Assembly: GCF_001905505.1 (NCBI RefSeq)
Contig: NZ_LIPG01000001.1
Location: 1,302,001 to 1,366,000 of the forward strand
DNA length: 64,000 nucleotides
Reading direction: 5' to 3'
Source of the DNA: Streptomyces sp. CB02058
GTDB lineage: Bacteria; Actinomycetota; Actinomycetes; Streptomycetales; Streptomycetaceae
Positions 1 to 64,000 of the stretch are shown piece after piece. The notes below the pieces were generated by a model. It searched no databases. It was not told the DNA's origin and saw only the letters and a list, made by a program, of their open reading frames with translations. The translations under genes were made by a program, and so were the position numbers. The number at the start of each line of letters is the position of its first letter. Positions within the stretch are counted from its first letter, which is position 1.

Positions 1-2255
1 GCGGGGACAGCTCCGGCCTCTCCGACTCGCTGCGCGACCTCCTGCTCGTACGCGTGGAGGCCCTGCCCGAGCACGCCCAGCGGATCGCCCGCGTCCTGGC
101 CGAGGGCGGCTCCAGCGTCGAGCACCCGCTCCTCGCCGCCGTCGCCGGGCTCGCCGAGGACGAGCTCGACGGTGCGCTGCGGGCCGCCGTCGGCGCCAAC
201 CTGCTGCTGCCCGCGCCCGACAGCGAGGGATACCGCTTCCGGCACTCCCTGGTCCGCGAGGCCGTCAGCGACGACCTGCTGCCGGGCGAACGCACCCGCC
301 TCAACCGCCGCTACGCCGAGGCGCTGGAGGCCGACCCAGCCCTCGTGCGCGCCGACGAACGCGCCGCCCGCCTCGCGAGCTACTGGTACGCCGCGCACGA
401 CCCGGTCAAGGCGCTGCCCGCCGTGCTCCAGGCGGCCGTCGAGGCCAGGCGCCGCTTCGCCTACTCCGAGCAGCTCCGGCTGCTGGAGCGGGCCATGGAG
501 CTCTGGGACGACGTCCCGGACGAGGTGCGCGCCACCCTGCGTCCGCTCGACTACGCCGAGGTCTACCCGGCCTGCGGCTGCGAACCGCGCACCGACGCGC
601 TGCACTACCTCGACCTGATGGCCGAGGCGGCGGTGGCCGCCCGCTTCGGCGGCGACCGCGAACGCGCCCTGACCCTCACCAAGAAGGCCCTGCGCATCCT
701 GGACACGGGCACGGACCCGCTGCGCGCCGCGTGGTTCTGGGTGCAGCGCTCCTATCTGATGCAGAGCCTCTCCCGGGGCGACGGCTGGCAGGAACTGAGC
801 ACGGCCCAGGACCTGGTGCGCGGCATGAGCCCCTCCGCGGTGCACGCCGACGTGCTGGCGGCGGCCGCCAGCTGGGGCGCCCTGCACCGGCCCGGCCCCG
901 AGACGCTGAAGGCAGCCGACCGGGCCGTGGAGTACGCCCGGCTGGTCGGCGAGGAGTCCATCGAACTGCACGCCCGGCTCACCCGCGGCTGGCTCACCAT
1001 GGACGCGGGCGGTGTCGAGGACGGCCTCGCGGAGATGTACGCCGTCCGGGACCGGGCCGAGGAACTGCACCTGGTCGGCGTGATGAGCAGGGCGAGCATC
1101 AACCTCCCCTCCTCGCTCGAATCCACCGGCCGCTCCCTGGAGGCGGTCTCGGCCGCCGACCACGGCATCGAGATCTGCCACACCCACGGACTCCCGGACT
1201 CCGAGGCCTGGGTCCGGGCCAACCAGGCCCAGTCGTACTTCTCCCTCGGGCACTGGGAGGAGAGCCGCGCCGCCATCGACGTGGCCGCCCCGCTGGCCAG
1301 GTCCCGCAAGGCGCACGGGCTCGTCGCCTCCCGCCGCGCCGATCTCGCCCTGGCCCGCGGCGACTTCGACGAGGCACAGGAGCAACTGAACCTGAACCGA
1401 CGCCACCTCGGCCTCCACGACCCGCAGCCGCAGCACCTGATCAGCCCGGTCCGGCACGCCGTCGCGCTCGCCGCCCAGCAGGGCAGACTGCCCGACGCAC
1501 GGGCCGCGTTCGAGGCGCAGTCCGAGACCGGTCTGCCGCCGGGGACCCAGCGGTACTCCCTGCCGCTCCTGCACACCGTCGCGTCGGCCGAGGCCGACGC
1601 GCGCGGGCTGCCCGCCACCGATCCCGGCCGGCCCGCGATCCTGGAGCGCGTCCGCGCCCATCTGAGGCAACTGCCCATGCTGGTGCCCGTGTGGGCCGCC
1701 TACGGGCTGCTGGTCGAGGCGGAGCTCGCCCGTGCCGAGGGCGAGGACACCCCGGACCACTGGCGCCGCGCCGCAGAGGCGTTCGGCCCGCTCCAGCGAC
1801 CCTACGAGCTGGCCCAGATCCGGGTCCGCTGGGCGGAGTCGATCCTCGCCGCCACCGGCGAGCGGACGCCCGCGGCGGGACTCCTGCGCGAGGCGCACGC
1901 GGTGGCGGCACGGCTCGGGGCGAGACCGCTCGCCGAGAGCATCGAACTGCTGGCAGGCCGGGCCCGCATCGCGCTCGCGGGGCCCGGCGACGAGGCCGCG
2001 GACGAGGAGGAGCCCTCCGCCGAACCGGGCCCCGCCGTGGACGTGATCGAGTCCTTCGGGCTGACCTCGCGCGAACAGGAGGTGCACCGGCTGGTGGCGG
2101 CGGGATACACCAACCGCCGGATAGCGGAGGAGCTCTACATCTCCCCGAAGACCGCGAGCGTGCACGTCTCCAACATCCTGGCCAAGCTGAGCGTCTCCAG
2201 CCGGGGCGAGGCGGCGGCCCTCGCGCACCGCTTCCGGCTGTACACCGTGGGCTGA
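1..2255 (+). CDS. LuxR-family (LAL-type) transcriptional regulator, 5' partial
   Basis: The reading frame is open from base 3, so the N-terminus lies outside the window. About 750 residues are visible. The first 80 (LSDSLRDLLLVRVEALPEHA onward) look like the end of an AAA/STAND ATPase domain. A long helical TPR-like middle follows. The last 65 residues are a LuxR (GerE) helix-turn-helix, with LTSREQEVHRLVAAGYTNRR followed by IAEEL and SVHVSNILAKL. Large ATP-binding LuxR regulators of this plan are common in Streptomyces; they activate pathway genes when an effector binds. The Walker motifs are upstream and unseen, so the ATPase assignment is inference. The stop is followed by a GC hairpin before a convergent gene. 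Confidence 0.9.
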   Translation, partial: GDSSGLSDSLRDLLLVRVEALPEHAQRIARVLAEGGSSVEHPLLAAVAGLAEDELDGALRAAVGANLLLPAPDSEGYRFRHSLVREAVSDDLLPGERTRLNRRYAEALEADPALVRADERAARLASYWYAAHDPVKALPAVLQAAVEARRRFAYSEQLRLLERAMELWDDVPDEVRATLRPLDYAEVYPACGCEPRTDALHYLDLMAEAAVAARFGGDRERALTLTKKALRILDTGTDPLRAAWFWVQRSYLMQSLSRGDGWQELSTAQDLVRGMSPSAVHADVLAAAASWGALHRPGPETLKAADRAVEYARLVGEESIELHARLTRGWLTMDAGGVEDGLAEMYAVRDRAEELHLVGVMSRASINLPSSLESTGRSLEAVSAADHGIEICHTHGLPDSEAWVRANQAQSYFSLGHWEESRAAIDVAAPLARSRKAHGLVASRRADLALARGDFDEAQEQLNLNRRHLGLHDPQPQHLISPVRHAVALAAQQGRLPDARAAFEAQSETGLPPGTQRYSLPLLHTVASAEADARGLPATDPGRPAILERVRAHLRQLPMLVPVWAAYGLLVEAELARAEGEDTPDHWRRAAEAFGPLQRPYELAQIRVRWAESILAATGERTPAAGLLREAHAVAARLGARPLAESIELLAGRARIALAGPGDEAADEEEPSAEPGPAVDVIESFGLTSREQEVHRLVAAGYTNRRIAEELYISPKTASVHVSNILAKLSVSSRGEAAALAHRFRLYTVG

Positions 2256-2299
2256 GCCCCGGCCGGTCCGGAGGGCCGGGACCTCCGGGAGTACCGCGG

Positions 2300-2341
2300 C
2301 CTCCGGGACCTCCCCGCGCGCTCTGCGGGAGGCCCCGGAGG
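2300..2341. terminator. hairpin between convergent genes
   Basis: Arms CCTCCGGG (2300-2307) and CCCGGAGG (2334-2341) enclose a second stem (CTCCCCGC with GCGGGAG). It lies between the LuxR stop and the stop of the convergent sugar dehydrogenase and has no U-tract, as is usual in Streptomyces. Confidence 0.5.
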
Positions 2342-2362
2342 ACCGGACCTCCCGCCGGACCG

Positions 2363-3541
2363 CTACCGCACCTTCAGGAGCAGGACGCGGTCGTCACCCG
2401 CCTTCGGGGCGCCTCGGCCGTCCGTGTTGCTCGTGACCAGCCAGAGCAGGTCGCCACCCGCCGCGAGCACCGTGCGCAGCCGGCCGTACTTCCCCTCCAG
2501 GAACGCCTGGGGGGCGGCCAGCGGCTCACCGTCCGCCTTGTCCGACAGGGGAATCCGCCAGAGCCGCTCGCCCCGCAGCCCCGCCATCCAGATCGACCCC
2601 CCGGCGTACGCGATGCCGCTCGGCGAGGCATCGGAGGTCTTCCACTGGGCCACCGGGTCGACGAACCCTTCCTTGCCCTCCTCGCCCTCGACGTCCGGCC
2701 AGCCGTAGTTCTTGCCGGGCTCGATCAGATTCAGCTCGTCCCAGGTGTTCTGGCCGAACTCCGATGCCCAGAGCCGCTTCTCGCCGTCCCAGGCCAGGCC
2801 CTGCACATTGCGGTGCCCGTAGGTGTAGACCAGGGAGTCGCCCTCGGGATTGCCGTGCACCGGCTCACCGTCGGGCGTCATCCGCAGGATCTTGCCCGCG
2901 ACCGAGGACTTGTCCTGGGCCAGGCCCGTGTCACCCGTCTCGCCCGTGCCGACGTACAGCATGCGGTCGGGACCGAAGGCGATCCGCCCGCCGTTGTGGA
3001 TGGAGCCCTTCGGGATGCCCCGCAGAACGGTGTCCGGCGCTCCCAGCTGCTGCCCGGCGGGCTTCTTCTCGTCGTACAGGAGGCGGGCGACGCGGTTGTC
3101 CGACTCGGTGGTGAAGTACGCGTAGACGAGATGGTCCGCGCCGTACGTCGGAGCGACGGCGAGGCCGAGGAGACCGCCCTCGCCGTCGGGCGCGACCCCG
3201 GGCACCGAGCCGAGGAGCGTCTTCTTGCCGCTCTCCCCGTCGATCCGGGTGATCGTCGCCTCGTCGCGCGAGGAGACCAGCAGATCGCCCCCGGGCAGTG
3301 CCGCGAGGCCCCAGGGCGAGGCGAGGCCGTCCGCGAGCGTCTTCACCACCTCGACCGACCCCTTGGCCGGAGCCAGGTCCGCCGACGGGCTCGCGGAGGC
3401 CGCCGGCGCCGATGTGGCGCCCGCCGAGGGCGACGAGGAGCCGTCGGCCGCCGGGTCGCCGCCGGACGAGCAGGCGGACAGCAGGAGGGAGGCCGAGGCG
3501 AGCAGGGCCACCGCCCCCTTGCGCAGCACGGGTGTTGGCAC
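2363..3541 (-). CDS. PQQ-dependent sugar dehydrogenase-like lipoprotein
   Basis: The product is a 392-residue protein of the glucose/sorbosone dehydrogenase family, a beta-propeller that oxidises sugars outside the membrane. I chose the GTG at 3541 because AAAGGA lies 8 nt upstream and the reading then begins directly with a signal peptide and lipobox (LLLSAC around residues 21-26). An in-frame ATG at 3619 would add 26 residues of non-signal sequence. Family segments visible are SPWGLAALPGGDLLVSSRDE, EGGLLGLAVAP, HNGGRIAFGPDRMLYVGTGE, YTYGHRNVQGLAWD and LNLIEPGKNYGWPDVEGEEG. The Ser/Ala/Asp-rich stretch after the Cys is a typical linker. The physiological sugar and whether PQQ is bound are unknown. 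Confidence 0.9.
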   Translation of the reverse strand: MPTPVLRKGAVALLASASLLLSACSSGGDPAADGSSSPSAGATSAPAASASPSADLAPAKGSVEVVKTLADGLASPWGLAALPGGDLLVSSRDEATITRIDGESGKKTLLGSVPGVAPDGEGGLLGLAVAPTYGADHLVYAYFTTESDNRVARLLYDEKKPAGQQLGAPDTVLRGIPKGSIHNGGRIAFGPDRMLYVGTGETGDTGLAQDKSSVAGKILRMTPDGEPVHGNPEGDSLVYTYGHRNVQGLAWDGEKRLWASEFGQNTWDELNLIEPGKNYGWPDVEGEEGKEGFVDPVAQWKTSDASPSGIAYAGGSIWMAGLRGERLWRIPLSDKADGEPLAAPQAFLEGKYGRLRTVLAAGGDLLWLVTSNTDGRGAPKAGDDRVLLLKVR

Positions 3542-3634
3542 AGCACCGATCCTTTCGACAGTCGCACGACTACTGTTCCTACCCCGCCGCTCCCCGTGAG
3601 GTTCCCGGTCCCCGCCCATTCTCCCGCCGCGGAG

Positions 3635-4627
3635 TCAGTCCCACGACTCCCGGGCGCGAGGCAGCCCGGCGATCTCGGCGAGGTCCCGGTCCGTGAGCAC
3701 CAGCTCCGCGGCTCCCGCGTTCTCCACGGCCCACCGCTCCCTCTTCGCGCCGGGCACCGGCACCACATGGCGGCCCTGCCGCAGGACCCAGGCCAGGGCA
3801 ACCTGCGCCGGAGTGGCACCGTGCCGCTCCGCGATCCTCCGCAGCCCCACCACCACCGGCTGGTTGGCCGCCATCATCTCCGCGGTGAAGCGGGGATGCC
3901 TGGCCCGGGGATCGTCCGGCTCGAAACCCTGGCCCGGCTTGAGCGTCCCCGTGAGGTAGCCGTTGCCCAGCGGCATCGCCGCCAGCACGCCCACACCCCG
4001 GGCCGCGCACCACGGCAGCAGGTCGTCCAGCGCCTGGGGGGACCAGACGGAGAGCTCCGCCTGGACCGCGCTCACGGGGAAGACCTGCTGGACCCGCTCC
4101 AGCTGCCGAATGGTTCCGTCGTGCATCCGCGCCCCCGGCCCCCGCCCGGCACGCGCGCCCACCGCGCACAGCCCGAGCGCCCGCACCTTGCCCGCGGACA
4201 CCAGGTCGGCCATCGCGCCCCAGGTCTCCTCGACCGGGACCTCGGGATCGGCCCTGTGCAGCTGGTACAGATCGATCACGTCGGTCTGGAGCCGCCGCAG
4301 CGAGGCGTCGCAGGCCCGCCGCACATAGCCGGGGCGCCCGTTGGCCACGATGTGCTGATCACCCACCAGCAGGCCGCACTTGGTGGAGAGGAACGCCTCG
4401 GAGCGGCGGCCCCTGAGCGCCCTCCCGACGAGCAGTTCATTGGTGAAGGGTCCGTACATGTCGGCCGTGTCGAGCAGTTGGACGCCCGCGTCCAGCGCCG
4501 CGTGCACCGTGCGCACCGAACGGTCACCGCGCTGCTGCGACGTGCTGTAGGCCCAGCTCATCGGCATACAGCCCAGCCCGACCGCACCCACGGCCAGCGC
4601 CGCCGCACCGATAGTCCTGCGCTCCAA
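3635..4627 (-). CDS. Aldo/keto reductase
   Basis: This 330-residue NADPH-dependent aldo/keto reductase has the (alpha/beta)8 fold. The catalytic tetrad can be placed: Asp in LLDTADMYG, Tyr in the same motif, Lys in FLSTKCG and His in DLYQLHRAD. GLGCMPMSWAY near the N-terminus is typical of the YajO/IolS-like branch. The start is TTG (4627) with a GGAGG-like sequence about 12 nt upstream; no better in-frame start was seen. It is divergent from the hydroxyacid dehydrogenase across a 93-bp gap, so the two may share regulation. The substrate cannot be told from sequence. Confidence 0.88.
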   Translation of the reverse strand: MERRTIGAAALAVGAVGLGCMPMSWAYSTSQQRGDRSVRTVHAALDAGVQLLDTADMYGPFTNELLVGRALRGRRSEAFLSTKCGLLVGDQHIVANGRPGYVRRACDASLRRLQTDVIDLYQLHRADPEVPVEETWGAMADLVSAGKVRALGLCAVGARAGRGPGARMHDGTIRQLERVQQVFPVSAVQAELSVWSPQALDDLLPWCAARGVGVLAAMPLGNGYLTGTLKPGQGFEPDDPRARHPRFTAEMMAANQPVVVGLRRIAERHGATPAQVALAWVLRQGRHVVPVPGAKRERWAVENAGAAELVLTDRDLAEIAGLPRARESWD

Positions 4628-4720
4628 CTCCCCGAACCCTCCCTCGGCCCATGATCACGGGCCCACCAGCACCCCAAACTAACCTCTGCCGCTCCCGGGC
4701 CTTCGCATAGCCTCCTGACC

Positions 4721-5671
4721 ATGACTTCCGCATCTGCCAACGACGTATGGCTGCCGTTCGCGGCCGAGGACATCGACGGACTCCCCGAGGGTCTCAACTA
4801 CCGTTTCTGGGACGGCGGCCGGGAGTACCCGGCGGACCCGTCCGACTGCGCTTTCTATGTCGTTCCATACATGAAGGGCTCCGAGGTCGCGGTCCGCCCG
4901 CTCGACGGGATGGGCGCGGTCCAGGTCGTCCAGACCCTCTCCGCGGGCATCGACCACGTGCAACCCGGCCTCGGGCAGCTGCCCGCGGGGGTGCGGCTGT
5001 GCAATGCCAAGGGGGTCCACGAGGCGTCGACCGCGGAGCTCGCGCTCGCGCTGGTGCTGGCCTCGCTCCGCGGGATTCCCGGCTTCGTGCACGGCCAGGA
5101 CAAGGAGGAGTGGCGGTCCGGCTTCTATCCCGCCCTCGCCGACAAGTCCGTCCTCATCGTGGGCTACGGGTCGATCGGCGCGGCCATCGAGGACCGGCTC
5201 GCGCCCTTCGAGTGCGCGCGGGTGGTGCGCGTCGCACGCTCCGCACGGACAACCGGGCGCGGCCCCGTACACGCGATCGACGAACTGCCCGCGCTGCTGC
5301 CCGATGCCGACGTCGTCATCCTGTCCACCCCGCTGAACCCCTCCGCACAGGGGCTGGTCGGCCGCGACTTCCTCGCCGCGATGCCGGACGGGGCGCTGCT
5401 CGTGAACGTCGCGAGGGGGGCCGTGGTCGACACCGAGGCCCTGCTGTCCGAACTCGAGTCCGGGCGGCTGCGTGCCGCGCTCGACGTGACCGACCCAGAA
5501 CCCCTGCCCGCGGGCCACCCGCTCTGGCATGCTCCCCACACGCTGATCAGTCCCCATGTGGGCGGCAGCACCTCCGCGTTCCTGCCCCGCGCCAAGCGGC
5601 TGCTCGCCGGACAGCTCACCCGGTTCGCCGCCGGAGAGCCGGTCGCCAACGTCGTACTCACCACCGGCTGA
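4721..5671 (+). CDS. D-isomer-specific 2-hydroxyacid dehydrogenase
   Basis: This 316-residue NAD(P)-dependent enzyme of the D-2-hydroxyacid dehydrogenase family reduces a 2-keto acid or the reverse. The Rossmann motif GYGSIG is near residue 148, followed by RSAR at the end of beta-2, where Arg suggests NADPH preference. The signature LLVNVARGAVVDTEALL, catalytic-region DVTDPEPLP and the His of ISPHVGG are all present. There is no ACT domain, unlike SerA. No clear ribosome-binding site precedes the ATG; a CATAGCCT element some 10 nt upstream could be a -10 box for a near-leaderless message. The exact substrate (hydroxypyruvate, glyoxylate or other) is not decidable. Confidence 0.9.
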   Translation: MTSASANDVWLPFAAEDIDGLPEGLNYRFWDGGREYPADPSDCAFYVVPYMKGSEVAVRPLDGMGAVQVVQTLSAGIDHVQPGLGQLPAGVRLCNAKGVHEASTAELALALVLASLRGIPGFVHGQDKEEWRSGFYPALADKSVLIVGYGSIGAAIEDRLAPFECARVVRVARSARTTGRGPVHAIDELPALLPDADVVILSTPLNPSAQGLVGRDFLAAMPDGALLVNVARGAVVDTEALLSELESGRLRAALDVTDPEPLPAGHPLWHAPHTLISPHVGGSTSAFLPRAKRLLAGQLTRFAAGEPVANVVLTTG

Positions 5672-5743
5672 CCACGCTGCGAACCGGCCCGGACGCACGC
5701 GGTACCGGCAACTCCCCAGGTCGTCACGGAGAGTAGAGAAGCT

Positions 5744-8700
5744 ATGTCCCTGAGTGACGGCTCTGGTGTATCGTCCACAAGAGGGCTGCGCCGTGGAAGG
5801 GACGGCGCCGGGGCGGCAGCGGAACGCGAGGGGGCGACGGGCGATGTGCGGCCAGTGGAGAGACGGTCCGACCGGGCGGGACGGCCTGGGGTGGCCAGCC
5901 GTGCCGGGGACATCCCGGCCGGGCCGCGGAGCTCTCCGGTGAGCGCCCCCGGAGCCCTGCTCTCCGGACGCACGGCCACCGCCGGACGAAGCGCGGGGCT
6001 GCGCTCCCGGCTCGTCCTCGCCGCGGTCTGCGCCGGATACGCGGTGGGAGCCGCGTTCGGCTGGGGCTCACCCGCACTCGCCCTGTTCATGGGCGACTTC
6101 GGTCTCAGCGTCGCCGCGCTCATCGCCGCGGTGTCCTGCTTCCTCTACGCCCGCGCGGGGGGCATCCGGTTCCGGCCGGCCTGGTTCCTCTTCTCGCTCT
6201 CCTCGGCCATGGCAGCCGGAGGCAACGCGGTCTGGGGGTGGTACGAGGTGGTCCTGGGCAGCCCCGTGCCCACCCCGTCCCTCGCGGACCTGTTCTTCCT
6301 CTGCTTCGCGCCGCCCGCCATCGTCGGGCTGCTCGTCCTCGCCAAACGGCCCTTCACCAGGGCCGGTTGGGTCTGCCTGGTGCTGGACGCCTGGCTGATC
6401 GGCGGATCGCTGCTGACGCTCTCCTGGAGCCTCGCCCTCGCCCACACCGCCGAGGTGGCCAACGCGGCGGGGGAGAGCGTGGCCAGGGCCGCGCTCTCGC
6501 TGGCCTACCCGCTCCTCGACATCGTGCTCGTCTCGATGGTCCTCGCCCTGCACTTCCGGCGCTTCAGCACCAACCGCTCGTCGGTGAACACCGCCATCGC
6601 GGGCCTCGCCCTGACGGTGCTCTGCGACGCCCTGTTCACCGCCCCGCTGCTCCGCTCGGCGTACGCGTCGGGCCAACTGCTGGACGCGGGCTGGTTCGCC
6701 GGTTCCCTGCTCCTCGCGTACGCACCCTGGGGGGTCGGCCGCAGGGAGGACAACGCTGTCGAGGAGGTTCCGGAGCCGGCGCCCACCCTGAGCCGCCCGA
6801 TCGCGGGGTCCCTCGCCGCGCTCACGCCCTATCTGGCCGCCGCCGTCTGCACGCTCGGCATCCTGTACAACGTGGTCGAGGGCCGCAGGGTCGACCGGGT
6901 GGTGGTCCTCACCGGCTGCACGGTCGTGCTCGCCCTGGTGGTCCGGCAGGCCATCATGCTCCTCGACAACATCTCGCTCACCCAGGAACTCGCGCAGAAG
7001 GAGAACCACTTCCGCTCCCTGGTCCAGGGGTCGAGCGACGTCATCATGATCGCCGAGCCCAGCGGGGTCCTGCGCTACGTCAGCCCGGCGGCGGCCGGGG
7101 TCTACCGCCGCGACGCCGAGGACCTCGTCGGCACGGAGCTGGCGTCGATCATCCACCCCGACGACCTCGGGGGAGTCGTCCACGAGTTGCGGCGCTTCCT
7201 CGCGGCACCGCCCCGGGAGGAGCCCACCACCCGGATCGAGTGCCGCTTCGGATCGGGCACGGGCGACTGGCTCCACGTCGAGTCCACGGTCAACCGCCAC
7301 CAGGGCGGGCTGCTGCTCAACAGCCGCGATGTGACCGAGCGGGTCAGACTCCAGGCGCAGCTCCAGCACAACGCCGAGCACGACCCCCTCACCGACCTGC
7401 CCAACCGGGCCCTGTTCACCGCACGTGTCGGGCAGGCGCTCGGCGGCCGGCGGGCCGGGGACCCGGGCACCGCCGTGCTCTTCATCGACCTGGACGGCTT
7501 CAAGGCGGTCAACGACAGCATCGGCCACCAGGCGGGCGATGAGCTGCTCATCCAGGCCGCCAGGCGCCTCCAGGACTCCGTCCGCACCTCGGACACCGCG
7601 GCGCGCCTCGGGGGCGACGAGTTCGCCGCTCTCATCGTCGGGGACGGCACCCGCGACCAGGCCGCCCGGGAGTGCCAGGTCCACGAGATCGCGGACCGGC
7701 TCCGCCTCAGGCTCTCCCAGCCGTACCGGATCGGCACGTCCGAGGTGCGGGTGGCCGCCTCCATCGGGGTCGCCTTCGCCGAGCCCTCCATCACGCCCAA
7801 GGACCTCATGCGCAACGCCGACCTCGCCATGTACCGCGCCAAGGCGGGCGGCAAGGACCGGGTCGAGCTGTACGCCCCCCAGATGCAGGCCGACGTGGTG
7901 CGCCGCTCCGAGCTCGCGGCCCGGCTGCGCACCGCCCTGCGGGAGGGCGAGTTCGCCCTGCTGCACCAGCCCGTCGTCCATCTGGCCAGCGGGACGGTCG
8001 CGGCCGTCTCCGCCCAGGCGCGCTGGCGCTCCTCCCAGGGCATCCTGTTCACGCCGGCCGAGTTCCTCAGGGTGTCCGACGGCAGCGACCGCGCGGCGGA
8101 GCTGGGCAGCTGGCTGCTGGAGGAGGCCGTGGAGCAGGCCGCCGAGCGGGCCAGGGCCGGGCATCCGGTCGCCGTCTCCGTCCGTGTGTCGGCCGCCAGG
8201 CTCCTGGACAGGACACTGCCGCCGGGCTCCGTCGAGGCGCTCCTGACCCGGCACGGCCTGCCCTCGGGTGCCCTGATGATCGAGGTCGCCGACAGCGACC
8301 CCCGGATCTCCTTCGACGAGCTCGAACAGCGCCTGGTGGCCCTGCGGCGCCTCGGCGTGCGGATCGCGCTCGACGGCTTCGGTAGCGGCTATGCGGCGGT
8401 CAACGCCCTGCGCCGTCTCCCCATCGACGTACTGAAGCTCGACCGGTGCCTGGTGGAGGGCGTCGTCGAGTCGGCGAGGCTGCACAAGATCACCAGCGGG
8501 CTGCTGCGCATCGCGGGCGATCTCGGCATGCAGTCCGTGGCCGACGGCGTCGACGTCCCGGAGCAGGTGCGGGCGCTGCGGGCCATGGGGTGCACGCACG
8601 GCCAGGGGATGGCCTTCAACGGGCCCCTGGACGAGTACCGTCTGCGGCGCACACTGATCCGGGGGCAGTACCCCGTCCCGGGCATCGGCCCGGCCGCTCA

Positions 8701-8773
8701 GCCCGTGCTGGCGGGCGGCTCGATCCCGCTCCAGAGCCGCTCACATAATGAGACTCCCGTCCCACCCACTTGA
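5744..8773 (+). CDS. Membrane PAS-GGDEF-EAL protein, EAL degenerate (CdgE-like)
   Basis: This 1009-residue cyclic-di-GMP signalling protein starts with a Pro/Arg-rich 80-residue cytoplasmic tail. About nine or ten membrane segments follow (roughly residues 85-405), then a PAS domain (about 425-535), GGDEF (about 545-710) and an EAL-type domain (about 730-975). The cyclase half looks active: GGDEF at 623-627, with an inhibitory I-site RTSD at 614-617, exactly five residues before it. In the EAL half the signature is VSAQAR where active enzymes have VEALLR, IEVADS where they have LEITES, and DGFGSGY where they have DDFGTGY. It is therefore probably a cyclase with a non-catalytic EAL. It sits upstream of ilvB, as SCO5511 (cdgE) does from memory. 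The start has GGAGAG upstream. Confidence 0.92.
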   Translation: MSLSDGSGVSSTRGLRRGRDGAGAAAEREGATGDVRPVERRSDRAGRPGVASRAGDIPAGPRSSPVSAPGALLSGRTATAGRSAGLRSRLVLAAVCAGYAVGAAFGWGSPALALFMGDFGLSVAALIAAVSCFLYARAGGIRFRPAWFLFSLSSAMAAGGNAVWGWYEVVLGSPVPTPSLADLFFLCFAPPAIVGLLVLAKRPFTRAGWVCLVLDAWLIGGSLLTLSWSLALAHTAEVANAAGESVARAALSLAYPLLDIVLVSMVLALHFRRFSTNRSSVNTAIAGLALTVLCDALFTAPLLRSAYASGQLLDAGWFAGSLLLAYAPWGVGRREDNAVEEVPEPAPTLSRPIAGSLAALTPYLAAAVCTLGILYNVVEGRRVDRVVVLTGCTVVLALVVRQAIMLLDNISLTQELAQKENHFRSLVQGSSDVIMIAEPSGVLRYVSPAAAGVYRRDAEDLVGTELASIIHPDDLGGVVHELRRFLAAPPREEPTTRIECRFGSGTGDWLHVESTVNRHQGGLLLNSRDVTERVRLQAQLQHNAEHDPLTDLPNRALFTARVGQALGGRRAGDPGTAVLFIDLDGFKAVNDSIGHQAGDELLIQAARRLQDSVRTSDTAARLGGDEFAALIVGDGTRDQAARECQVHEIADRLRLRLSQPYRIGTSEVRVAASIGVAFAEPSITPKDLMRNADLAMYRAKAGGKDRVELYAPQMQADVVRRSELAARLRTALREGEFALLHQPVVHLASGTVAAVSAQARWRSSQGILFTPAEFLRVSDGSDRAAELGSWLLEEAVEQAAERARAGHPVAVSVRVSAARLLDRTLPPGSVEALLTRHGLPSGALMIEVADSDPRISFDELEQRLVALRRLGVRIALDGFGSGYAAVNALRRLPIDVLKLDRCLVEGVVESARLHKITSGLLRIAGDLGMQSVADGVDVPEQVRALRAMGCTHGQGMAFNGPLDEYRLRRTLIRGQYPVPGIGPAAQPVLAGGSIPLQSRSHNETPVPPT

Positions 8774-8806
8774 CACCGTACGCGTGCCGGAGAGAGGGTC
8801 AATGCC

Positions 8807-8848
8807 ATGCGCACCCGAATTCTCGTACTTGGAAAGCGCGTCGGCTGA
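8807..8848 (+). CDS. ilvB leader peptide MRTRILVLGKRVG
   Basis: This 13-codon ORF is preceded by GGAGAGAGGG (8789-8798). Codons 5-8 are Ile-Leu-Val-Leu (ATT CTC GTA CTT), all three end products of the ilvBNC pathway. It ends with TGA 44 nt before the terminator stem. Its role is as a sensor of charged branched-chain tRNAs, not as a functional peptide. Confidence 0.88.
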   Translation: MRTRILVLGKRVG

Positions 8849-8892
8849 AGCAGGGTCACTCATGGACACCTTGCAGACCGCACCGGCGCGCT

Positions 8893-8926
8893 CCCCTCGC
8901 TTGCCTCACGGCACGAGGGGTTTTTT
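8893..8926 (+). terminator. ilvB attenuator terminator
   Basis: The stem CCCCTCG/CGAGGGG (8893-8899, 8914-8920) is continued by TGCC/GGCA after a two-base bulge, with a tetraloop and TTTTTT (8921-8926). U-tract terminators are uncommon in Streptomyces, which supports a regulatory role. Confidence 0.88.
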
Positions 8927-8990
8927 GTTGCACCGGGACCTTTCAAAACCCCACAAAAACACCGCATAAACCCTCAGCTTCGAGAAGAGA

Positions 8991-10847
8991 ATGCCGATGA
9001 CCGAGCAGGCAACCGGGGCCCAGCACCCGCAGCCGCGGGCCCGTAACGGCGGACAGGCCTCCGCCTCCGTTGAGCACCTCACGGGCGCGCAGTCCCTCAT
9101 CCGTTCTCTCGAGGAAGTCGGCGCCGACACCGTATTCGGCCTCCCCGGCGGGTGCATCCTCCCGGCGTACGACCCGCTGATGGACTCGACCCGGGTCCGT
9201 CACATCCTGGTCCGCCACGAGCAGGGTGCCGGTCACGCGGCCACCGGTTACGCCCAGGCGACCGGCAAGGTCGGCGTCTGCATGGTCACCTCGGGTCCCG
9301 GTGCCACCAACCTGGTCACCCCGATCGCGGACGCGGCCATGGACTCCGTGCCCCTGGTCGCGATCACCGGCCAGGTGGCCTCCGCCGCCATCGGTACGGA
9401 CGCCTTCCAGGAAGCCGACATCTGCGGCATCACGATGCCGATCACGAAGCACAACTTCCTGGTCACCCGCGCCGAGGACATCGCCCACACGGTCGCCGAG
9501 GCCTTCCACATCGCCTCCACCGGCCGTCCGGGCCCCGTCCTCGTCGACATCGCCAAGGACGCCCTCCAGGCGAAGACCACCTTCAGCTGGCCGCCGACCC
9601 TGGACCTGCCCGGCTACCGCCCGGTCACCAAGCCGCACGCCAAGCAGATCCGCGAGGCCGCCAAGCTCATCACCCAGGCCCAGCGCCCGGTGCTGTACGT
9701 CGGTGGCGGCGTCATCAAGGCCGGTGCCACCGCGGAGCTGAAGGTCCTGGCAGAGCTCACCGGAGCGCCCGTCACCACCACGCTGATGGCGCTCGGCTCC
9801 TTCCCCGACAGCCACCCGCTGCACGTGGGAATGCCCGGCATGCACGGTTCGGTCACCGCCGTCACCGCGCTGCAGAAGGCCGACCTGATCGTCGCGCTCG
9901 GGGCCAGGTTCGACGACCGCGTCACCGGCAAGCTGGACAGCTTCGCCCCGTACGCCAAGATCGTCCACGCCGACATCGACCCGGCCGAGATCGGCAAGAA
10001 CCGCGCCGCCGACGTCCCGATCGTCGGTGACGCCAGGGAGGTCATCGCCGACCTCGTCCAGGCCGTCCAGGCCGAGCACACCGAGGGCAACACCGGCGAC
10101 TACAGCGCCTGGTGGAAGGACCTCAACCGCTGGCGCGAGACCTACCCCGTCGGCTACGACCTGCCGGAGGACGGCAGCCTCTCGCCGCAGCAGGTCATCC
10201 AGCGCATCGGCGAACTCGCCCCCGAGGGCACGATCTTCGCGGCGGGCGTCGGCCAGCACCAGATGTGGGCCTCCCACTTCATCGACTACGAGCAGCCCTC
10301 CACCTGGCTCAACTCCGGCGGCGCGGGCACGATGGGCTACGCGGTCCCGGCCGCCATGGGCGCCAAGGCCGGCATGCCGGACCGCGCCGTCTGGGCCATC
10401 GACGGCGACGGCTGCTTCCAGATGACCAACCAGGAACTCACCACCTGCGCGCTCAACAACATCCCGATCAAGGTCGCGATCATCAACAACGGCGCGCTCG
10501 GGATGGTCCGCCAGTGGCAGACCCTGTTCTACAACCAGCGGTACTCCAACACCGTGCTGCACTCCGGCCCGGACGCCGACGGCAACGCCGCCAAGGGCAC
10601 CCGCGTGCCGGACTTCGTCAAGCTGTCCGAGGCCATGGGCTGCTACGCCATCCGCTGCGAGGACCCGGCCGACCTGGACAAGGTCATCGCCGAGGCCAAC
10701 GCGATCAACGACCGCCCGGTCGTCATCGACTTCATCGTCCACGAGGACGCCATGGTGTGGCCGATGGTCGCGGCCGGCACCTCCAACGACGAGGTCATGG
10801 CAGCGCGCGGCGTCCGCCCCGACTTCGGCGACAACGAAGACGACTGA
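8991..10847 (+). CDS. ilvB: Acetolactate synthase, catalytic (large) subunit
   Basis: This 618-residue ThDP- and FAD-dependent enzyme condenses two pyruvates to acetolactate, or pyruvate with 2-ketobutyrate to acetohydroxybutyrate. It catalyses the first committed step of Val/Leu and Ile synthesis. The order is the N-terminal Pyr domain with the catalytic Glu in [20 protein letters not shown], the central domain with [14 protein letters not shown], and the C-terminal PP domain with [12 protein letters not shown] followed by NN (around residues 470-500). The length is normal. ATG 8991 has AGAAGAG upstream; an ATG two codons later is possible. It heads ilvB-ilvN-ilvC and is controlled by the upstream attenuator. 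Confidence 0.98.
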
Positions 10848-12503
<1,656 letters not shown>

Positions 12504-12509
12504 GTCCCT

Positions 12510-12545
12510 GCCGGGGGGCGGGCCCGCACGGGCCCGTCCCCCGGC
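12510..12545 (+). terminator. hairpin after ilvC
   Basis: GCCGGGGGGCGGGCCC pairs with GGGCCCGTCCCCCGGC across a GCAC loop, with one mismatch. It ends the ilvBNC unit. Confidence 0.75.
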
Positions 12546-12806
12546 GCACGGCCGGCCTCACCCCCGTGTCACTGCGGGGGCGAGGCGCGTGGCGGGTAAG
12601 CGCGGCCGTACGTCTGTACAGACCGTCCACCCCGTGCGGGTGATCCTTCCACCGGGGCGCAGTGTGTGCCCGGCCGCATGACTACACTTCTCACCAACAC
12701 ATACACGCGTCAGGGCCCACAGTGTCGTGCGTCTTCCACGCGGCTAGCCCCTCCACCGCCTGCGGCCGTCGGGACGGCCGTCCGCACTGGACTTGTGAGG
12801 ACACAC
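12546..12806 (+). promoter_or_regulatory. serA upstream region
   Basis: No gene is supported in these 261 bp. TACACT (12683-12688) could be a -10 element, but the matching -35 is poor. A GGACGGCCGTCC palindrome lies near 12773-12784, just before the ribosome-binding site. A frame extending upstream from serA to 12666 has no family sequence and no ribosome-binding site, so it is treated as non-coding. Confidence 0.4.
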
Positions 12807-14399
12807 GTGAGCTCGAAACCTGTCGTACTCATCGCTGAAGAGCTGTCGCCCGCCACGGTCGACGCTCTGGGTCCGGATTTCGAGATCCGGCACTGCAACG
12901 GCGCGGACCGCGCCGAACTCCTCCCCGCGATCGCCGACGTCGACGCCATCCTGGTGCGCTCCGCCACCAAGGTCGACGCCGAGGCGATCGCCGCCGCGAA
13001 GCAGCTCAAGGTCGTCGCCCGCGCCGGCGTGGGTCTGGACAACGTCGACGTCTCCTCGGCCACCAAGGCCGGCGTGATGGTCGTCAACGCCCCGACGTCC
13101 AACATCGTCACCGCCGCCGAGCTGGCCTGCGGTCTGCTCGTCGCCACCGCGCGCAACATCCCGCAGGCCAACACCGCCCTGAAGAACGGCGAGTGGAAGC
13201 GCTCCAAGTACACGGGTGTCGAGCTCAGCGAGAAGACCCTCGGTGTCGTCGGCCTCGGCCGCATCGGTGTCCTGGTCGCTCAGCGCATGTCGGCCTTCGG
13301 CATGAAGATCGTCGCGTACGACCCCTATGTGCAGCCCGCGCGTGCCGCGCAGATGGGCGTCAAGCTCCTCACGCTCGACGAGCTGCTCCAGGTCTCCGAC
13401 TTCATCACGGTGCACCTCCCCAAGACCCCCGAGACGCTCGGCCTGATCGGCGACGAGGCGCTGCACAAGGTGAAGCCCTCGGTGCGCATCGTCAACGCCG
13501 CGCGCGGCGGGATCGTCGACGAGGAGGCGCTCGCCTCCGCCCTCAAGGAGGGCCGCGTCGCCGGCGCCGGTCTGGACGTGTACACCAAGGAGCCCTGCAC
13601 GGACTCCCCGCTGTTCCAGTTCGACCAGGTCGTCTGCACCCCGCACCTCGGCGCCTCCACCGACGAGGCGCAGGAGAAGGCGGGCATCGCGGTCGCCAAG
13701 TCCGTGCGCCTGGCCCTCGCCGGTGAGCTCGTGCCCGACGCGGTCAACGTCCAGGGCGGTGTCATCGCCGAGGACGTGCGCCCCGGCCTGCCGCTCGCCG
13801 AGAAGCTCGGCCGGATCTTCACCGCCCTCGCGGGCGAGGTCGCGGCCCGTCTCGACGTCGAGGTCTACGGCGAGATCACCCAGCACGACGTGAAGGTGCT
13901 GGAGCTCTCCGCGCTCAAGGGCGTCTTCGAGGACGTCGTCGACGAGACCGTCAGCTACGTCAACGCCCCGCTCTTCGCGCAGGAGCGCGGTGTCGAGGTG
14001 CGCCTGACCACCAGCTCCGAGTCGCCGGACCACCGCAACGTGGTGACCGTCCGCGGCACGCTGTCGAGCGGTGAGGAGGTCGCGGTCTCCGGCACGCTGG
14101 CCGGCCCCAAGCACCTCCAGAAGATCGTCGCCATCGGCGAGCACGACGTGGACCTGGCGCTCGCCGACCACATGGTCGTCCTGCGCTACGAGGACCGTCC
14201 CGGCGTCGTCGGCGCGGTCGGCAAGATCCTCGGTGAGGCCGGGCTGAACATCGCCGGCATGCAGGTCTCGCGCAAGGACGCGGGCGGCGAGGCGCTGGTC
14301 GTCCTCACCGTCGACGACACCATCCCGCAGTCGGTCCTGACCGAGATCGCCGACGAGATCGGTGCCGCGTCGGCCCGCTCGGTGAACCTCACGGACTGA
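12807..14399 (+). CDS. serA: D-3-phosphoglycerate dehydrogenase
   Basis: This 530-residue enzyme oxidises 3-phosphoglycerate in the first step of serine synthesis. GTG 12807 is chosen because GAGG lies 6 nt upstream and the product then begins at the expected place (SSKPVVLIAEELSP), with the normal length of the long actinobacterial form. The domain order is a split substrate domain, a NAD domain (GLGRIGVLVAQRM), NAARGGIVDEEAL, catalytic His in TPHLGAST, an intervening ASB domain (about 320-450) and a C-terminal ACT domain (MVVLRYEDRPGVVGAVGKIL) that binds serine for feedback. It follows ilvC as a separate unit. Confidence 0.97.
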   Translation: MSSKPVVLIAEELSPATVDALGPDFEIRHCNGADRAELLPAIADVDAILVRSATKVDAEAIAAAKQLKVVARAGVGLDNVDVSSATKAGVMVVNAPTSNIVTAAELACGLLVATARNIPQANTALKNGEWKRSKYTGVELSEKTLGVVGLGRIGVLVAQRMSAFGMKIVAYDPYVQPARAAQMGVKLLTLDELLQVSDFITVHLPKTPETLGLIGDEALHKVKPSVRIVNAARGGIVDEEALASALKEGRVAGAGLDVYTKEPCTDSPLFQFDQVVCTPHLGASTDEAQEKAGIAVAKSVRLALAGELVPDAVNVQGGVIAEDVRPGLPLAEKLGRIFTALAGEVAARLDVEVYGEITQHDVKVLELSALKGVFEDVVDETVSYVNAPLFAQERGVEVRLTTSSESPDHRNVVTVRGTLSSGEEVAVSGTLAGPKHLQKIVAIGEHDVDLALADHMVVLRYEDRPGVVGAVGKILGEAGLNIAGMQVSRKDAGGEALVVLTVDDTIPQSVLTEIADEIGAASARSVNLTD

Positions 14400-14413
14400 T
14401 CCCCGGTCGTACG

Positions 14414-14463
14414 ACGGCCCGTGCCCGGCCGCAGATCTCGATCTGCGGCCGGGCACGGGCCGT
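14414..14463. terminator. 23-bp perfect hairpin between serA and pucR-type gene
   Basis: Arms 14414-14436 and 14441-14463 are exact reverse complements (23 bp) around a CTCG loop. It lies 14 nt after the serA stop and 27 nt from the convergent regulator's stop, so it can terminate both genes. Confidence 0.9.
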
Positions 14464-14490
14464 TCCGTGTCTCTCCGTGCGGGAACCCGC

Positions 14491-15633
14491 TCAGAGCCGG
14501 GCCTGCTTCAGCGCCATGTGCAGCAGCAGCCGGTCCTCGCCGTCGTTGAGGTCGAGGCCGGTGAGCTGCTGGACGCGGGCGAGGCGGTAGTAGAGCGTCT
14601 GGCGGTGGATGCCCAGCTCGGTGGCCGTGCGGCTCGCCTGGCCGGCGCGGTCGAGGAACACCTCGGCGGTGCGGGCCAGTTCCGCGTGGGGAGGGGTCAG
14701 CAGGGTGCGGACGGCGTGGTCGGGCGCGGTGTCCGGGACGTGGGGCAGGGCGGCGAGCAGGCGGTACGGGCCGATGGCGGACCAGTCGGCGACCGGGCCG
14801 TGGCGCGGTTCCGCCGCGGCGGCGCGGGCCGCGGAGAGTGCCTCGTACCAGGAGTCGGCCAGCTCGGTCAGGCCCCGGCGGGGTGCGGCGATCCCGCCGG
14901 TCGCGGCGGGCCCCGCCGTGGTGCGCAGCCGGGTGGCGGCCGTCGTCGCCGGGTCGAGGGCGTCGGGGGCGCGCAGCCGGACCAGCGCGGCCAGGGCGTG
15001 GGCGCCGCCCGGTCCGGCCGCGGTGGCGAGGGCCGCCGCCGAGGGCACCGTACGCACGGACGGGGTCTCGCCGGGCCAGGGGGTCACGCACACCACCGTG
15101 TGCAGCCCGTCGGCGTCGGCGCCCAGGGCCTCGTGCAGGGCGGCCACCGCCATGTCGCGCTGCCATCCGCGCCCCGCGACGAGCACCGCGCCGAACTCCC
15201 GGGACAGGTCCGCGCCGGCCCGCTCCTCGTCGGAGAGCAGGGCGCCGATCCTGACCGCCACGTCCATCGCGGCGGTGAGCTGCTCGTCGGTGGGCCCGGG
15301 GTCCGCGTCCAGCAGCCACACATAGCCCAGGACGACACCCCGATGGCGTACGGGAAGGCAGATCCTGTCGCGGAAGACCCCGGCCTCGGGGGCGGCCGGG
15401 ATGCGGACCGGGCCCGTCGCACGGGTGATGCCGAAGCCCTCGAACCAGGCGCGGACCGCCGGGGTGGAGCGCCGGGTCAGGATCGAACGCGTGCGGACCG
15501 GGTCCATGGCCGTGTCGTCGTCGCTGTCATGGGCTCCGAAGGCGACCAGGCCGAAATCGCGGTTCTCCAGGGTCGCGGGTGCGCTGAGCAGCGCGGAGAT
15601 CTCGTCGACCAGCTCCTGGTAATCGCCTTTCAC
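14491..15633 (-). CDS. PucR-family transcriptional regulator of proline catabolism (probable)
   Basis: This 380-residue protein has the PucR plan: an N-terminal sensory region, a central GGDEF-like CdaR region and a C-terminal PucR helix-turn-helix ([20 protein letters not shown]). The GTG at 15633 is preferred, giving [19 protein letters not shown]; an upstream in-frame start at 15681 would overlap the palindrome at 15654-15669. It is divergent from proline dehydrogenase, and in actinobacteria regulators of this family in this position activate the put genes in response to proline. The target assignment rests on position and the palindrome, not on a demonstrated site. Confidence 0.87.
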
Positions 15634-15653
15634 CCCGCCATTCTCGCACCCCT

Positions 15654-15669
15654 TCAGACATATGTCTGA
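15654..15669. promoter_or_regulatory. palindromic operator in put intergenic region
   Basis: TCAGACATATGTCTGA is a perfect 16-bp palindrome 21 bp upstream of the PucR-type start and 142 bp upstream of the proline dehydrogenase start. A second shorter palindrome, GACAGCTGTC, lies at 15690-15699. Both are plausible binding sites for the divergent regulator. Confidence 0.6.
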
Positions 15670-15810
15670 GATCCAGTACACGGATGCGTGACAGCTGTCG
15701 ATGGCACGGGTGTACGGGGATCCCTAGATTTCAGAGTGGTTCTCCGTGCCGTCCCGGTCTGTTTATGTATCCGCCGGTCCGGCCTCATTCGTACTCCGTG
15801 GAGGTGCCCC

Positions 15811-16737
15811 GTGCTGGGTCCCGTGATTCTCGCCGCGTCCCGCAGCGACACGATGCGTCGTTTCATCTCGGCCGCGCCGGGCACCAAGCAGGTCGTCGAC
15901 CGCTTCATCGCCGGTGAGAGCGTCGACCAGGTCGTTCCGGTCGTCCAGGACGCCGCCGACAAGGGCCTCGAGGTCACCCTCGACGTCGTGGGCGAGGACA
16001 TCACCACCCCGGAGCAGGCCGCCGCCGCCCGTGACGCCTATCTGGAGCTGATCGGCCGGCTCAAGGAGCTCGGCCTCGGTACCCGCGCCGAGATGTCCGT
16101 CAAGCTGTCGATGTTCGGCCAGGCGCTGGAGGGCGGCCACGAGCTGGCCCTCGCCAACGTCCGCCCCGTCGTCGAGGCCGCCGCCGCGATCGGCACCACG
16201 GTCACGCTGGACGCCGAGGACCACACCACCCTCGACTCGATGTTCGCCATCCACGAGGAGCTGCGGAAGGACTACCCGCAGACCGGCTGCGTCATCCAGT
16301 CCTACCTGTTCCGCACCGAGGCCGACGCCCGCCGCCTGGCCGCCGCGGGCAGCCGGGTCCGTCTGGTGAAGGGCGCCTACAAGGAGCCCGCCTCCGTCGC
16401 ATACCAGAGCAAGCCGGAGATCGACAAGGCGTACGTCCGCATCCTGAAGACCCTGATGCAGGGCGAGGGCTACCCGATGATCGGCTCCCACGATCCCCGT
16501 CTCATCGCCATCGGCCAGGAGCTCGCGCGCCAGGCCGGGCGCAAACTGGACGAGTACGAGTTCCAGATGCTGTACGGCATCCGCAGCGAGGAGCACATCC
16601 GGCTCGCGGCCGAGGGCCACCGGATGCGCGTCTACACGGCGTACGGCACCGACTGGTACGGGTACTTCATGCGCCGCCTCGCGGAGAAGCCGGCCAACCT
16701 GCTGTTCTTCGGCCGGTCCATCCTCACCAAGGGCTGA
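15811..16737 (+). CDS. putB: Proline dehydrogenase
   Basis: This 308-residue monofunctional FAD-dependent proline dehydrogenase converts proline to 1-pyrroline-5-carboxylate and passes electrons to the membrane quinone pool. GTG 15811 is chosen because GGAGG (15800-15804) lies 6 nt before it and the length is then typical; the frame is open to 15688 without family sequence. Barrel motifs are visible: EVTLDVVGEDI, MSVKLSMFG, TVTLDAEDHTTLDSMF, VRLVKGAYKEP, MIGSHDPRLI, and the substrate-binding EFQMLYGIR with YGTDWYGYFMRRLAEKP at the end. It is followed after 104 bp by the P5C dehydrogenase and is divergent from the PucR-type regulator. Confidence 0.94.
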   Translation: MLGPVILAASRSDTMRRFISAAPGTKQVVDRFIAGESVDQVVPVVQDAADKGLEVTLDVVGEDITTPEQAAAARDAYLELIGRLKELGLGTRAEMSVKLSMFGQALEGGHELALANVRPVVEAAAAIGTTVTLDAEDHTTLDSMFAIHEELRKDYPQTGCVIQSYLFRTEADARRLAAAGSRVRLVKGAYKEPASVAYQSKPEIDKAYVRILKTLMQGEGYPMIGSHDPRLIAIGQELARQAGRKLDEYEFQMLYGIRSEEHIRLAAEGHRMRVYTAYGTDWYGYFMRRLAEKPANLLFFGRSILTKG

Positions 16738-16841
16738 GCCGAACAGCTGAACCGAGGTTCGAACCAAGGGCTGCACCCCGGCTGAACCAGGCTCGACCTG
16801 CCCGGCCGACCACCCATCCCAACCAAGGAGACAAGGCACTC

Positions 16842-18473
16842 ATGGACGCCGTCACCCAGGTCCCCGCGCCGGTCAACGAGCCGGTCCACTCCTACGCCCC
16901 CGGCACCGCGGAGCGCGCCCGTCTGGAGGCGAAGCTCAAGGAGCTCAGCCAGAACCCCATCGACCTGCCGATGACCATCGGCGGGGAGAAGCGGATGGGT
17001 GGCGGAGCCCGCTTCGACGTCGTGCAGCCGCACAACCACAAGTCCGTGATCGGCACCGGCGCCGCCGCGACCGAGGCCGACGCGCAGGACGCGATCGACG
17101 CGGCCCTCGCCGCCGCCCCGGCCTGGCGCGCCATGTCCTTCGACGACCGCGCCGCGATCATCCTGCGCGCCGCCGAGCTGCTCTCCGGCCCCTGGCGCGA
17201 GACGCTGGCCGCCTCCACGATGCTGGGCCAGGGCAAGACCGCCCAGCAGGCCGAGATCGACTGCCCCTGTGAGCTCGTCGACTTCTGGCGCTTCAACGTG
17301 CACTACGCGCGCCAGATCCTCGCCGAGCAGCCGCCGGCGAACTCTCCCGGCGTGTGGAACCGCATGGACCACCGCCCGCTGGAGGGCTTCGTCTACGCGA
17401 TCACGCCGTTCAACTTCTCCGCCATCGCGGCCAACCTGCCCACCGCGCCCGCCCTCATGGGCAACGTCGTCGTGTGGAAGCCGTCCCCGACGCAGACCCA
17501 CGCCGCCGTGCTGCTCATGCGTCTCCTGGAGGAGGCCGGGCTGCCCAAGGGCGTCATCAACCTGGTCACCGGCGACGGCATCGCCGTCTCCGAGGTGGCG
17601 CTGAACCACCGCGACCTGGCCGCGATCCACTTCACCGGCTCGACGCCCACCTTCCAGCACCTGTGGAAGACGGTCGGCAACAACATCGCCAACTACCGCA
17701 CCTACCCGCGTCTGGTCGGCGAGACCGGCGGCAAGGACTTCGTCGTCGCGCACCCCAGCGCCGACCGCGCCGTCCTGAAGACCGCGCTGACCCGTGGCTC
17801 GTTCGAGTACCAGGGCCAGAAGTGCTCGGCGTCCTCCCGTGCGTACGTGCCCGCCTCCATCTGGAACTCCGGTTTCAAGGAGGAGTTCGCGGCCGAGGTC
17901 GACGGCATCACCATGGGTGACGTCACCGACCTGTCGCACTTCATGGGCGCCGTCATCGACGAGCGTTCCTTCGCCAAGAACAAGGCCGCGATCGACCGCG
18001 CCCAGGCCGACCCGTCCTGCACGGTCATCGCCGGTGGCACCTACGACGACTCCGTCGGCTACTTCGTGCGCCCGACCGTCATCGTCTGCGACGACCCGGC
18101 CAACGAGGTCTTCACCACGGAGTACTTCGGCCCGATCCTCGCCGTGCACGTCTACGAGGACGAGAAGTACGACGCGATGCTGGAGCAGATGGAGTCGGTC
18201 TCCGACTACGCGCTGACCGGTTCCGTCATCGCGGGCGACCGCGCGGCAGCCGCGTACACGATGGAGAAGCTCCGCTACGCGGCGGGCAACTTCTACATCA
18301 ACGACAAGTCGACCGGTGCCGTCGTCGGCCAGCAGCCCTTCGGCGGCGGCCGTGGCTCGGGCACCAACGACAAGGCGGGCGCCCCGCAGAACCTGCAGCG
18401 CTGGACGCTGACCCGCGCCATCAAGGAGACGCTGGTCCCGCCGACCGAGTACACCTACCCCCACCAGGGCTGA
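16842..18473 (+). CDS. pruA: 1-pyrroline-5-carboxylate (glutamate semialdehyde) dehydrogenase
   Basis: This 543-residue NAD-dependent aldehyde dehydrogenase oxidises P5C/glutamate semialdehyde to glutamate, the second step of proline catabolism. Family features are YAITPFNFSAIAANLPTAPA, VVWKPSPTQTHAAVLLMRLL, HFTGSTPTF, the general base Glu in LVGETGGKDF and the catalytic Cys in FEYQGQKCSASSRAYVP. The length matches the monofunctional P5CDH class (about 540). ATG 16842 has AAGGAG about 11 nt upstream. The enzyme usually works with proline dehydrogenase in a channelled pair, consistent with the operon here. Two hairpins follow. Confidence 0.97.
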   Translation: MDAVTQVPAPVNEPVHSYAPGTAERARLEAKLKELSQNPIDLPMTIGGEKRMGGGARFDVVQPHNHKSVIGTGAAATEADAQDAIDAALAAAPAWRAMSFDDRAAIILRAAELLSGPWRETLAASTMLGQGKTAQQAEIDCPCELVDFWRFNVHYARQILAEQPPANSPGVWNRMDHRPLEGFVYAITPFNFSAIAANLPTAPALMGNVVVWKPSPTQTHAAVLLMRLLEEAGLPKGVINLVTGDGIAVSEVALNHRDLAAIHFTGSTPTFQHLWKTVGNNIANYRTYPRLVGETGGKDFVVAHPSADRAVLKTALTRGSFEYQGQKCSASSRAYVPASIWNSGFKEEFAAEVDGITMGDVTDLSHFMGAVIDERSFAKNKAAIDRAQADPSCTVIAGGTYDDSVGYFVRPTVIVCDDPANEVFTTEYFGPILAVHVYEDEKYDAMLEQMESVSDYALTGSVIAGDRAAAAYTMEKLRYAAGNFYINDKSTGAVVGQQPFGGGRGSGTNDKAGAPQNLQRWTLTRAIKETLVPPTEYTYPHQG

Positions 18474-18481
18474 CGCCCCCC

Positions 18482-18553
18482 GGGGCGCCCGTCGAGGGCG
18501 CCCCGCACCGAACTCCGCCTCCCGGCCGGCTCCCCCCGCCTGCCGGGAGGCGG
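18482..18553. terminator. two hairpins between pruA and MarR gene
   Basis: First stem: GGGGCGCCC/GGGCGCCCC (18482-18490, 18496-18504). Second stem: CCGCCTCCCGGC/GCCGGGAGGCGG (18515-18526, 18542-18553), followed by TTT. The genes are convergent, so each probably serves one direction. Confidence 0.7.
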
Positions 18554-18593
18554 TTTCCATTTCCGGCCCCGGCTCCCGCGCGAGCGGGCCGTC

Positions 18594-19100
18594 CTACGGC
18601 GTGACCGGCGGTCCGCCCGCGGTGCCCGGCGCGGGCAGCCGGGCGGTGGAGTCCGCGTACTTGAGCAGGAGGCGCGCCAGTTCGAGCCGCTCGGACTCGG
18701 GCCAGTCGCGGGTGATGAACTCGAATGCCTGCCGCTGCTGGTCGCGGAAGCGACGGAGGAGGGCGGTGCCCTCATCGGTGAGGTGGAGCACCGTACGGCG
18801 GCCGTCCTGCTGCGAGGCCGCGCGGACCAGGTAGCCGTGGGAGATGCAGTCGCTCACCATGCGGCTCGCCACCGACGGATCCACCAGCAGGTGGTCGGCG
18901 AGCCCGCCGACCGTCATCTCCGTCCCCGCCTCGGCCGCCTCGTCGACGATGTTGAGGACCAGGTTGCGCTTCAGGTCCTTGGGCCCCGTCGGAGGGTCCA
19001 CCGGCGCCTGCATCGTGCGTCGCCGCAACCGGGCGAAGGCCGTGCCGACGGCGTCCAGAAGGTCCTGGCCCTGCGGCGTTGAGGCGTCCTTGTTGGTCAC
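18594..19100 (-). CDS. MarR-family transcriptional regulator
   Basis: This 168-residue winged-helix protein has a GTG start (19100) and GGGGG just upstream. The recognition region MTVGGLADHLLVDPSVASRM and the wing GYLVRAASQQDGRRTVLHLT (with DxR) are clear. LTDEGTALLRRFRDQQRQAFEF forms the dimer helices. It is divergent from an amidohydrolase across 139 bp containing a strong inverted repeat and several TGCAT elements, so it most likely represses itself and that gene until a ligand binds. The ligand is unknown. Confidence 0.92.
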   Translation of the reverse strand: MTNKDASTPQGQDLLDAVGTAFARLRRRTMQAPVDPPTGPKDLKRNLVLNIVDEAAEAGTEMTVGGLADHLLVDPSVASRMVSDCISHGYLVRAASQQDGRRTVLHLTDEGTALLRRFRDQQRQAFEFITRDWPESERLELARLLLKYADSTARLPAPGTAGGPPVTP

Positions 19101-19114
19101 CCCCGCAGTTTATC

Positions 19115-19153
19115 GCATGTATCTGCAGGCAGCAGATGCATGCAAAAGTGCAT
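19115..19153. promoter_or_regulatory. probable MarR operator cluster
   Basis: GCATGTATCTGC (19115-19126) and GCAGATGCATGC (19132-19143) are inverted with 11 of 12 bases matching around AGGCA. ATGCA/TGCAT (19140-19144, 19149-19153) forms an overlapping second palindrome, and another TGCATT follows at 19166-19171. The AT-rich cluster stands out in the high-GC background and lies in the MarR/amidohydrolase divergent region. Confidence 0.65.
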
Positions 19154-19239
19154 GGACTTGCAGTTTGCATTAATGTGGTCGACGTGGTGGGAGAACTCGG
19201 CACCAGCGGAGCGACGTGCCCGCCCGTGAGGAGAGAGTC

Positions 19240-20493
19240 ATGATCACAGCCATCATCAACGGCCGGGTTTTCGACGGTGAGCACGTGCTGGAGGCCACCA
19301 CCGTGGTGCTGGACGGCACGCGGATCTCAGCGGTCGGAGGCGAGCCGCCCACCGGGGCGGACATCGTCGACGCCCGGGGCGGCACACTCCTGCCCGGCCT
19401 GTTCGACGCCCATGTGCACACCTCCGACGAGGCTCTCGCGCTGGCGCTGCGGTTCGGGATCACCACCGAACTGGAGATGCAGGGCCTGAACACCAGGGAC
19501 AGGCGCGCGCACATCACGGAGAACGACTCCCTCGCCGATGTCCGCTCCGCGGGGTTCGGCATCACTCCTCCCGGTGGCCACCCCAGCGAACTCATGCCCA
19601 AGGGCTTCAAGCCGGGAGGTCACGGAGAACCGGGAGGTCACGGCGAGCGGCCCGCTCCGCGTGAGATGCCCCTGATGCCGTTCTCCACCACCCCCGAGGA
19701 AGCGGTCGCCTTCATCCCCCGGCTGGTCGCCGCGGGCTCGGACTACATCAAGTTCATGGTCGACGACGGCACGGTCGAGGGCCACCCCGGTCTGCCCATG
19801 CTCGACCAGGCGACCCTGACCGCCGGAGTCGCCGAGGCCCACCGGCACGGGATGCTCGCCATCGCCCACACCCTGACCGTCGACGCGACACGGATGGCGG
19901 TCGAGGCCGGCGTCGACGGCTTCGCCCACCTGTTCATGGACCGGCCGCACACCGAGGAGATCATCGAACTCATCGCCGCCTCCGGTGCGTTCGTCGTCCC
20001 CTGCGTCGTCCTGAACGCCTCCATGACGGGCATCACCGGCTCGTCGCTCGCCGAGGACCCGCGCGTCGGATCACGCCTGGACGAGGCGTGGACGAACACC
20101 CTGAACAGCAGCTACAACCGCTATCCCCAGGGGAAGCTGGAGGAGGTCCTGGCCTCGGTCAAGGCCCTGCACGACGCCGGCGTCGACCTGATGGCGGGCA
20201 CCGACGCGGCCCCCATGCCCCTGCCGTTCCTCGGCGGCATGGTCCACGGCGCGAGCGTCCACCAGGAGCTCCAGTACCTCGTCCGCGCCGGGCTCACCCC
20301 GGTCCAGGCCCTGCGCGCTGCGACCCTCACCCCGGCGCGTCGCTTCGGCCTGGAGGACCGTGGGCGTGTCGCCGAGGGCCTGCGGGCCGACCTGCTGCTC
20401 GTGGACGGCGATCCCACCGTCACGATCGGCGACACCCTCAATCTCCGCGAGGTGTGGCGCCGCGGTACCCGCACCACGCTGTCGCCCGCGTAA
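19240..20493 (+). CDS. Metal-dependent amidohydrolase (imidazolonepropionase-like)
   Basis: This 417-residue amidohydrolase-superfamily protein starts at ATG 19240, 4 nt after GAGGAGAG. Metal-site features can be read: FDAHVH (HxH), the bridging Lys in SDYIKFMVDDG, His in AIAHTLTVDA, His in GFAHLFMD and Asp in LMAGTDAAPMP. The C-terminus has LTPVQALRAATLTPARRFGL and adenine deaminase-like LRADLLLVDGDPT. A short Gly/His-rich insert, PGGHGEPGGHGE, near residue 128 is unusual. Control by the divergent MarR protein is likely. Members hydrolyse C-N bonds in cyclic or peptide-like compounds; the substrate here is unknown. Confidence 0.9.
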   Translation: MITAIINGRVFDGEHVLEATTVVLDGTRISAVGGEPPTGADIVDARGGTLLPGLFDAHVHTSDEALALALRFGITTELEMQGLNTRDRRAHITENDSLADVRSAGFGITPPGGHPSELMPKGFKPGGHGEPGGHGERPAPREMPLMPFSTTPEEAVAFIPRLVAAGSDYIKFMVDDGTVEGHPGLPMLDQATLTAGVAEAHRHGMLAIAHTLTVDATRMAVEAGVDGFAHLFMDRPHTEEIIELIAASGAFVVPCVVLNASMTGITGSSLAEDPRVGSRLDEAWTNTLNSSYNRYPQGKLEEVLASVKALHDAGVDLMAGTDAAPMPLPFLGGMVHGASVHQELQYLVRAGLTPVQALRAATLTPARRFGLEDRGRVAEGLRADLLLVDGDPTVTIGDTLNLREVWRRGTRTTLSPA

Positions 20494-20564
20494 GGACCCG
20501 CTCCCGTCCGGGCGGCGGCTGCCCGCCACGTCCCCGCGGAGGCCGGCCGCCGTCGGCTCCCGCC

Positions 20565-20590
20565 CCCGGCACGTTGCCGCACGTGCCGGG
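20565..20590. terminator. hairpin between convergent genes
   Basis: CCCGGCACGT (20565-20574) and ACGTGCCGGG (20581-20590) form a perfect 10-bp stem between the convergent amidohydrolase and GH3 genes. Confidence 0.75.
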
Positions 20591-20605
20591 TGTCCACGAG
20601 CGGCC

Positions 20606-22897
20606 TCAGCCCTTCACGGTGAAGCTCGCCCGCAGGAGCGCGTCGTCGGCGGAGGACGGGCCGACGAGCAGCTCGAAGGCGCCCGGCTCGACGACCCGCC
20701 GGCCCGCCGCGTCCACCAGGGTGCAGTCGGCGACCGGCAGTTCGAGGAGCACCTCGCGGGCCTCGCCAGGGGCGAGCGTGATCTGCCGGTAGCCCTTCAG
20801 CTCCTTCTCGGCCCAGGTCACCGAGGTCACGGTGTCGCTGACGTACATCTGCACGGTCTCCACGGCCGGCCGCGTCCCCGTGTTGTGGACGGTGACGTGG
20901 GCCCGCAGTGTGTCGCTCTCCCCGACGCTCGCGGTGAGCACCTCCAGACCGGAGTACTCCACGGTCGAGTAGCTCAGGCCCTCGCCGAACACGAAGGCCG
21001 GCCGCTGGGTCAGGTCGGCGTAGCGGGAGCCGTGCTGGCCCCGGATCTGGTTGTAGTACGTCGGCTGCTGGCCCGCGTGCCGGGCGAAGGAGACGGGCAG
21101 CCGGCCCGAGGGCTCGACGAGCCCGAGCAGCAGCTCGGCCACCGCCCGGCCGCCCTGCATGCCCGGGTTGAAGGCGTGCACGATCGCCGCGGCGCCGTGC
21201 GCGGACGGCGGCAGCACCAGCGGCTTGGAGCTGATGACCACGACGACCAGCGGCTTGCCGGTCGCGGCCAGCGCGTCGAGCAACGCGACCTGGCCGCCGA
21301 CGAGTTCCAGGGTCGCCGTGGAGCGCCCCTCGCCGACCAGCTCGATACGGTCGCCGACGACGGCGACGACGAAGTCGGCGGCCTCCGCGGCGGCCACGGC
21401 CTCGGCGATCAGGGCCTCGGAGGGCTCGGCCGGGACGACCACCTCGGGGCGGGGCTGTCCGTCGGGGAAGAACGCCCCCTCCGGGTCGGGGCCCACGGAC
21501 AGGATCTCCGCGCCCCGCGCGTGGGTGACGCTCCAGCCGTCCGGAACGTGCTCCCGGAAGCCGTCGAGCACCGTACGGATCATGGCGCGCGGATGGCCGT
21601 CCGGCAGCCAGTCAGCCTGGCCGGACGAGCCCGCCCAGTCGCCCAGCTGGGTCTGCGCGTCGTCGGCGTTGGGCCCGACGACCGCGACCGTACGGGGAGC
21701 CGAGCCCGCGGCGGCGAGGGCGCGGCCGTCCCCGCCCGCCGCGAGACCGCCGGCCAGCGGAAGGGTGCCGTCGTTGGTGAGCAGCACCAGGGAGCGGCGG
21801 GCGGCCTCCAGGTTCAGCGCGGTGTGGCCGGCGCTGCCGATGACCGCGGCCTGCCGGGCGGCGTCCGGGTGGCGCGGGTTCTCGAAGAGGCCGAGCTCGA
21901 ACTTCAGGGTCAGCACGCGCCGTACCGCCGCGTCGATCTCCGCCTCGTCCAGGGTGCCCGCGGCCACCGCGGCCTGGGCGCCCTCGAAGAACTGCGGGGT
22001 GGTCATCACCATGTCGTTGCCCGCGCGGACGGCCGCGGCCGCGGCCTGGGTGTGATCGGCGTAGATCTTCTGCTCCCACACCATGCGGCCGACGTTGTCC
22101 CAGTCGGTGACCAGTGTGCCGGTGTAGCCCCACTCGCCGCGCAGCACCTCGTTGAGCAGCCAGTCGTTGACGGTGACGGGCACCCCGTCCATGGACTGGT
22201 AGCCGAGCATGAACGTACGGCAGCCCTCGCGGGCGACCCGCTCGAACGGAGGCAGGAACCAGGAGCGGAGCTTGCGCCGGGAGATGTCGGCCTCGCTCGC
22301 GTCACGGCCGCCCTGCGTCTCGGAGTACCCCGCGAAGTGCTTGGCGCAGGCCAGGACCGCCGTGGGGTCGTCCAGTCCCTCGCCCTGGTAGCCGCGCACC
22401 ATCGCCGAGGCCAGCTCGCCGATCAGGAAGGGGTCCTCGCCGAAGGTCTCGCTGACCCGGCCCCAGCGCAGGTCCCGGGTGATGCAGAGCACCGGCGAGA
22501 ACGTCCAGTGCACGCCCGTCGAGGCGACCTCGACGGCGGTGGCCCTGGCGACGCGCTCCACGAGCTCCGGGTCCCACGTCGCGGCCAGGCCCAGCTGCGT
22601 CGGATAGATCGTGGCCCCCTCCCAGAAGGAGTGGCCGTGGATGCAGTCCTCCGCGACCAGCAGCGGGATGCGCAGCCGGGTCCGCTCCGTCAGCGCGGCG
22701 GCTTCCAGGACGCGCTCGGGCGAGGCGTGGAGGATCGAGCCCGCGTGCAGGTCCTCGATGAGGTGGCGCACCCCGTCCTTGGCGTTCAGCTGGAGCATCT
22801 GACCGGTCTTCTCGGCCAGGGTCATGCGGCCGAGGAGGTCGCCCACCCGCTCGGCGACGGACAGCTCGGGGTCGAGATAGGGCAGGGAGGGGGCCAC
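20606..22897 (-). CDS. Family 3 glycoside hydrolase (beta-glucosidase/xylosidase type), cytoplasmic
   Basis: This 763-residue retaining glycosidase has no signal peptide and so probably acts inside the cell on imported oligosaccharides. The order is a GH3 N-terminal barrel (LLVAEDCIHGHSFW, KHFAGYSETQGGRDA with the KH motif, nucleophile Asp265 in TLVTDWDNVG), a GH3 C-terminal domain (about 330-600) and a fibronectin III-like end (YSGLEVLTA, VTVHNTGTRPAVETVQMYV). The start is GTG 22897 with AAAGGA 8 nt upstream. It is divergent from a TetR regulator over a 140-bp gap holding a possible -35/-10 pair (TTACCA-18-TATGGT on the minus strand). Exact sugar specificity is not predictable. Confidence 0.93.
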   Translation of the reverse strand: MAPSLPYLDPELSVAERVGDLLGRMTLAEKTGQMLQLNAKDGVRHLIEDLHAGSILHASPERVLEAAALTERTRLRIPLLVAEDCIHGHSFWEGATIYPTQLGLAATWDPELVERVARATAVEVASTGVHWTFSPVLCITRDLRWGRVSETFGEDPFLIGELASAMVRGYQGEGLDDPTAVLACAKHFAGYSETQGGRDASEADISRRKLRSWFLPPFERVAREGCRTFMLGYQSMDGVPVTVNDWLLNEVLRGEWGYTGTLVTDWDNVGRMVWEQKIYADHTQAAAAAVRAGNDMVMTTPQFFEGAQAAVAAGTLDEAEIDAAVRRVLTLKFELGLFENPRHPDAARQAAVIGSAGHTALNLEAARRSLVLLTNDGTLPLAGGLAAGGDGRALAAAGSAPRTVAVVGPNADDAQTQLGDWAGSSGQADWLPDGHPRAMIRTVLDGFREHVPDGWSVTHARGAEILSVGPDPEGAFFPDGQPRPEVVVPAEPSEALIAEAVAAAEAADFVVAVVGDRIELVGEGRSTATLELVGGQVALLDALAATGKPLVVVVISSKPLVLPPSAHGAAAIVHAFNPGMQGGRAVAELLLGLVEPSGRLPVSFARHAGQQPTYYNQIRGQHGSRYADLTQRPAFVFGEGLSYSTVEYSGLEVLTASVGESDTLRAHVTVHNTGTRPAVETVQMYVSDTVTSVTWAEKELKGYRQITLAPGEAREVLLELPVADCTLVDAAGRRVVEPGAFELLVGPSSADDALLRASFTVKG

Positions 22898-23037
22898 GGT
22901 GGGTCCTTTCGCGAATCGTTCGTCTTCACCATAGAGTCAATACCGACCACCTGGTAAGTATCTCCGGGAGGTCGGAGGACGAATCCGATGCACCGAACAG
23001 CCGGCCCGACCCGCGCCGGCGGACCGGGGAGTGGCGA

Positions 23038-23637
23038 GTGACGGCCGAAGCGCGGCGCGGCTACGCGAAGGGCCGCGCGAAGCGGCGCGAGATCCTCGAT
23101 CAGGCCATGTCCCTGTTCGGCGAGGCGGGTTACCGGGGTGCGTCGCTCCGGGTGATCGCGACCCGCAGCGGCATCTCGCACACCGGGCTGCTGCACCACT
23201 TCCCGACCAAGGAGGCGCTGCTGCTCGCGGTCCTGGAGCACCGCGACGAGGTGGACGACGAGTGGCTCTCGCTGGGCGGCACCACGGGCGTCGAACGGCT
23301 GCGCCGGTTCGCCGAGCTGGCGGTGCTGAACTCCACCCGGCGCGGGATAGTCGAGCTGTTCTCGGTCGTCTCCGCCGAGGCGACGGCGGCCGACCACCCC
23401 GCGCACGGCTACTTCGTACGCCGCTACGAGAACTCCGTCGCGGGCGCCCAGCGGGCGTACGCACAGGTGCGCGACGAGGGTGCGCTGCGGGACGGGATCG
23501 ATCCGGCGGCCTCGGGCAGGCAGCTGATCGCCCTGATGGACGGCCTCCAGGTGCAGTGGCTGCTCAGCGACTGCGCGACGGACATGGCCGGCGTGCTCCG
23601 CGCCCACGTGCGGGCCCAGCTCACCGTGGACTTCTGA
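23038..23637 (+). CDS. TetR-family regulator, probably of the divergent GH3 gene
   Basis: This 199-residue protein has a GTG start and a GGGGAG-type site upstream. The N-terminal helix-turn-helix (RREILDQAMSLFGEAGYRGA, then SLRVIATRSGISHTGLLHHF) is a clear TetR domain, with LLHHFPTKEALLLAVLEHRD following. The ligand domain resembles the TetR C-terminal family found next to sugar-utilisation genes (REGFxx-like: LMDGLQVQWLL). It is divergent from the GH3 gene; repression of that gene is inferred from position only. Followed by leader DNA of the leuB region. Confidence 0.92.
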   Translation: MTAEARRGYAKGRAKRREILDQAMSLFGEAGYRGASLRVIATRSGISHTGLLHHFPTKEALLLAVLEHRDEVDDEWLSLGGTTGVERLRRFAELAVLNSTRRGIVELFSVVSAEATAADHPAHGYFVRRYENSVAGAQRAYAQVRDEGALRDGIDPAASGRQLIALMDGLQVQWLLSDCATDMAGVLRAHVRAQLTVDF

Positions 23638-23693
23638 GCCCGCGAGGGACCCCGTGACGGCCGCCGCCGGCGGGGCTCGCGGACCGCGCCGTC

Positions 23694-23931
23694 TCAGATA
23701 GTAGGAAGTCCGAGTATCTGTAGAGACAGATGGCTCCCGCTGTCCTAGCTTTGTAGGAGCCGAACGACTCGCATGACCAGCGACCGGCGGTCGTGAGCGC
23801 GTGCCCCGAAGCAGGCAATCCCTGCGGCGTCCGCTCCCCGCCCCTTCCGGCGCCTCGAAATCCCGATCTCGACATCTGTTGTGCGAAATCCCGATCTCGA
23901 AATCCACGCGATCTCAAGGAGTCGATCCGTC
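23694..23931 (+). promoter_or_regulatory. structured, repeat-bearing upstream region of the 42-aa gene
   Basis: The 294-bp gap after the TetR gene holds several elements. ATCTGT/ACAGAT (23716-23731) is a perfect 6-4-6 inverted repeat, and GGCTCC/GGAGCC (23732-23737, 23756-23761) is a second. CGAAATCCCGATCTCGA occurs twice at 23856-23872 and 23884-23900 (28-bp period), with a partial third copy at 23898-23915. A seven-codon ORF MTSDRRS (23773-23796) has no clear ribosome-binding site. I do not recognise this as a known RNA family. Confidence 0.5.
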
Positions 23932-24060
23932 ATGGCCGAGACCACCGTCCGCCGCGTCCGCCGCGCCCCCCGTTCCGCCGAGCCGGAGCGCAAGAACGCC
24001 GCCGCCGCCCTGCAGCGCGCCCTCGACCGCCGGGACAACGGCGGATCGACGGGTCACTGA
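23932..24060 (+). CDS. Small basic protein, 42 residues, unknown
   Basis: The ATG has AAGGAG (23916-23921) 10 nt upstream. The product is MAETTVRRVRRAPRSAEPER followed by KNAAAALQRALDRRDNGGST and GH. It has nine Arg in the first 20-33 residues and one predicted amphipathic helix (KNAAAALQRALDRR), with no signal or membrane segment. It lies 92 bp upstream of leuB, in the same direction. I believe a small gene of this kind is conserved at this position in streptomycetes, but that is recollection. A nucleic-acid or ribosome-associated role would fit the charge but is not shown. Confidence 0.7.
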   Translation: MAETTVRRVRRAPRSAEPERKNAAAALQRALDRRDNGGSTGH

Positions 24061-24152
24061 GTCCGGCGTCCCGCCCCGTGCGCACGCCCTCCAGATGTCC
24101 GTATCGTGGACGTCGGATGTCATGGGGTGGGACGGAGGGCTAGGGTGCATGC

Positions 24153-25196
24153 ATGTCTCGCAGCATCGATCTCGCAGTGATCCCCGGCGACGGTATCGGC
24201 CAGGAGGTCGTCACCCAGGGCCTCAAGGTCCTCAACGCTGTTCTCCCGCAGGATGTGAAGCTGGAGACCAAGGAGTACGACCTCGGCGCCCAGCGGTGGC
24301 ACCGCACCGGTGAGACCCTTCCCGACGCGGAGCTCGAAGCCCTCAAGGGCCACGACGCCATCCTGCTCGGAGCGATCGGCGACCCGTCCGTCCCGTCCGG
24401 TGTCCTGGAGCGCGGTCTGCTGCTGAAGCTCCGCTTCGCCTTCGACCACTTCATCAACCTGCGGCCGTCGAAGCTCTTCCCGAACACCGCGACGCCGCTG
24501 GCCGGACGCCCCGAGATCGACTTCGTCGTCGTCCGCGAGGGCACCGAGGGCCCGTACACGGGCAACGGCGGTTCCCTGCGCACCGGCACGGAGCACGAGG
24601 TCGCCACCGAGGTCAGCGTCAACACGGCCCACGGTGTCGAGCGCGTCGTGCGTGACGCCTTCGCGCGTGCCGCCGCGCGCCCCCGCAAGAAGCTGACGCT
24701 GGTCCACAAGAACAACGTCCTCGTGTACGCCGGCCACCTGTGGAAGAACACCTTCGACAAGGTCGCCGAGGAGTTCCCCGAGGTCACCACCGACTACATC
24801 CACGTCGACGCCGCGACGATCTACTTCGTCACCCAGCCCGAGCGCTTCGACGTCATCGTCACGGACAACCTCTTCGGTGACATCCTCACCGACCTCGCCG
24901 CAGCCGTGACCGGCGGCATCGGCCTGGCCGCGTCCGGCAACATCAACCCGACGGGTGCCTTCCCGTCCATGTTCGAGCCGGTGCACGGCACCGCGCCCGA
25001 CATCGCGGGCCAGGGCAAGGCCGACCCGACGGCCACGATCCTCTCCGTCGCCCTCCTGCTGCGCCACCTCGGCTACGAGGCCGAGGCCGTGCGCATCGAG
25101 GAGGCCGTCTCCGCCGACCTCGCGGAGCGTGACGGGCAGAGCGCGCGCACCACCGACGAGATCGGCGACGCGCTCGCGGTACGAGTAGCGAGCTGA
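24153..25196 (+). CDS. leuB: 3-isopropylmalate dehydrogenase
   Basis: This 347-residue NAD- and Mg-dependent beta-decarboxylating dehydrogenase forms 2-ketoisocaproate in leucine synthesis. Key parts are [11 protein letters not shown] at the start, the substrate-binding [63 protein letters not shown] with metal Asp residues, and the NAD-binding [26 protein letters not shown] (24141-24146) lies 6 nt before the ATG and there is no ribosome-binding site, so the transcript may be leaderless. It can also act on the citramalate route product (3-methylmalate), linking it to cimA downstream. A hairpin follows the stop. Confidence 0.97.
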
Positions 25197-25213
25197 CCCG
25201 ACGTCTCCACTTC

Positions 25214-25249
25214 GAAGCCGCCGGGTCGCACATCGCACCCGGCGGCTTC
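25214..25249 (+). terminator. leuB terminator
   Basis: GAAGCCGCCGGGT and ACCCGGCGGCTTC form a perfect 13-bp stem with a 10-nt loop, 18 nt after the leuB stop. Confidence 0.85.
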
Positions 25250-25494
25250 TCCTCGCGGTCCCCGGGTGCCACCATCGACCCCTGGACCGCGTTCTCGCGA
25301 CGCCGTGCGCGTCACCGTGAACGACATCTCGCATTCACACCATTTCGTACAGGGCCGCCCCCGGGAGATAATCGAACGCGGGGCCGCGGCTCGCGGCAGA
25401 GCTCGGACGTCCTACAAAACGTCCGGCCGCTGCCGGGCGCAAACGGGCGTGAGCGCGGTCCATCACACACAAGACCGGTGAAGGACACGCACTC
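25250..25494 (+). promoter_or_regulatory. ilvE upstream region with inverted repeat
   Basis: CGGACGT (25404-25410) and ACGTCCG (25419-25425) form a 7-bp inverted repeat with an 8-nt AT-richer loop. The region is open in one frame from 25317 to 25481 but shows no branched-chain codon cluster and no U-tract terminator, unlike the ilvB and cimA leaders. Confidence 0.4.
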
Positions 25495-26598
25495 ATGACG
25501 ACGCCCACGATCGAGCTCAAGCCCTCCTCGAACCCGCTGTCCGACGCGGAGCGCGAGGCGATCCTGGCCAGCCCCGGCTTCGGCCGCTACTTCACCGATC
25601 ACATGGTGACCATCAGCTGGACCGAGGGCCGCGGCTGGCACGACGCCCAGCTCGTCCCCTACGGCCCGCTGTCGATGGACCCGGCCAACATGACCCTGCA
25701 CTACGCGCAGGAGATCTTCGAGGGCCTCAAGGCCTACCGGCAGCCCGACGGCACGGTCGCCACCTTCCGCCCCGAGGCCAACGCCGCCCGCTTCCAGCGT
25801 TCCGCGGCCCGCCTCGCGATGCCCGAGCTTCCGGTCGAGACCTTCATCGAGGCGTGTGACGTCCTGGTCCAGCAGGACCAGGCCTGGGTCCCGGCGCATG
25901 GCGGCGAGGAGTCCCTCTACCTGCGTCCGTTCATGATCGCCTCCGAGGTCGGTCTCGGTGTCCGCCCGGCCAACCAGTACCTCTTCCTGGTCATCGCCTC
26001 GCCCGCCGGCGCCTACTTCCCGGGCGGCGTGAAGCCGGTCTCCATCTGGCTCTCCCAGGACCGGGTCCGCGCCGTTCCCGGCGGCATGGGCGACGCCAAG
26101 ACCGGCGGCAATTACGCCGCCTCCCTCCTCGCCCAGGCCGAGGCCGCCGCGCAGGGCTGCGACCAGGTCGCCTACCTCGACGCCGTCGAGCACAAGTGGG
26201 TCGAGGAGCTGGGCGGCATGAACCTCTACTTCGTGTACGGGCAGGAGGGCGGCGGCAAGCGGATCGTCACCCCCTCCCTCACCGGCTCGCTGCTCGCCGG
26301 CGTCACCCGTGACTCCCTCCTCACCGTCGCCCGCGACCTCGGCTACACCGCCGAGGAGGGCCGCGTCTCCATCGACCAGTGGCGCGCCGACACCGAGAAC
26401 GGCACGCTGACCGAGGTCTTCGCCTGCGGCACGGCCGCCGTGATCACCCCCGTCGGCACCGTGAAGTCCGCGGGCGGCGAGTGGACCCAGGGCGACGGCA
26501 CCCCCGGCGAGGTCACCCTCAAGCTGCGCGAGCGCCTGCTGGACATCCAGCGCGGCATCGCCGAGGACACCCACGGCTGGATGCACGAGCTCGGCTAG
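25495..26598 (+). CDS. ilvE: Branched-chain amino acid aminotransferase
   Basis: This 367-residue fold-type IV PLP enzyme transaminates the last step of Val, Leu and Ile synthesis. Family sequence includes [59 protein letters not shown], the PLP Lys in [35 protein letters not shown] and [14 protein letters not shown]. The length fits the class II bacterial/mitochondrial type. ATG 25495 has GAAGGA about 8 nt upstream. It completes the branched-chain set in this window (ilvB, N, C, leuB, cimA); ilvD and leuA/C are not here. A 17-bp hairpin follows. Confidence 0.97.
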
Positions 26599-26613
26599 TC
26601 ACCGCATCCGTAC

Positions 26614-26653
26614 GGCGAAGGCCGCGCCCCTCACCGGGGGCGCGGCCTTCGCC
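26614..26653 (+). terminator. ilvE terminator
   Basis: A perfect 17-bp stem (26614-26630 with 26637-26653, beginning GGCGAAGG) and a six-base loop lie 15 nt after the ilvE stop. Confidence 0.88.
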
Positions 26654-26672
26654 GCGCCCGGGCCCGCCCCGA

Positions 26673-26704
26673 GTTTTGAGCGCCGCTCAAAACATGGTTA
26701 GAGT
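26673..26704 (+). promoter_or_regulatory. urease-like operon promoter with TetR-type operator
   Basis: GTTTTGAGC and GCTCAAAAC are perfect 9-bp inverted arms around GCC (26673-26693). They overlap a good promoter: -35 TTGAGC (26676-26681), 17-bp spacer, -10 TAGAGT (26699-26704). Transcription would start near 26711, just before the ribosome-binding site AGGAGG (26717-26722). The last gene of the operon encodes a TetR regulator, so this is the likely autoregulatory operator. Confidence 0.75.
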
Positions 26705-26730
26705 GCTGCTCCAACCAGGAGGTGCGTGAC

Positions 26731-27420
26731 GTGCGACTGACCCCGACCGAACGCGACCGGCTGCTGCTCTTCGGCGCCGCCGAGCTGGCCAGGGCCCGGC
26801 GCGCCCGTGGCCTGCGGCTCAACGTCCCCGAGGCGACCGCGCTGATCGCGGACACCGTCTGCGAGGCGGCCAGGGACGGCCGCAGGCTGGCCGAGGCGGT
26901 CGAGGCCGCCCGCGCCGTGCTGGGGCCGGACGACGTGCTGCCCGGTGTTGCCGACGTCGTCACCGAGGTCCAGGTGGAGGCCGTCTTCGACGACGGCTCC
27001 CGGCTCGCCGTCGTCAGCGCCCCCTTCGGCGGCTCCACGCTCGGCGGCGAGGCCCCCGGAGCGCTGCTCCCGGGCCCCGCCACGCCCGGGCCGGAGCCCG
27101 CGGTGCGGCTCACCGTCCGCAACACCGCGACCGTCCCGGTCAGCGTGACGTCCCACTTCCACTTCTTCGAGGCCAACCCCCGGCTCGACTTCGACCGCGC
27201 GGCGGCGTACGGGATGCGGCTGGGCGTTCCTGCCGGTTCCTCCGTCCGTTTCGGTCCGGGCGAGACCGCCGAAGCGGCGCTCGTGCCCATCGGAGGGGAC
27301 CGGATCGCGATCGGCTTCGCCGGACTCGTCGACGGCCCGCTGGACGCGCCGGGCGCCAGGGCGGAGGCCCTGCGCAGAGCGGCGGCCTGCGGCTACCTCG
27401 GGGCGGGGGAGGAGAGCTGA
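26731..27420 (+). CDS. ureAB: Urease gamma-beta fusion subunit (urease-like)
   Basis: This 229-residue fusion has a gamma part at residues 1-100 (LTPTERDRLLLFGAAELARA, LRLNVPEATALIADTVCEAA, VLPGVADVVTEVQVEAVFDD) and a beta part from about 120 (LTVRNTATVPVSVTSHFHFF, EANPRLDFDRAAAYGMRLGV, PAGSSVRFGPGE). The SHFHFFEANP motif of UreB is kept. GTG 26731 is chosen because AGGAGG ends 8 nt upstream; the GTG at 26722 overlaps that site. Gamma-beta fusions occur in Helicobacter-type and some actinobacterial ureases. The stop overlaps the ureC start by one base (TGATG), so translation is coupled. Whether urea is the substrate is uncertain; see ureC. Confidence 0.92.
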   Translation: MRLTPTERDRLLLFGAAELARARRARGLRLNVPEATALIADTVCEAARDGRRLAEAVEAARAVLGPDDVLPGVADVVTEVQVEAVFDDGSRLAVVSAPFGGSTLGGEAPGALLPGPATPGPEPAVRLTVRNTATVPVSVTSHFHFFEANPRLDFDRAAAYGMRLGVPAGSSVRFGPGETAEAALVPIGGDRIAIGFAGLVDGPLDAPGARAEALRRAAACGYLGAGEES

Positions 27421-29102
27421 TGGACCCCTACGAGTACGCCTCCGTGCACGGGCCGCGCGCCGGGGACCGGGTCAGGCTCGGCGACTCCGGGCTGACCGTC
27501 CGCGTCGAGTCCGACTCCCAGAAGCAGGGCGACGAGTTCCTCGCCGGCTTCGGCAAGACGGCCCGCGACGGCCTGCACCTCAAGGCGGCGGCCGTCCGGG
27601 AGACCTGCGACGTCGTCATCAGCAACGTGCTGGTCATCGACGCCGTGCTGGGCATCCGCAAGGTCTCCGTCGGCATCCGCGAGGGCCGTATCGCCGCGAT
27701 CGGCAGGGCGGGCAACCCGGACACCCTCGACGGGGTCGACGTGGTCGTCGGCACCGGCACGACCATCGTCTCGGGCGAGGGCCTGATCGCCACCGCCGGA
27801 GCGGTCGACCCCCACGTCCACCTGCTCTCGCCGCGCATCATGGAGGCGTCCCTCGCGTCGGGCGTCACCACGATCATCGGCCAGGAGTTCGGCCCGGTCT
27901 GGGGGGTCGGCGTCAACTCCCCGTGGGCCCTGCGCCACGCGTTCAACGCCTTCGACGCCTGGCCCGTCAACATCGGCTTCCTGGGCCGCGGTTCGTCCTC
28001 CCACGCGGCGCCGCTGGTCGAGGCGCTCGCCGAGGGGGGAGCCTGCGGCTTCAAGGTCCACGAGGACATGGGCGCCCACACCCGCGCCCTGGACACCGCG
28101 CTGAGGGTCGCCGAGGAGTACGACGTCCAGGTCGCCCTGCACAGCGACGGCCTGAACGAGTGCCTCTCCGTCGAGGACACCCTGAGCGTGCTCGAAGGCC
28201 GCACGATCCACGCCTTCCACATCGAGGGCTGCGGCGGCGGGCACGTGCCCAACGTCCTGAAGATGGCGGGCGTCCCGAACGTCATCGGCTCCTCCACCAA
28301 CCCCACGCTCCCCTTCGGCCGCGACGCGGTCGCCGAGCACTACGGGATGATCGTCTCCGTCCACGACCTCAAGACCGATCTGCCCGGTGACGCCGCCATG
28401 GCCCGTGACCGGATCAGGGCCGGGACCATGGGCGCCGAGGACGTGCTGCACGACCTGGGTGCCATCGGCATCACCTCGTCCGACGCCCAGGGCATGGGGC
28501 GGGCCGGGGAGACCGTGCGCCGCACCTTCGCCATGGCCGCGAAGATGAAGGCAGAGTTCGGCCCGATGGAGGGCGACGGCCCCGGCGACGACAACGCCCG
28601 GGTGCTGCGCTACATCGCCAAGCTCACCGTCAACCCCGCCATCGCCCACGGCATCGCGCACGAGGTCGGCTCCGTCGAGACGGGCAAGCTCGCCGACATC
28701 GTGCTCTGGCGGCCCGAGTTCTTCGGCGCGAAGCCCCAGCTGGTCCTGAAGTCCGGCTTTCCCGCGTACGGAGTCACCGGCGACCCCAACGCCGCCACGG
28801 ACACCTGCGAACCCCTGGTCCTCGGACCGCAGTTCGGCGCGTACGGGGCGACGGCCGCCGATCTCTCCGTGGCCTTCGTCGCGGAGGCCGCCACCCAGCT
28901 CGGCTCCGACCTGATGCCCACCCGCCGCCGCAGGGTCGCGGTCCGGGGCACACGCGGCATCGGCCCCGCGGACCTGCGCCTCAACTCCCGTACGGGACAG
29001 GTCTCCGTGGACGGCGACACCGGGCTGGTCACCCTCGACGGCGACCCGCTGCGCTCACCGGCGGCCGAGTCAGTCACCCTCAACCGCCTCTACTTCCTCT
29101 AG
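27420..29102 (+). CDS. ureC: Urease alpha subunit-like amidohydrolase, flap Cys missing
   Basis: This 560-residue protein aligns along the whole of UreC. The nickel ligands are kept: His132 and His134 (DPHVHLLSP), Lys212 to be carbamylated (GFKVHEDMGA), His241 (VALHSDGLNE), His267 (HAFHIEGCGGGH) and Asp355 (ITSSDAQGMGR). In the mobile flap, Klebsiella Cys319-His320 corresponds to Val314-His315 (IVSVHDLKTD), so the flap Cys is absent. The loop after GVTTIIG is shorter and lacks the usual GTHATTCTPG. No ureD, E, F or G gene lies nearby; maturation would need a second cluster elsewhere. The cotranscribed agmatine deiminase suggests the substrate could be a ureido compound rather than, or besides, urea. 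Confidence 0.9.
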   Translation: MDPYEYASVHGPRAGDRVRLGDSGLTVRVESDSQKQGDEFLAGFGKTARDGLHLKAAAVRETCDVVISNVLVIDAVLGIRKVSVGIREGRIAAIGRAGNPDTLDGVDVVVGTGTTIVSGEGLIATAGAVDPHVHLLSPRIMEASLASGVTTIIGQEFGPVWGVGVNSPWALRHAFNAFDAWPVNIGFLGRGSSSHAAPLVEALAEGGACGFKVHEDMGAHTRALDTALRVAEEYDVQVALHSDGLNECLSVEDTLSVLEGRTIHAFHIEGCGGGHVPNVLKMAGVPNVIGSSTNPTLPFGRDAVAEHYGMIVSVHDLKTDLPGDAAMARDRIRAGTMGAEDVLHDLGAIGITSSDAQGMGRAGETVRRTFAMAAKMKAEFGPMEGDGPGDDNARVLRYIAKLTVNPAIAHGIAHEVGSVETGKLADIVLWRPEFFGAKPQLVLKSGFPAYGVTGDPNAATDTCEPLVLGPQFGAYGATAADLSVAFVAEAATQLGSDLMPTRRRRVAVRGTRGIGPADLRLNSRTGQVSVDGDTGLVTLDGDPLRSPAAESVTLNRLYFL

Positions 29103-29109
29103 GACCGCC

Positions 29110-30126
29110 ATGACCTTCCGCATGCCGCCCGAGTGGGCCCCGCACGAGCGCACCTGGATGGCCTGGCCGGGCCCCAACCCCACCTTCGCCGACGGGGACG
29201 AGCTGGACGAGGCGCGACGCGCCTGGGCCGCCGTCGCCCGCGCCGTACGCCGCTTCGAGCCCGTCACCGTGGTCGTGGGACCCGGCCAGGAGGACAGCGC
29301 ACGCGAGCTCCTCGGCCCGGACATCGAGACCGCCGTACGCCCCCTCGACGACGCCTGGATGCGCGACATCGGCCCCACCTTCGTCACCGACGGCCGCCGG
29401 CTCGCCGCCGTGGACTGGACGTTCAACGGCTGGGGCGCCCAGGGCTGGGCCCGCTGGGAGCACGACCGGCACATCGCGCGCGGCGTCGCCGAGCTGGCCG
29501 GGGTCCCCGTGCACGGTTCGCCGCTGGTCAACGAGGGCGGGGCCATCCACGTCGACGGCGAGGGCACCGTCCTGCTCACCGAGACCGTGCAGCTGGGCGA
29601 GGAACGCAACCCCGGCTGGACCCGGCAGGCCGTCGAGGACGAGATCCACGCCCGGCTCGGCACCGAGAAGGCCATCTGGCTGCCGCGCGGGCTGGCCGGG
29701 GACTACGGCACGTACGGCACCCTCGGGCACGTCGACATCGTCGCCGCCTTCGCCCGTCCGGGTGTCGTCGTCGCCCATGTCCAGCCCGACCCCTCCCACC
29801 CCGACCACCTGATCACCCGCGAGACGGTACGCGTCCTGCGCGCCGCCACCGACGCCCGGGGCCGCCCGCTGGAGGTGGTCGAGGTGCCCGCGCCCACGGT
29901 GCTCAGGGACGCCGACGGCGCGTGGGTGGACTACTCCTACATCAACCACTACCTCTGCAACGGCGGCGTGGTCCTCTGCGCCTTCGACGACCCGAGGGAC
30001 GAGGAGGCGGCGGCCGTCTTCGGCGAACTGTTCCCGGACCGTACGGTGACGCTCGTCGACGCCCGTACGATCTTTGCCGGCGGTGGAGGCATCCACTGCA
30101 TCACGCAGCAACAGCCCAGGATCTGA
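29110..30126 (+). CDS. aguA: Agmatine deiminase (peptidyl-arginine deiminase family)
   Basis: This 338-residue guanidine-modifying enzyme is expected to convert agmatine to N-carbamoylputrescine and ammonia. Family motifs include PPEWAPHERTWMAWPGPNP, the Asp pair of LDDAWMRDIGPTFV, NEGGAIHVDGEGT, the catalytic His of TLGHVDIVAAFARPG and the nucleophilic Cys330 in GGIHCITQQQP at the C-terminus. Length and order are standard. It begins 7 nt after the urease alpha stop and ends 5 nt before the TetR start, so it is part of the operon. The next enzyme of the usual path, N-carbamoylputrescine amidohydrolase (aguB, nitrilase fold), is absent from the operon. Confidence 0.94.
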   Translation: MTFRMPPEWAPHERTWMAWPGPNPTFADGDELDEARRAWAAVARAVRRFEPVTVVVGPGQEDSARELLGPDIETAVRPLDDAWMRDIGPTFVTDGRRLAAVDWTFNGWGAQGWARWEHDRHIARGVAELAGVPVHGSPLVNEGGAIHVDGEGTVLLTETVQLGEERNPGWTRQAVEDEIHARLGTEKAIWLPRGLAGDYGTYGTLGHVDIVAAFARPGVVVAHVQPDPSHPDHLITRETVRVLRAATDARGRPLEVVEVPAPTVLRDADGAWVDYSYINHYLCNGGVVLCAFDDPRDEEAAAVFGELFPDRTVTLVDARTIFAGGGGIHCITQQQPRI

Positions 30127-30131
30127 CACCC

Positions 30132-30776
30132 GTGACCGCTACCCCGCGCCGCCGCAACATCGCCCCGCCCCGGGAGGACGTGCTCGCCGCCGTCATGGCC
30201 ACCGTCGCCGAACGCGGACTCGACGGGCTGACCATGGCGGGGCTCGGCCGCGAGGTCCACATGAGCAGCGGGCACCTCCTCTACTACTTCCGCACCAAGG
30301 ACGAGCTGCTGCTCCAGACCCTGGAGTGGAGCGAGGCCAGGCTCGGGGCCGAACGCCGGGCCCTGCTCACCGGGCCCGGCACCGCGCGCGAACGCCTCGG
30401 CGCCTACATCGCGCTGTACGTCCCCGACGGCCACCGGGACCCGCACTGGACGCTCTGGCTGGAGGTCTGGAACCGCTCCCAGGACGCCGACGACGACGCG
30501 CGCGCCCGGCAGGCCGCGATCGAGGACGCCTGGCACCGCGATCTGGTGGAGCTGCTGGCCGACGGCGTGGCGCGCGGCGAGTTCCGCACGGCCGACACCG
30601 ACCGGGCCGCGACCCGGCTGCGGGCGCTGATGGACGGGTTCAGCGTCCATGTCACCGTCGGCATCCCGGGGACCGGGCGGCAGCGGGTCCTCGACGAGAT
30701 GAGCCGGTACGTTGACGAGACGCTCGGGCACGGGCGTCCCTCCACCGGTGCGACGGACGTCACGCCCGCATCCTGA
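30132..30776 (+). CDS. TetR-family regulator of the urease-like/agmatine deiminase operon
   Basis: This 214-residue protein starts at GTG 30132, 5 nt after aguA. The helix-turn-helix is VLAAVMATVAERGLDGLTMA then GLGREVHMSSGHLLYYFRTK. The C-terminal ligand domain (WTLWLEVWNRSQDADDDARA, LRALMDGFSVHV) resembles the BetI-like TetR C-terminal family. As the last gene of the operon it probably represses the promoter at 26673-26704, whose palindrome has TetR-like spacing. A polyamine, agmatine or ureido ligand would make sense but is inference. Confidence 0.92.
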   Translation: MTATPRRRNIAPPREDVLAAVMATVAERGLDGLTMAGLGREVHMSSGHLLYYFRTKDELLLQTLEWSEARLGAERRALLTGPGTARERLGAYIALYVPDGHRDPHWTLWLEVWNRSQDADDDARARQAAIEDAWHRDLVELLADGVARGEFRTADTDRAATRLRALMDGFSVHVTVGIPGTGRQRVLDEMSRYVDETLGHGRPSTGATDVTPAS

Positions 30777-30834
30777 GACACCCGGGGACCCGGGAGTGCC
30801 CCTGTGCCAGACTGCTGCCGTGTCCTCGTTCGCC

Positions 30835-30870
30835 ATGATTATCGGCAGCAGGCGCGCCGGTCCGCAGTGA
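30835..30870 (+). CDS. cimA leader peptide MIIGSRRAGPQ
   Basis: This is an 11-codon ORF with consecutive Ile codons ATT ATC immediately after the start. No clear Shine-Dalgarno sequence precedes it; if transcription starts near 30820 it has a 15-nt leader only. It stops 55 nt before the terminator stem. Confidence 0.75.
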   Translation: MIIGSRRAGPQ

Positions 30871-30925
30871 CCGTCCCGTACCACCACGTACGGAACGGAC
30901 ATCGTGCCCCAGACCCGCGCGCAGA

Positions 30926-30951
30926 CCTCTCGCACCCGCGAGGGGTTTTTT
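30926..30951 (+). terminator. cimA attenuator terminator
   Basis: CCTCTCGC/GCGAGGGG (one G-U pair) with a four-base loop, followed by TTTTTT. The right arm and U-tract (CGAGGGGTTTTTT) are identical to those of the ilvB attenuator. Confidence 0.85.
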
Positions 30952-31054
30952 CGTTTTCCGGCCCCCACCACGGCCGGAGCGAGGCACGCGAGATGATGGG
31001 GGCAAGTGGAGCCGAGTCTTCCGGATCCGCTCACCCGACAGGAGTCAGATCAGC

Positions 31055-32662
31055 ATGACCACCACGGCCACGGCCCCCGACGACACGTTCCATGTCTTCG
31101 ACACCACGCTCCGCGACGGTGCGCAGCGTGAAGGCATCAACCTGACGGTCGCGGACAAGCTGACCATTGCCCGGCATCTGGACGACTTCGGCGTGGGCTT
31201 CATCGAGGGCGGATGGCCGGGTGCCAACCCCCGTGACACCGAGTTCTTCGCCCGTGCCCGGCAGGAGATCGACTTCCGGCACGCCCGGCTCGTCGCCTTC
31301 GGCGCCACCCGCAGGGCGGGCGGCAAGGCCGCTGAGGACCCGCAGGTACAGGCGCTCCTGGACTCCGGCGCCCCCGTGATCACGCTCGTCGCCAAGTCCC
31401 ACGACCGCCATGTGGAACTGGCCCTGCGCACCACCCTCGAAGAGAACCTGGAGATGGTGCGCGACACCGTCGCGCACCTCACGGAGCAGGGCCGCCGGGT
31501 CTTCGTCGACTGCGAGCACTTCTTCGACGGCTACCGCGCCAACGCCGAGTACGCCAAGCAGGTCGTGCGCACCGCGCACGAGGCCGGCGCCGACGTTGTC
31601 ATCCTCTGCGACACCAACGGGGGCATGCTCCCGGCCCAGATCCAGGCCGTCGTCTCCACCGTCCTCGCCGACACCGGCGCCAGGCTCGGCATCCACGCCC
31701 AGGACGACACGGGCTGCGCCGTCGCCAACACCCTGGCCGCCGTGGACGCGGGCGCCACGCACGTTCAGTGCACCGCCAACGGCTACGGCGAGCGGGTGGG
31801 CAACGCCAACCTCTTCCCCGTCGTCGCCGCGCTGGAGCTCAAGTACGGCAAGACCGTCCTGCCCGAGGGCGCGCTCGCCGAGATGACCCGGATCTCCCAC
31901 GCCATCGCCGAGGTCGTCAACCTCACGCCCTCCACCCACCAGCCGTACGTGGGTGTCTCCGCCTTCGCCCACAAGGCCGGACTGCACGCCTCCGCGATCA
32001 AGGTCGACCCCGACCTGTACCAGCACATCGACCCCGAACGCGTGGGCAACACCATGCGGATGCTCGTCTCCGACATGGCGGGCCGCGCCTCGATCGAGCT
32101 CAAGGGCAAGGAGCTCGGCATCGACCTGGGGGACGACCGCGCCCTGGTCGGCCGGGTCGTGGAGCGGGTCAAGGAGCGCGAACTCAAGGGCTACACCTAC
32201 GAGGCGGCCGACGCCTCCTTCGAGCTTCTGCTGCGCGCCGAGGTGGAGGGCCGGCCGCGCCGCTACTTCCGCGTCGAGTCCTGGCGGGCCATCGTCGAGG
32301 ACCGCCCCGACGGCACCCACGCCAACGAGGCGACCGTGAAGCTCTGGGCCAAGGGCGAGCGGATCGTCGCCACCGCGGAGGGCAACGGCCCGGTCAACGC
32401 ACTGGACCGGGCGCTCCGCGTCGGCCTGGAGCGGATCTACCCGCAGCTCGCCAAGATGGAGCTGATCGACTACAAGGTCCGCATCCTGGAGGGCCGCACG
32501 GGCACCGAGTCCACCACCCGCGTGCTGATCACCACCGGCGACGGCAACGGCGACTGGGCGACGGTCGGCGTGGCCGAGAACGTCATCGCCGCGTCCTGGC
32601 AGGCACTGGAGGACGCGTACACCTTCGGCCTGCTGCGGGCCGGGGTGGAGCCCACCGACTAG
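31055..32662 (+). CDS. cimA: (R)-citramalate synthase
   Basis: This 535-residue enzyme of the isopropylmalate/homocitrate synthase family joins pyruvate and acetyl-CoA to citramalate, giving 2-ketobutyrate for isoleucine without threonine. The barrel begins with FHVFDTTLRDGAQREGINLT and has FIEGGWPGANPRD, VFVDCEHFFDGYRANAEYAK and the metal site IHAQDDTGCAVAN followed by VQCTANGYGERVGNANL. The C-terminal LeuA-type allosteric domain spans about 390-530. GWPGANPRD and DCEHFFDGYR distinguish it from LeuA. ATG 31055 has CAGGAG 14 nt upstream. The Ile-codon leader supports the assignment independently. Confidence 0.94.
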   Translation: MTTTATAPDDTFHVFDTTLRDGAQREGINLTVADKLTIARHLDDFGVGFIEGGWPGANPRDTEFFARARQEIDFRHARLVAFGATRRAGGKAAEDPQVQALLDSGAPVITLVAKSHDRHVELALRTTLEENLEMVRDTVAHLTEQGRRVFVDCEHFFDGYRANAEYAKQVVRTAHEAGADVVILCDTNGGMLPAQIQAVVSTVLADTGARLGIHAQDDTGCAVANTLAAVDAGATHVQCTANGYGERVGNANLFPVVAALELKYGKTVLPEGALAEMTRISHAIAEVVNLTPSTHQPYVGVSAFAHKAGLHASAIKVDPDLYQHIDPERVGNTMRMLVSDMAGRASIELKGKELGIDLGDDRALVGRVVERVKERELKGYTYEAADASFELLLRAEVEGRPRRYFRVESWRAIVEDRPDGTHANEATVKLWAKGERIVATAEGNGPVNALDRALRVGLERIYPQLAKMELIDYKVRILEGRTGTESTTRVLITTGDGNGDWATVGVAENVIAASWQALEDAYTFGLLRAGVEPTD

Positions 32663-32671
32663 TGCCGCCCC

Positions 32672-32724
32672 GGCCGCTCGTGCCCCGGGGTACCCCTCAG
32701 GGGGCAGCGGGACCACGAGCGGCC
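32672..32724. terminator. hairpin between cimA and convergent gene
   Basis: GGCCGCTCGTG (32672-32682) and CACGAGCGGCC (32714-32724) are perfect 11-bp arms; the 31-nt loop contains smaller stems. Confidence 0.65.
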
Positions 32725-32731
32725 TTATCCC

Positions 32732-33418
32732 TCACAGCAGTGACATGTCCCCCTGTGCCAGGGGGAGCCACTCCCAGAAGTTGTGGTCGTCCTCGGGGCG
32801 GTAGCGGACCAGCCCCGGAAAGTGGGGGACGCGCACCAGCGCGTGCTCGGCGGCCTCCCGGGCCGCGGTGTCGAAGGAGCCGGACGTCTCCCCGTGCCAG
32901 TAGCCGGCGTCGAGCACGGAGTCACCGGTGAGGGTGTGCTCGGGCTGGAGGCAGACCGGCAGGTAGAGGAGCTCGGCACCGCCCTCCGCCGCGAGGGCCC
33001 GTCGCAGGGCCAGGCCCGCGAGCTGTGCGGTCCACGTGGCCTGCGCCTCGGGCGCGCTGTGCGTCAGCATCGGCAGCAGCGGCAACGGCCCCACGCTCCG
33101 CCACGCGAGCGGGAAGTCCGGGGCCCGGCCACCGCTCTCACCACTGTCCACCGGTTCCGTGCCCGGCGGACGGGCCACGGCGCCGGGACCCTCCTCCCGT
33201 ACGGCCCGCAGCCGCCAGCCCTCCGCCCCGCCGTCGGCGTTGCCCGCCGAGGCGCCCTCGGCGAACGCGTCCATGAAGCCGCCGACACGGACCAGGGGCG
33301 TCGGGGGAACGCCGTCCGGCGAGCCGATCCCCGCGTCGTATCCCGCCTGCCAGCCACGTGCCTCGTGCGACGGGCCGAAGGCGTTCTCGTTCCCGAGATG
33401 GGGGTTGGTCCGTGGCAT
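32732..33418 (-). CDS. Hypothetical protein, 228 residues, partner of the LGFP gene
   Basis: ATG 33418 has GGAGG about 6 nt upstream. The product has no signal peptide or membrane segment. Its N-terminal half is Gly/Ala-rich with WQAGYDAGIGSPDG and FMDAFAEGASAGNADGGAEG. The C-terminal half looks folded (TWTAQLAGLALRRALAAEGG, ELLYLPVCLQPEHTLTGDSV, VPHFPGLVRYRPEDDHNFWE) and is Trp/acid-rich. I recognise no family. It lies 38 bp downstream of the LGFP/HELVH gene on the same strand and is almost certainly cotranscribed, so an accessory, chaperone or immunity role for that protein is possible but unproven. Confidence 0.75.
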   Translation of the reverse strand: MPRTNPHLGNENAFGPSHEARGWQAGYDAGIGSPDGVPPTPLVRVGGFMDAFAEGASAGNADGGAEGWRLRAVREEGPGAVARPPGTEPVDSGESGGRAPDFPLAWRSVGPLPLLPMLTHSAPEAQATWTAQLAGLALRRALAAEGGAELLYLPVCLQPEHTLTGDSVLDAGYWHGETSGSFDTAAREAAEHALVRVPHFPGLVRYRPEDDHNFWEWLPLAQGDMSLL

Positions 33419-33456
33419 GACTGCCTCCGTCCTGTGGTGGTCCGGTCCGGCCCGGG

Positions 33457-35733
33457 TCAGACGGCACCGGTGCGGATGTTCTCCGTGATGTACCTGAAGT
33501 AGGGGCTGTTGACGTCGGCGGGGACACCCGTCTGATTCGTGCCGGCCGGTGCCCGGCCGGCGAACCAGTCGCTGACCACCTGGGCCTGCTGCTCCAGGTT
33601 CAGCTCGGCGTACGGCTGGCCCGCGGGCCCGTAGGTGTAGGGATTGCCACCGGTGGCCTCGCACACCTTGGACGCGAAGGCGTCGGCCAGCAGGCTCAGT
33701 TCCATCGACATGTGGCGGATCTGCCAGGCGTGTACGAGCTCGTGGACGAAGGTCTGCCCGAGCGCCCCCGGGGTCCCCTGGCGCGGATCGTCGAACGCGC
33801 CGGCACCCATGTTGAGCGTCACCTTCCCGTCGTAGCGCGGGAAGGTGAAGGCCCGGTCCCCACCGCCGATGGTGTCGGTCAGGATGATCTGGTCCCTCGG
33901 AGGGAGGGAACCGCTGAACACCCTCGAATCCGCCCAGTCGTACTCCTCCTGGGTGAGTTCACGCGTACGGCTGCCGAGGGAGGCGACCCCCTCGGCGGCG
34001 ATGGCGAGGAGGGTGTTCGCCGGCCCGGCCATCCAGAGGATGCCTCCCGCGAGACGTGCCCCCGGGACCAGCGATCCGGTGGCGATGAGCGACCCGACCT
34101 CCAGCCCGACGAACACCACGGCGCCGACCGGCCCGAGAGCGCTGCCCACACCCCATTTGACGAGCCATTCGAGGGCGCCTTCGAGGGTGCTGCCGATGTC
34201 GCTGGAGTAGTCCAGGTGGGTCTCCAGCTGTCCGTCGCTGAACGCGCCGAGATTGGCCGTCACGACGGGGTGCGGTGGGACGGTCTGGTCCCAGTCGTGG
34301 TCGCGCGACCCGGAGGTGAAGGTGCCTCCCACGTGCCCCGAGTGGGCGAAGGCCAGAGCGCGACCGGACGACGCCCGCAGGACGGCGGACATGCCGAAGT
34401 CGTAGCCGTCCGCTCCGCTGTCGTGGGCGTGGCCCTGCCAACGGGTCGAGCCGTCGCCGTTGACGGTCACCGCGATCCAGCCGCCGAGCGCGGCGAGCCC
34501 GCCCGTCTCGATGGGGGCGCTGAGCGCCAGCGGGTCGAAGAACGCACCGGTCTCCGGTGTCCAGGTGACCCGGCCGTGCTCGAAGTTCTGCTCCCGGCCC
34601 GGGAGGCCGGCCCGGTCGTGTTCCGCTTCGAGGGGGTATCCGACCGAGCTCCTCTCCCAGCCGCGACCCGCCCAGCGGTCCCGGATGGCTCCGTAGACGG
34701 GGTGGGCGCCTGTTTCGGGGGTCCAGTAGATGGAGGATTCGGGGTTGCCGGGGGTGTGCATGGCGCGGAAGTGGTTGAAGCGTCCGCGTCCGTCGGGGCA
34801 GCCGGTCTCGTCGGTGACGGGGTGGCCGAACTGTTCGGCTCCGGCGTTGGCCCAGGTCGCGGCGATGAGGCCGTGGACGGTGAAGGTGCCGTGGTCGGGG
34901 TGCCATACGGCGGTTCCGGCTTCGAAGGTCTGGCGTCGGCCTCCGCCGACGGAGCAGTCGGTTTCGGGGGCGTTGGGGTAGCCGAGGGGGGATGTCTCCC
35001 AGCCGAGCTCGCTCCATTTGCGTCGGATGTCTCCGTAGACGGGGTGGGCGCCTGTTTCGGGGGTCCAGTAGATGGAGGATTCGGGGTTGCCGGGGGTGTG
35101 CATGGCGCGGAAGTGGTTGAAGCGTCCGCGTCCGTCCGGGCAGCCGGTCTCGTCGGTGACGGGGTGGCCGAACTGTTCGGCTCCGGCGGCGGCCCAGGTC
35201 GCGGCGATGAGGCCGTGGACGGTGAAGGTGCCGTGGTCGGGGTGCCACACGGCGGTTCCGGCTTCGAAGGTCTGGCGTCGGCCTCCGCCGACGGAGCAGT
35301 CGGTTTCGGGGGCGTTGGGGTAGCCGAGGGGGGATGTCTCCCAGCCGAGCTCGCTCCATTTGCGTCGGATGTCTCCGTAGACGGGGTGGGCGCCTGTTTC
35401 GGGGGTCCAGTAGATGGAGGATTCGGGGTTGCCGGGGGTGTGCATGGCGCGGAAGTGGTTGAAGCGTCCGCGTCCGTCCGGGCAGACGGACTCGTCGGTG
35501 ACGGGGTAGCCGTACTGTTCCCGGCCGAGCCCGGACCACACGTCCCGGATCATTCCCCAGACCGCGAAGGCTCCGATCTGCGGATGCCAGCTGACCGTGC
35601 CGCGCTGGAACTCCTCGAACCTGCCCACCCCGTCGAAGGTGGGCTGTTCGACATCGAGCGGCTCGCCCAGAGTTCCTCCGGGGCCCCCGAGTGCGAGCCA
35701 CTTGTCCCTGATGGCACCGATGACTTCAGGCAT
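33457..35733 (-). CDS. LGFP-repeat protein with C-terminal HELVH metallopeptidase-like domain
   Basis: The ATG at 35733 has GGAGGAG about 12 nt upstream and gives 758 residues (MPEVIGAIRDKWLALGGPGG). The frame is open further upstream but is Arg-rich junk. Residues 1-405 carry about seven LGFP-type repeats of 50-57 residues (W..LG......GYP, FNHFRAMHTPGNPESSIYWT, TGAHPVYG), a wall-binding module. A beta-rich segment (about 410-530) and a hydrophobic stretch (GPVGAVVFVGLEVGSLIATG) follow. Near residues 660-670 is TFVHELVHAWQIRH, then YTYGPAGQPYAELNLEQQAQ, the pattern of HExxH proteins related to DUF4157-like effectors. No signal peptide is visible. Zinc peptidase activity and export are inference. 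Confidence 0.85.
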   Translation of the reverse strand: MPEVIGAIRDKWLALGGPGGTLGEPLDVEQPTFDGVGRFEEFQRGTVSWHPQIGAFAVWGMIRDVWSGLGREQYGYPVTDESVCPDGRGRFNHFRAMHTPGNPESSIYWTPETGAHPVYGDIRRKWSELGWETSPLGYPNAPETDCSVGGGRRQTFEAGTAVWHPDHGTFTVHGLIAATWAAAGAEQFGHPVTDETGCPDGRGRFNHFRAMHTPGNPESSIYWTPETGAHPVYGDIRRKWSELGWETSPLGYPNAPETDCSVGGGRRQTFEAGTAVWHPDHGTFTVHGLIAATWANAGAEQFGHPVTDETGCPDGRGRFNHFRAMHTPGNPESSIYWTPETGAHPVYGAIRDRWAGRGWERSSVGYPLEAEHDRAGLPGREQNFEHGRVTWTPETGAFFDPLALSAPIETGGLAALGGWIAVTVNGDGSTRWQGHAHDSGADGYDFGMSAVLRASSGRALAFAHSGHVGGTFTSGSRDHDWDQTVPPHPVVTANLGAFSDGQLETHLDYSSDIGSTLEGALEWLVKWGVGSALGPVGAVVFVGLEVGSLIATGSLVPGARLAGGILWMAGPANTLLAIAAEGVASLGSRTRELTQEEYDWADSRVFSGSLPPRDQIILTDTIGGGDRAFTFPRYDGKVTLNMGAGAFDDPRQGTPGALGQTFVHELVHAWQIRHMSMELSLLADAFASKVCEATGGNPYTYGPAGQPYAELNLEQQAQVVSDWFAGRAPAGTNQTGVPADVNSPYFRYITENIRTGAV
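34690..35487. repeat. 342-bp tandem repeat inside the LGFP gene
   Basis: Unit A (34690-35031) and unit B (35032-35373) differ at only a handful of bases; a third partial unit (35374 to about 35487) continues before diverging. Each unit encodes 114 residues, that is two LGFP modules, and keeps the frame. The near-identity implies recent duplication or gene conversion. Confidence 0.9.
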
Positions 35734-36616
35734 CCTGATCAACTCCTCCGGACGTGGGGGAAAGGCCGCACCGGCGGCCTCGGTGGTGATCCGACGGCCC
35801 ACCGATATGCACGAGGCCGTTCCCGCCGGCCACACATGTGCACGAGGTCGTGGAAGGCCCCGGACGGGGCTCGCACGCGCCGTCTCCCGGGCAGGCACCG
35901 ACGGATCTTCCCCGGACCGCCGGGCCACGGCATCGGGACGGCCCGCGGCCCCGCTGTCCCGCCGCAGCGGTCCGCGCCGGGGCATCATGCAGAGGGAGGA
36001 CGGGCCGCCGGGCCGGGAGGCACCGTCACATGCTCCATGGCTGTGGGCCGGGCCCCGGTTCCGCCGGGGCCGTACGGCCTTCGAGGTCCATCGGCGAACC
36101 GCACGCTTCACGGCGCGCGTTCAACACGTCCTGCAAGCGCCAGTGTTGGGTCGAGCCTCGAACTCCAGTCTAGGCTCGACCCTCCTCCGTCGCACGTTCC
36201 CGGCGTGACGGAGGGGGAGCGCCGGCCGGCGGCGCGGATCACGGAGCGCTCCGGGGGCGCGCCGCCTGAACGCCCCCGCCGGTGGGCCCTGTTGTCCACC
36301 GCGACGGCCTCGTGCGTGCGTGGCCTCCCTGAGCGGGCGAGGGGGGTGGGGCGGCCGTACCGGAACCGGCGGGGCGGGGCACGGGCGGCCACGCCATGAC
36401 TCCTTCCTCCGCCTCGTGACGCACGTCGACGGACTCGCTCCCTGATCCGGCGCAGCCTGAACCGGCTCCTGACCCGGGCTGTTGCGGCAGAGCGCAACGG
36501 CCTGGCCGGCCAGGACGGAAGTGGAGAAGCTGACGCGGTGAACAGGCGCCCGGGGATCGGTCTCCCGGGCGCCTCGTGCGGAACTCCGCGTATCGGCAGT
36601 CAGAGGAGAACACGGC
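35734..36616. other. 883-bp gene-poor region
   Basis: No convincing gene is seen on either strand. Frames crossing it are Arg/Pro/Gly-rich shadows without ribosome-binding sites. A perfect inverted repeat lies at 36149-36183 (11-bp arms GGGTCGAGCCT/AGGCTCGACCC, 13-nt loop). CGGAGCGCTCCG (36242-36253) is a short palindrome. The inverted repeat is 416 bp before the LGFP start and could belong to its promoter, or to that of the secreted protein at 36617. Confidence 0.5.
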
Positions 36617-37039
36617 ATGAGGAGAGCGACGAAACGGGCGGCGGCGGTCGCGGGCGGACTGGTCATGGCGGCGGGCGGACTCACGGTCGGAACCGCGTCG
36701 AATGCGGCTGCCGCGACCTGTTACGGCGGCGCGGTCAGCAAGACCTGGAACATGGGAACGGACCAGTCCGAGCACAGGTTCGGCCGGTACACCACCACCT
36801 CACGGTGCAACGACATCAACGTGAGGTTCACCGACTGGGGCAATGCGGGCCTGCTGACCGTGCGGGTGTGCTTCCACCCGTCCTCCGGCGGCACGACCTG
36901 CAACTCCTGGAAGGAGTTCACGAAGTCGGGCGACCTGGGCAAGTGGCGGGTCATTGCCACCGACGTCAAGGACGGCACGGAGTACAGCGTTTCCATGGAC
37001 TACGCCAGCAACACCTTCAAGGCCGACCTCGCCCACTGA
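36617..37039 (+). CDS. Small secreted cysteine-containing protein
   Basis: This is a 140-residue protein. Its N-terminus is a Sec signal peptide (MRRATKRAAAVAGGLVMAAG, then GLTVGTASNAAA with cleavage after AxA near residue 32). The mature part of about 108 residues has four cysteines (ATCYGG, SRCNDIN, RVCFHPS, TTCNSW), enough for two disulfides, and alternating strand-like stretches (RFGRYTTTSRCNDINVRFTD, GKWRVIATDVKDGTEYSVSM). GAGGAG lies 7-10 nt before the ATG. I do not recognise the family; small beta-sandwich secreted proteins of this kind are common in Streptomyces. A hairpin follows the stop. Confidence 0.85.
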   Translation: MRRATKRAAAVAGGLVMAAGGLTVGTASNAAAATCYGGAVSKTWNMGTDQSEHRFGRYTTTSRCNDINVRFTDWGNAGLLTVRVCFHPSSGGTTCNSWKEFTKSGDLGKWRVIATDVKDGTEYSVSMDYASNTFKADLAH

Positions 37040-37053
37040 CCGGCCGTCCCCTG

Positions 37054-37085
37054 CCGGAGCCGCCGTGTCGCGCCGGCGGCTCCGG
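37054..37085 (+). terminator. terminator of the small secreted protein gene
   Basis: CCGGAGCCGCCG and CGGCGGCTCCGG form a perfect 12-bp stem with an 8-nt loop, 15 nt after the stop. Confidence 0.8.
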
Positions 37086-37709
37086 TGCGGGTCCGGACCC
37101 GGGCCCTCGCGGTGGACCGGCCGGTCACGTCCGGACGCTCGCCCGCCGCCGTGTCACGACGTCCCCCGTCGAGGCGCCGTACGTCCGGCGTCGCACCCCC
37201 GGACCTGTTGCAGGTGTAAGGCCGTGGCTTTGCTCGATCCCGCGGTCGGCCCGGCCGTGCCCGCTGTCCGCGTCGTGCGCGCTGACCGTGCGTCGCGCGT
37301 GCCGTAACCGTCGTCGAGCAGACCGCCGTGGATCAACGAGGCCGGTGCGTGCCACGACGAGTCGACCGTCGTCAGCTCTCGGGAGTGAGCTGTTCGGCCC
37401 GTCCGGTGAGCGGAAGCCGTTCCTGCGCATCGTGTGCGATCGAGAAGCCGCGATGCGGATCCGCTGCCCGGCCGGCATGTCGTCGCCGGTGTCCGGCGTC
37501 CGGTCTCGCTCCCAGGAACCCAGGCCGTCCTTCGCGTCCGGATCACGGCCTGCTCCCTCTCCGGGCAGGGTGGAGCGGTGTTGCCGGACGAGCCGGTGGT
37601 GAACTGCGCCTACGCGGCCTCGTCAAGAGGTTCGCTTGTTCAAGAGGTGAACGCATCGTGTTCCGAAGCTGCTTCGAGCATGGGTACGGACCAATCTCGG
37701 TGTGAAGTA
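37086..37709. other. gene-poor region before the beta-glucan locus
   Basis: No supported gene is seen. Frames here have weak codon bias and no family motifs; the region has somewhat lower and more irregular third-position GC than its surroundings and may be the remnant of a lost gene or of an insertion boundary. Confidence 0.4.
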
Positions 37710-37789
37710 TTGACGCCTCTGTTCCAGCGGGGTTAACTCCAGCCGCAACGCCGGTACCGGTTCCGGTACCGGTTGCGGAACCGGTACCG
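37710..37789 (+). promoter_or_regulatory. promoter and 38-bp inverted repeat upstream of the LacI-type gene
   Basis: TTGACG (37710-37715), 17 bp, TTAACT (37733-37738) make a good sigma-70-type promoter. Immediately downstream, CGGTACCGGTTCCG (37752-37765) and CGGAACCGGTACCG (37776-37789) are perfect 14-bp inverted arms, with further GGTACCGG units between. The element sits at about +7 to +45, a position suited to autorepression. Confidence 0.65.
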
Positions 37790-37834
37790 AAGCCCGTTCC
37801 GTACCCCTGTCCTGCCTTGCCCCTGGAGGCTCCG

Positions 37835-38809
<975 letters not shown>

Positions 38810-38942
38810 CGGACCCGGCCTCCCCGCCGGTCACCCGTCCGCATCCCCGAACCAGCCGCCACCGGCACCCGCACCACCCGCCCGGCGCGTCGAGCGCTGT
38901 CCACACCGGATCTCCCAGACCCGCAGTCCTCCTGGAGTCGCC

Positions 38943-40622
38943 ATGTCCGTACGCCGTCGTCACACTCTGAGAGCGCTCTCAGTCGCCACTGCCGTGGTCG
39001 CGCTCGCCGCGGGCTGCTCGTCCGCCAACTCGGGCGCCAACAAGGGAGGCGGAGCCGGTGCCTCCGGCGTGCTGACCATCGGCAAGCCGGACGGACCGCA
39101 GACGAACAACAGCAACCCGTTCCTCGCCACCTCCGCGAGCGCCACGCTCGGCTACCGGTACATGATCTACGAGCCGCTGGCGATGACCAACATGATCCGC
39201 CCCACCGACAAGGCCGACCCCTGGCTCGCGACCGCGTGGGACTGGGAGTCCAACTTCACCAAGCTCACCTTCACCCTCGACAAGCGGGCCAAGTGGGCCG
39301 ACGGCAAGCCGCTCACCGCCGCCGACGTCGCGTTCACCTTCGAGCTGCTGAAGAAGCACCCGGCGCTCAACGGCAACGGCATCCCGTACGACGGCATCGC
39401 CGTCGAGGGCGAGAAGGTCGTCCTGACCTTCAAGGAATCCCAGTTCGTCAACCAGAACAAGATCATCTCGACCTATGTCGTGCCCAAGCACATCTGGGAG
39501 AAGGTCGAGAACCCCGAGACCTGGCCCAACCGCACCCCGGTCGGCTCCGGCCCGTACAAGCTGAAGACCTTCACCCCGCAGACCACCACCCTGACCGCCA
39601 CGCCCACCTACTGGAAGGGCGAGACCAAGGTCAAGGAGCTGCGCTACAGCACGTACAACGACAACAGCGCCGCGACCACGGCCCTGGCCAACGGCAAGCT
39701 CGAGTGGTCGTTCGTCTTCATGCCGAACTACAAGCAGCTGTACGTCGCCAAGGACCCGAAGAACCACAAGCTCTGGTTCCCCTCGGGACTCGGCATCCAC
39801 GGCCTGTGGTTCAACACCGCCCGCAAGCCGTTCGACAACCCGGCGCTGCGCAAGGCGATGGCCATGGTCGTCGACCGCAACGCGATCCACGTGCAGGCGC
39901 AGGCGACGCTCTACCCGGAGATCACCAACCCGACCGGCATCCCGCTGCCCGCCGGTGAGCCGTTCCTCGCGCCGGAGTACAAGAGCGCCACCACGAAGCC
40001 CGATGTCGCGGGGGCCAAGAAGATCCTCGACGAGGCCGGCTTCAAGCTCAGTGGCGGCGTCCTGAAGGACCCGAGCGGCAAGCCCGTGAAGCTGACCTTC
40101 ACCGACCCGGCCGGCTGGAACGACTACATCACCGGGCTCTCGATCATCAAGGACAGCATCAAGCAGCTCGGCATCGAGGCCAAGGTCAAGACCCAGACCG
40201 CCGAGGCCTGGACCAACGATGTCGCCGTCGGCAACTTCGACGCCACCCTGCACTGGACCAACAGCGGCGCCACCCCGTACGACATGTACCAGAACATCAT
40301 GGACGGGGCGATCCTCCAGCCCATCGGCAAGGCCTCCCAGCTCGGCAACTTCGGCCGCTTCAAGAGCCCCGAGGCGACCGCCGCGCTGAAGGAGTACGCC
40401 AACGCCACGGACGACGCCACGCGCACCAAGGCCATCAACGCCCTCCAGAAGATCATGGTCGAGCAGGCGCCGGTGATCCCGACGGCCGCCGCCCCCATCG
40501 GCGCCGAGTACTCCACGAAGAACTGGGTGGGCTGGCCGACCGAGGCGGACCCCTACGCAGCCCCGCAGCACACCCAGCAGGACGCGCTGGAAGTCGTGCT
40601 GAACCTGAAGCCCGCCAAGTAA
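38943..40622 (+). CDS. ABC transporter substrate-binding lipoprotein, family 5 (oligosaccharide/peptide)
   Basis: This 559-residue lipoprotein has a signal with Arg-Arg-Arg start and the lipobox LAAGC near residue 24. It is a family-5 (OppA/DppA) binding protein: [56 protein letters not shown] and [12 protein letters not shown] are standard landmarks. Family-5 proteins bind peptides, but a branch (for example the Thermotoga cello-oligosaccharide proteins) binds beta-glucan oligosaccharides, and the three glycosidases downstream point to that. A palindrome (38967-38982) lies within codons 9-14. It is first gene of the transport operon. Confidence 0.92.
38967..38982. promoter_or_regulatory. LacI/CebR-type operator inside the binding-protein gene
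   Basis: CTGAGAGCGCTCTCAG is a perfect 16-bp palindrome. Its core TGAGAGCGCTCTCA differs only at symmetric positions from the CebR box TGGGAGCGCTCCCA known in streptomycetes. It starts 24 bp inside the coding sequence and would act as a roadblock or downstream operator. Confidence 0.72.
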
Positions 40623-40640
40623 GCACGGGAAGAACCGGCC

Positions 40641-41696
40641 ATGACCACCGAACAGTCCGCAGACGTGCGCACCACGAACGATGTGGTGCTCGAAGCACGC
40701 GGAGTCACCAAGCACTTCCCCGTACGGCGCACCGGCAAGGACCTCCTCGCCCGCAGCCGCCGTACCGTCCACGCCGTCGACGACGTCTCGCTGAAGCTCC
40801 GGCGCGGCACCGTCACGGCTCTGGTGGGGGAGTCCGGCTCGGGCAAATCCACCGTCGCGCGGCTGCTCGCCCAGCTGTACCCGCTCACCGCGGGGGAGAT
40901 CGAGCTGGGCGGCACGGCGGTGAAGGCCGGACGTGGCCGGTCCTTCCGCAGATACGTCAAGCAGGTCCAGCTGATCTTCCAGGACCCCTTCGCCTCGCTC
41001 AACCCGGTGCACACCGTGCGCTACCACCTCACCCGCGCCCTGAAGATCCACGGCAGGGCGGGGGACGGCGAGGCGGACCTGGAGAAGAACCTGACCGCTC
41101 TGCTCGAACGCGTCCAGCTGACTCCTCCTCATCAGTATCTGGACAAGTTCCCGCACGAGCTGTCGGGAGGGCAGCGCCAGCGCGTCGCGATCGCGCGCGC
41201 GCTCGGCGCCGACCCCCAGGTGCTGCTCGCCGACGAGCCGGTGTCGATGCTGGACGTGTCGATCCGGCTCGGCGTCCTCAACCTGCTCCGCGACCTCAAG
41301 GAGCGCCTGCACCTGGCGATCCTCTACATCACCCACGACATCGCGTCCGCCCGCTACTTCGCCGACACGACCCTGGTGATGTACGCCGGCCGGATCGTCG
41401 AGGGCGGCGACAGCGAGACCGTCACCCAGCACCCCGCACACCCCTACACCCAGCTGCTCATCGCCTCCGCACCCGACCCCGACCGGGTGGCGGACACCGA
41501 GGCGCAGGAGGAGACCGGGAGCGGCGAGCCGCCCTCACTGATCACCCCGCCGGCCGGCTGCCGCTTCCACCCCCGCTGCCCCAAGGCCATGGAGCGCTGC
41601 CGCACCGAGCTGCCGCCGCGCTTCGACCTGGCGGACGGCCAGTGGGCCGCCTGCTGGCTGTACGACGGCACCACCGCCGAGGGAGCAGCGAAGTGA
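40641..41696 (+). CDS. ABC transporter ATP-binding protein (DppF/OppF-like)
   Basis: This 351-residue ATPase has Walker [11 protein letters not shown]-loop [16 protein letters not shown], signature [16 protein letters not shown], Walker [12 protein letters not shown] and the H-loop in ITHD. The C-terminal Opp-type extension ([20 protein letters not shown]) carries the cysteine cluster common in this subfamily. It is 18 nt after the binding-protein gene and its stop overlaps the next start (GTGA), so it is coupled to the permease. Confidence 0.95.
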
Positions 41697-42673
41697 AGTA
41701 CATCCTCCAGCGGTTCGCCTTCTACGCGATCACCGCGTGGGCCGCCATCACCATCAACTTCCTGATCCCGCGCATGATGCCGGGCGACCCCGTCGACGCC
41801 CTGATGAGCCGGTACCAGGGGCAGCTCGACACCACCGCCATCGCCTCGCTGAAGGCGCTGTTCGGACTCGACGAGAAGCAGTCCGTCTGGGCGCAGTACA
41901 CCGACTACTGGTCCCATCTGCTCGACGGCGACCTCGGGCTCTCCTTCACCTTCTTCCCGACCCCGGTCGGCGAGGTGATCTCCCAGTCGCTGCCCTGGAC
42001 GCTCGCCCTGGTCGGGATCACCACCCTGATCAGCTTCCTGCTCGGCACCGGCATCGGCGTCTACAGCGGCTGGCGGCGAGGCTCCTGGCTGGACGGGCTG
42101 CTGCCCGTGACCACCTTCATCTCGGCCATCCCCTACTTCTGGCTCGGCCTCATCGCCATCGCGGTGTTCGCGGTCAAGTGGCAGATCTTCCCGGCGGCCG
42201 GGGGATACGACAACTCCCTGGTCCCGGCCTTCGACTGGCCGTTCATCTCCAGCGCCCTCTACCACGGGGTGCTCCCCGGGGTGACGATCGTCCTGAGCGC
42301 CATCGCCGGCTGGATCCTCGGCATGCGCAACATGATGGTGACGGTCTCCTCCGAGGACTACGTCATGGTGGCGCAGGCCAAGGGGCTCTCCGAGCGGCGC
42401 GTGATGTTCTCCTACGCCGCGCGCAACGCCGTCCTGCCCAACATCTCGGGCTTCGCCCTCTCGCTGGGCTTCATCGTCGGCGGCACCCTGCTGGTCGAGA
42501 TGGTCTTCTCCTACCCGGGCATCGGCTACCAGCTCTTCCAGGCCGTCGGAGCCAAGGACTACCCGCTCATGCAGGGCGTCTTCCTGATCATCACGCTCTC
42601 CGTGCTCGCCGCGAACCTGCTGGCCGACATGGCCTACGCCCTCCTCGACCCCCGCACTCGTAAGGAGGCCTGA
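41693..42673 (+). CDS. ABC transporter permease (DppB-like)
   Basis: This 326-residue permease has six membrane segments. GTG 41693 overlaps the ATPase stop by 4 nt and gives the typical start [20 protein letters not shown] with [13 protein letters not shown]. The EAA coupling loop is [20 protein letters not shown] then [30 protein letters not shown] is a family landmark. It partners the DppC-like permease that begins 5 nt downstream. Confidence 0.95.
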
Positions 42674-42678
42674 CGACT

Positions 42679-43791
42679 GTGTCCGTCACCGCCACCGACG
42701 TCGCCGTACTGGACGACCCGCCCACCCCCGCCGCCGCGGGCCGGGTGAGGTTCCGCTTCCTGCGCGGAGGGAAGACCCGCATCGGGCTGCTGATCCTCGC
42801 CTTCTTCGTGCTCCTCGCCGTGGCGGGCCCCTGGCTCGCCCCGTACGACCCGGACGCGATGAGCGACCAGCTGCTGCAACCGCCGTCCGCCGAGCACTGG
42901 TTCGGGACGACCCAGACGGGACAGGACGTCCTCTCCCAGATCCTGGTCGGCACCCGGGGCGTGCTGCTCGTCGGATTCCTCGCCGGCATCCTGGCGACCG
43001 TGCTGTCCGTGCTCATCGGGGTCAGCGCGGGATTCCTCGGCGGCGCCGCCGACGAGGTCCTCTCGATGCTCTCCAACATCTTCCTCGTCATCCCCGGCCT
43101 GCCGCTGATCATCATCATCGCGAGCTTCGTCGAGGACACCGGGGACCTGCTGATAGCCGCCGTCATCGCCCTCACCTCATGGGCCTGGGGCGCCCGCGTG
43201 CTGCGCGCCCAGACCCTGTCGCTGCGGCGCCGCGACTACGTGGAGGCCGCCCGCGCCACGGGCGAGTCCACCTGGCGGATCATCCTGTTCGAGGTCATGC
43301 CGAACCTCACCGCCGTCATCGCCTCCGGCTTCGTCGGCACCGTCATCTTCGCCGTCCTCTCGGAGATCACCCTCGCCTTCATCGGCGTGGCCGACATCTC
43401 CCACTGGAACTGGGGGACCGTCCTCTTCTGGGCGCAGTCCAACCAGGCCCTGGCCCAGGGCGCCTGGTGGTGGTTCGTCCCGGCCGGTCTGTGCATCGCC
43501 CTGCTGGGCACGGCGCTCTCCCTCATCAACTTCGGCATCGACGAGTTCGTCAACCCGCGTCTGCGCACCGCGACGGGCTCCTCCCGGAAGGTCCGGATGC
43601 GGGTCGGCTTCACCCCCGTGGTCCGCACCGCCGAGCCCCGGTCGCCCGGTGCGTCCGAGCCGCCCGCGTTCACCCCCGTGGCCCGCGAGGGCGCCCCCAC
43701 GGAACCGGCGCCGTCCGGCACCCCCACGGAACCGGCGCCGTCCGGCACCCCCGAATCGCCCGGCACGCCCAGCAAGGAGCACAGCGCATGA
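42679..43791 (+). CDS. ABC transporter permease (DppC-like) with Pro-rich tail
   Basis: This 370-residue permease starts at GTG 42679 with AAGGAGG upstream. LAPYDPDAMSDQLLQPPSAE and HWFGTTQTGQDVLSQIL are the DppC N-terminal hallmark; the EAA loop is RRRDYVEAARATGESTWRII with LFEVMPN. Family members are near 290-300 residues; this one has about 70 extra C-terminal residues, Pro/Thr/Glu-rich and containing two exact 27-bp repeats (43694-43720, 43721-43747) encoding TPTEPAPSG. The tail is cytoplasmic and probably disordered. The stop overlaps the next gene (ATGA). Confidence 0.94.
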   Translation: MSVTATDVAVLDDPPTPAAAGRVRFRFLRGGKTRIGLLILAFFVLLAVAGPWLAPYDPDAMSDQLLQPPSAEHWFGTTQTGQDVLSQILVGTRGVLLVGFLAGILATVLSVLIGVSAGFLGGAADEVLSMLSNIFLVIPGLPLIIIIASFVEDTGDLLIAAVIALTSWAWGARVLRAQTLSLRRRDYVEAARATGESTWRIILFEVMPNLTAVIASGFVGTVIFAVLSEITLAFIGVADISHWNWGTVLFWAQSNQALAQGAWWWFVPAGLCIALLGTALSLINFGIDEFVNPRLRTATGSSRKVRMRVGFTPVVRTAEPRSPGASEPPAFTPVAREGAPTEPAPSGTPTEPAPSGTPESPGTPSKEHSA

Positions 43792-44774
43792 CCGCCGAGC
43801 CGATCCTCACCATCAGCGGCCTGAACGTCGACTACGGCACCGGCGAGACCGGCGTCCGCGCGCTGCGGGACATCGACCTCACCCTCCACCGGGGTGAAGT
43901 CCTCGGCCTGGCGGGGGAGTCGGGTTCGGGCAAGTCCACCCTGGCGTACGCCGTCACCCGGCTGCTCTCCCCGCCCGGGGTGATCACCGGCGGGGACGTC
44001 CACTACCACCGGCCGGGCGGTGAGGCCGTCGACATCCTCGCCCTGAGCCCCGACGAGCTGCGCGCCTTCCGCTGGCAGGAGCTGTCGATCGTGTTCCAGG
44101 GGGCGATGAACTCGCTGAACCCGGTGCACACGGTCCACAGCCAGCTCACCGACGTGCTCGCCGCGCACCGCCCCGGCATGCGGGCCGCCGAGCGGACCGC
44201 GCGCGCCGAGGAACTGCTCGGCCTCGTCGGCATCTCCGCGGACCGGCTCGCCGCCTATCCGCACCAGCTCTCCGGCGGTATGCGCCAGCGCGTGATGATC
44301 GCGATGGCGCTCGCCCTGGAGCCCGAGATCGTCATCATGGACGAGCCCACCACCGCACTCGACGTCGTGATGCAGCGGCAGATCCTGCGCAAGCTGGTGG
44401 AACTGCGCGAACGCCTCTCCTTCTCCGTCGTGTTCATCACCCACGACATCTCGCTGCTCATCGAGTTCTCCGACCGCATCGCGATCATGTACGGCGGACG
44501 GATCGTGGAGCAGGCGGGCGCCGCCGAGATCTACCGCGACCCGCGCCACCCCTACAGCGAGGGCCTGCTGCACTCCTTCCCCGCGCTGCACGGCCCCCGG
44601 CGCGAGCTCACCGGCATCCCCGGCTCACCCCCGCACCTGTCCGCCATGCCCGCCGGCTGCGCCTTCCATCCCCGCTGCGGCAAGGCCTTCGACGCCTGTT
44701 CCGCACGGGTGCCGGTCCTCGCCGCGCCGGACGCAGGCCAGGACCGCGAGGTCGCCTGCTGGCTGCACCACTGA
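43788..44774 (+). CDS. ABC transporter ATP-binding protein (DppD-like)
   Basis: This 328-residue ATPase starts at ATG 43788, overlapping the permease stop by 4 nt. It has Walker [11 protein letters not shown]-loop [15 protein letters not shown], signature LSGGMRQRVMIAMAL, Walker B IVIMDEPTTALD and H-loop FITHD. The C-terminal CAFHPRCGKAFDACSARVPV is the Opp/Dpp extension. With the DppF-like protein it forms the ATPase heterodimer of the importer. The GH1 gene follows after 49 bp in the same direction. Confidence 0.95.
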   Translation: MTAEPILTISGLNVDYGTGETGVRALRDIDLTLHRGEVLGLAGESGSGKSTLAYAVTRLLSPPGVITGGDVHYHRPGGEAVDILALSPDELRAFRWQELSIVFQGAMNSLNPVHTVHSQLTDVLAAHRPGMRAAERTARAEELLGLVGISADRLAAYPHQLSGGMRQRVMIAMALALEPEIVIMDEPTTALDVVMQRQILRKLVELRERLSFSVVFITHDISLLIEFSDRIAIMYGGRIVEQAGAAEIYRDPRHPYSEGLLHSFPALHGPRRELTGIPGSPPHLSAMPAGCAFHPRCGKAFDACSARVPVLAAPDAGQDREVACWLHH

Positions 44775-44823
44775 CCGCACCACCGCTCACCACCCCACAG
44801 CACACCCGGAGTTACGGAGACCC

Positions 44824-46236
<1,413 letters not shown>

Positions 46237-46257
46237 CCCGTATCGGAGCACCCCCAC

Positions 46258-48132
46258 ATGCCCTCACGTACGACGTTGTTCGCCACGACCGCCGCCCTGA
46301 TCGCCCTCACCACCCCCATGGCCCTCGCCGCCCCCGCCCCCGACCCCGCGGTGCGGGCCGCCGCTGCGGCCTGGGACACCGACAGGGCGGCGTCCGCCTA
46401 CACCGCGAACCCGGGCGCGGTCACCGCGTCCGGCAGCGAGAACGCCGGGGTCGCCCCGGGGGCCGCGGCCGACGGCGACGCCGCCACCCGCTGGTCCAGC
46501 AACTTCGCCGACGACGCCTGGATACGGATCGACCTGGGCGCCACGATCCGCATCAACCAGGTCAAGCTGGAGTGGGAGGCCGCCTACGGCAAGCGGTACG
46601 TCCTGGAGGTCTCCAGGAACGGCACGGACTGGACGCCCTTCTACACCGAGACGGAGGGCACCGGCGGCACCGTCACCGCCCACACCTACCCGCAGGAGGT
46701 CACCGGCCGCTACGTCCGGATGCGTGGCGTGGAGCGCGCCACCCCCTACGGCTACTCGCTCTTCTCCTTCCAGGTGTACGGCGGCGAGCCGGCCCCCGCG
46801 TCCACGACCCGCGCCAACCTCGCCCTGAACCACCCCGCCTTCGGGAACCTCTACCAGCACGCCGGCAACTCACCCGCCTACGTCACCGACGGCGGCTGGC
46901 CCGCCGACCTCAAGGCGGACCGCTCCCGCTGGTCCTCCGACTGGAACGCGGACCGCTGGGTCGGCGTCGACCTCGGTGCCACCTCCACCATCAGCAGCCT
47001 CGACCTGTACTGGGAGGCCGCCTACGCCGTCGACTACGAGATCCAGGTCTCCGACGACAACAGGACCTGGCGCACCGTGCACCGCCCGTCCGCCTCCGAG
47101 GTCGCCGCCCGGCGCGCCGACGTGAAGTCCCCCGGCGACGCCGTGGGCCGCCACGACACGATCACCCTGTCCGCCCCCGCCACCGGCCGCTACGTCCGGA
47201 TGCTCGGCAAGGAGCGCCGCTCCTTCTACAACCCGGCTCCCTCCACAGCCCAGTTCGGCTACTCCCTCTACGAGTTCCAGGTGTGGGGCACCGGCGGCAG
47301 CGCGAACGCCGCCTACCCGGCCCTGCCCACGAACCCCGGCGGCGCGTACACCACGAAGTTCTTCGACGACTTCACCGGATCGGGCCTCGACCGCTCCAAG
47401 TGGCGTGTGGTGCGCACCGGTACGGAGATGGGCCCGGTCAACGGCGAGTCCCAGGCGTACGTCGACTCGCCCGCCAACATCCGGACCGAGAACGGAGCCC
47501 TGGTCCTGGAGTCGAAGTACTGCAAGGGCTGCACCTCCACGCCCAACGGCACGTTCGACTTCACCTCCGGCCGCGTCGACACCAACACGAAGTTCGACTT
47601 CACCTACGGCAGGGTCAGCGCCCGCATGAAGCTGCCCGTCGGCGACGGGTACTGGCCGGCCTTCTGGATGCTGGGCAGCGACGTCGACGACCCGGCGGTC
47701 TCCTGGCCCGGCTCCGGCGAGACGGACATCATGGAGAACATCGGCTACGGCGACTGGACCAGCTCCGCCCTGCACGGCCCCGGGTACTCCGCCGACGGCA
47801 ACATCGGCAAGCAGCAGACGTATCCGAACGGCGGACGCGGCGACCAGTGGCACACCTACGGCGTCGAGTGGACGCCCGAAGGCATGACCTTCACCGTCGA
47901 CGACCGCGTCGTCCAGCAGACCTCCCGCCAGAAGCTGGAGTCGACCCGCGGCAAGTGGGTCTTCGACCACAACCAGTACGTGATCCTCAACCTTGCCCTC
48001 GGCGGGGCCTATCCCGCCGGCTGGAACAAGGTCACCCAGCCCTACTGGGGCCTCCCGCAGTCCAGCGTCGACCGCGTCGCGCAGGGCGGCATCAAGGCGG
48101 AGATCGACTGGGTGCGGGTCGAGCAGAAGTAG
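46258..48132 (+). CDS. Secreted GH16 beta-glucanase with two F5/8 type C domains
   Basis: This 624-residue protein starts with a Sec signal peptide (to about residue 25, ALAAPAP). Two discoidin-like (F5/8 C, CBM32-type) domains follow (about 40-180 and 185-345), each with the GR.YVRM..ER pattern (TGRYVRMRGVERATPYGYSL, TGRYVRMLGKERRSF). The C-terminal half is a GH16 domain with the catalytic motif GETDIMEN near residues 487-494 and flanking WPAFWMLGSDV and WHTYGVEWTPEGMTFTVDD. GH16 enzymes of this type cut beta-1,3- or mixed beta-1,3-1,4-glucan. The gene lies 21 bp after GH1. Which glucan is preferred cannot be told. Confidence 0.94.
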   Translation: MPSRTTLFATTAALIALTTPMALAAPAPDPAVRAAAAAWDTDRAASAYTANPGAVTASGSENAGVAPGAAADGDAATRWSSNFADDAWIRIDLGATIRINQVKLEWEAAYGKRYVLEVSRNGTDWTPFYTETEGTGGTVTAHTYPQEVTGRYVRMRGVERATPYGYSLFSFQVYGGEPAPASTTRANLALNHPAFGNLYQHAGNSPAYVTDGGWPADLKADRSRWSSDWNADRWVGVDLGATSTISSLDLYWEAAYAVDYEIQVSDDNRTWRTVHRPSASEVAARRADVKSPGDAVGRHDTITLSAPATGRYVRMLGKERRSFYNPAPSTAQFGYSLYEFQVWGTGGSANAAYPALPTNPGGAYTTKFFDDFTGSGLDRSKWRVVRTGTEMGPVNGESQAYVDSPANIRTENGALVLESKYCKGCTSTPNGTFDFTSGRVDTNTKFDFTYGRVSARMKLPVGDGYWPAFWMLGSDVDDPAVSWPGSGETDIMENIGYGDWTSSALHGPGYSADGNIGKQQTYPNGGRGDQWHTYGVEWTPEGMTFTVDDRVVQQTSRQKLESTRGKWVFDHNQYVILNLALGGAYPAGWNKVTQPYWGLPQSSVDRVAQGGIKAEIDWVRVEQK

Positions 48133-48170
48133 CCCCGTCCACCGACCACCGGAGCAGAGAAGAGCCGCGC

Positions 48171-51100
48171 ATGCCCCGTACACCGCACGCCCGCGCACGC
48201 CATCGCGCGAGACCGGCGACCGCCGCGCTCGCCGCGGCCACCGTCCTCGCCTCACTCCTCGCCGGGGCCGTCCCCAGCGCGGCGGCCGACGCCGAGGAAC
48301 CGGCCCCCGTCCTCGTCGACCGCTTCGAGGGCGAGGTGCCCCTCGGCAACCCGCCCGCCGACTCCCTGTTCACCTGGGGCGGCGACGCGGACGACCACCC
48401 GGCGCTGGAGTTCAAGGAGCGCGCCGACGCCCCCGAGGGCTCCAAGGTCCTCCAGGGCACCTACGACATCAGCGCCTGGGGCGGACTCAGCCATGAGTTC
48501 GCCGTCGACCAGCCCCCGAAGGACTGGACCGCCCACAAGGGCATCCGCTTCTGGTGGTACGGCCAGAACACCGCGCCCCTGCCGCCCGGTTCGGGCAAGC
48601 GGATCAACTTCGAGATCAAGGACGGCGGCGCGAACGGCGGCGCCTCCGAGCTGTGGACCACCTCCTTCACCGACGACTGGGAGGGCTGGCACCAGGTCGA
48701 GATCCCCTTCGCGGACTTCGTCTACCGCGCGGACTACCAGCCCGTCGGCGGCATCGACCAGGTCCTCGGCCTGAACGAGATGTGGGGCTACGCCGTCACG
48801 CTGCCGACCGGCGCCCCCGGCTCCTTCGCCATGGACGCCGTCGAGCTGTACGGCAAGGCCGACCCGGCGCTGAAGTCGAGCGTCGTCGTCGACTCCGCCG
48901 TGCACACGGTGAAGGAGGGCGGGACGGCGGACATCAGGATCTCCGTCGCCACCACCGGCTCCGTACCCATCGAGGAGCCCGTCACCGTCGCCTACACGAC
49001 CAAGGGCGGCAGCGCCGAGTCCGGCAAGGACTACACCCCGGTCACCGGCACCCACACCTTCCCCGCCGGCACCGCGTCCGGCACCACGCACACCGTCTCC
49101 GTGGCCACCGCCAAGGACAGGGGCGCCGAGTCCGCGGAGACGATCCCGCTGGAGCTCACCGTCACCGGGGCCAAGGCGCCCAAGGAGAACCCGCAGGTCG
49201 TCATCGACGCCCACGGGCTGCCGTACCAGAACGCGAAGCTGCCGGTGAAGCAGCGGGTCGCCGACCTGCTGGCGCGGATGTCCCCCGCGGAGAAGGCCGG
49301 GCAGATGACCCAGGCCGAGCGCAACGCGCTGAAGTCGCAGGGCGACATCGCCGCGTACGACCTCGGTTCGCTGCTCTCCGGCGGCGGCTCGGTGCCCACC
49401 CCGAACACGCCCGAGGCGTGGGCGAAGATGGTGGACGCCTACCAGCTGCGCGCGCAGGCCACCCGCTTCCAGATCCCGCTGATCTACGGCGTGGACGCGG
49501 TGCACGGGCACAACAACGTGATCGGCTCGACGATCATGCCGCACAACATCGGCATCGGCGCGGGCCGCGACCCGAAGCTCGCCGAGAAGACCGGCGCCGT
49601 CACCGCGAGCGAGGTCCGCGCCACCGGCATCCCCTGGGACTTCGCCCCCTGCGTCTGCGTCACCCGTGACGAGCGCTGGGGCCGTTCCTACGAGGCGTAC
49701 GGCGAGGACCCCGCCCTGGTCGAGGCCATGGAGACGGTCATCAACGGCATGCAGGGCAGCCCGTCCGGCAAGGACCTGGACCGCAACGACAAGGTGCTGG
49801 CCAGCGCCAAGCACTTCGTCGGCGATGGCGGCACGGAGTTCGGCTCGTCCACCACCGGCTCGTACACCATCGACCAGGGCGTCACCAAGGTCACCCGCGA
49901 GGAGCTCGAAGCCGTCCACCTCGCGCCCTTCGCCGAGTCCGTGAAGCGGGGCGTCGGCACGGTCATGCCGTCGTACTCCTCGCTGGACGTCCTCGGCGAC
50001 AACGCCGGCCCGGTGAAGATGCACGCCAACGCCGAGATGATCAACGGTGTGCTCAAGGACCGGATGGGCTTCGAGGGCTTCGTCATCAGCGACTGGCAGG
50101 CCATCGACCAGATCCCCGGCGACTACGCCAGCGACGTCCGCACCTCGGTCAACGCCGGCCTGGACATGATCATGGTCCCGACCGCGTACCAGGACTTCAC
50201 GAAGACGCTCCAGAGCGAGGTCACCGCCGGCCGGATCAGCCAGGCCCGGATCGACGACGCCGTGTCGCGCATCCTCACCCAGAAGTTCCGCCTCGGCCTC
50301 TTCGAGAAGCCGTACGCCGACACGTCCAACCTGGACGACGTCGGCTCGGCCGGGCACCGCGCGGTCGCCCGTGAGGCAGCCGCCAAGTCCCAGGTGCTCC
50401 TGAAGAACGACGGCCCGGTGCTCCCGCTCAAGGCCTCGCAGAAGGTCTACGTCGCCGGCTCCAACGCCGACGACCTCGGCAACCAGGCGGGCGGCTGGAC
50501 CGTCAGCTGGCAGGGGGCCTCCGGTGCCACCACCACGGGCACGACGATCCTGGAGGGCATCGAGAAGAACACCTCGTCGGCCACCTTCTCCCAGGACGCC
50601 TCCGCCCCGACCGACGGCTACGACGCCGGTGTGGTGGTCGTCGGCGAGAAGCCGTACGCCGAGGGCATCGGGGACGTCGGCAACGGACACGACCTGGAGC
50701 TCACCGACGCCGACAAGAAGGCGATCGACACGGTCTGCGCGGCCATGAAGTGCGCGGTCCTCGTCGTCTCCGGCCGCCCCCAGCTCATCGGGGACCGGCT
50801 CGGCGACATCGACGCGCTGGTCGCCTCCTGGCTGCCCGGCACCGAGGGGGACGGCGTCGCCGACGTCCTCTACGGCAAGCGGGCCTTCACCGGACAGCTC
50901 CCGGTGACCTGGCCGAAGTCCGAGGCGCAGCTGCCGGTCAACGTCGGTGACACGGTGTACGACCCGCAGTTCCCGTACGGCTGGGGTCTCACCACGCTGA
51001 AGAAGGTCCCCACGGGCGGTGAGGCCACGCTCACCGGCCTCGCCGTCGCCGCCCAGCTCGCCGAGCGGGCGGGCCTCGGGAAGACCGCGGCCGGCAAGGA

Positions 51101-51257
51101 GATCGTCGACAGGGCGAGGCTCCTGGTCCAGCAGCGGGCCGGCGGAAAGCTGACCCAGGCGGTCTCCAAGCCGTTCGCCGAGGCCGACCACCTGCTGCTC
51201 ACCGGCGATCTCACCGGAGCGGTGGCGAAGCTGCGAGCGGCGTACCGCGCCGTGTAG
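48171..51257 (+). CDS. Large secreted GH3 exo-beta-glucosidase with CBM11-like and Calx-beta domains
   Basis: This 1028-residue protein has an Arg-rich Sec signal peptide (cleavage near PSAAADA, about residue 42). Residues about 48-235 resemble a CBM11/CIA30 beta-sandwich (VLVDRFEG, WEGWHQVEIPFADFVYR, MDAVELYG); CBM11 binds mixed-linkage glucan. Residues about 240-345 form a Calx-beta-like domain (GSAESGKDYTPVTGTHTFPA). The GH3 barrel follows (VDAVHGHNNVIG, KHFVGDGGT, nucleophile Asp near 641 in GFVISDWQAI), then the GH3 C-terminal domain and an extra helical tail of about 90 residues (AQLAERAGLGKTAAGKEIVD). GGAGCAGAGAAGAG precedes the ATG. It ends the operon. Confidence 0.92.
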   Translation: MPRTPHARARHRARPATAALAAATVLASLLAGAVPSAAADAEEPAPVLVDRFEGEVPLGNPPADSLFTWGGDADDHPALEFKERADAPEGSKVLQGTYDISAWGGLSHEFAVDQPPKDWTAHKGIRFWWYGQNTAPLPPGSGKRINFEIKDGGANGGASELWTTSFTDDWEGWHQVEIPFADFVYRADYQPVGGIDQVLGLNEMWGYAVTLPTGAPGSFAMDAVELYGKADPALKSSVVVDSAVHTVKEGGTADIRISVATTGSVPIEEPVTVAYTTKGGSAESGKDYTPVTGTHTFPAGTASGTTHTVSVATAKDRGAESAETIPLELTVTGAKAPKENPQVVIDAHGLPYQNAKLPVKQRVADLLARMSPAEKAGQMTQAERNALKSQGDIAAYDLGSLLSGGGSVPTPNTPEAWAKMVDAYQLRAQATRFQIPLIYGVDAVHGHNNVIGSTIMPHNIGIGAGRDPKLAEKTGAVTASEVRATGIPWDFAPCVCVTRDERWGRSYEAYGEDPALVEAMETVINGMQGSPSGKDLDRNDKVLASAKHFVGDGGTEFGSSTTGSYTIDQGVTKVTREELEAVHLAPFAESVKRGVGTVMPSYSSLDVLGDNAGPVKMHANAEMINGVLKDRMGFEGFVISDWQAIDQIPGDYASDVRTSVNAGLDMIMVPTAYQDFTKTLQSEVTAGRISQARIDDAVSRILTQKFRLGLFEKPYADTSNLDDVGSAGHRAVAREAAAKSQVLLKNDGPVLPLKASQKVYVAGSNADDLGNQAGGWTVSWQGASGATTTGTTILEGIEKNTSSATFSQDASAPTDGYDAGVVVVGEKPYAEGIGDVGNGHDLELTDADKKAIDTVCAAMKCAVLVVSGRPQLIGDRLGDIDALVASWLPGTEGDGVADVLYGKRAFTGQLPVTWPKSEAQLPVNVGDTVYDPQFPYGWGLTTLKKVPTGGEATLTGLAVAAQLAERAGLGKTAAGKEIVDRARLLVQQRAGGKLTQAVSKPFAEADHLLLTGDLTGAVAKLRAAYRAV

Positions 51258-51278
51258 CCGCGTAACAGCACGAAAGGG

Positions 51279-51314
51279 ACCCGGGCGGGTGGCGCATTTG
51301 TCACCCGTCCGGGT
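51279..51314 (+). terminator. terminator of the beta-glucan operon
   Basis: ACCCGGGCGGGTG (51279-51291) and CACCCGTCCGGGT (51302-51314) pair with one mismatch around a 10-nt loop, 22 nt after the GH3 stop. Confidence 0.75.
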
Positions 51315-51326
51315 TACTTTCGGAGT

Positions 51327-52718
51327 ATGCGGAACAGGCTGTTCGCTCCCTTGTGGGCCTGCCTGCTGCTGATGCTCTCGGCGGCACTGCTGGCCATGTC
51401 CTCCACCGCCCATGCCGCCCCCGCCACGATCGACGACGCCGCCCGCGCCCTGCGGCAGGGCCCCGTCTACGTCGACCCGGCCGCGTCCGGCCAGCTCTCG
51501 GCGGCCCAGGAGGCCGCCCTGGAGAAGAAGATCACCGACGCCGACAAGCCGGTCTTCGTGGCCGTCCTGCCGGCGACGTCCGAGTACCCGGCCGACAACC
51601 TCCTCCGGAACCTGCGGACCGACACCGGGATCACCGGTGTCTACGCGGTCCGCCTCGGCGACGGCTTCGACGCGGGCGCCGACCCGCAGGTGATGCCGGT
51701 CCGGGCGGTCGACAACCTCACCACCGCCGTGAAGGCACCCGGCACCGACACGAACGCCGCGACCCAGCTCAACGCCTTCGTCGACCGGGCCGTCAAGGAG
51801 GCCAAGGGCAGCGCCCCGGCCTCCTGGTCCGGCGGTGACGACGCCGCCGACGGCGCGGCGAACGGCGTCCCGGTGGGCGGCCTGATCGTCCTCGGCGGCG
51901 TGGTCCTGATCGGCGGGGGCGCGGCCTTCGCCGTCGTCCGCCGCAACAGGAAGCGGAAGGAGGAGGAAGAGCGGGCCGCCCTGGAGAAGCTCAGGGTCGT
52001 CGTGGACGAGGACATCACCGCGTACGGCGAAACCCTGGACCGGCTGGACTTCCATCCGGGGGAGAAGGGCGCCGACGACGCGATGCGCGTCGACTACGAG
52101 CGTGCGCTCGACTCCTACGACGACGCCAAGTCCCGCATGGGCAACGCCCAGCACCCGTCCGACGTGCGAGGGGTGACCCAGGCCCTGGAGGACGGCCGCT
52201 TCTCGCTCGCGGTCCTGGAGGCCAGGCGCACCGGCCGCGCGCTGCCGGCACGCCGCCCGCCCTGCTTCTTCGACCCGCGCCACGGCCCCTCGGTCGCGGA
52301 CGTCCTGTGGACGCCGTCCGGCGGCGCGGCCCGCGAGGTCCCGGTCTGCGGCGCGGACGAGGTCCGGCTGCGCGAGGGCGAGGACCCCATGAGCCGTACG
52401 GTCGACGTCGGCGACGGCCGCCGCCGCCCCTACTGGGAGGCGGGCCCGGCCTACGGCCCCTGGGCCGGCGGCTACTTCGGCGGCGGTCTGCTGCCCGGCC
52501 TGCTGGTCGGCACCATGCTCGGCTCGATGCTCTCCACCCCGGCGTACGCGGCGGAGTACGGCGGCGGTGACTTCGGCGGGGGCGGTGAATGGAGCGGCGG
52601 TGACGTCTCCGGCTCCGACTTCGACTCGTCCGGCTTCGGTGGCTTCGGCGACGGGGGCGGCTTCGGGGACGGCGGTGGATTCGGAGGCGGCGGCTTCGAC
52701 GGAGGCGGCGGGTTCTGA
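51327..52718 (+). CDS. Conserved actinobacterial membrane protein with Gly-rich tail
   Basis: This 463-residue protein has a Sec signal or anchor (LLLMLSAALLAMSSTAHAAP). An extracytoplasmic domain of about 150 residues follows (QGPVYVDPAASGQLSAAQEA, VAVLPATSEYPADNLLRNLR). A membrane helix lies near 190-212 (VGGLIVLGGVVLIGGGAAFA), then a charged cytoplasmic coiled-coil region (RRNRKRKEEEERAALEKLRV). The tail ends in tandem Gly/Phe/Asp-rich repeats (FGDGGGFGDGGGFGGGGFDG). Members of this type are frequent in Streptomyces with no established role. The start lies close behind the operon hairpin with CGGAG almost adjacent. Confidence 0.85.
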   Translation: MRNRLFAPLWACLLLMLSAALLAMSSTAHAAPATIDDAARALRQGPVYVDPAASGQLSAAQEAALEKKITDADKPVFVAVLPATSEYPADNLLRNLRTDTGITGVYAVRLGDGFDAGADPQVMPVRAVDNLTTAVKAPGTDTNAATQLNAFVDRAVKEAKGSAPASWSGGDDAADGAANGVPVGGLIVLGGVVLIGGGAAFAVVRRNRKRKEEEERAALEKLRVVVDEDITAYGETLDRLDFHPGEKGADDAMRVDYERALDSYDDAKSRMGNAQHPSDVRGVTQALEDGRFSLAVLEARRTGRALPARRPPCFFDPRHGPSVADVLWTPSGGAAREVPVCGADEVRLREGEDPMSRTVDVGDGRRRPYWEAGPAYGPWAGGYFGGGLLPGLLVGTMLGSMLSTPAYAAEYGGGDFGGGGEWSGGDVSGSDFDSSGFGGFGDGGGFGDGGGFGGGGFDGGGGF

Positions 52719-52743
52719 GCCTCTTCGGGGCGTGCCGGCGCTC

Positions 52744-53754
52744 CTACCTCAGACGGGTCCACCAGACGGCCACTCCGCCGAGGAGGATCAGCAGGCACAT
52801 CACGGCGTTGCTCCGCCGGTAGTCCATCAGGACCGCCGCGAACTCGCGGATCGTCGCGTTGGGCCAGAAGTACGCGGCCGTGGGCGCGCCGACCACCTGC
52901 CCCCGGATCCGGACCCGTCGGGCGGTGAGGGCGGCACGGAAGGCGTGGTAGTTGTTCGTCACGACGACGCACCGGTAGCCGGGTTTCGCCTCCTCCATGA
53001 TCGCTTTGCTGAACCGCAGGTTCTCCTCCGTCGTCGTCGACCGGTCCTCCCGCCGGATGAGGTGAGCCGGAAAGCCCTCGGCCACCAGGTGGTCCGCCAT
53101 GGCGTGGGATTCGGGCAGGTCCTCGTCGGGGCCCTGCCCGCCCGAGGTGATGAGCACGGGGGAACCGCCGCGCCGGGAGAGCCGGGCGTGGACCTCCCGC
53201 CCCCGCTTCAGCCGGCTCGCGAGCAGCGGCGGCACGGTGGATCCGCCGACGAGCCCCGACCCCAGCACCACCACGAAATCGGCGCTGCGGCGTACCAGCA
53301 GCCGTCCGTAGAGGAAGGCGTAGCAGACGAAGCACAGGAACAGGAACGAGAAGTAGAGCGCCAGCCCGCCGGCCGCGGCCGCCACCCCGATCAGCACCGG
53401 GGTCCGCAGCACGGCGGCGACCGCCAGCAGGGCGAGCACGGCGAGGATCGCCAGGGCGCTCAGCAACGACAGCAGGTTGGACGGGCTCCTGCCCTCCTTG
53501 CGCAGCATCCGTACGCCGTTGAGGAAGAGGAAGTACGTCAGGACGAGGACGGCCACGGCACCCGGAACCAGCAGCGACACCGCCACGACCCGTGCCGGCA
53601 CGGACCCCGACGAGACCAGGCTGTACAGGAGGCCCGCCAGGGCGCAGAGGACCGCCAGTCCCAGGATCACGGCGTTGCTGAACTTCCGGCGCTCACGCGC
53701 GACGCTGACGCAGAAGGTGAGAAGAAGAAGCGCCGCCGGGGCGTAGACCACCAT
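52744..53754 (-). CDS. YdcF/DUF218-family membrane protein
   Basis: This 336-residue protein has about five N-terminal membrane segments (MVVYAPAALLLLTFCVSVAR onward) and one C-terminal helix (VMCLLILLGGVAVWW). A DUF218 domain lies between (ADFVVVLGSGL, SPVLITSGGQGPDEDLPESH, AMADHLVAEG, TTTEENLRFSKAIMEE, CVVVTNNYHAFRAA). YdcF/SanA relatives are linked to envelope functions. ATG 53754 is chosen; TACGCT lies 8 nt upstream on the minus strand and no ribosome-binding site is seen, so a leaderless message is likely. A GTG two codons earlier is an alternative. Confidence 0.88.
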   Translation of the reverse strand: MVVYAPAALLLLTFCVSVARERRKFSNAVILGLAVLCALAGLLYSLVSSGSVPARVVAVSLLVPGAVAVLVLTYFLFLNGVRMLRKEGRSPSNLLSLLSALAILAVLALLAVAAVLRTPVLIGVAAAAGGLALYFSFLFLCFVCYAFLYGRLLVRRSADFVVVLGSGLVGGSTVPPLLASRLKRGREVHARLSRRGGSPVLITSGGQGPDEDLPESHAMADHLVAEGFPAHLIRREDRSTTTEENLRFSKAIMEEAKPGYRCVVVTNNYHAFRAALTARRVRIRGQVVGAPTAAYFWPNATIREFAAVLMDYRRSNAVMCLLILLGGVAVWWTRLR

Positions 53755-53872
53755 GCGCACAGCGTAGGCAGCGCGCCGAGCCGGCGGGGCGGCGAGGTGG
53801 GACCACGGCGGGAAGGTGCGGGTGGCGCGGAGATCCGGCGTGTCTTCCGGGGCCGTGAGCCGTTGATCCGGC

Positions 53873-54106
53873 ATGAAGAAGCGAAGCGCACTCGCCGTCC
53901 TCACGTTCGCCACCGGCGCGGTCATCGCCGCGATCAGTCCGCACCCGGGAGACGGGGACGTGGCACGCGCGGCCGGACAGCCCGTCTCGCTCGGAGCGCT
54001 CGACGACGCCGGGGGACTCGGCGGGCTGGTCGACGGCGCCGCCGGAGCCACGGCATCCACCGTCACCACGGTCGTCAGCACGGTGGAGGAGGCCCGCGCC
54101 AGCTGA
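53873..54106 (+). CDS. Small secreted protein, 77 residues
   Basis: The N-terminus MKKRSALAVLTFATGAVIAA is a plausible signal peptide. The mature part is short, Gly/Ala/Val/Thr-rich (VSLGALDDAGGLGGLVDGAA, STVTTVVSTVEEARAS) and without cysteine. It resembles hydrophobic secreted peptides of streptomycetes but lacks the chaplin or rodlin signature. No strong Shine-Dalgarno site is seen. It is divergent from the DUF218 gene and is followed by a hairpin. Function is unknown; small size leaves some doubt that it is translated. Confidence 0.65.
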   Translation: MKKRSALAVLTFATGAVIAAISPHPGDGDVARAAGQPVSLGALDDAGGLGGLVDGAAGATASTVTTVVSTVEEARAS

Positions 54107-54153
54107 GGCGGCCGACGAGTGCGGCGCGTTCCGCGCCGGTCCCGCCTCATGGT

Positions 54154-54178
54154 TCCCGGCACACACCGTGTGCCGGGA
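54154..54178. terminator. hairpin between convergent genes
   Basis: TCCCGGCACAC and GTGTGCCGGGA form a perfect 11-bp stem with an ACC loop, between the small secreted gene and the PPOX-type gene. Confidence 0.8.
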
Positions 54179-54200
54179 CCGGACCGGCGAGCCCCGGGCC

Positions 54201-54779
54201 TCAGCCCGCCGCGCCCTCCCAGGTCTCCGGGGCCCACACGCCGGAGCGCTTCAGCGAGGCCGGGCAGTGCAGGTATATCTCGTCGATGTCCACGACCAGT
54301 GCCAGGTCGGGGCGCCGGCCCTTGACTGCCATCTCGTCGAAGAACGGGGCGTCCGTGAGGATGCGCGCCCGCCCGTTGATCCGCAGGACCGTCATGACGC
54401 CGGGTATCAGGTAGAGCAGACCCACGTGCGGGTTGGACAGGATGTTGTGGAAGCTGTCACCGCGCCGGTTGCCCGGCAGGTCGGGCAGCACGAGGGTGCG
54501 CGGGTCCAGGACCCGGGTGAAGCCGGGCTCGCCCCCGCGCGGGGAGGTGTCGCAGTTGCCCTCGGCGTCGGAGGTCGACACGGCGCAGAACGGCGCACGG
54601 GCCAGGAGGTCGAGGTCCGCCTCGGTGAGTTCGTCGTGGACCTTGTCGATGACGAGCGGCCACGGTTCGCCCAGGATCTCGCGCAGCTGCTCGGACGACT
54701 CCAGGGGCACGGCTCCGGCCAGAGGGTCGCCGACGGGGGAGGGGGCGGTGCCGGGGGCCATGGGCGCGGCATTCGACAA
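54201..54779 (-). CDS. PPOX-type flavin-binding protein, iron-linked
   Basis: This 192-residue split-barrel protein is of the pyridoxamine 5'-phosphate oxidase-like family (MSMEG_1061-type layout). Core pieces are ELTEADLDLLARAPFCAVST, DAEGNCDTSPRGGEPGFTRV, VLPDLPGNRRGDSFHNILSN and HVGLLYLIPGVMTVLRINGR, which bind FMN or F420. An ATG at 54779 starts it; a second Met six codons later is possible. It is divergent from the siderophore permease genes over a region with an iron box, so it is probably iron-regulated and may help reduce or handle ferric-siderophore; that role is inference. Confidence 0.85.
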   Translation of the reverse strand: MSNAAPMAPGTAPSPVGDPLAGAVPLESSEQLREILGEPWPLVIDKVHDELTEADLDLLARAPFCAVSTSDAEGNCDTSPRGGEPGFTRVLDPRTLVLPDLPGNRRGDSFHNILSNPHVGLLYLIPGVMTVLRINGRARILTDAPFFDEMAVKGRRPDLALVVDIDEIYLHCPASLKRSGVWAPETWEGAAG

Positions 54780-54825
54780 GGGGTACTCCGGACCTCAGGG
54801 GGCACGTCAGCGGATCGCTGACCTG

Positions 54826-54844
54826 GCACTGTTAGGCTCACCTT
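54826..54844. promoter_or_regulatory. iron box (DmdR1/IdeR type), imperfect
   Basis: CACTGTTAGGCTCACCTTA matches the consensus TTAGGTTAGGCTCACCTAA at 14 of 19 positions, nearly perfect in the right half. It lies between the PPOX-type gene and the siderophore permease operon and overlaps a TAGGCT that could be a -10 element. Confidence 0.72.
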
Positions 54845-54900
54845 ACTTAAGCTCGCGGGTGTTCCCCGTCCCGGGGGCGTGGAACAAGGGCGAGGAACCA

Positions 54901-54942
54901 GTGCGCAACCGCATGCCGCAGCCCCGGGTGCACGGGCTGTGA
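54901..54942 (+). CDS. 13-codon upstream ORF coupled to the permease start (tentative)
   Basis: GTG 54901 lies 4 nt after GAGGA; the ORF encodes VRNRMPQPRVHGL and its TGA overlaps the permease GTG (GTGA, 54939-54942). This could couple translation, or the permease may start at 54879 instead. No family information exists. Confidence 0.3.
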   Translation: MRNRMPQPRVHGL

Positions 54943-55996
54943 GCGGCCCGGTCCTCCAGGGCGTACAGGAACGTGAGGCCGGGACCCCCGGGCGCCGCCG
55001 CACACGCAGCCGCCCCGCCCTGGCCCTGGGGCTGCTCGGGGCCGTGGCCCTCCTCCTGCTGACCGTGCTGGCGAGCCTCGCCGTCGGCTCGGGGGACGTC
55101 TCCTTCCGCGACGTACTGGACGGGGTGTTCGACCCGGACCTCGACGTGAAGGGCCAGCTGATCGTCCAGGAGGTCCGTGTCCCCCGTACTGTGGCCGGGC
55201 TGCTGGCCGGTGCGGCGCTGGGTCTCGCGGGCACGGTGATGCAGGGCGTCGCCCGCAATCCGCTCGCCGATCCGCAGCTGCTGGGCATCAACGCGGGCGC
55301 CTCGGTCGCCGTGGTGTGCTCGATCAGCTTCTTCGGATTCACCCTCGCCACGCAGTACATCTGGTTCGGCTTCCTCGGCGCGCTGCTCGCCGCCCTCCTC
55401 GTGTACGGCGTCGGCTCGCTGGGCCGGGAGGGCGCCACCCCGGTGAAACTCGCACTGGCCGGGGCGGCGACGAGCGCCGTGCTCACCTCCGTGACCAGCG
55501 CGGTGCTGCTCCAGGACCGTGACAGCTACGACCGCTTCCGCTTCTGGCAGCTCGGCGCGCTCACCGCCCGGGACTCCGAGGTGCTGTGGCAGGTCTCCCC
55601 GTTCGTCGCGGCCGGCGTGCTGCTCGCGCTGCTGCTGGGCCCGCAGCTCAACGCCCTGTCACTCGGTGACGACCTGGCCCGCGGCCTCGGTCAGCGGGTG
55701 GGCGTCGCCCGGCTGGTCTCGGCGCTCGCCGTGGTGCTGCTGTGCGGCGCGGCGACCGTGGTGGCGGGTTCGTCGGTCTCGCGGTGCCGCACGCGGCCCG
55801 GCTGATCACCGGCCCCGACTACCGCTGGGTGCTCCCGTACAGCATGGTGCTCGCCCCCGTCATGCTCCTCGTCGCCGACATCGTGGGCCGGGTCGTCGCC
55901 CCGCCCGGCGAGGTCCAGGTGGGCGTGGTCACCGCCGCGATCGGCTGTGTCCCCTTCATCTGGCTCGTCCGCCGCAGGAAGCAGGTGGAGCTGTGA
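54939..55996 (+). pseudogene. FecCD-family siderophore permease, frameshifted
   Basis: The first frame (54939-55805) encodes a normal FecCD permease up to LLCGAATVVAG and then runs out as SSVSRCRTRPG to a stop. The expected continuation (GFVGLAVPHAARLITGPDYR to RRKQVEL) is present in another frame from 55766 to 55996. The family motif AGPIGFVGLAVPH should be encoded by 18 nt from the Ala to the Phe; only GCGGGTTC is there, so 10 nt are missing, removing Pro-Ile-Gly and shifting frame. The rest (RVPRTVAGLLAGAALGLAG, ARNPLADPQLLGINAGAS) is intact. It is either a true inactivating deletion between GGG tracts or a sequence error. The following permease start overlaps the residual stop (GTGA). Confidence 0.9.
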
Positions 55997-57066
55997 CCGG
56001 GACCGCCCTGCGGGAGGCACCAGACGCCCGTCTCGCGGACGCCGTGCGCACCGTCGCCCGGGTGCGGAGCCGAGGACGCCGGCGCTCCGTGCTCGTGGCG
56101 CTCGCCCTGCTGGTGTGCGTCGGCGCGATGTTCGCGCTCTCGCTCAGCCACGGCGACATGGTGATGCCGCTCGGCAAGGTCGTGGAGACCCTGTTCGGGG
56201 GCGGCGACGGCGGTTCGCGGTTCGTCGTCCTGGAGCTGCGGCTGCCCCGGGCCCTGCTCGCGGTCCTGGTCGGTATCGGCTTCGGGCTCTCCGGAGCCGT
56301 CTTCCAGTGCGTGCTGCGCAACCCGCTGGCCAGCCCGGACGTCATCGGCATCAGCGCCGGGGCGAGCGCCGTCGCCGTCACCGCCTCGCTGCTCTTCCAG
56401 GTCAGCGGACTCGCCCTGTCCGGGAGCGCCCTGATCGGCTCGGTGGCCGCCGGTGCGGCCATCTACCTCCTCGCCTGGCGCCAGGGCGTCGTGGGCCAGC
56501 GCCTCGTCCTGATCGGCGTGGGTTTCGGCACCGGGCTGAGCAGCGTGGTCTGGTACGTCATGGCCCGCTCCGACACCGCGGACGCGCAGGAGGCGTTCCT
56601 CTGGCTGACGGGGACCCTCAACGGCCGCTCCTGGGGGCAGGTGTGGCCGCTGCTGACCGCCCTCGCCGTGCTCGTGCCGCTCACCGTTCTCGCCGCCCGC
56701 ACGCTGGGCCCGCTCCAGCTGGGGGACGACGCGGCGGCCGGTCTCGGCACCCGTGTCGAGCCCGGCCGGCTGGCCCTGCTGGGCTGTGCGACCGCTCTCG
56801 CGGGCGTCGCGACCGCGGCTGCGGGACCGGTCAACTTCGTGGCGTTCGTGGCCGGTCCCATCGCCCGCCGGCTGGTACCGGGCCAGGGCGCGGCGCTCCC
56901 GCACGCCGCGCTGACCGGCGCCCTGATCGTCCTGGTCGCCGACTTCGGTGCCCAGCACCTGCTGCCGTCGGTGCAGCTTCCGGTGGGTGTGGTGACCAGC
57001 CTCATCGGCGCCCCCTACCTGCTGCTGCTCCTGGCCCGCGCCAACCGTGGAGGCAGTGGTGGCTGA
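55993..57066 (+). CDS. FecCD-family ferric-siderophore permease
   Basis: This 357-residue permease has about nine to ten membrane segments. GTG 55993 overlaps the end of the previous permease by 4 nt. Landmarks are ELRLPRALLAVLVGIGFGLS, VLRNPLASPDVIGISAGASA, the Gly/Ala-rich AGPVNFVAFVAGPIARRLVP and LPVGVVTSLIGAPYLLLLLA. It forms a heterodimer with the upstream FecCD protein in siderophore importers; if that partner is truly broken, the transporter may be non-functional unless this subunit pairs with itself or another protein. Confidence 0.95.
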   Translation: MTGTALREAPDARLADAVRTVARVRSRGRRRSVLVALALLVCVGAMFALSLSHGDMVMPLGKVVETLFGGGDGGSRFVVLELRLPRALLAVLVGIGFGLSGAVFQCVLRNPLASPDVIGISAGASAVAVTASLLFQVSGLALSGSALIGSVAAGAAIYLLAWRQGVVGQRLVLIGVGFGTGLSSVVWYVMARSDTADAQEAFLWLTGTLNGRSWGQVWPLLTALAVLVPLTVLAARTLGPLQLGDDAAAGLGTRVEPGRLALLGCATALAGVATAAAGPVNFVAFVAGPIARRLVPGQGAALPHAALTGALIVLVADFGAQHLLPSVQLPVGVVTSLIGAPYLLLLLARANRGGSGG

Positions 57067-57946
57067 GGCGGGGGCGGACACGCCGAACTCCGGAACGCAC
57101 TACGAGGAAAGGCGTGACCACGCCGTGGCCGAGCACACCCTTCGAGCCCAGGACGTCCGCCTCGGCTACGGCGACCGCGAGATCGTCTCCGGTCTGAGCG
57201 TGGACGTCCCCCCGGGGCGGATCACCGTCATCGTGGGCCCGAACGCCTGCGGCAAGTCCACCCTGCTGAGGGCGATGGCGCGGCTGCTCGTACCGTCGGG
57301 GGGCGCGGTGCTGCTGGACGGGCGGAGCGTCCAGGAGATGCCGACGAAGGAGGTCGCCGCCGTGCTCGGCATCCTCCCGCAGAGCCCGTCCGCACCGGAG
57401 GGCATCACCGTCTCCGACCTCGTGGGGCGCGGCCGTTACCCGCATCAGGGCTGGTTCCGCCGCTGGGGCCCCGAGGACGACGAGGCGGTCGCCCAGGCGC
57501 TGCTCTCGACCGGCACCCTGGAACTCGCCGAGCGCCCGGTGGACGAACTCTCCGGCGGGCAGCGCCAGCGGGTGTGGATCGCCATGGCGCTCTCGCAGCG
57601 TACGGACATCCTCCTCCTGGACGAGCCCACGACCTTCCTGGACGCCAGCCACCAGCTGGACGTCCTGGACCTGCTCACCGATCTGAACCACGAGCACGGC
57701 GTCACCATGGTCGCCGTGCTGCACGATCTGAATCTCGCCTGCCGTTACGCGGACCACATGATCGCCATGAAGGACGGGCGGATCGTCGCGGAGGGGAGGC
57801 CGGCCGACATCGTGACGGAGGAGCTCGTCGGCGAGGTCTTCGCCATGCGCTGCTCGGTGATGGAGGACCCCGCGTCGGGCACGCCGATGGTGGTGCCCCT
57901 GGGGCGCCACCATGTGCGGGACGGGGTGGGCCGACCCGCGTCCTGA
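57059..57946 (+). CDS. Ferric-siderophore ABC transporter ATP-binding protein
   Basis: This FecE/FepC-type ATPase has Walker A GPNACGKST, signature [20 protein letters not shown], Walker B ILLLDEPTTFLD and H-loop AVLHDLNLACRYADH. GVGRGRYPHQ-like sequence (VGRGRYPHQGWFRRWGPEDD) is typical of siderophore systems. The start is ambiguous: GTG 57059, 6 nt after GGAGG and overlapping the permease end, gives 295 residues; GTG 57125, with GAGGAAAGG 12 nt upstream, gives 273 and begins at AEHTLRAQDVRLGYGD, where homologues usually begin. I list the longer form. Confidence 0.94.
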   Translation: MAEAGADTPNSGTHYEERRDHAVAEHTLRAQDVRLGYGDREIVSGLSVDVPPGRITVIVGPNACGKSTLLRAMARLLVPSGGAVLLDGRSVQEMPTKEVAAVLGILPQSPSAPEGITVSDLVGRGRYPHQGWFRRWGPEDDEAVAQALLSTGTLELAERPVDELSGGQRQRVWIAMALSQRTDILLLDEPTTFLDASHQLDVLDLLTDLNHEHGVTMVAVLHDLNLACRYADHMIAMKDGRIVAEGRPADIVTEELVGEVFAMRCSVMEDPASGTPMVVPLGRHHVRDGVGRPAS

Positions 57947-57953
57947 CCGTTAT

Positions 57954-57972
57954 TTAGGTTAGGCTAGCCTAA
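57954..57972. promoter_or_regulatory. iron box (DmdR1/IdeR type), near-perfect
   Basis: TTAGGTTAGGCTAGCCTAA differs at one position from the consensus TTAGGTTAGGCTAACCTAA. It ends 5 bp before the ATG of the siderophore-binding protein, so that gene has its own Fe-repressed promoter and a very short or absent leader. Confidence 0.93.
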
Positions 57973-57977
57973 ACGAC

Positions 57978-59000
57978 ATGAACGATTCCGCTCCCCGCCT
58001 CCGCCGTGCGCGCCGCACCCCGGTCCTGATGGCCGGTGCCGTCGCGGCCCTCCTCGTCGGCCTGGCCGCCTGCGGCTCCTCCGACGACACCTCCGGCTCC
58101 GCCGCCTCCTCCGGCAAGGCGGCCACGGGCGCCTTCCCCGCGAAGGTCGCGACGAAGTTCGGCGAGATCACCGTCGACAAGGCCCCGAAGCGCATCGTCG
58201 CGCTCGGCTGGGGCGACGCGGAGACGGTGCTGGCGCTCGGCGGTCAGCCCGTCGGCGCGAGCGACTGGCTGGCCTTCGGCGGCGAGGGCGTCGGGCCCTG
58301 GGCCAAGGGCAGGTACGACAAGAGCCCGCAGCTGATCGGCACGCTGGAGCCCGAGTTCGAGAAGATCGCGGCCCTCCAGCCGGACCTCATCCTGGACACC
58401 AAGTCCAGCGGCGACCGGACGCGTTACGACACCCTCAGCAAGATCGCCCCCACGGTCGGCGTGCCCGAGGGGAGCGACCAGTACAAGCTCTCCTGGGAGA
58501 AGCAGACCGAGGTGGTCGCCGCCGCCATGGGCGTGCCGGAGAAGGGCGAGAAGCTGATCGCCGACACCGAGGCGAAGTTCGCGGACGCCGTGAAGGCGCA
58601 CCCCGAGTTCAAGGGCAGCACGATCACGCTCGGCTCGCGCACCTCCGAGGGATACGGCGCCTACGTCTCCGGCACGGGACGCGTCGACTTCGTCGAACGC
58701 CTGGGCTTCGAGAACAACCCGGCCGTCGAGGCCGAGGCCGGCGAGGGCTTCTCGATCTCCGTCTCCAAGGAGAAGCTCGACCTCCTCGACGCCGACCTGA
58801 CGGTCATGGCGCCCATCGGCATCCCGGCGAGCGACATCAGCGACGACCCGCTCTACAAGGCGGTCCCGTCGGTGAAGGCCGGCCACTCCCTGGTCTTCGA
58901 CGACAAGAACATCAGCACGGCGTTCGCCACCGACTCGATCCTGTCGACCTCCTACGCGCTGGAGAAGGTCGTCCCGCTCTTCGCGGAGAAGATGAAGTAG
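57978..59000 (+). CDS. Ferric-siderophore substrate-binding lipoprotein
   Basis: This 340-residue lipoprotein has a signal peptide with lipobox LAAC near residue 32 and a Ser/Ala linker. It is a FecB/FepB-type cluster A-II binding protein with two lobes (KRIVALGWGDAETVLALGGQ, PQLIGTLEPEFEKIAALQPD, LILDTKSSGDRTRYDTLSKI, and C-terminal lobe FENNPAVEAEAGEGFSISVS). It captures the ferric-siderophore for the permease-ATPase encoded just upstream. No siderophore synthase genes lie in the window, so xenosiderophore use or a distant cluster is possible. The iron box is directly in front; a hairpin follows. Confidence 0.95.
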   Translation: MNDSAPRLRRARRTPVLMAGAVAALLVGLAACGSSDDTSGSAASSGKAATGAFPAKVATKFGEITVDKAPKRIVALGWGDAETVLALGGQPVGASDWLAFGGEGVGPWAKGRYDKSPQLIGTLEPEFEKIAALQPDLILDTKSSGDRTRYDTLSKIAPTVGVPEGSDQYKLSWEKQTEVVAAAMGVPEKGEKLIADTEAKFADAVKAHPEFKGSTITLGSRTSEGYGAYVSGTGRVDFVERLGFENNPAVEAEAGEGFSISVSKEKLDLLDADLTVMAPIGIPASDISDDPLYKAVPSVKAGHSLVFDDKNISTAFATDSILSTSYALEKVVPLFAEKMK

Positions 59001-59017
59001 AACGCGCCGTCCACCGA

Positions 59018-59048
59018 GGGTTCCCCGCCATCTGGTGGCGGGGAACCC
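59018..59048 (+). terminator. terminator of the siderophore uptake locus
   Basis: GGGTTCCCCGCCA and TGGCGGGGAACCC form a perfect 13-bp stem with a five-base loop, 17 nt after the stop. Confidence 0.88.
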
Positions 59049-59071
59049 GAACGGGTGCCACGCTGGGCCTG

Positions 59072-60022
59072 ATGGAGCGCGACGAGGCGGAGAAGCAGCT
59101 GCTGGACGGCCTGACCGTCGACACCAGCAGGCCGGAGCAGCCGATCCTGCTCGACGAGGCGGGCCGGCCGATCAGGACCTGGCGGGAGAACTACCCGTAC
59201 GACCGCAAGATCCGCCGCAAGGAGTACGAGCGGATCAAGCGCATCCTGCAGATCGAGCTGCTCAAGCTGCAGCGGTGGACCAAGGACACCGGGGCGCGCG
59301 TCGTCGTGGTGTGCGAGGGGCGTGACGCCGCGGGCAAGGGCGGCACCATCCAGCGCTTCACCGAGCGGCTCAACCCCCGTGGCGCGCGGATCGTGGCCCT
59401 CGACAAGCCCACGGACCGCGAGCGGGGCCAGTGGTACTTCCAGCGTTACGTGGCCCACCTCCCCGCGCCGGGCGAGATCGTCTTCTTCGACCGCTCCTGG
59501 TACAACCGGGCCGGCGTCGAACGGGTCATGGGCTTCTGCACCCAGCCCGAGTACGAGCTCTTCCTCCGGCAGTGCCCCGCCTTCGAGCGGATGCTCGTCG
59601 ACGACGGCGTCATCGTCGTGAAGTTCTGGTTCTCCGTCTCCCGGGCCGAGCAGCGCACACGTTTCGCCATCCGCCAGGTCGACCCCGTACGCCAGTGGAA
59701 GCTCTCGCCCACCGACATCGACTCCCTCGACCGCTGGGACGCCTATACGACGGCGAAGATCGACATGTTCCGCGCCACCGACACCGAGCACGCACCGTGG
59801 ACCGTCGTGAAGAGCAACGACAAGCGCCGGGCCCGCCTCGAAGCCATGCGCAGCCTGCTCGCCCGGGTCGACTACACGGCCAAGAGCGCCGAGGCGGTCG
59901 GCACACCGGACCCGCTCATCGTGGGCGCCGCCGCCACCCTGCTGGAGCCGGGCGAGGAGGACACCGCCCTGTCGCCCACCCGCCTCGCCCCGTACACCGG
60001 GGGGCCGGGGGCGCACCCCTGA
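59072..60022 (+). CDS. ppk2: Polyphosphate kinase 2
   Basis: This 316-residue PPK2-family kinase transfers phosphate between polyphosphate and nucleotides. The one-domain form has Walker A GRDAAGKGGT (residues 83-92), lid-module Arg residues (DKPTDRERGQWYFQRYVAHL) and Walker B FFDRSWYNRAGVE with Asp140. The C-terminal half is standard (QVDPVRQWKLSPTDIDSLDR, WTVVKSNDKRRARLEAMRSL). Single-domain enzymes of this length are class I and usually phosphorylate nucleoside diphosphates. No ribosome-binding site is obvious before the ATG. It is not obviously linked to its neighbours. Confidence 0.94.
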   Translation: MERDEAEKQLLDGLTVDTSRPEQPILLDEAGRPIRTWRENYPYDRKIRRKEYERIKRILQIELLKLQRWTKDTGARVVVVCEGRDAAGKGGTIQRFTERLNPRGARIVALDKPTDRERGQWYFQRYVAHLPAPGEIVFFDRSWYNRAGVERVMGFCTQPEYELFLRQCPAFERMLVDDGVIVVKFWFSVSRAEQRTRFAIRQVDPVRQWKLSPTDIDSLDRWDAYTTAKIDMFRATDTEHAPWTVVKSNDKRRARLEAMRSLLARVDYTAKSAEAVGTPDPLIVGAAATLLEPGEEDTALSPTRLAPYTGGPGAHP

Positions 60023-60028
60023 GAGGTC

Positions 60029-60787
60029 TCAGTCCCGCACGGCGGTGACGTCGCCGTTGACGGTGCTCAGACGCATCTCGTGGCCGTTCTCCCGCGTGGC
60101 GGCGGGGACGGCGACGGAGGCCCGGCCGTTCCGTGTGGTGGCTGCGACGGCGTAGGCGGGCGCGCCGTGGGGAAGCGACACCCGCACCGAGCCGTTGGTC
60201 GTGGACGCGGTGACCCGCGCCGGTGAGGTGGCGCTGCCGAGCGTCACGTCCCCGTTCTCGGTCTCGGCGTGCACGCCCGCCGCGCGCAGAGCGCCGGTGC
60301 GCACCGAGCCGTTGCGGGTCACCAGGCGGACGGTGGCGTCGTCCTCGCCGGACCGGGTGACCGTCACGTCCCCGTCGACCGTGGTCAGGTCCAGCCCCGC
60401 CGCGATGCCCGTCGCGTCGATGCCCGCGTTCCTGGCGGTGACCGAGACCGAGACCCCGGCCGGAACGCCGACCGCGGGCATGCGGGGGCACCGGCCGTCC
60501 TCGTGACCCTCGTGGCGCGGGCAGGACAGGTCGAGGACCCAGAGCCCGTCGCGATGGGACCAGCCGCTGCCGATCCGCGCCTCCGTGACCGCCCGGTCGC
60601 CGTCGGCCGGCCGCAGACGCACGCCGTCGCCGGTCGTGATCACCAGGTGCGCACCCGGGCGCAGCACCGGCGGCGCCCCGCCGGCCGGTGCGCCGGGGTC
60701 GGCCTGCCCGCCGCACGCCGCGACGAGGGGCGCGGCCGCCAGCAGTGCGGCCCATCGCCGTCCACGCGTGAAAACCGTGATGTTCAT
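60029..60787 (-). CDS. DUF4097-like lipoprotein
   Basis: This 252-residue protein has a signal peptide and lipobox (AAAPLVAACGG, Cys at about residue 25). I chose ATG 60787; an upstream in-frame start adds residues without signal character. The mature part is a run of short beta-helix-like repeats containing the NGS/NGD pattern (TTVDGDVTVTRSGED, TRNGSVRTG, ENGDVTLGSA, TTNGSVRVS, TRNGRASVAV, TVNGDVTAV), the layout of DUF4097/DUF4098 adhesin-like proteins. The Cys pair in SCPRHEGHEDGRCPRMP is an insertion. Role unknown, outside face of the membrane. Divergent from the GntR operon. Confidence 0.85.
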   Translation of the reverse strand: MNITVFTRGRRWAALLAAAPLVAACGGQADPGAPAGGAPPVLRPGAHLVITTGDGVRLRPADGDRAVTEARIGSGWSHRDGLWVLDLSCPRHEGHEDGRCPRMPAVGVPAGVSVSVTARNAGIDATGIAAGLDLTTVDGDVTVTRSGEDDATVRLVTRNGSVRTGALRAAGVHAETENGDVTLGSATSPARVTASTTNGSVRVSLPHGAPAYAVAATTRNGRASVAVPAATRENGHEMRLSTVNGDVTAVRD

Positions 60788-60857
60788 GTCTGCCCGCCTT
60801 CCCTGCGCGGGGCACCCCATGGCAGGTGTCGGAGAACCGCCTTTTCCCCGGCAGGCG

Positions 60858-60903
60858 TTGACACCCGGAGGGTCGCTAGAGTCCTATAGTGCTAGGAACC
60901 TAG
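60858..60903 (+). promoter_or_regulatory. promoter/operator of the GntR-ABC operon
   Basis: TTGACA (60858-60863) is a consensus -35; TATAGT (60885-60890) is the best -10 but with a long 21-bp spacer. CTAGGAACCTAG (60892-60903) is a perfect palindrome 16 bp before the GntR start, placed for autorepression by a YtrA-type regulator. Confidence 0.55.
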
Positions 60904-60919
60904 ATGAATAGAGGAGACG

Positions 60920-61309
60920 GTGATCGAGTTTCACCTCGATGCCCGGTCCGGCGTCGCGCCGTACCTGCAACTGGTCCACCAAGTGCGTCAGGCCATGCGC
61001 CTGGGGCTGCTCTTCGAGGGGGACCGTCTGCCCACGGTCAAGGACGTCGCCGCCAAGGTCGCGATCAATCCCAACACCGTGCTCAAGGCCTACCGGGAGC
61101 TGGAGTACGAGGGCCTGGTCGCCAAGAAGCCCGGCGTCGGCACCTTCGTGTCCAGCACCCTCAGCGACGCCTCGCTGTCCGAACACGAGCCGCTGCGACG
61201 CGAGTTGCGGGGCTGGCTGGAGCGGGCGCGGACCGCGGGGCTGGACGAGGAGAGCATCGAGGCCCTGTTCCTGAGCACATTCCGCACACCCACCGAAGAG
61301 GAGCGATGA
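60920..61309 (+). CDS. GntR-family regulator, YtrA subfamily
   Basis: This 129-residue protein starts at GTG 60920 with GAGGAGA 5-8 nt upstream. The winged helix is PYLQLVHQVRQAMRLGLLFE, GDRLPTVKDVAAKVAINPNT and VLKAYRELEYEGLVAKKPGV. The C-terminus is short (about 45 residues, helical), the mark of the YtrA subfamily, which controls adjacent ABC exporters, often in response to cell-wall stress or antibiotics. It overlaps the ATPase gene by 4 nt (ATGA). Confidence 0.93.
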   Translation: MIEFHLDARSGVAPYLQLVHQVRQAMRLGLLFEGDRLPTVKDVAAKVAINPNTVLKAYRELEYEGLVAKKPGVGTFVSSTLSDASLSEHEPLRRELRGWLERARTAGLDEESIEALFLSTFRTPTEEER

Positions 61310-62199
61310 CAGCCATTCTGGAAGCGAAGGGCCTGAGCAAGCGGTACGGCCGCCGCCAGGCCCTCTCGGACTGCACCATCAGCGTGCCGTCCGGCCGCGT
61401 CGTGGGCCTCGTCGGGCCCAACGGGGCCGGAAAATCCACCCTGTTACAGCTGGCCTGCGGCCTGATCACCCCCACCTCGGGCACCGTCGAGGTCCTCGGC
61501 GGGCGCCCCGCCTCCGGCCCCGCGCAGCTCGCCAAGGTCGGGTTCGTCGCCCAGGACACGCCGACGTACGCCGGGCTGTCCGTCGCCGACCACCTGAGCC
61601 TGGGGCGGCGGCTGAACCCCGGCTGGGACGCGTCGCTGGCGGACGAGCGCGTCAGGAGCCTCGGCCTGGACCCCGCGCAGCGCGTCGGCAGGCTCTCCGG
61701 CGGCCAGCGCGCCCAGGTCGCGCTCACCCTCGCCGTCGCCAAGCGTCCCGAACTGCTCATCCTCGACGAGCCCGTCGCGGCCCTCGACCCCCTGGCCCGG
61801 CGCGAGTTCCTCCAAGGACTCATGGAGTACGTGGCCGAGCACGGCACCACCGTCATCCTGTCCTCGCATCTGGTCTCCGACCTGGAGCGGGTCTGCGACC
61901 ACCTGATCTCGCTCGTCGCCTCCCGGGTCCAGATAGCCGGGGACGTGGACGAGCTCCTCTCCACCCACTTCCGGCTCACCACCGCACGGCGCGAGACCGG
62001 CAGCCTGCCGGAGGGGATGACCGTCCTCCAGGCCACCCACACCGAACGGCAGAGCACCTTCGTCGTCCGGGCCCCCGCCCCGGTCCACGACCCGGCCTGG
62101 GTCCTGGAACCTCTCGGCCTGGAGGACCTCGTCCTCACCTACATGGCGGAGGGCACGTCCGGCCCCGCCGGCCGCACCGTCCTGGAGGCACAGCGATGA
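61306..62199 (+). CDS. ABC transporter ATP-binding protein (YtrB-like)
   Basis: This 297-residue ATPase has Walker A GPNGAGKST, Q-loop VGFVAQDTPTYAGLSVADHL, signature LSGGQRAQVALTLAVAKRPE, Walker B LLILDEPVAALDPLARREFL and H-loop ILSSHLVSDLERV. The C-terminal 75 residues form the accessory domain of antibiotic/lipid-type exporters. The stop overlaps the permease start (ATGA), so the three genes are one translationally coupled unit. Confidence 0.95.
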   Translation: MTAILEAKGLSKRYGRRQALSDCTISVPSGRVVGLVGPNGAGKSTLLQLACGLITPTSGTVEVLGGRPASGPAQLAKVGFVAQDTPTYAGLSVADHLSLGRRLNPGWDASLADERVRSLGLDPAQRVGRLSGGQRAQVALTLAVAKRPELLILDEPVAALDPLARREFLQGLMEYVAEHGTTVILSSHLVSDLERVCDHLISLVASRVQIAGDVDELLSTHFRLTTARRETGSLPEGMTVLQATHTERQSTFVVRAPAPVHDPAWVLEPLGLEDLVLTYMAEGTSGPAGRTVLEAQR

Positions 62200-63239
62200 T
62201 CTGGCTCACCTGGCGCCAGTACCGCGTCCAGACCCTGGTGGCCCTGGCCGCACTCGTCGCCGTGACCGCCACCCTGGTGATCACCGGCTTCCAGCTCCGG
62301 GACACCTACGACAGCACGGTCGCCGTGTGCGGCAGCGACTGCGGGGCGGCGCGGAACGCGTTCGTCACCCGCTACGCCACCCTGTCCTCGTTCGTCACCG
62401 GCCTCCTGATCGCCGTACCGGGCCTCATGGGCGTCTTCTGGGGCGCGCCCCTGATCGCGCGCGAAATGGAGACCGGCACCCACCGGCTGATCTGGAACCA
62501 GAGCATCACCCGCACCCACTGGCTCGGCGTCAAGCTCACCGCCGTCGGGCTGGCGGCCGTGGCCGTCACCGCCCTGCTCAGCCTCATGGTGACCTGGTGG
62601 GCGTCGCCGCTCGACGAGATCAACAGCGACCGGTTCACCCCGGTGGTCTTCGACGGCCGGGGCATCGTCCCGCTCGCCTACGCGGCCTTCGCCTTCACCG
62701 TCGGGGTCTGCGCCGGACTCCTGATCCGCAGGACCGTGCCGGCCATGGCGGCCACCCTCGCCGTCTTCGTCGCGGTCCAGGTCCTCATGCCCTTCGTCGT
62801 ACGCCCGCACTTCATGGCGCCAGTGCGCGCCGAGATCGCGCTCGCCGCGCTCGGTCTGCGCGGCGGAGGTCCGGGCGAGGACGGGAACGGCGCCGCCGCT
62901 TCCGGGTCCCGCTGGGAGGCGACGAACATCTCCATGTCCGGCGAAGGCGACGCCGCGCAGGTGGTCGTCGGCGTGGCCAGGCCCGGTGCCTGGGTGGTGT
63001 CCGGCAGCGGCCCGGTGCTCGATTCGTCCGGCAGGGAGGTCAGGGGGGCCGAGGGCTGCGCGCGACGCGACATCGACCCGGTGGAGTGCTTCGCGAAGTC
63101 CGACCTCCATGTGGAGGTCGCCCACCACCCGGCCGACCGCTACTGGACCTTCCAGTGGATCGAGACGGGCGTCTTCCTGGCCCTGGCCGGGCTGCTCACC
63201 GGCTTCTGCACCTGGTGGCTGCGCCGGCGCCTGAACTGA
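62196..63239 (+). CDS. ABC transporter permease (ABC-2 type), partner of the YtrB-like ATPase
   Basis: This 347-residue membrane protein has about six helices: near 15-35 (LVALAALVAVTATLVITGFQ), 65-85 (FVTGLLIAVPGLMGVFWGAP), 105-130, 150-170, 180-200 and a last one at 320-340. An extracytoplasmic domain lies between the last two (about 210-315), with a Cys pair (EGCARRDIDPVECF). LIAREMETGTHRLIWNQSIT is the typical ABC-2 exporter motif, indicating efflux. CGSDCGAAR in the first outer loop adds two more cysteines. The exported compound is unknown. Confidence 0.9.
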   Translation: MIWLTWRQYRVQTLVALAALVAVTATLVITGFQLRDTYDSTVAVCGSDCGAARNAFVTRYATLSSFVTGLLIAVPGLMGVFWGAPLIAREMETGTHRLIWNQSITRTHWLGVKLTAVGLAAVAVTALLSLMVTWWASPLDEINSDRFTPVVFDGRGIVPLAYAAFAFTVGVCAGLLIRRTVPAMAATLAVFVAVQVLMPFVVRPHFMAPVRAEIALAALGLRGGGPGEDGNGAAASGSRWEATNISMSGEGDAAQVVVGVARPGAWVVSGSGPVLDSSGREVRGAEGCARRDIDPVECFAKSDLHVEVAHHPADRYWTFQWIETGVFLALAGLLTGFCTWWLRRRLN

Positions 63240-63269
63240 CGGGACGAGAGACGGCCGTCGTACGCGAGA

Positions 63270-63304
63270 GGCGGCCGAAGCCGACGCAACCGGCTTCGGC
63301 CGCC
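63270..63304. terminator. hairpin between convergent genes
   Basis: GGCGGCCGAAGCCG (63270-63283) and CGGCTTCGGCCGCC (63291-63304) form a perfect 14-bp stem with a 7-nt loop. Confidence 0.85.
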
Positions 63305-63331
63305 CACGCGTGACCAGGCAGGGTCCGCACG

Positions 63332-64000
63332 TCACCGGCGACGGCCACGCTCCCGGGGCGCGAAGGGGTTGACGTCGCCGGGGAAGTCCTCGTCCCACTC
63401 CGGCTCGGCGTAGCTGCTGGGGACGAAGGTGTTGCGCCCGCTGTCCGTGATGAACGGCGTCCGCGAGGACGAGGGCCGGCTGCTGCGTCCGCGTTCACGC
63501 CGCGGCTCGGCGTCGATGGGCCCGGCCCCGTACGAGAAGTCGTCGCCGATCTCGATGGGACGGCTGCTGGACATGCCCGCGGGGGGCCGGGTCGACCTGC
63601 GGCGGCTGCGGCTGCGGCTGCGCTCACGCTCGGGCTCGGGTGCGAAGCTCGGTTCGGGGCGGCGGCTGCGGCTCCTGTGCCGGCGCTCCGGCTCGGGTTC
63701 GGGTGCGAAGCTCGGTTCGGGGCGGCGGCTGCGGCTCCTGTGCCGGCGCTCCGGCTCGGGTTCGGGCGCGGGCTCCATGACGTAGCTGGGGGCGCGCCTG
63801 CTCCGGCGGTGCCGGTGACCGATGCTCTCCTCGGGCTGCTGGCTGCCGAAGATCTCCTCCTCGTCGTCCGCCGCCGCGTAGTTGACGGGGGCGGCGACCT
63901 GGGGGCGGCCGATCGTGCTCACCGGCGGCCGGCTCGACCTGCGCCGGCGGCTGGGGGCCTGGGGAGCCTGGCTCGCGCGGCTCCTGCTCTTGCTCCGGCT
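63332..64000 (-). CDS. Arg/Ser/Pro/Glu-rich repeat protein, N-terminus outside window
   Basis: The frame is open to the end of the window, so about 222 C-terminal residues are seen (a GTG at 63922 is internal). The sequence is of low complexity: RSKSRSRASQAPQAPSRRRR, then acidic AAADDEEEIFGSQQPEESIG, two exact copies of a 21-residue unit (PEPERRHRSRSRRPEPSFAP plus E) and a mixed tail (FITDSGRNTFVPSSYAEPEW then DEDFPGDVNPFAPRERGRRR). It is probably the disordered part of a larger, perhaps membrane or regulatory, protein. I do not recognise it. RS-like tracts are unusual in bacteria. Confidence 0.75.
   Translation of the reverse strand, partial: SRSKSRSRASQAPQAPSRRRRSSRPPVSTIGRPQVAAPVNYAAADDEEEIFGSQQPEESIGHRHRRSRRAPSYVMEPAPEPEPERRHRSRSRRPEPSFAPEPEPERRHRSRSRRPEPSFAPEPERERSRSRSRRRSTRPPAGMSSSRPIEIGDDFSYGAGPIDAEPRRERGRSSRPSSSRTPFITDSGRNTFVPSSYAEPEWDEDFPGDVNPFAPRERGRRR
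63638..63763. repeat. 63-bp exact tandem repeat, two copies
   Basis: Copies at 63638-63700 and 63701-63763 are identical over 63 bp and keep the frame of the Arg/Ser-rich protein (21 residues each). A diverged third unit adjoins. Confidence 0.9.

Follow-up and report, generated by a model that had tools for sequence, protein, structure and literature searches.

A urease-like gene pair beside an agmatine deiminase homologue in Streptomyces, a candidate replacement for AguB

Agmatine deiminase yields no urea, so its linkage to a true urease would have no obvious purpose, and the question raised by the locus described here is what a urease-like enzyme might do in an operon with an agmatine deiminase homologue. 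The window (the whole stretch of 64,000 nucleotides from Streptomyces sp. CB02058 that was analysed) had been the subject of a sequence-only reading, which suggested that the urease-like complex takes the place of the N-carbamoylputrescine amidohydrolase AguB. Our comparative analysis leads us to consider it somewhat probable that UreAB-UreC2 hydrolyses N-carbamoylputrescine to putrescine, ammonia, and CO2, replacing AguB and probably doing so without UreDFG chaperones. Comparative genomics gives good support to this candidate function, in which a urease-like complex would stand in for AguB.

The operon and its conservation

Four genes are encoded on the forward strand. The first, ureAB (26731..27420, GTG start), specifies a fused urease gamma/beta-like subunit of 229 aa that matches PF00547, PF00699, and the urease gamma/beta model NF009671 (316 bits, cut-off 243), and it is followed by ureC2 (27420..29102, ATG start), whose 560-aa urease alpha-like product matches ureases in the PDB and retains the metal ligands while other active-site positions are altered; "UreC2" is a label coined here for this UreC variant. 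Next come aguA2 (29110..30126, ATG start), for a 338-aa agmatine deiminase homologue of the PAD_porph family with its catalytic motifs retained, and tetR (30132..30776, GTG start), for a TetR/BetI-type regulator of 214 aa (PF13977, 78 bits; PF00440, 37 bits). The spacings reported earlier, -1 nt between ureAB and ureC, +7 nt between ureC and aguA, and +5 nt between aguA and tetR, were confirmed from the sequence and the open reading frame list. The operon is flanked by leuB-ilvE upstream and cimA downstream, and neither a urease accessory gene nor aguB is present among its neighbours, the latter as previously noted.

The operon is a standard Streptomyces locus. Its four-gene order, which the sequence-only reading had singled out as worth seeking in other actinobacteria, does recur there: among the best 80 of 578 relatives, the complete order leuB-ilvE-ureAB-ureC-aguA-tetR-cimA was found in 69 loci, an aguA homologue lies downstream of ureC in 79, and identity to the window is 90-97% across all 80.

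Active sites, linkage, and the putative route to putrescine

AguA2 scores 373 bits against Pfam PAD_porph, far above the cut-off of 25, but falls below the cut-off of the agmatine deiminase equivalog TIGR03380 (296.1 versus 381.8 bits) and is thus not placed in that equivalog. It retains the catalytic Cys of HCITQQ together with the catalytic GHxD, WxRD, and EGG motifs, and it may turn agmatine, or a close guanidino-amine, into the corresponding ureido-amine.

UreC2 exceeds the cut-off of the urease alpha subfamily (740 versus 354 bits) but not that of the curated urease alpha equivalog TIGR01792 (639.1 versus 680 bits), which leaves it outside the equivalog, and it matches amidohydrolase and urease models and not TIGR03381, the nitrilase-family model for AguB. 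We compared 27 UreC2 sequences, 9 of them from close Streptomycetaceae, with 6 canonical UreC sequences, using K. aerogenes residue numbers for the motif positions of UreC. All six metal ligands (H134, H136, K217, H246, H272, and D360) as well as H219 and H320 are present in 27/27 UreC2, and Arg336 is also retained. In contrast, positions 157, 158, 163, and 276 are Q, E/D, W, and C in every UreC2 and in none of the 6 canonical proteins; Gly157-Gly158 is replaced by Gln-Glu/Asp and Ala276 by Cys, and Trp222 and His321 are lost (27/27 compared). Within the canonical loop and flap set (G157-G158, W222, A276, and C319-H320-H321), only H320 is unchanged, C319 being retained in 2 of the 27. The altered active-site loop, GQEFGPVWGVGVNS (27879..27920, forward strand), contains Q155, E156, W161, and V165 in UreC2 numbering. 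Changes at positions 363 and 167 were dropped as diagnostic because a Gly at 363 and the loss of Ala167 are also seen in 3 of the 6 canonical UreC. S. pasteurii numbering and His320/His323 follow passages of PMC7433671.

The retained and altered residues lead us to speculate that a hydroxide bridging the metal pair would attack the ureido carbon as in urease, and that the altered pocket would admit an N-substituent. The phenylurea hydrolase of PDB 4whb, presumably active on substituted ureas, belongs like UreC2 to the amidohydrolase superfamily; it is no more than a distant relative, however, and not a UreABC complex, and the match is weak (E 0.0004) and covers a short stretch.

The overall logic has precedents. 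In the AguA-AguB pathway of P. aeruginosa and plants, agmatine deiminase is followed by ureido removal, as proposed here, with AguB being nitrilase-like. In S. oneidensis and M. gilva, according to the parts of PMC12283126 that bear on it, a non-homologous enzyme encoded beside aguA, AguY, replaces AguB, and was discovered through this adjacency and then enzymatically proven; AguY is an amidase homologue, whereas UreC2 is a metal-dependent amidohydrolase-family protein.

An unlinked aguB in the carriers would have spoken against the replacement, and none was found: no AguB scored over the curated cut-off of TIGR03381 in any of 29 genomes, 20 of which are UreC2 carriers. A nitrilase scoring about 240-263 bits against this model (cut-off 410) is encoded in 9 of 10 Streptomyces genomes, whether or not they have AguA, and in 7 of the 18 carriers outside Streptomyces, including two with linked aguA (G027 and G229), and this protein might act as AguB. 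The copy in the present genome (C8:830534, 263 bits) was not accepted as proof of AguB, as it lies below the cut-off and its kind occurs both with and without AguA. Putrescine carbamoyltransferase was likewise found in 0/29 genomes, a near-cut-off candidate adjoining a separate aguA in G043. Agmatinase was not found in 5 of the 29 (G151, G259, G055, G194, and G229), and in all five aguA adjoins ureABC2.

UreC2 genes adjoin those of AguA-family deiminases in five gene orders: ureAB-ureC-aguA-tetR in Streptomyces, a divergent tetR followed by ureAB-ureC-aguA in three f17 genomes, aguA-ureAB-ureC in G194 and G229, aguA-tetR-ureAB-ureC in G288, and, in G027, ureAB-ureC convergent with the gene for an equivalog-level AguA (517 bits, over the cut-off) about 0.5 kb away. 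Seven Streptomyces loci (L151-L157), picked for holding a second UreC2 copy, encode another deiminase paralogue (45-47% identical) at 0.1-1.4 kb in 7/7 cases, and a deiminase of this second type is also encoded in G309 and L158, where it has no UreC2 next to it. Within Streptomyces, AguA2 is present in all 84 genomes with UreC2 among 140 searched (UreC2 at least about 690 bits, with two partial matches; AguA2 at least about 320 bits). A Fisher test of this co-occurrence was set aside as strong evidence, since the genes travel and are inherited as one block and their joint presence is therefore weak evidence.

The same chemistry might serve another substrate, AguA2 deiminating a different guanidino compound (such as a guanidino acid or a different guanidino-amine) and UreC2 cleaving the matching ureido compound, which we think unlikely. 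The sub-cut-off TIGR03380 score of AguA2 is consistent with this, as are differences near its GHxD motif when it is set against the canonical AguA encoded in G027, the fact that UreC2 partners belong to several deiminase subfamilies, and the transporter at L151, the sole second-copy locus scanned for one, which is of the oligopeptide/nickel type and not of the polyamine type. The G027 pairing of UreC2 with an equivalog-level agmatine deiminase, however, points to agmatine itself, as do the aguA/ureABC2 pairs of the agmatinase-free genomes and the polyamine-type ABC genes that adjoin UreC2 in two families, lying at most 1.7 kb from ureABC2 in five (G043, G024, G061, G272, and G247) of the 18 loci outside Streptomyces.

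Urea as substrate and the nickel chaperones

By textbook account, the physiological substrate of urease is urea and its maturation needs UreDEFG. UreAB-UreC2 resembles the ureases of K. aerogenes, S. pasteurii, and H. pylori in its subunits, metal ligands, carbamylated Lys, His219, flap His320, and Arg336, but differs from them in the active-site loop, the flap neighbours, and its sub-cut-off TIGR01792 score. Moreover, linkage to ureDEFG is usual for urease genes, whereas ureABC2 is linked to a deiminase gene, and it occurs in genomes in which no UreD and no UreG over the cut-off was found. The search for chaperones in carriers covered UreG and UreD. Among the 18 non-Streptomyces carriers, UreG over the cut-off and UreD were both not found in 14, the sole UreG trace in a 15th is a fragment at a contig end, and the remaining 3 encode UreG over the cut-off, UreD, and also a canonical UreC. 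The earlier statement that nickel-insertion genes are missing proved true of the locus and not of the genome, since Streptomyces sp. CB02058 carries canonical ureABC genes elsewhere (L003), clustered with ureG and ureD, ureF being assigned by position.

These observations bear on the possibility, to our minds improbable, that the complex is a genuine urease whose substrate is urea, maturing either with no chaperones or, in Streptomyces, with the help of unlinked UreDFG, and that aguA is no more than a nitrogen-salvage neighbour. The complete set of metal ligands and catalytic His residues would suit a urease, and the pair is treated as one in the relevant passages of PMC3293853, PMC2492869, and PMC5489568. 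In addition, no AguA-family match was found in 5 of the 18 non-Streptomyces carriers (G257, G272, G238, G247, and G280), all of which have agmatinase, a urea-forming enzyme, so UreC2 could act there on plain urea. Against this stand the active-site positions at which all 6 canonical UreC agree and which are altered in 27/27 UreC2, the score below the urease equivalog cut-off, and the canonical UreC that many Streptomyces, including the genome of the window, already possess. In one Streptomyces genome, G399, UreC2 is the sole UreC match. The idea of an ordinary duplicate urease was rejected because the active site is altered, the genes are linked to that of a deiminase, and UreG and UreD are missing from most other carriers.

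It is very hard to credit that UreC2 is a relic, non-catalytic or regulatory, travelling with aguA, as might be imagined from eight Streptomyces in which ureABC2 is absent with no relative at the locus, since its ligands and catalytic residues are invariant (27/27), the best 80 of 578 relatives are closely conserved, and second copies are maintained beside other deiminases. In those eight genomes aguA lies in the same place, so AguA2 can work without ureABC2. They are what remains of 12 AguA2-only genomes after removal of G333 and G336 (ureC2 cut at a contig end), G039 (contig ending at aguA), and G408 (whose copy is divergent and lacks the customary flanking genes).

The proposed replacement of AguB by the urease-like complex is thus favoured by the lack of AguB over the cut-off in 29 genomes, the altered active site, the absence of UreD and of UreG over the cut-off in most non-Streptomyces carriers, the deiminase linkage, the polyamine-type ABC genes, and a shared operator-like site, and it is only partly supported because of the AguA-free carriers, the aguA-only Streptomyces, the AguB-like nitrilase, and the ureG and ureD of this genome. 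How UreC2 would obtain its metal may be guessed by analogy. The Helicobacter iron urease UreA2B2 is described, in parts of the literature on it, as a urease with a non-nickel metal; it acts on urea, however, and its structure, PDB 3qga, is not the top match to UreC2. Nickel chaperones are not needed for maturation of the iron urease of H. mustelae, and we know of no deiminase partner for the Helicobacter enzyme. The most economical guess is that UreC2 would acquire its metal in a similar chaperone-free manner.

More broadly, and with a confidence that stops short of calling it probable, the actinomycete UreC2 clade, which about 60% of the sampled Streptomyces encode (84/140), may be a nickel-chaperone-free ureidohydrolase making putrescine from N-carbamoylputrescine, and would then be, as far as we know, the first UreABC-type enzyme with a natural substituted-urea substrate. 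If true, both textbook urease rules would be broken, and a further non-homologous route from agmatine to putrescine would join those of putrescine carbamoyltransferase, AguB, and AguY. UreC2 would likely complete agmatine breakdown, so many genes labelled urease may not be ureases; the function of a "urease" pair would be corrected for about 60% of sampled Streptomyces, SCO5525-5526 of S. coelicolor probably among the pairs concerned, and metabolic models, ureolysis predictions, and estimates of nickel demand would be affected. A substrate switch in the urease active site and chaperone-free metal acquisition would become questions testable in a model organism.

SCO5525-5526 is a counterpart of ureAB-ureC2 by gene make-up only. 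Passages of PMC2492869 and PMC3293853, and also of PMC5489568, present it solely as a urease cluster without accessory genes, neither connecting it with aguA nor commenting on its active site, and those of PMC3293853 report no arginine response for SCO5525-5526 and none for SCO5527. The earlier remark that no such path had been described holds for the link to aguA, of which no description was found in the open-licence PMC literature, but not for the ureABC pair alone, which those papers present as urease.

Candidate operator sites

The start given earlier for the operon, 26673, coincides with the opening base of a 9-3-9 inverted repeat without mismatches (26673-26693). Within it lies an operator-like palindrome, TTTTGAGCGCCGCTCAAAA (26674..26692, no strand assigned), with 4 mismatches to the consensus TTTAGAGTGNTGCTCTAAA, and a second, GTTAGAGTGCTGCTCCAAC (26697..26715, forward strand), with 3 mismatches, lies immediately before the ribosome-binding site of ureAB. 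No strict sigma-70 promoter was found in 26590-26760. The TetR protein, whose C-terminal domain is of the BetI type (PF13977), may repress the operon via these palindromes, repression being relieved when it binds a ligand of the agmatine or polyamine type. The two palindromes are the only sites in the whole window with at most 5 mismatches to the consensus, and both lie upstream of ureAB. Of the 80 Streptomycetaceae loci (the best 80 of 578 relatives), 73 have a site with at most 4 mismatches upstream of ureAB, and an operator-like site is located upstream of aguA in all eight loci that lack ureABC2.

The operon, its conservation and a candidate operator

The four genes ureAB (26731-27420), ureC (27420-29102), aguA (29110-30126) and tetR (30132-30776) lie on the + strand, flanked by leuB-ilvE and cimA, and the sequence and open reading frames bear out the spacings of -1, +7 and +5 nt given by the sequence-only reading. 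Here, UreC2 denotes the urease alpha-like clade that includes the window UreC, ureABC2 denotes ureAB with ureC2, and AguA2 the linked agmatine deiminase homologue. The four-gene order recurs in relatives: among 80 Streptomycetaceae loci, the best of 578 relatives and the nearest from S. atroolivaceus (UreC 97% identical), 69 hold all seven genes of leuB-ilvE-ureAB-ureC-aguA-tetR-cimA in order. The 11 incomplete loci comprise three without cimA, three without tetR and cimA, three without leuB-ilvE, one with only a divergent deiminase (45%) and with leuB, ilvE and cimA missing (L053), and one cut immediately 3' of ureC (L080). An aguA homologue lies downstream of ureC in 79 of these 80 loci, at a median distance of 38 nt.

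In a survey of 140 Streptomyces genomes, 84 had a UreC2 match of at least about 690 bits (two partial), and all 84 carried AguA2, which was present in 12 further genomes with no such match. Among these 12 AguA2-only loci, ureC2 is cut at a contig end in two, one contig ends at aguA, and one genome has a divergent copy elsewhere; in the other eight, ilvE is followed by aguA-tetR-cimA and neither ureAB nor ureC gave a match in the interval between ilvE and aguA, which in one of them (G309) is a 1.6-kb gap.

A palindrome with the consensus TTTAGAGTGNTGCTCTAAA was found with at most four mismatches upstream of ureAB in 73 of the best 80 of 578 loci. Shuffled upstream regions came no closer than six mismatches. 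The palindrome was upstream of aguA in 0/100 cases, tetR in 0/89, cimA in 0/72 and ilvE in 3/79, and upstream of aguA in all eight loci where ureABC2 is missing. The window sites, at 26674-26692 and 26697-26715, are the sole ones with at most five mismatches in 64 kb. It also occurs in the three f17 genomes, which lie outside Streptomyces; none was found in 14 more distant or second-copy loci. We infer that the TetR protein binds this palindrome, and it would thereby repress the unit.

UreC2 active site and nickel chaperones

The window UreC is clearly related to ureases, matching PDB ureases at E ~1e-159, but falls short of the TIGR01792 cut-off (639 against 680 bits). A class-wide scan gave UreC matches at E 0.001 or better in 123 of 296 genomes, and the full-length matches listed split by identity into a group at 53% or above (UreC2) and a group at 51% or below. 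We compared 27 UreC2 sequences, namely the window, four Streptomycetaceae loci, four second copies and the 18 non-Streptomyces loci from six families (L119-L136). In a 35-sequence tree these 27 form one clade (support 0.74), and UreC2 together with a third UreC type separates from canonical UreC (support 1.0).

The six ligands H134, H136, K217, H246, H272 and D360 are invariant in all 27 sequences, as are H219, D221, H320 and R336. Several other positions differ in 27/27 UreC2 and 0/6 canonical UreC: G157-G158 of the K. aerogenes enzyme become Q-E (in one case Q-D), W occupies position 163, A276 becomes C, W222 becomes M, T or L, and H321 becomes G, D, A or S. C319 is replaced by V, S, T or A in 25/27. 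In S. pasteurii urease, urea is described as held by the backbone of residues equivalent to 167, 277 and 363, with a flap Cys-His closing over it (PMC7433671). Since three of six canonical UreC also show the changes at 167 and 363, these were not counted as evidence. In two loci (L127, 8033-10504; L155, 9574-12120), ureAB and ureC2 apparently form one long open frame of 823 and 848 aa, possibly encoding a single-chain UreABC2.

The sequence-only reading held that nickel-insertion genes were absent, which is true of the four-gene locus but not of the genome, where ureG and ureD accompany a canonical urease; Streptomyces UreC2 may therefore use these chaperones. Among the 18 non-Streptomyces UreC2 genomes (93-100% complete), UreG over cut-off and UreD were both found in three (G151, G259, G264), which also hold canonical UreC, and neither was found in 14, one of which (G027) gave a UreG match of only 46 bits. 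In a further genome, G288, UreD was not detected and UreG is represented by a fragment matching at 199.7 bits (cut-off 204.2) where a contig ends. A single UreC match was present in 13 of the 14; G177 has three, two of them outside the matches listed, so a further UreC fragment is possible there. Both chaperones are present in all five control genomes, which have canonical UreC but lack UreC2 (G018, G039, G163, G234, G290).

Linkage to deiminases and a proposed route from agmatine

Beyond Streptomyces, aguA adjoins ureABC2 in 7 of 18 loci, from four families and in varying order: tetR(divergent)-ureAB-ureC-aguA in the three f17 genomes, aguA-ureAB-ureC in G194 and G229, aguA-tetR-ureAB-ureC in G288, and, in G027, ureAB-ureC facing the gene of an equivalog-level AguA in convergent orientation. 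In three of five further loci (G043, G024, G061) a four-gene ABC transporter is immediately adjacent to ureC; in the other two (G272, G247) it stands upstream of ureAB at a distance of about 1.7 kb. The best models for the scanned parts were the polyamine components PotI/PotC and PotD, every score being below the model cut-off; the remaining genes were identified because they resemble the copies in G272 and G024. Neither aguA nor this transporter was found next to ureABC2 in G264, G257, G177, G256, G238 and G280, where some stretches are cut by contig ends.

Seven Streptomyces loci (L151-L157) were selected because they carry a second UreC2 copy. Each has another deiminase paralogue (45-47% identity) at a distance of 0.1-1.4 kb, in some cases separated from UreC2 by a TetR gene, and most have additional deiminases in the vicinity; L151 continues with an ABC transporter of the oligopeptide/nickel type. 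These paralogues and this transporter make a second guanidino-compound pathway possible. G309 has a comparable deiminase region without UreC2 (L158).

The sequence-only reading named an unlinked aguB in all carriers as evidence against it, and it withstands this check: AguB, the nitrilase-family N-carbamoylputrescine amidohydrolase (TIGR03381), was not found over cut-off in any of 29 genomes, 20 of them UreC2 carriers. Matches to its model did not exceed about 71 bits in the three f17 genomes; nitrilases reached about 254-263 bits in 9 of 10 Streptomyces, AguA present or not, and 240-248 bits in 7 of the 18 other UreC2 carriers. Putrescine carbamoyltransferase likewise passed its cut-off in 0/29, the G043 match (459 bits, cut-off 500) lying near a separate canonical aguA. 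Agmatinase was over cut-off in 24 of 29 genomes, a set in which nine non-carriers were replaced by eight AguA2-only Streptomyces and G399; no match was found in G151, G259, G055, G194 and G229, in all of which aguA adjoins ureABC2. Among eight Streptomyces without UreC2 checked for AguA, it was absent in seven and present in G039.

These observations lead us to propose that agmatine, made or imported, would be deiminated by AguA2 to N-carbamoylputrescine and ammonia, and that UreAB-UreC2 would then hydrolyse the ureido group, which a bridging hydroxide would attack as in urease. The products would be putrescine and carbamate or an equivalent, the latter decaying to ammonia and CO2. We consider this whole chain likely. 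Phenylurea hydrolase is a known enzyme for substituted ureas. The strongest counter-evidence is the occurrence of UreC2 without any AguA-family match in 5 of the 18 non-Streptomyces carriers, all with agmatinase, and of AguA2 without UreC2 in the eight Streptomyces loci.

Published accounts and side observations

In print, the gene pair appears as ure(AB)C, a urease cluster of Streptomyces without accessory genes (PMC2492869, PMC3293853, PMC5489568). SCO5527 and SCO6414 are given among arginine decarboxylase pathway homologues (PMC3293853), and from the order of that list we read them as probable aguA and aguB homologues; that paper reports no arginine response of SCO5527, SCO6414 or SCO5525-5526. 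SCO5526-5524 have been assigned to nrdABS (PMC4991794), and SCO5525-5526 or SCO5526 to urease (PMC3293853, PMC2492869), so that one numbering must be a slip. A direct precedent is AguY, an AguB replacement described as found through adjacency to aguA (PMC12283126). The path had been put forward as apparently undescribed, and no paper linking the urease-like pair with aguA was found in the open-licence literature.

The third UreC type, seen in two Streptomyces (G277, L159 7455-9730; G337, L160 7082-9357), is about 48% identical to UreC2, with the loop GMGIGGVWDVGANP, position 276 lost (one residue) and the flap TVHRGHHG. Neither UreG nor UreD was found in G277, which has this type only, and in both loci the gene adjoins one for a PucR-type regulator. 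It is possibly another chaperone-free ureido hydrolase, perhaps with a role in purine catabolism. Within the window, the translation of an open frame at 33457-36111 on the - strand contains near-identical internal repeats of about 110 residues each and, in its C-terminal part, a zinc-protease-like HELVH motif.
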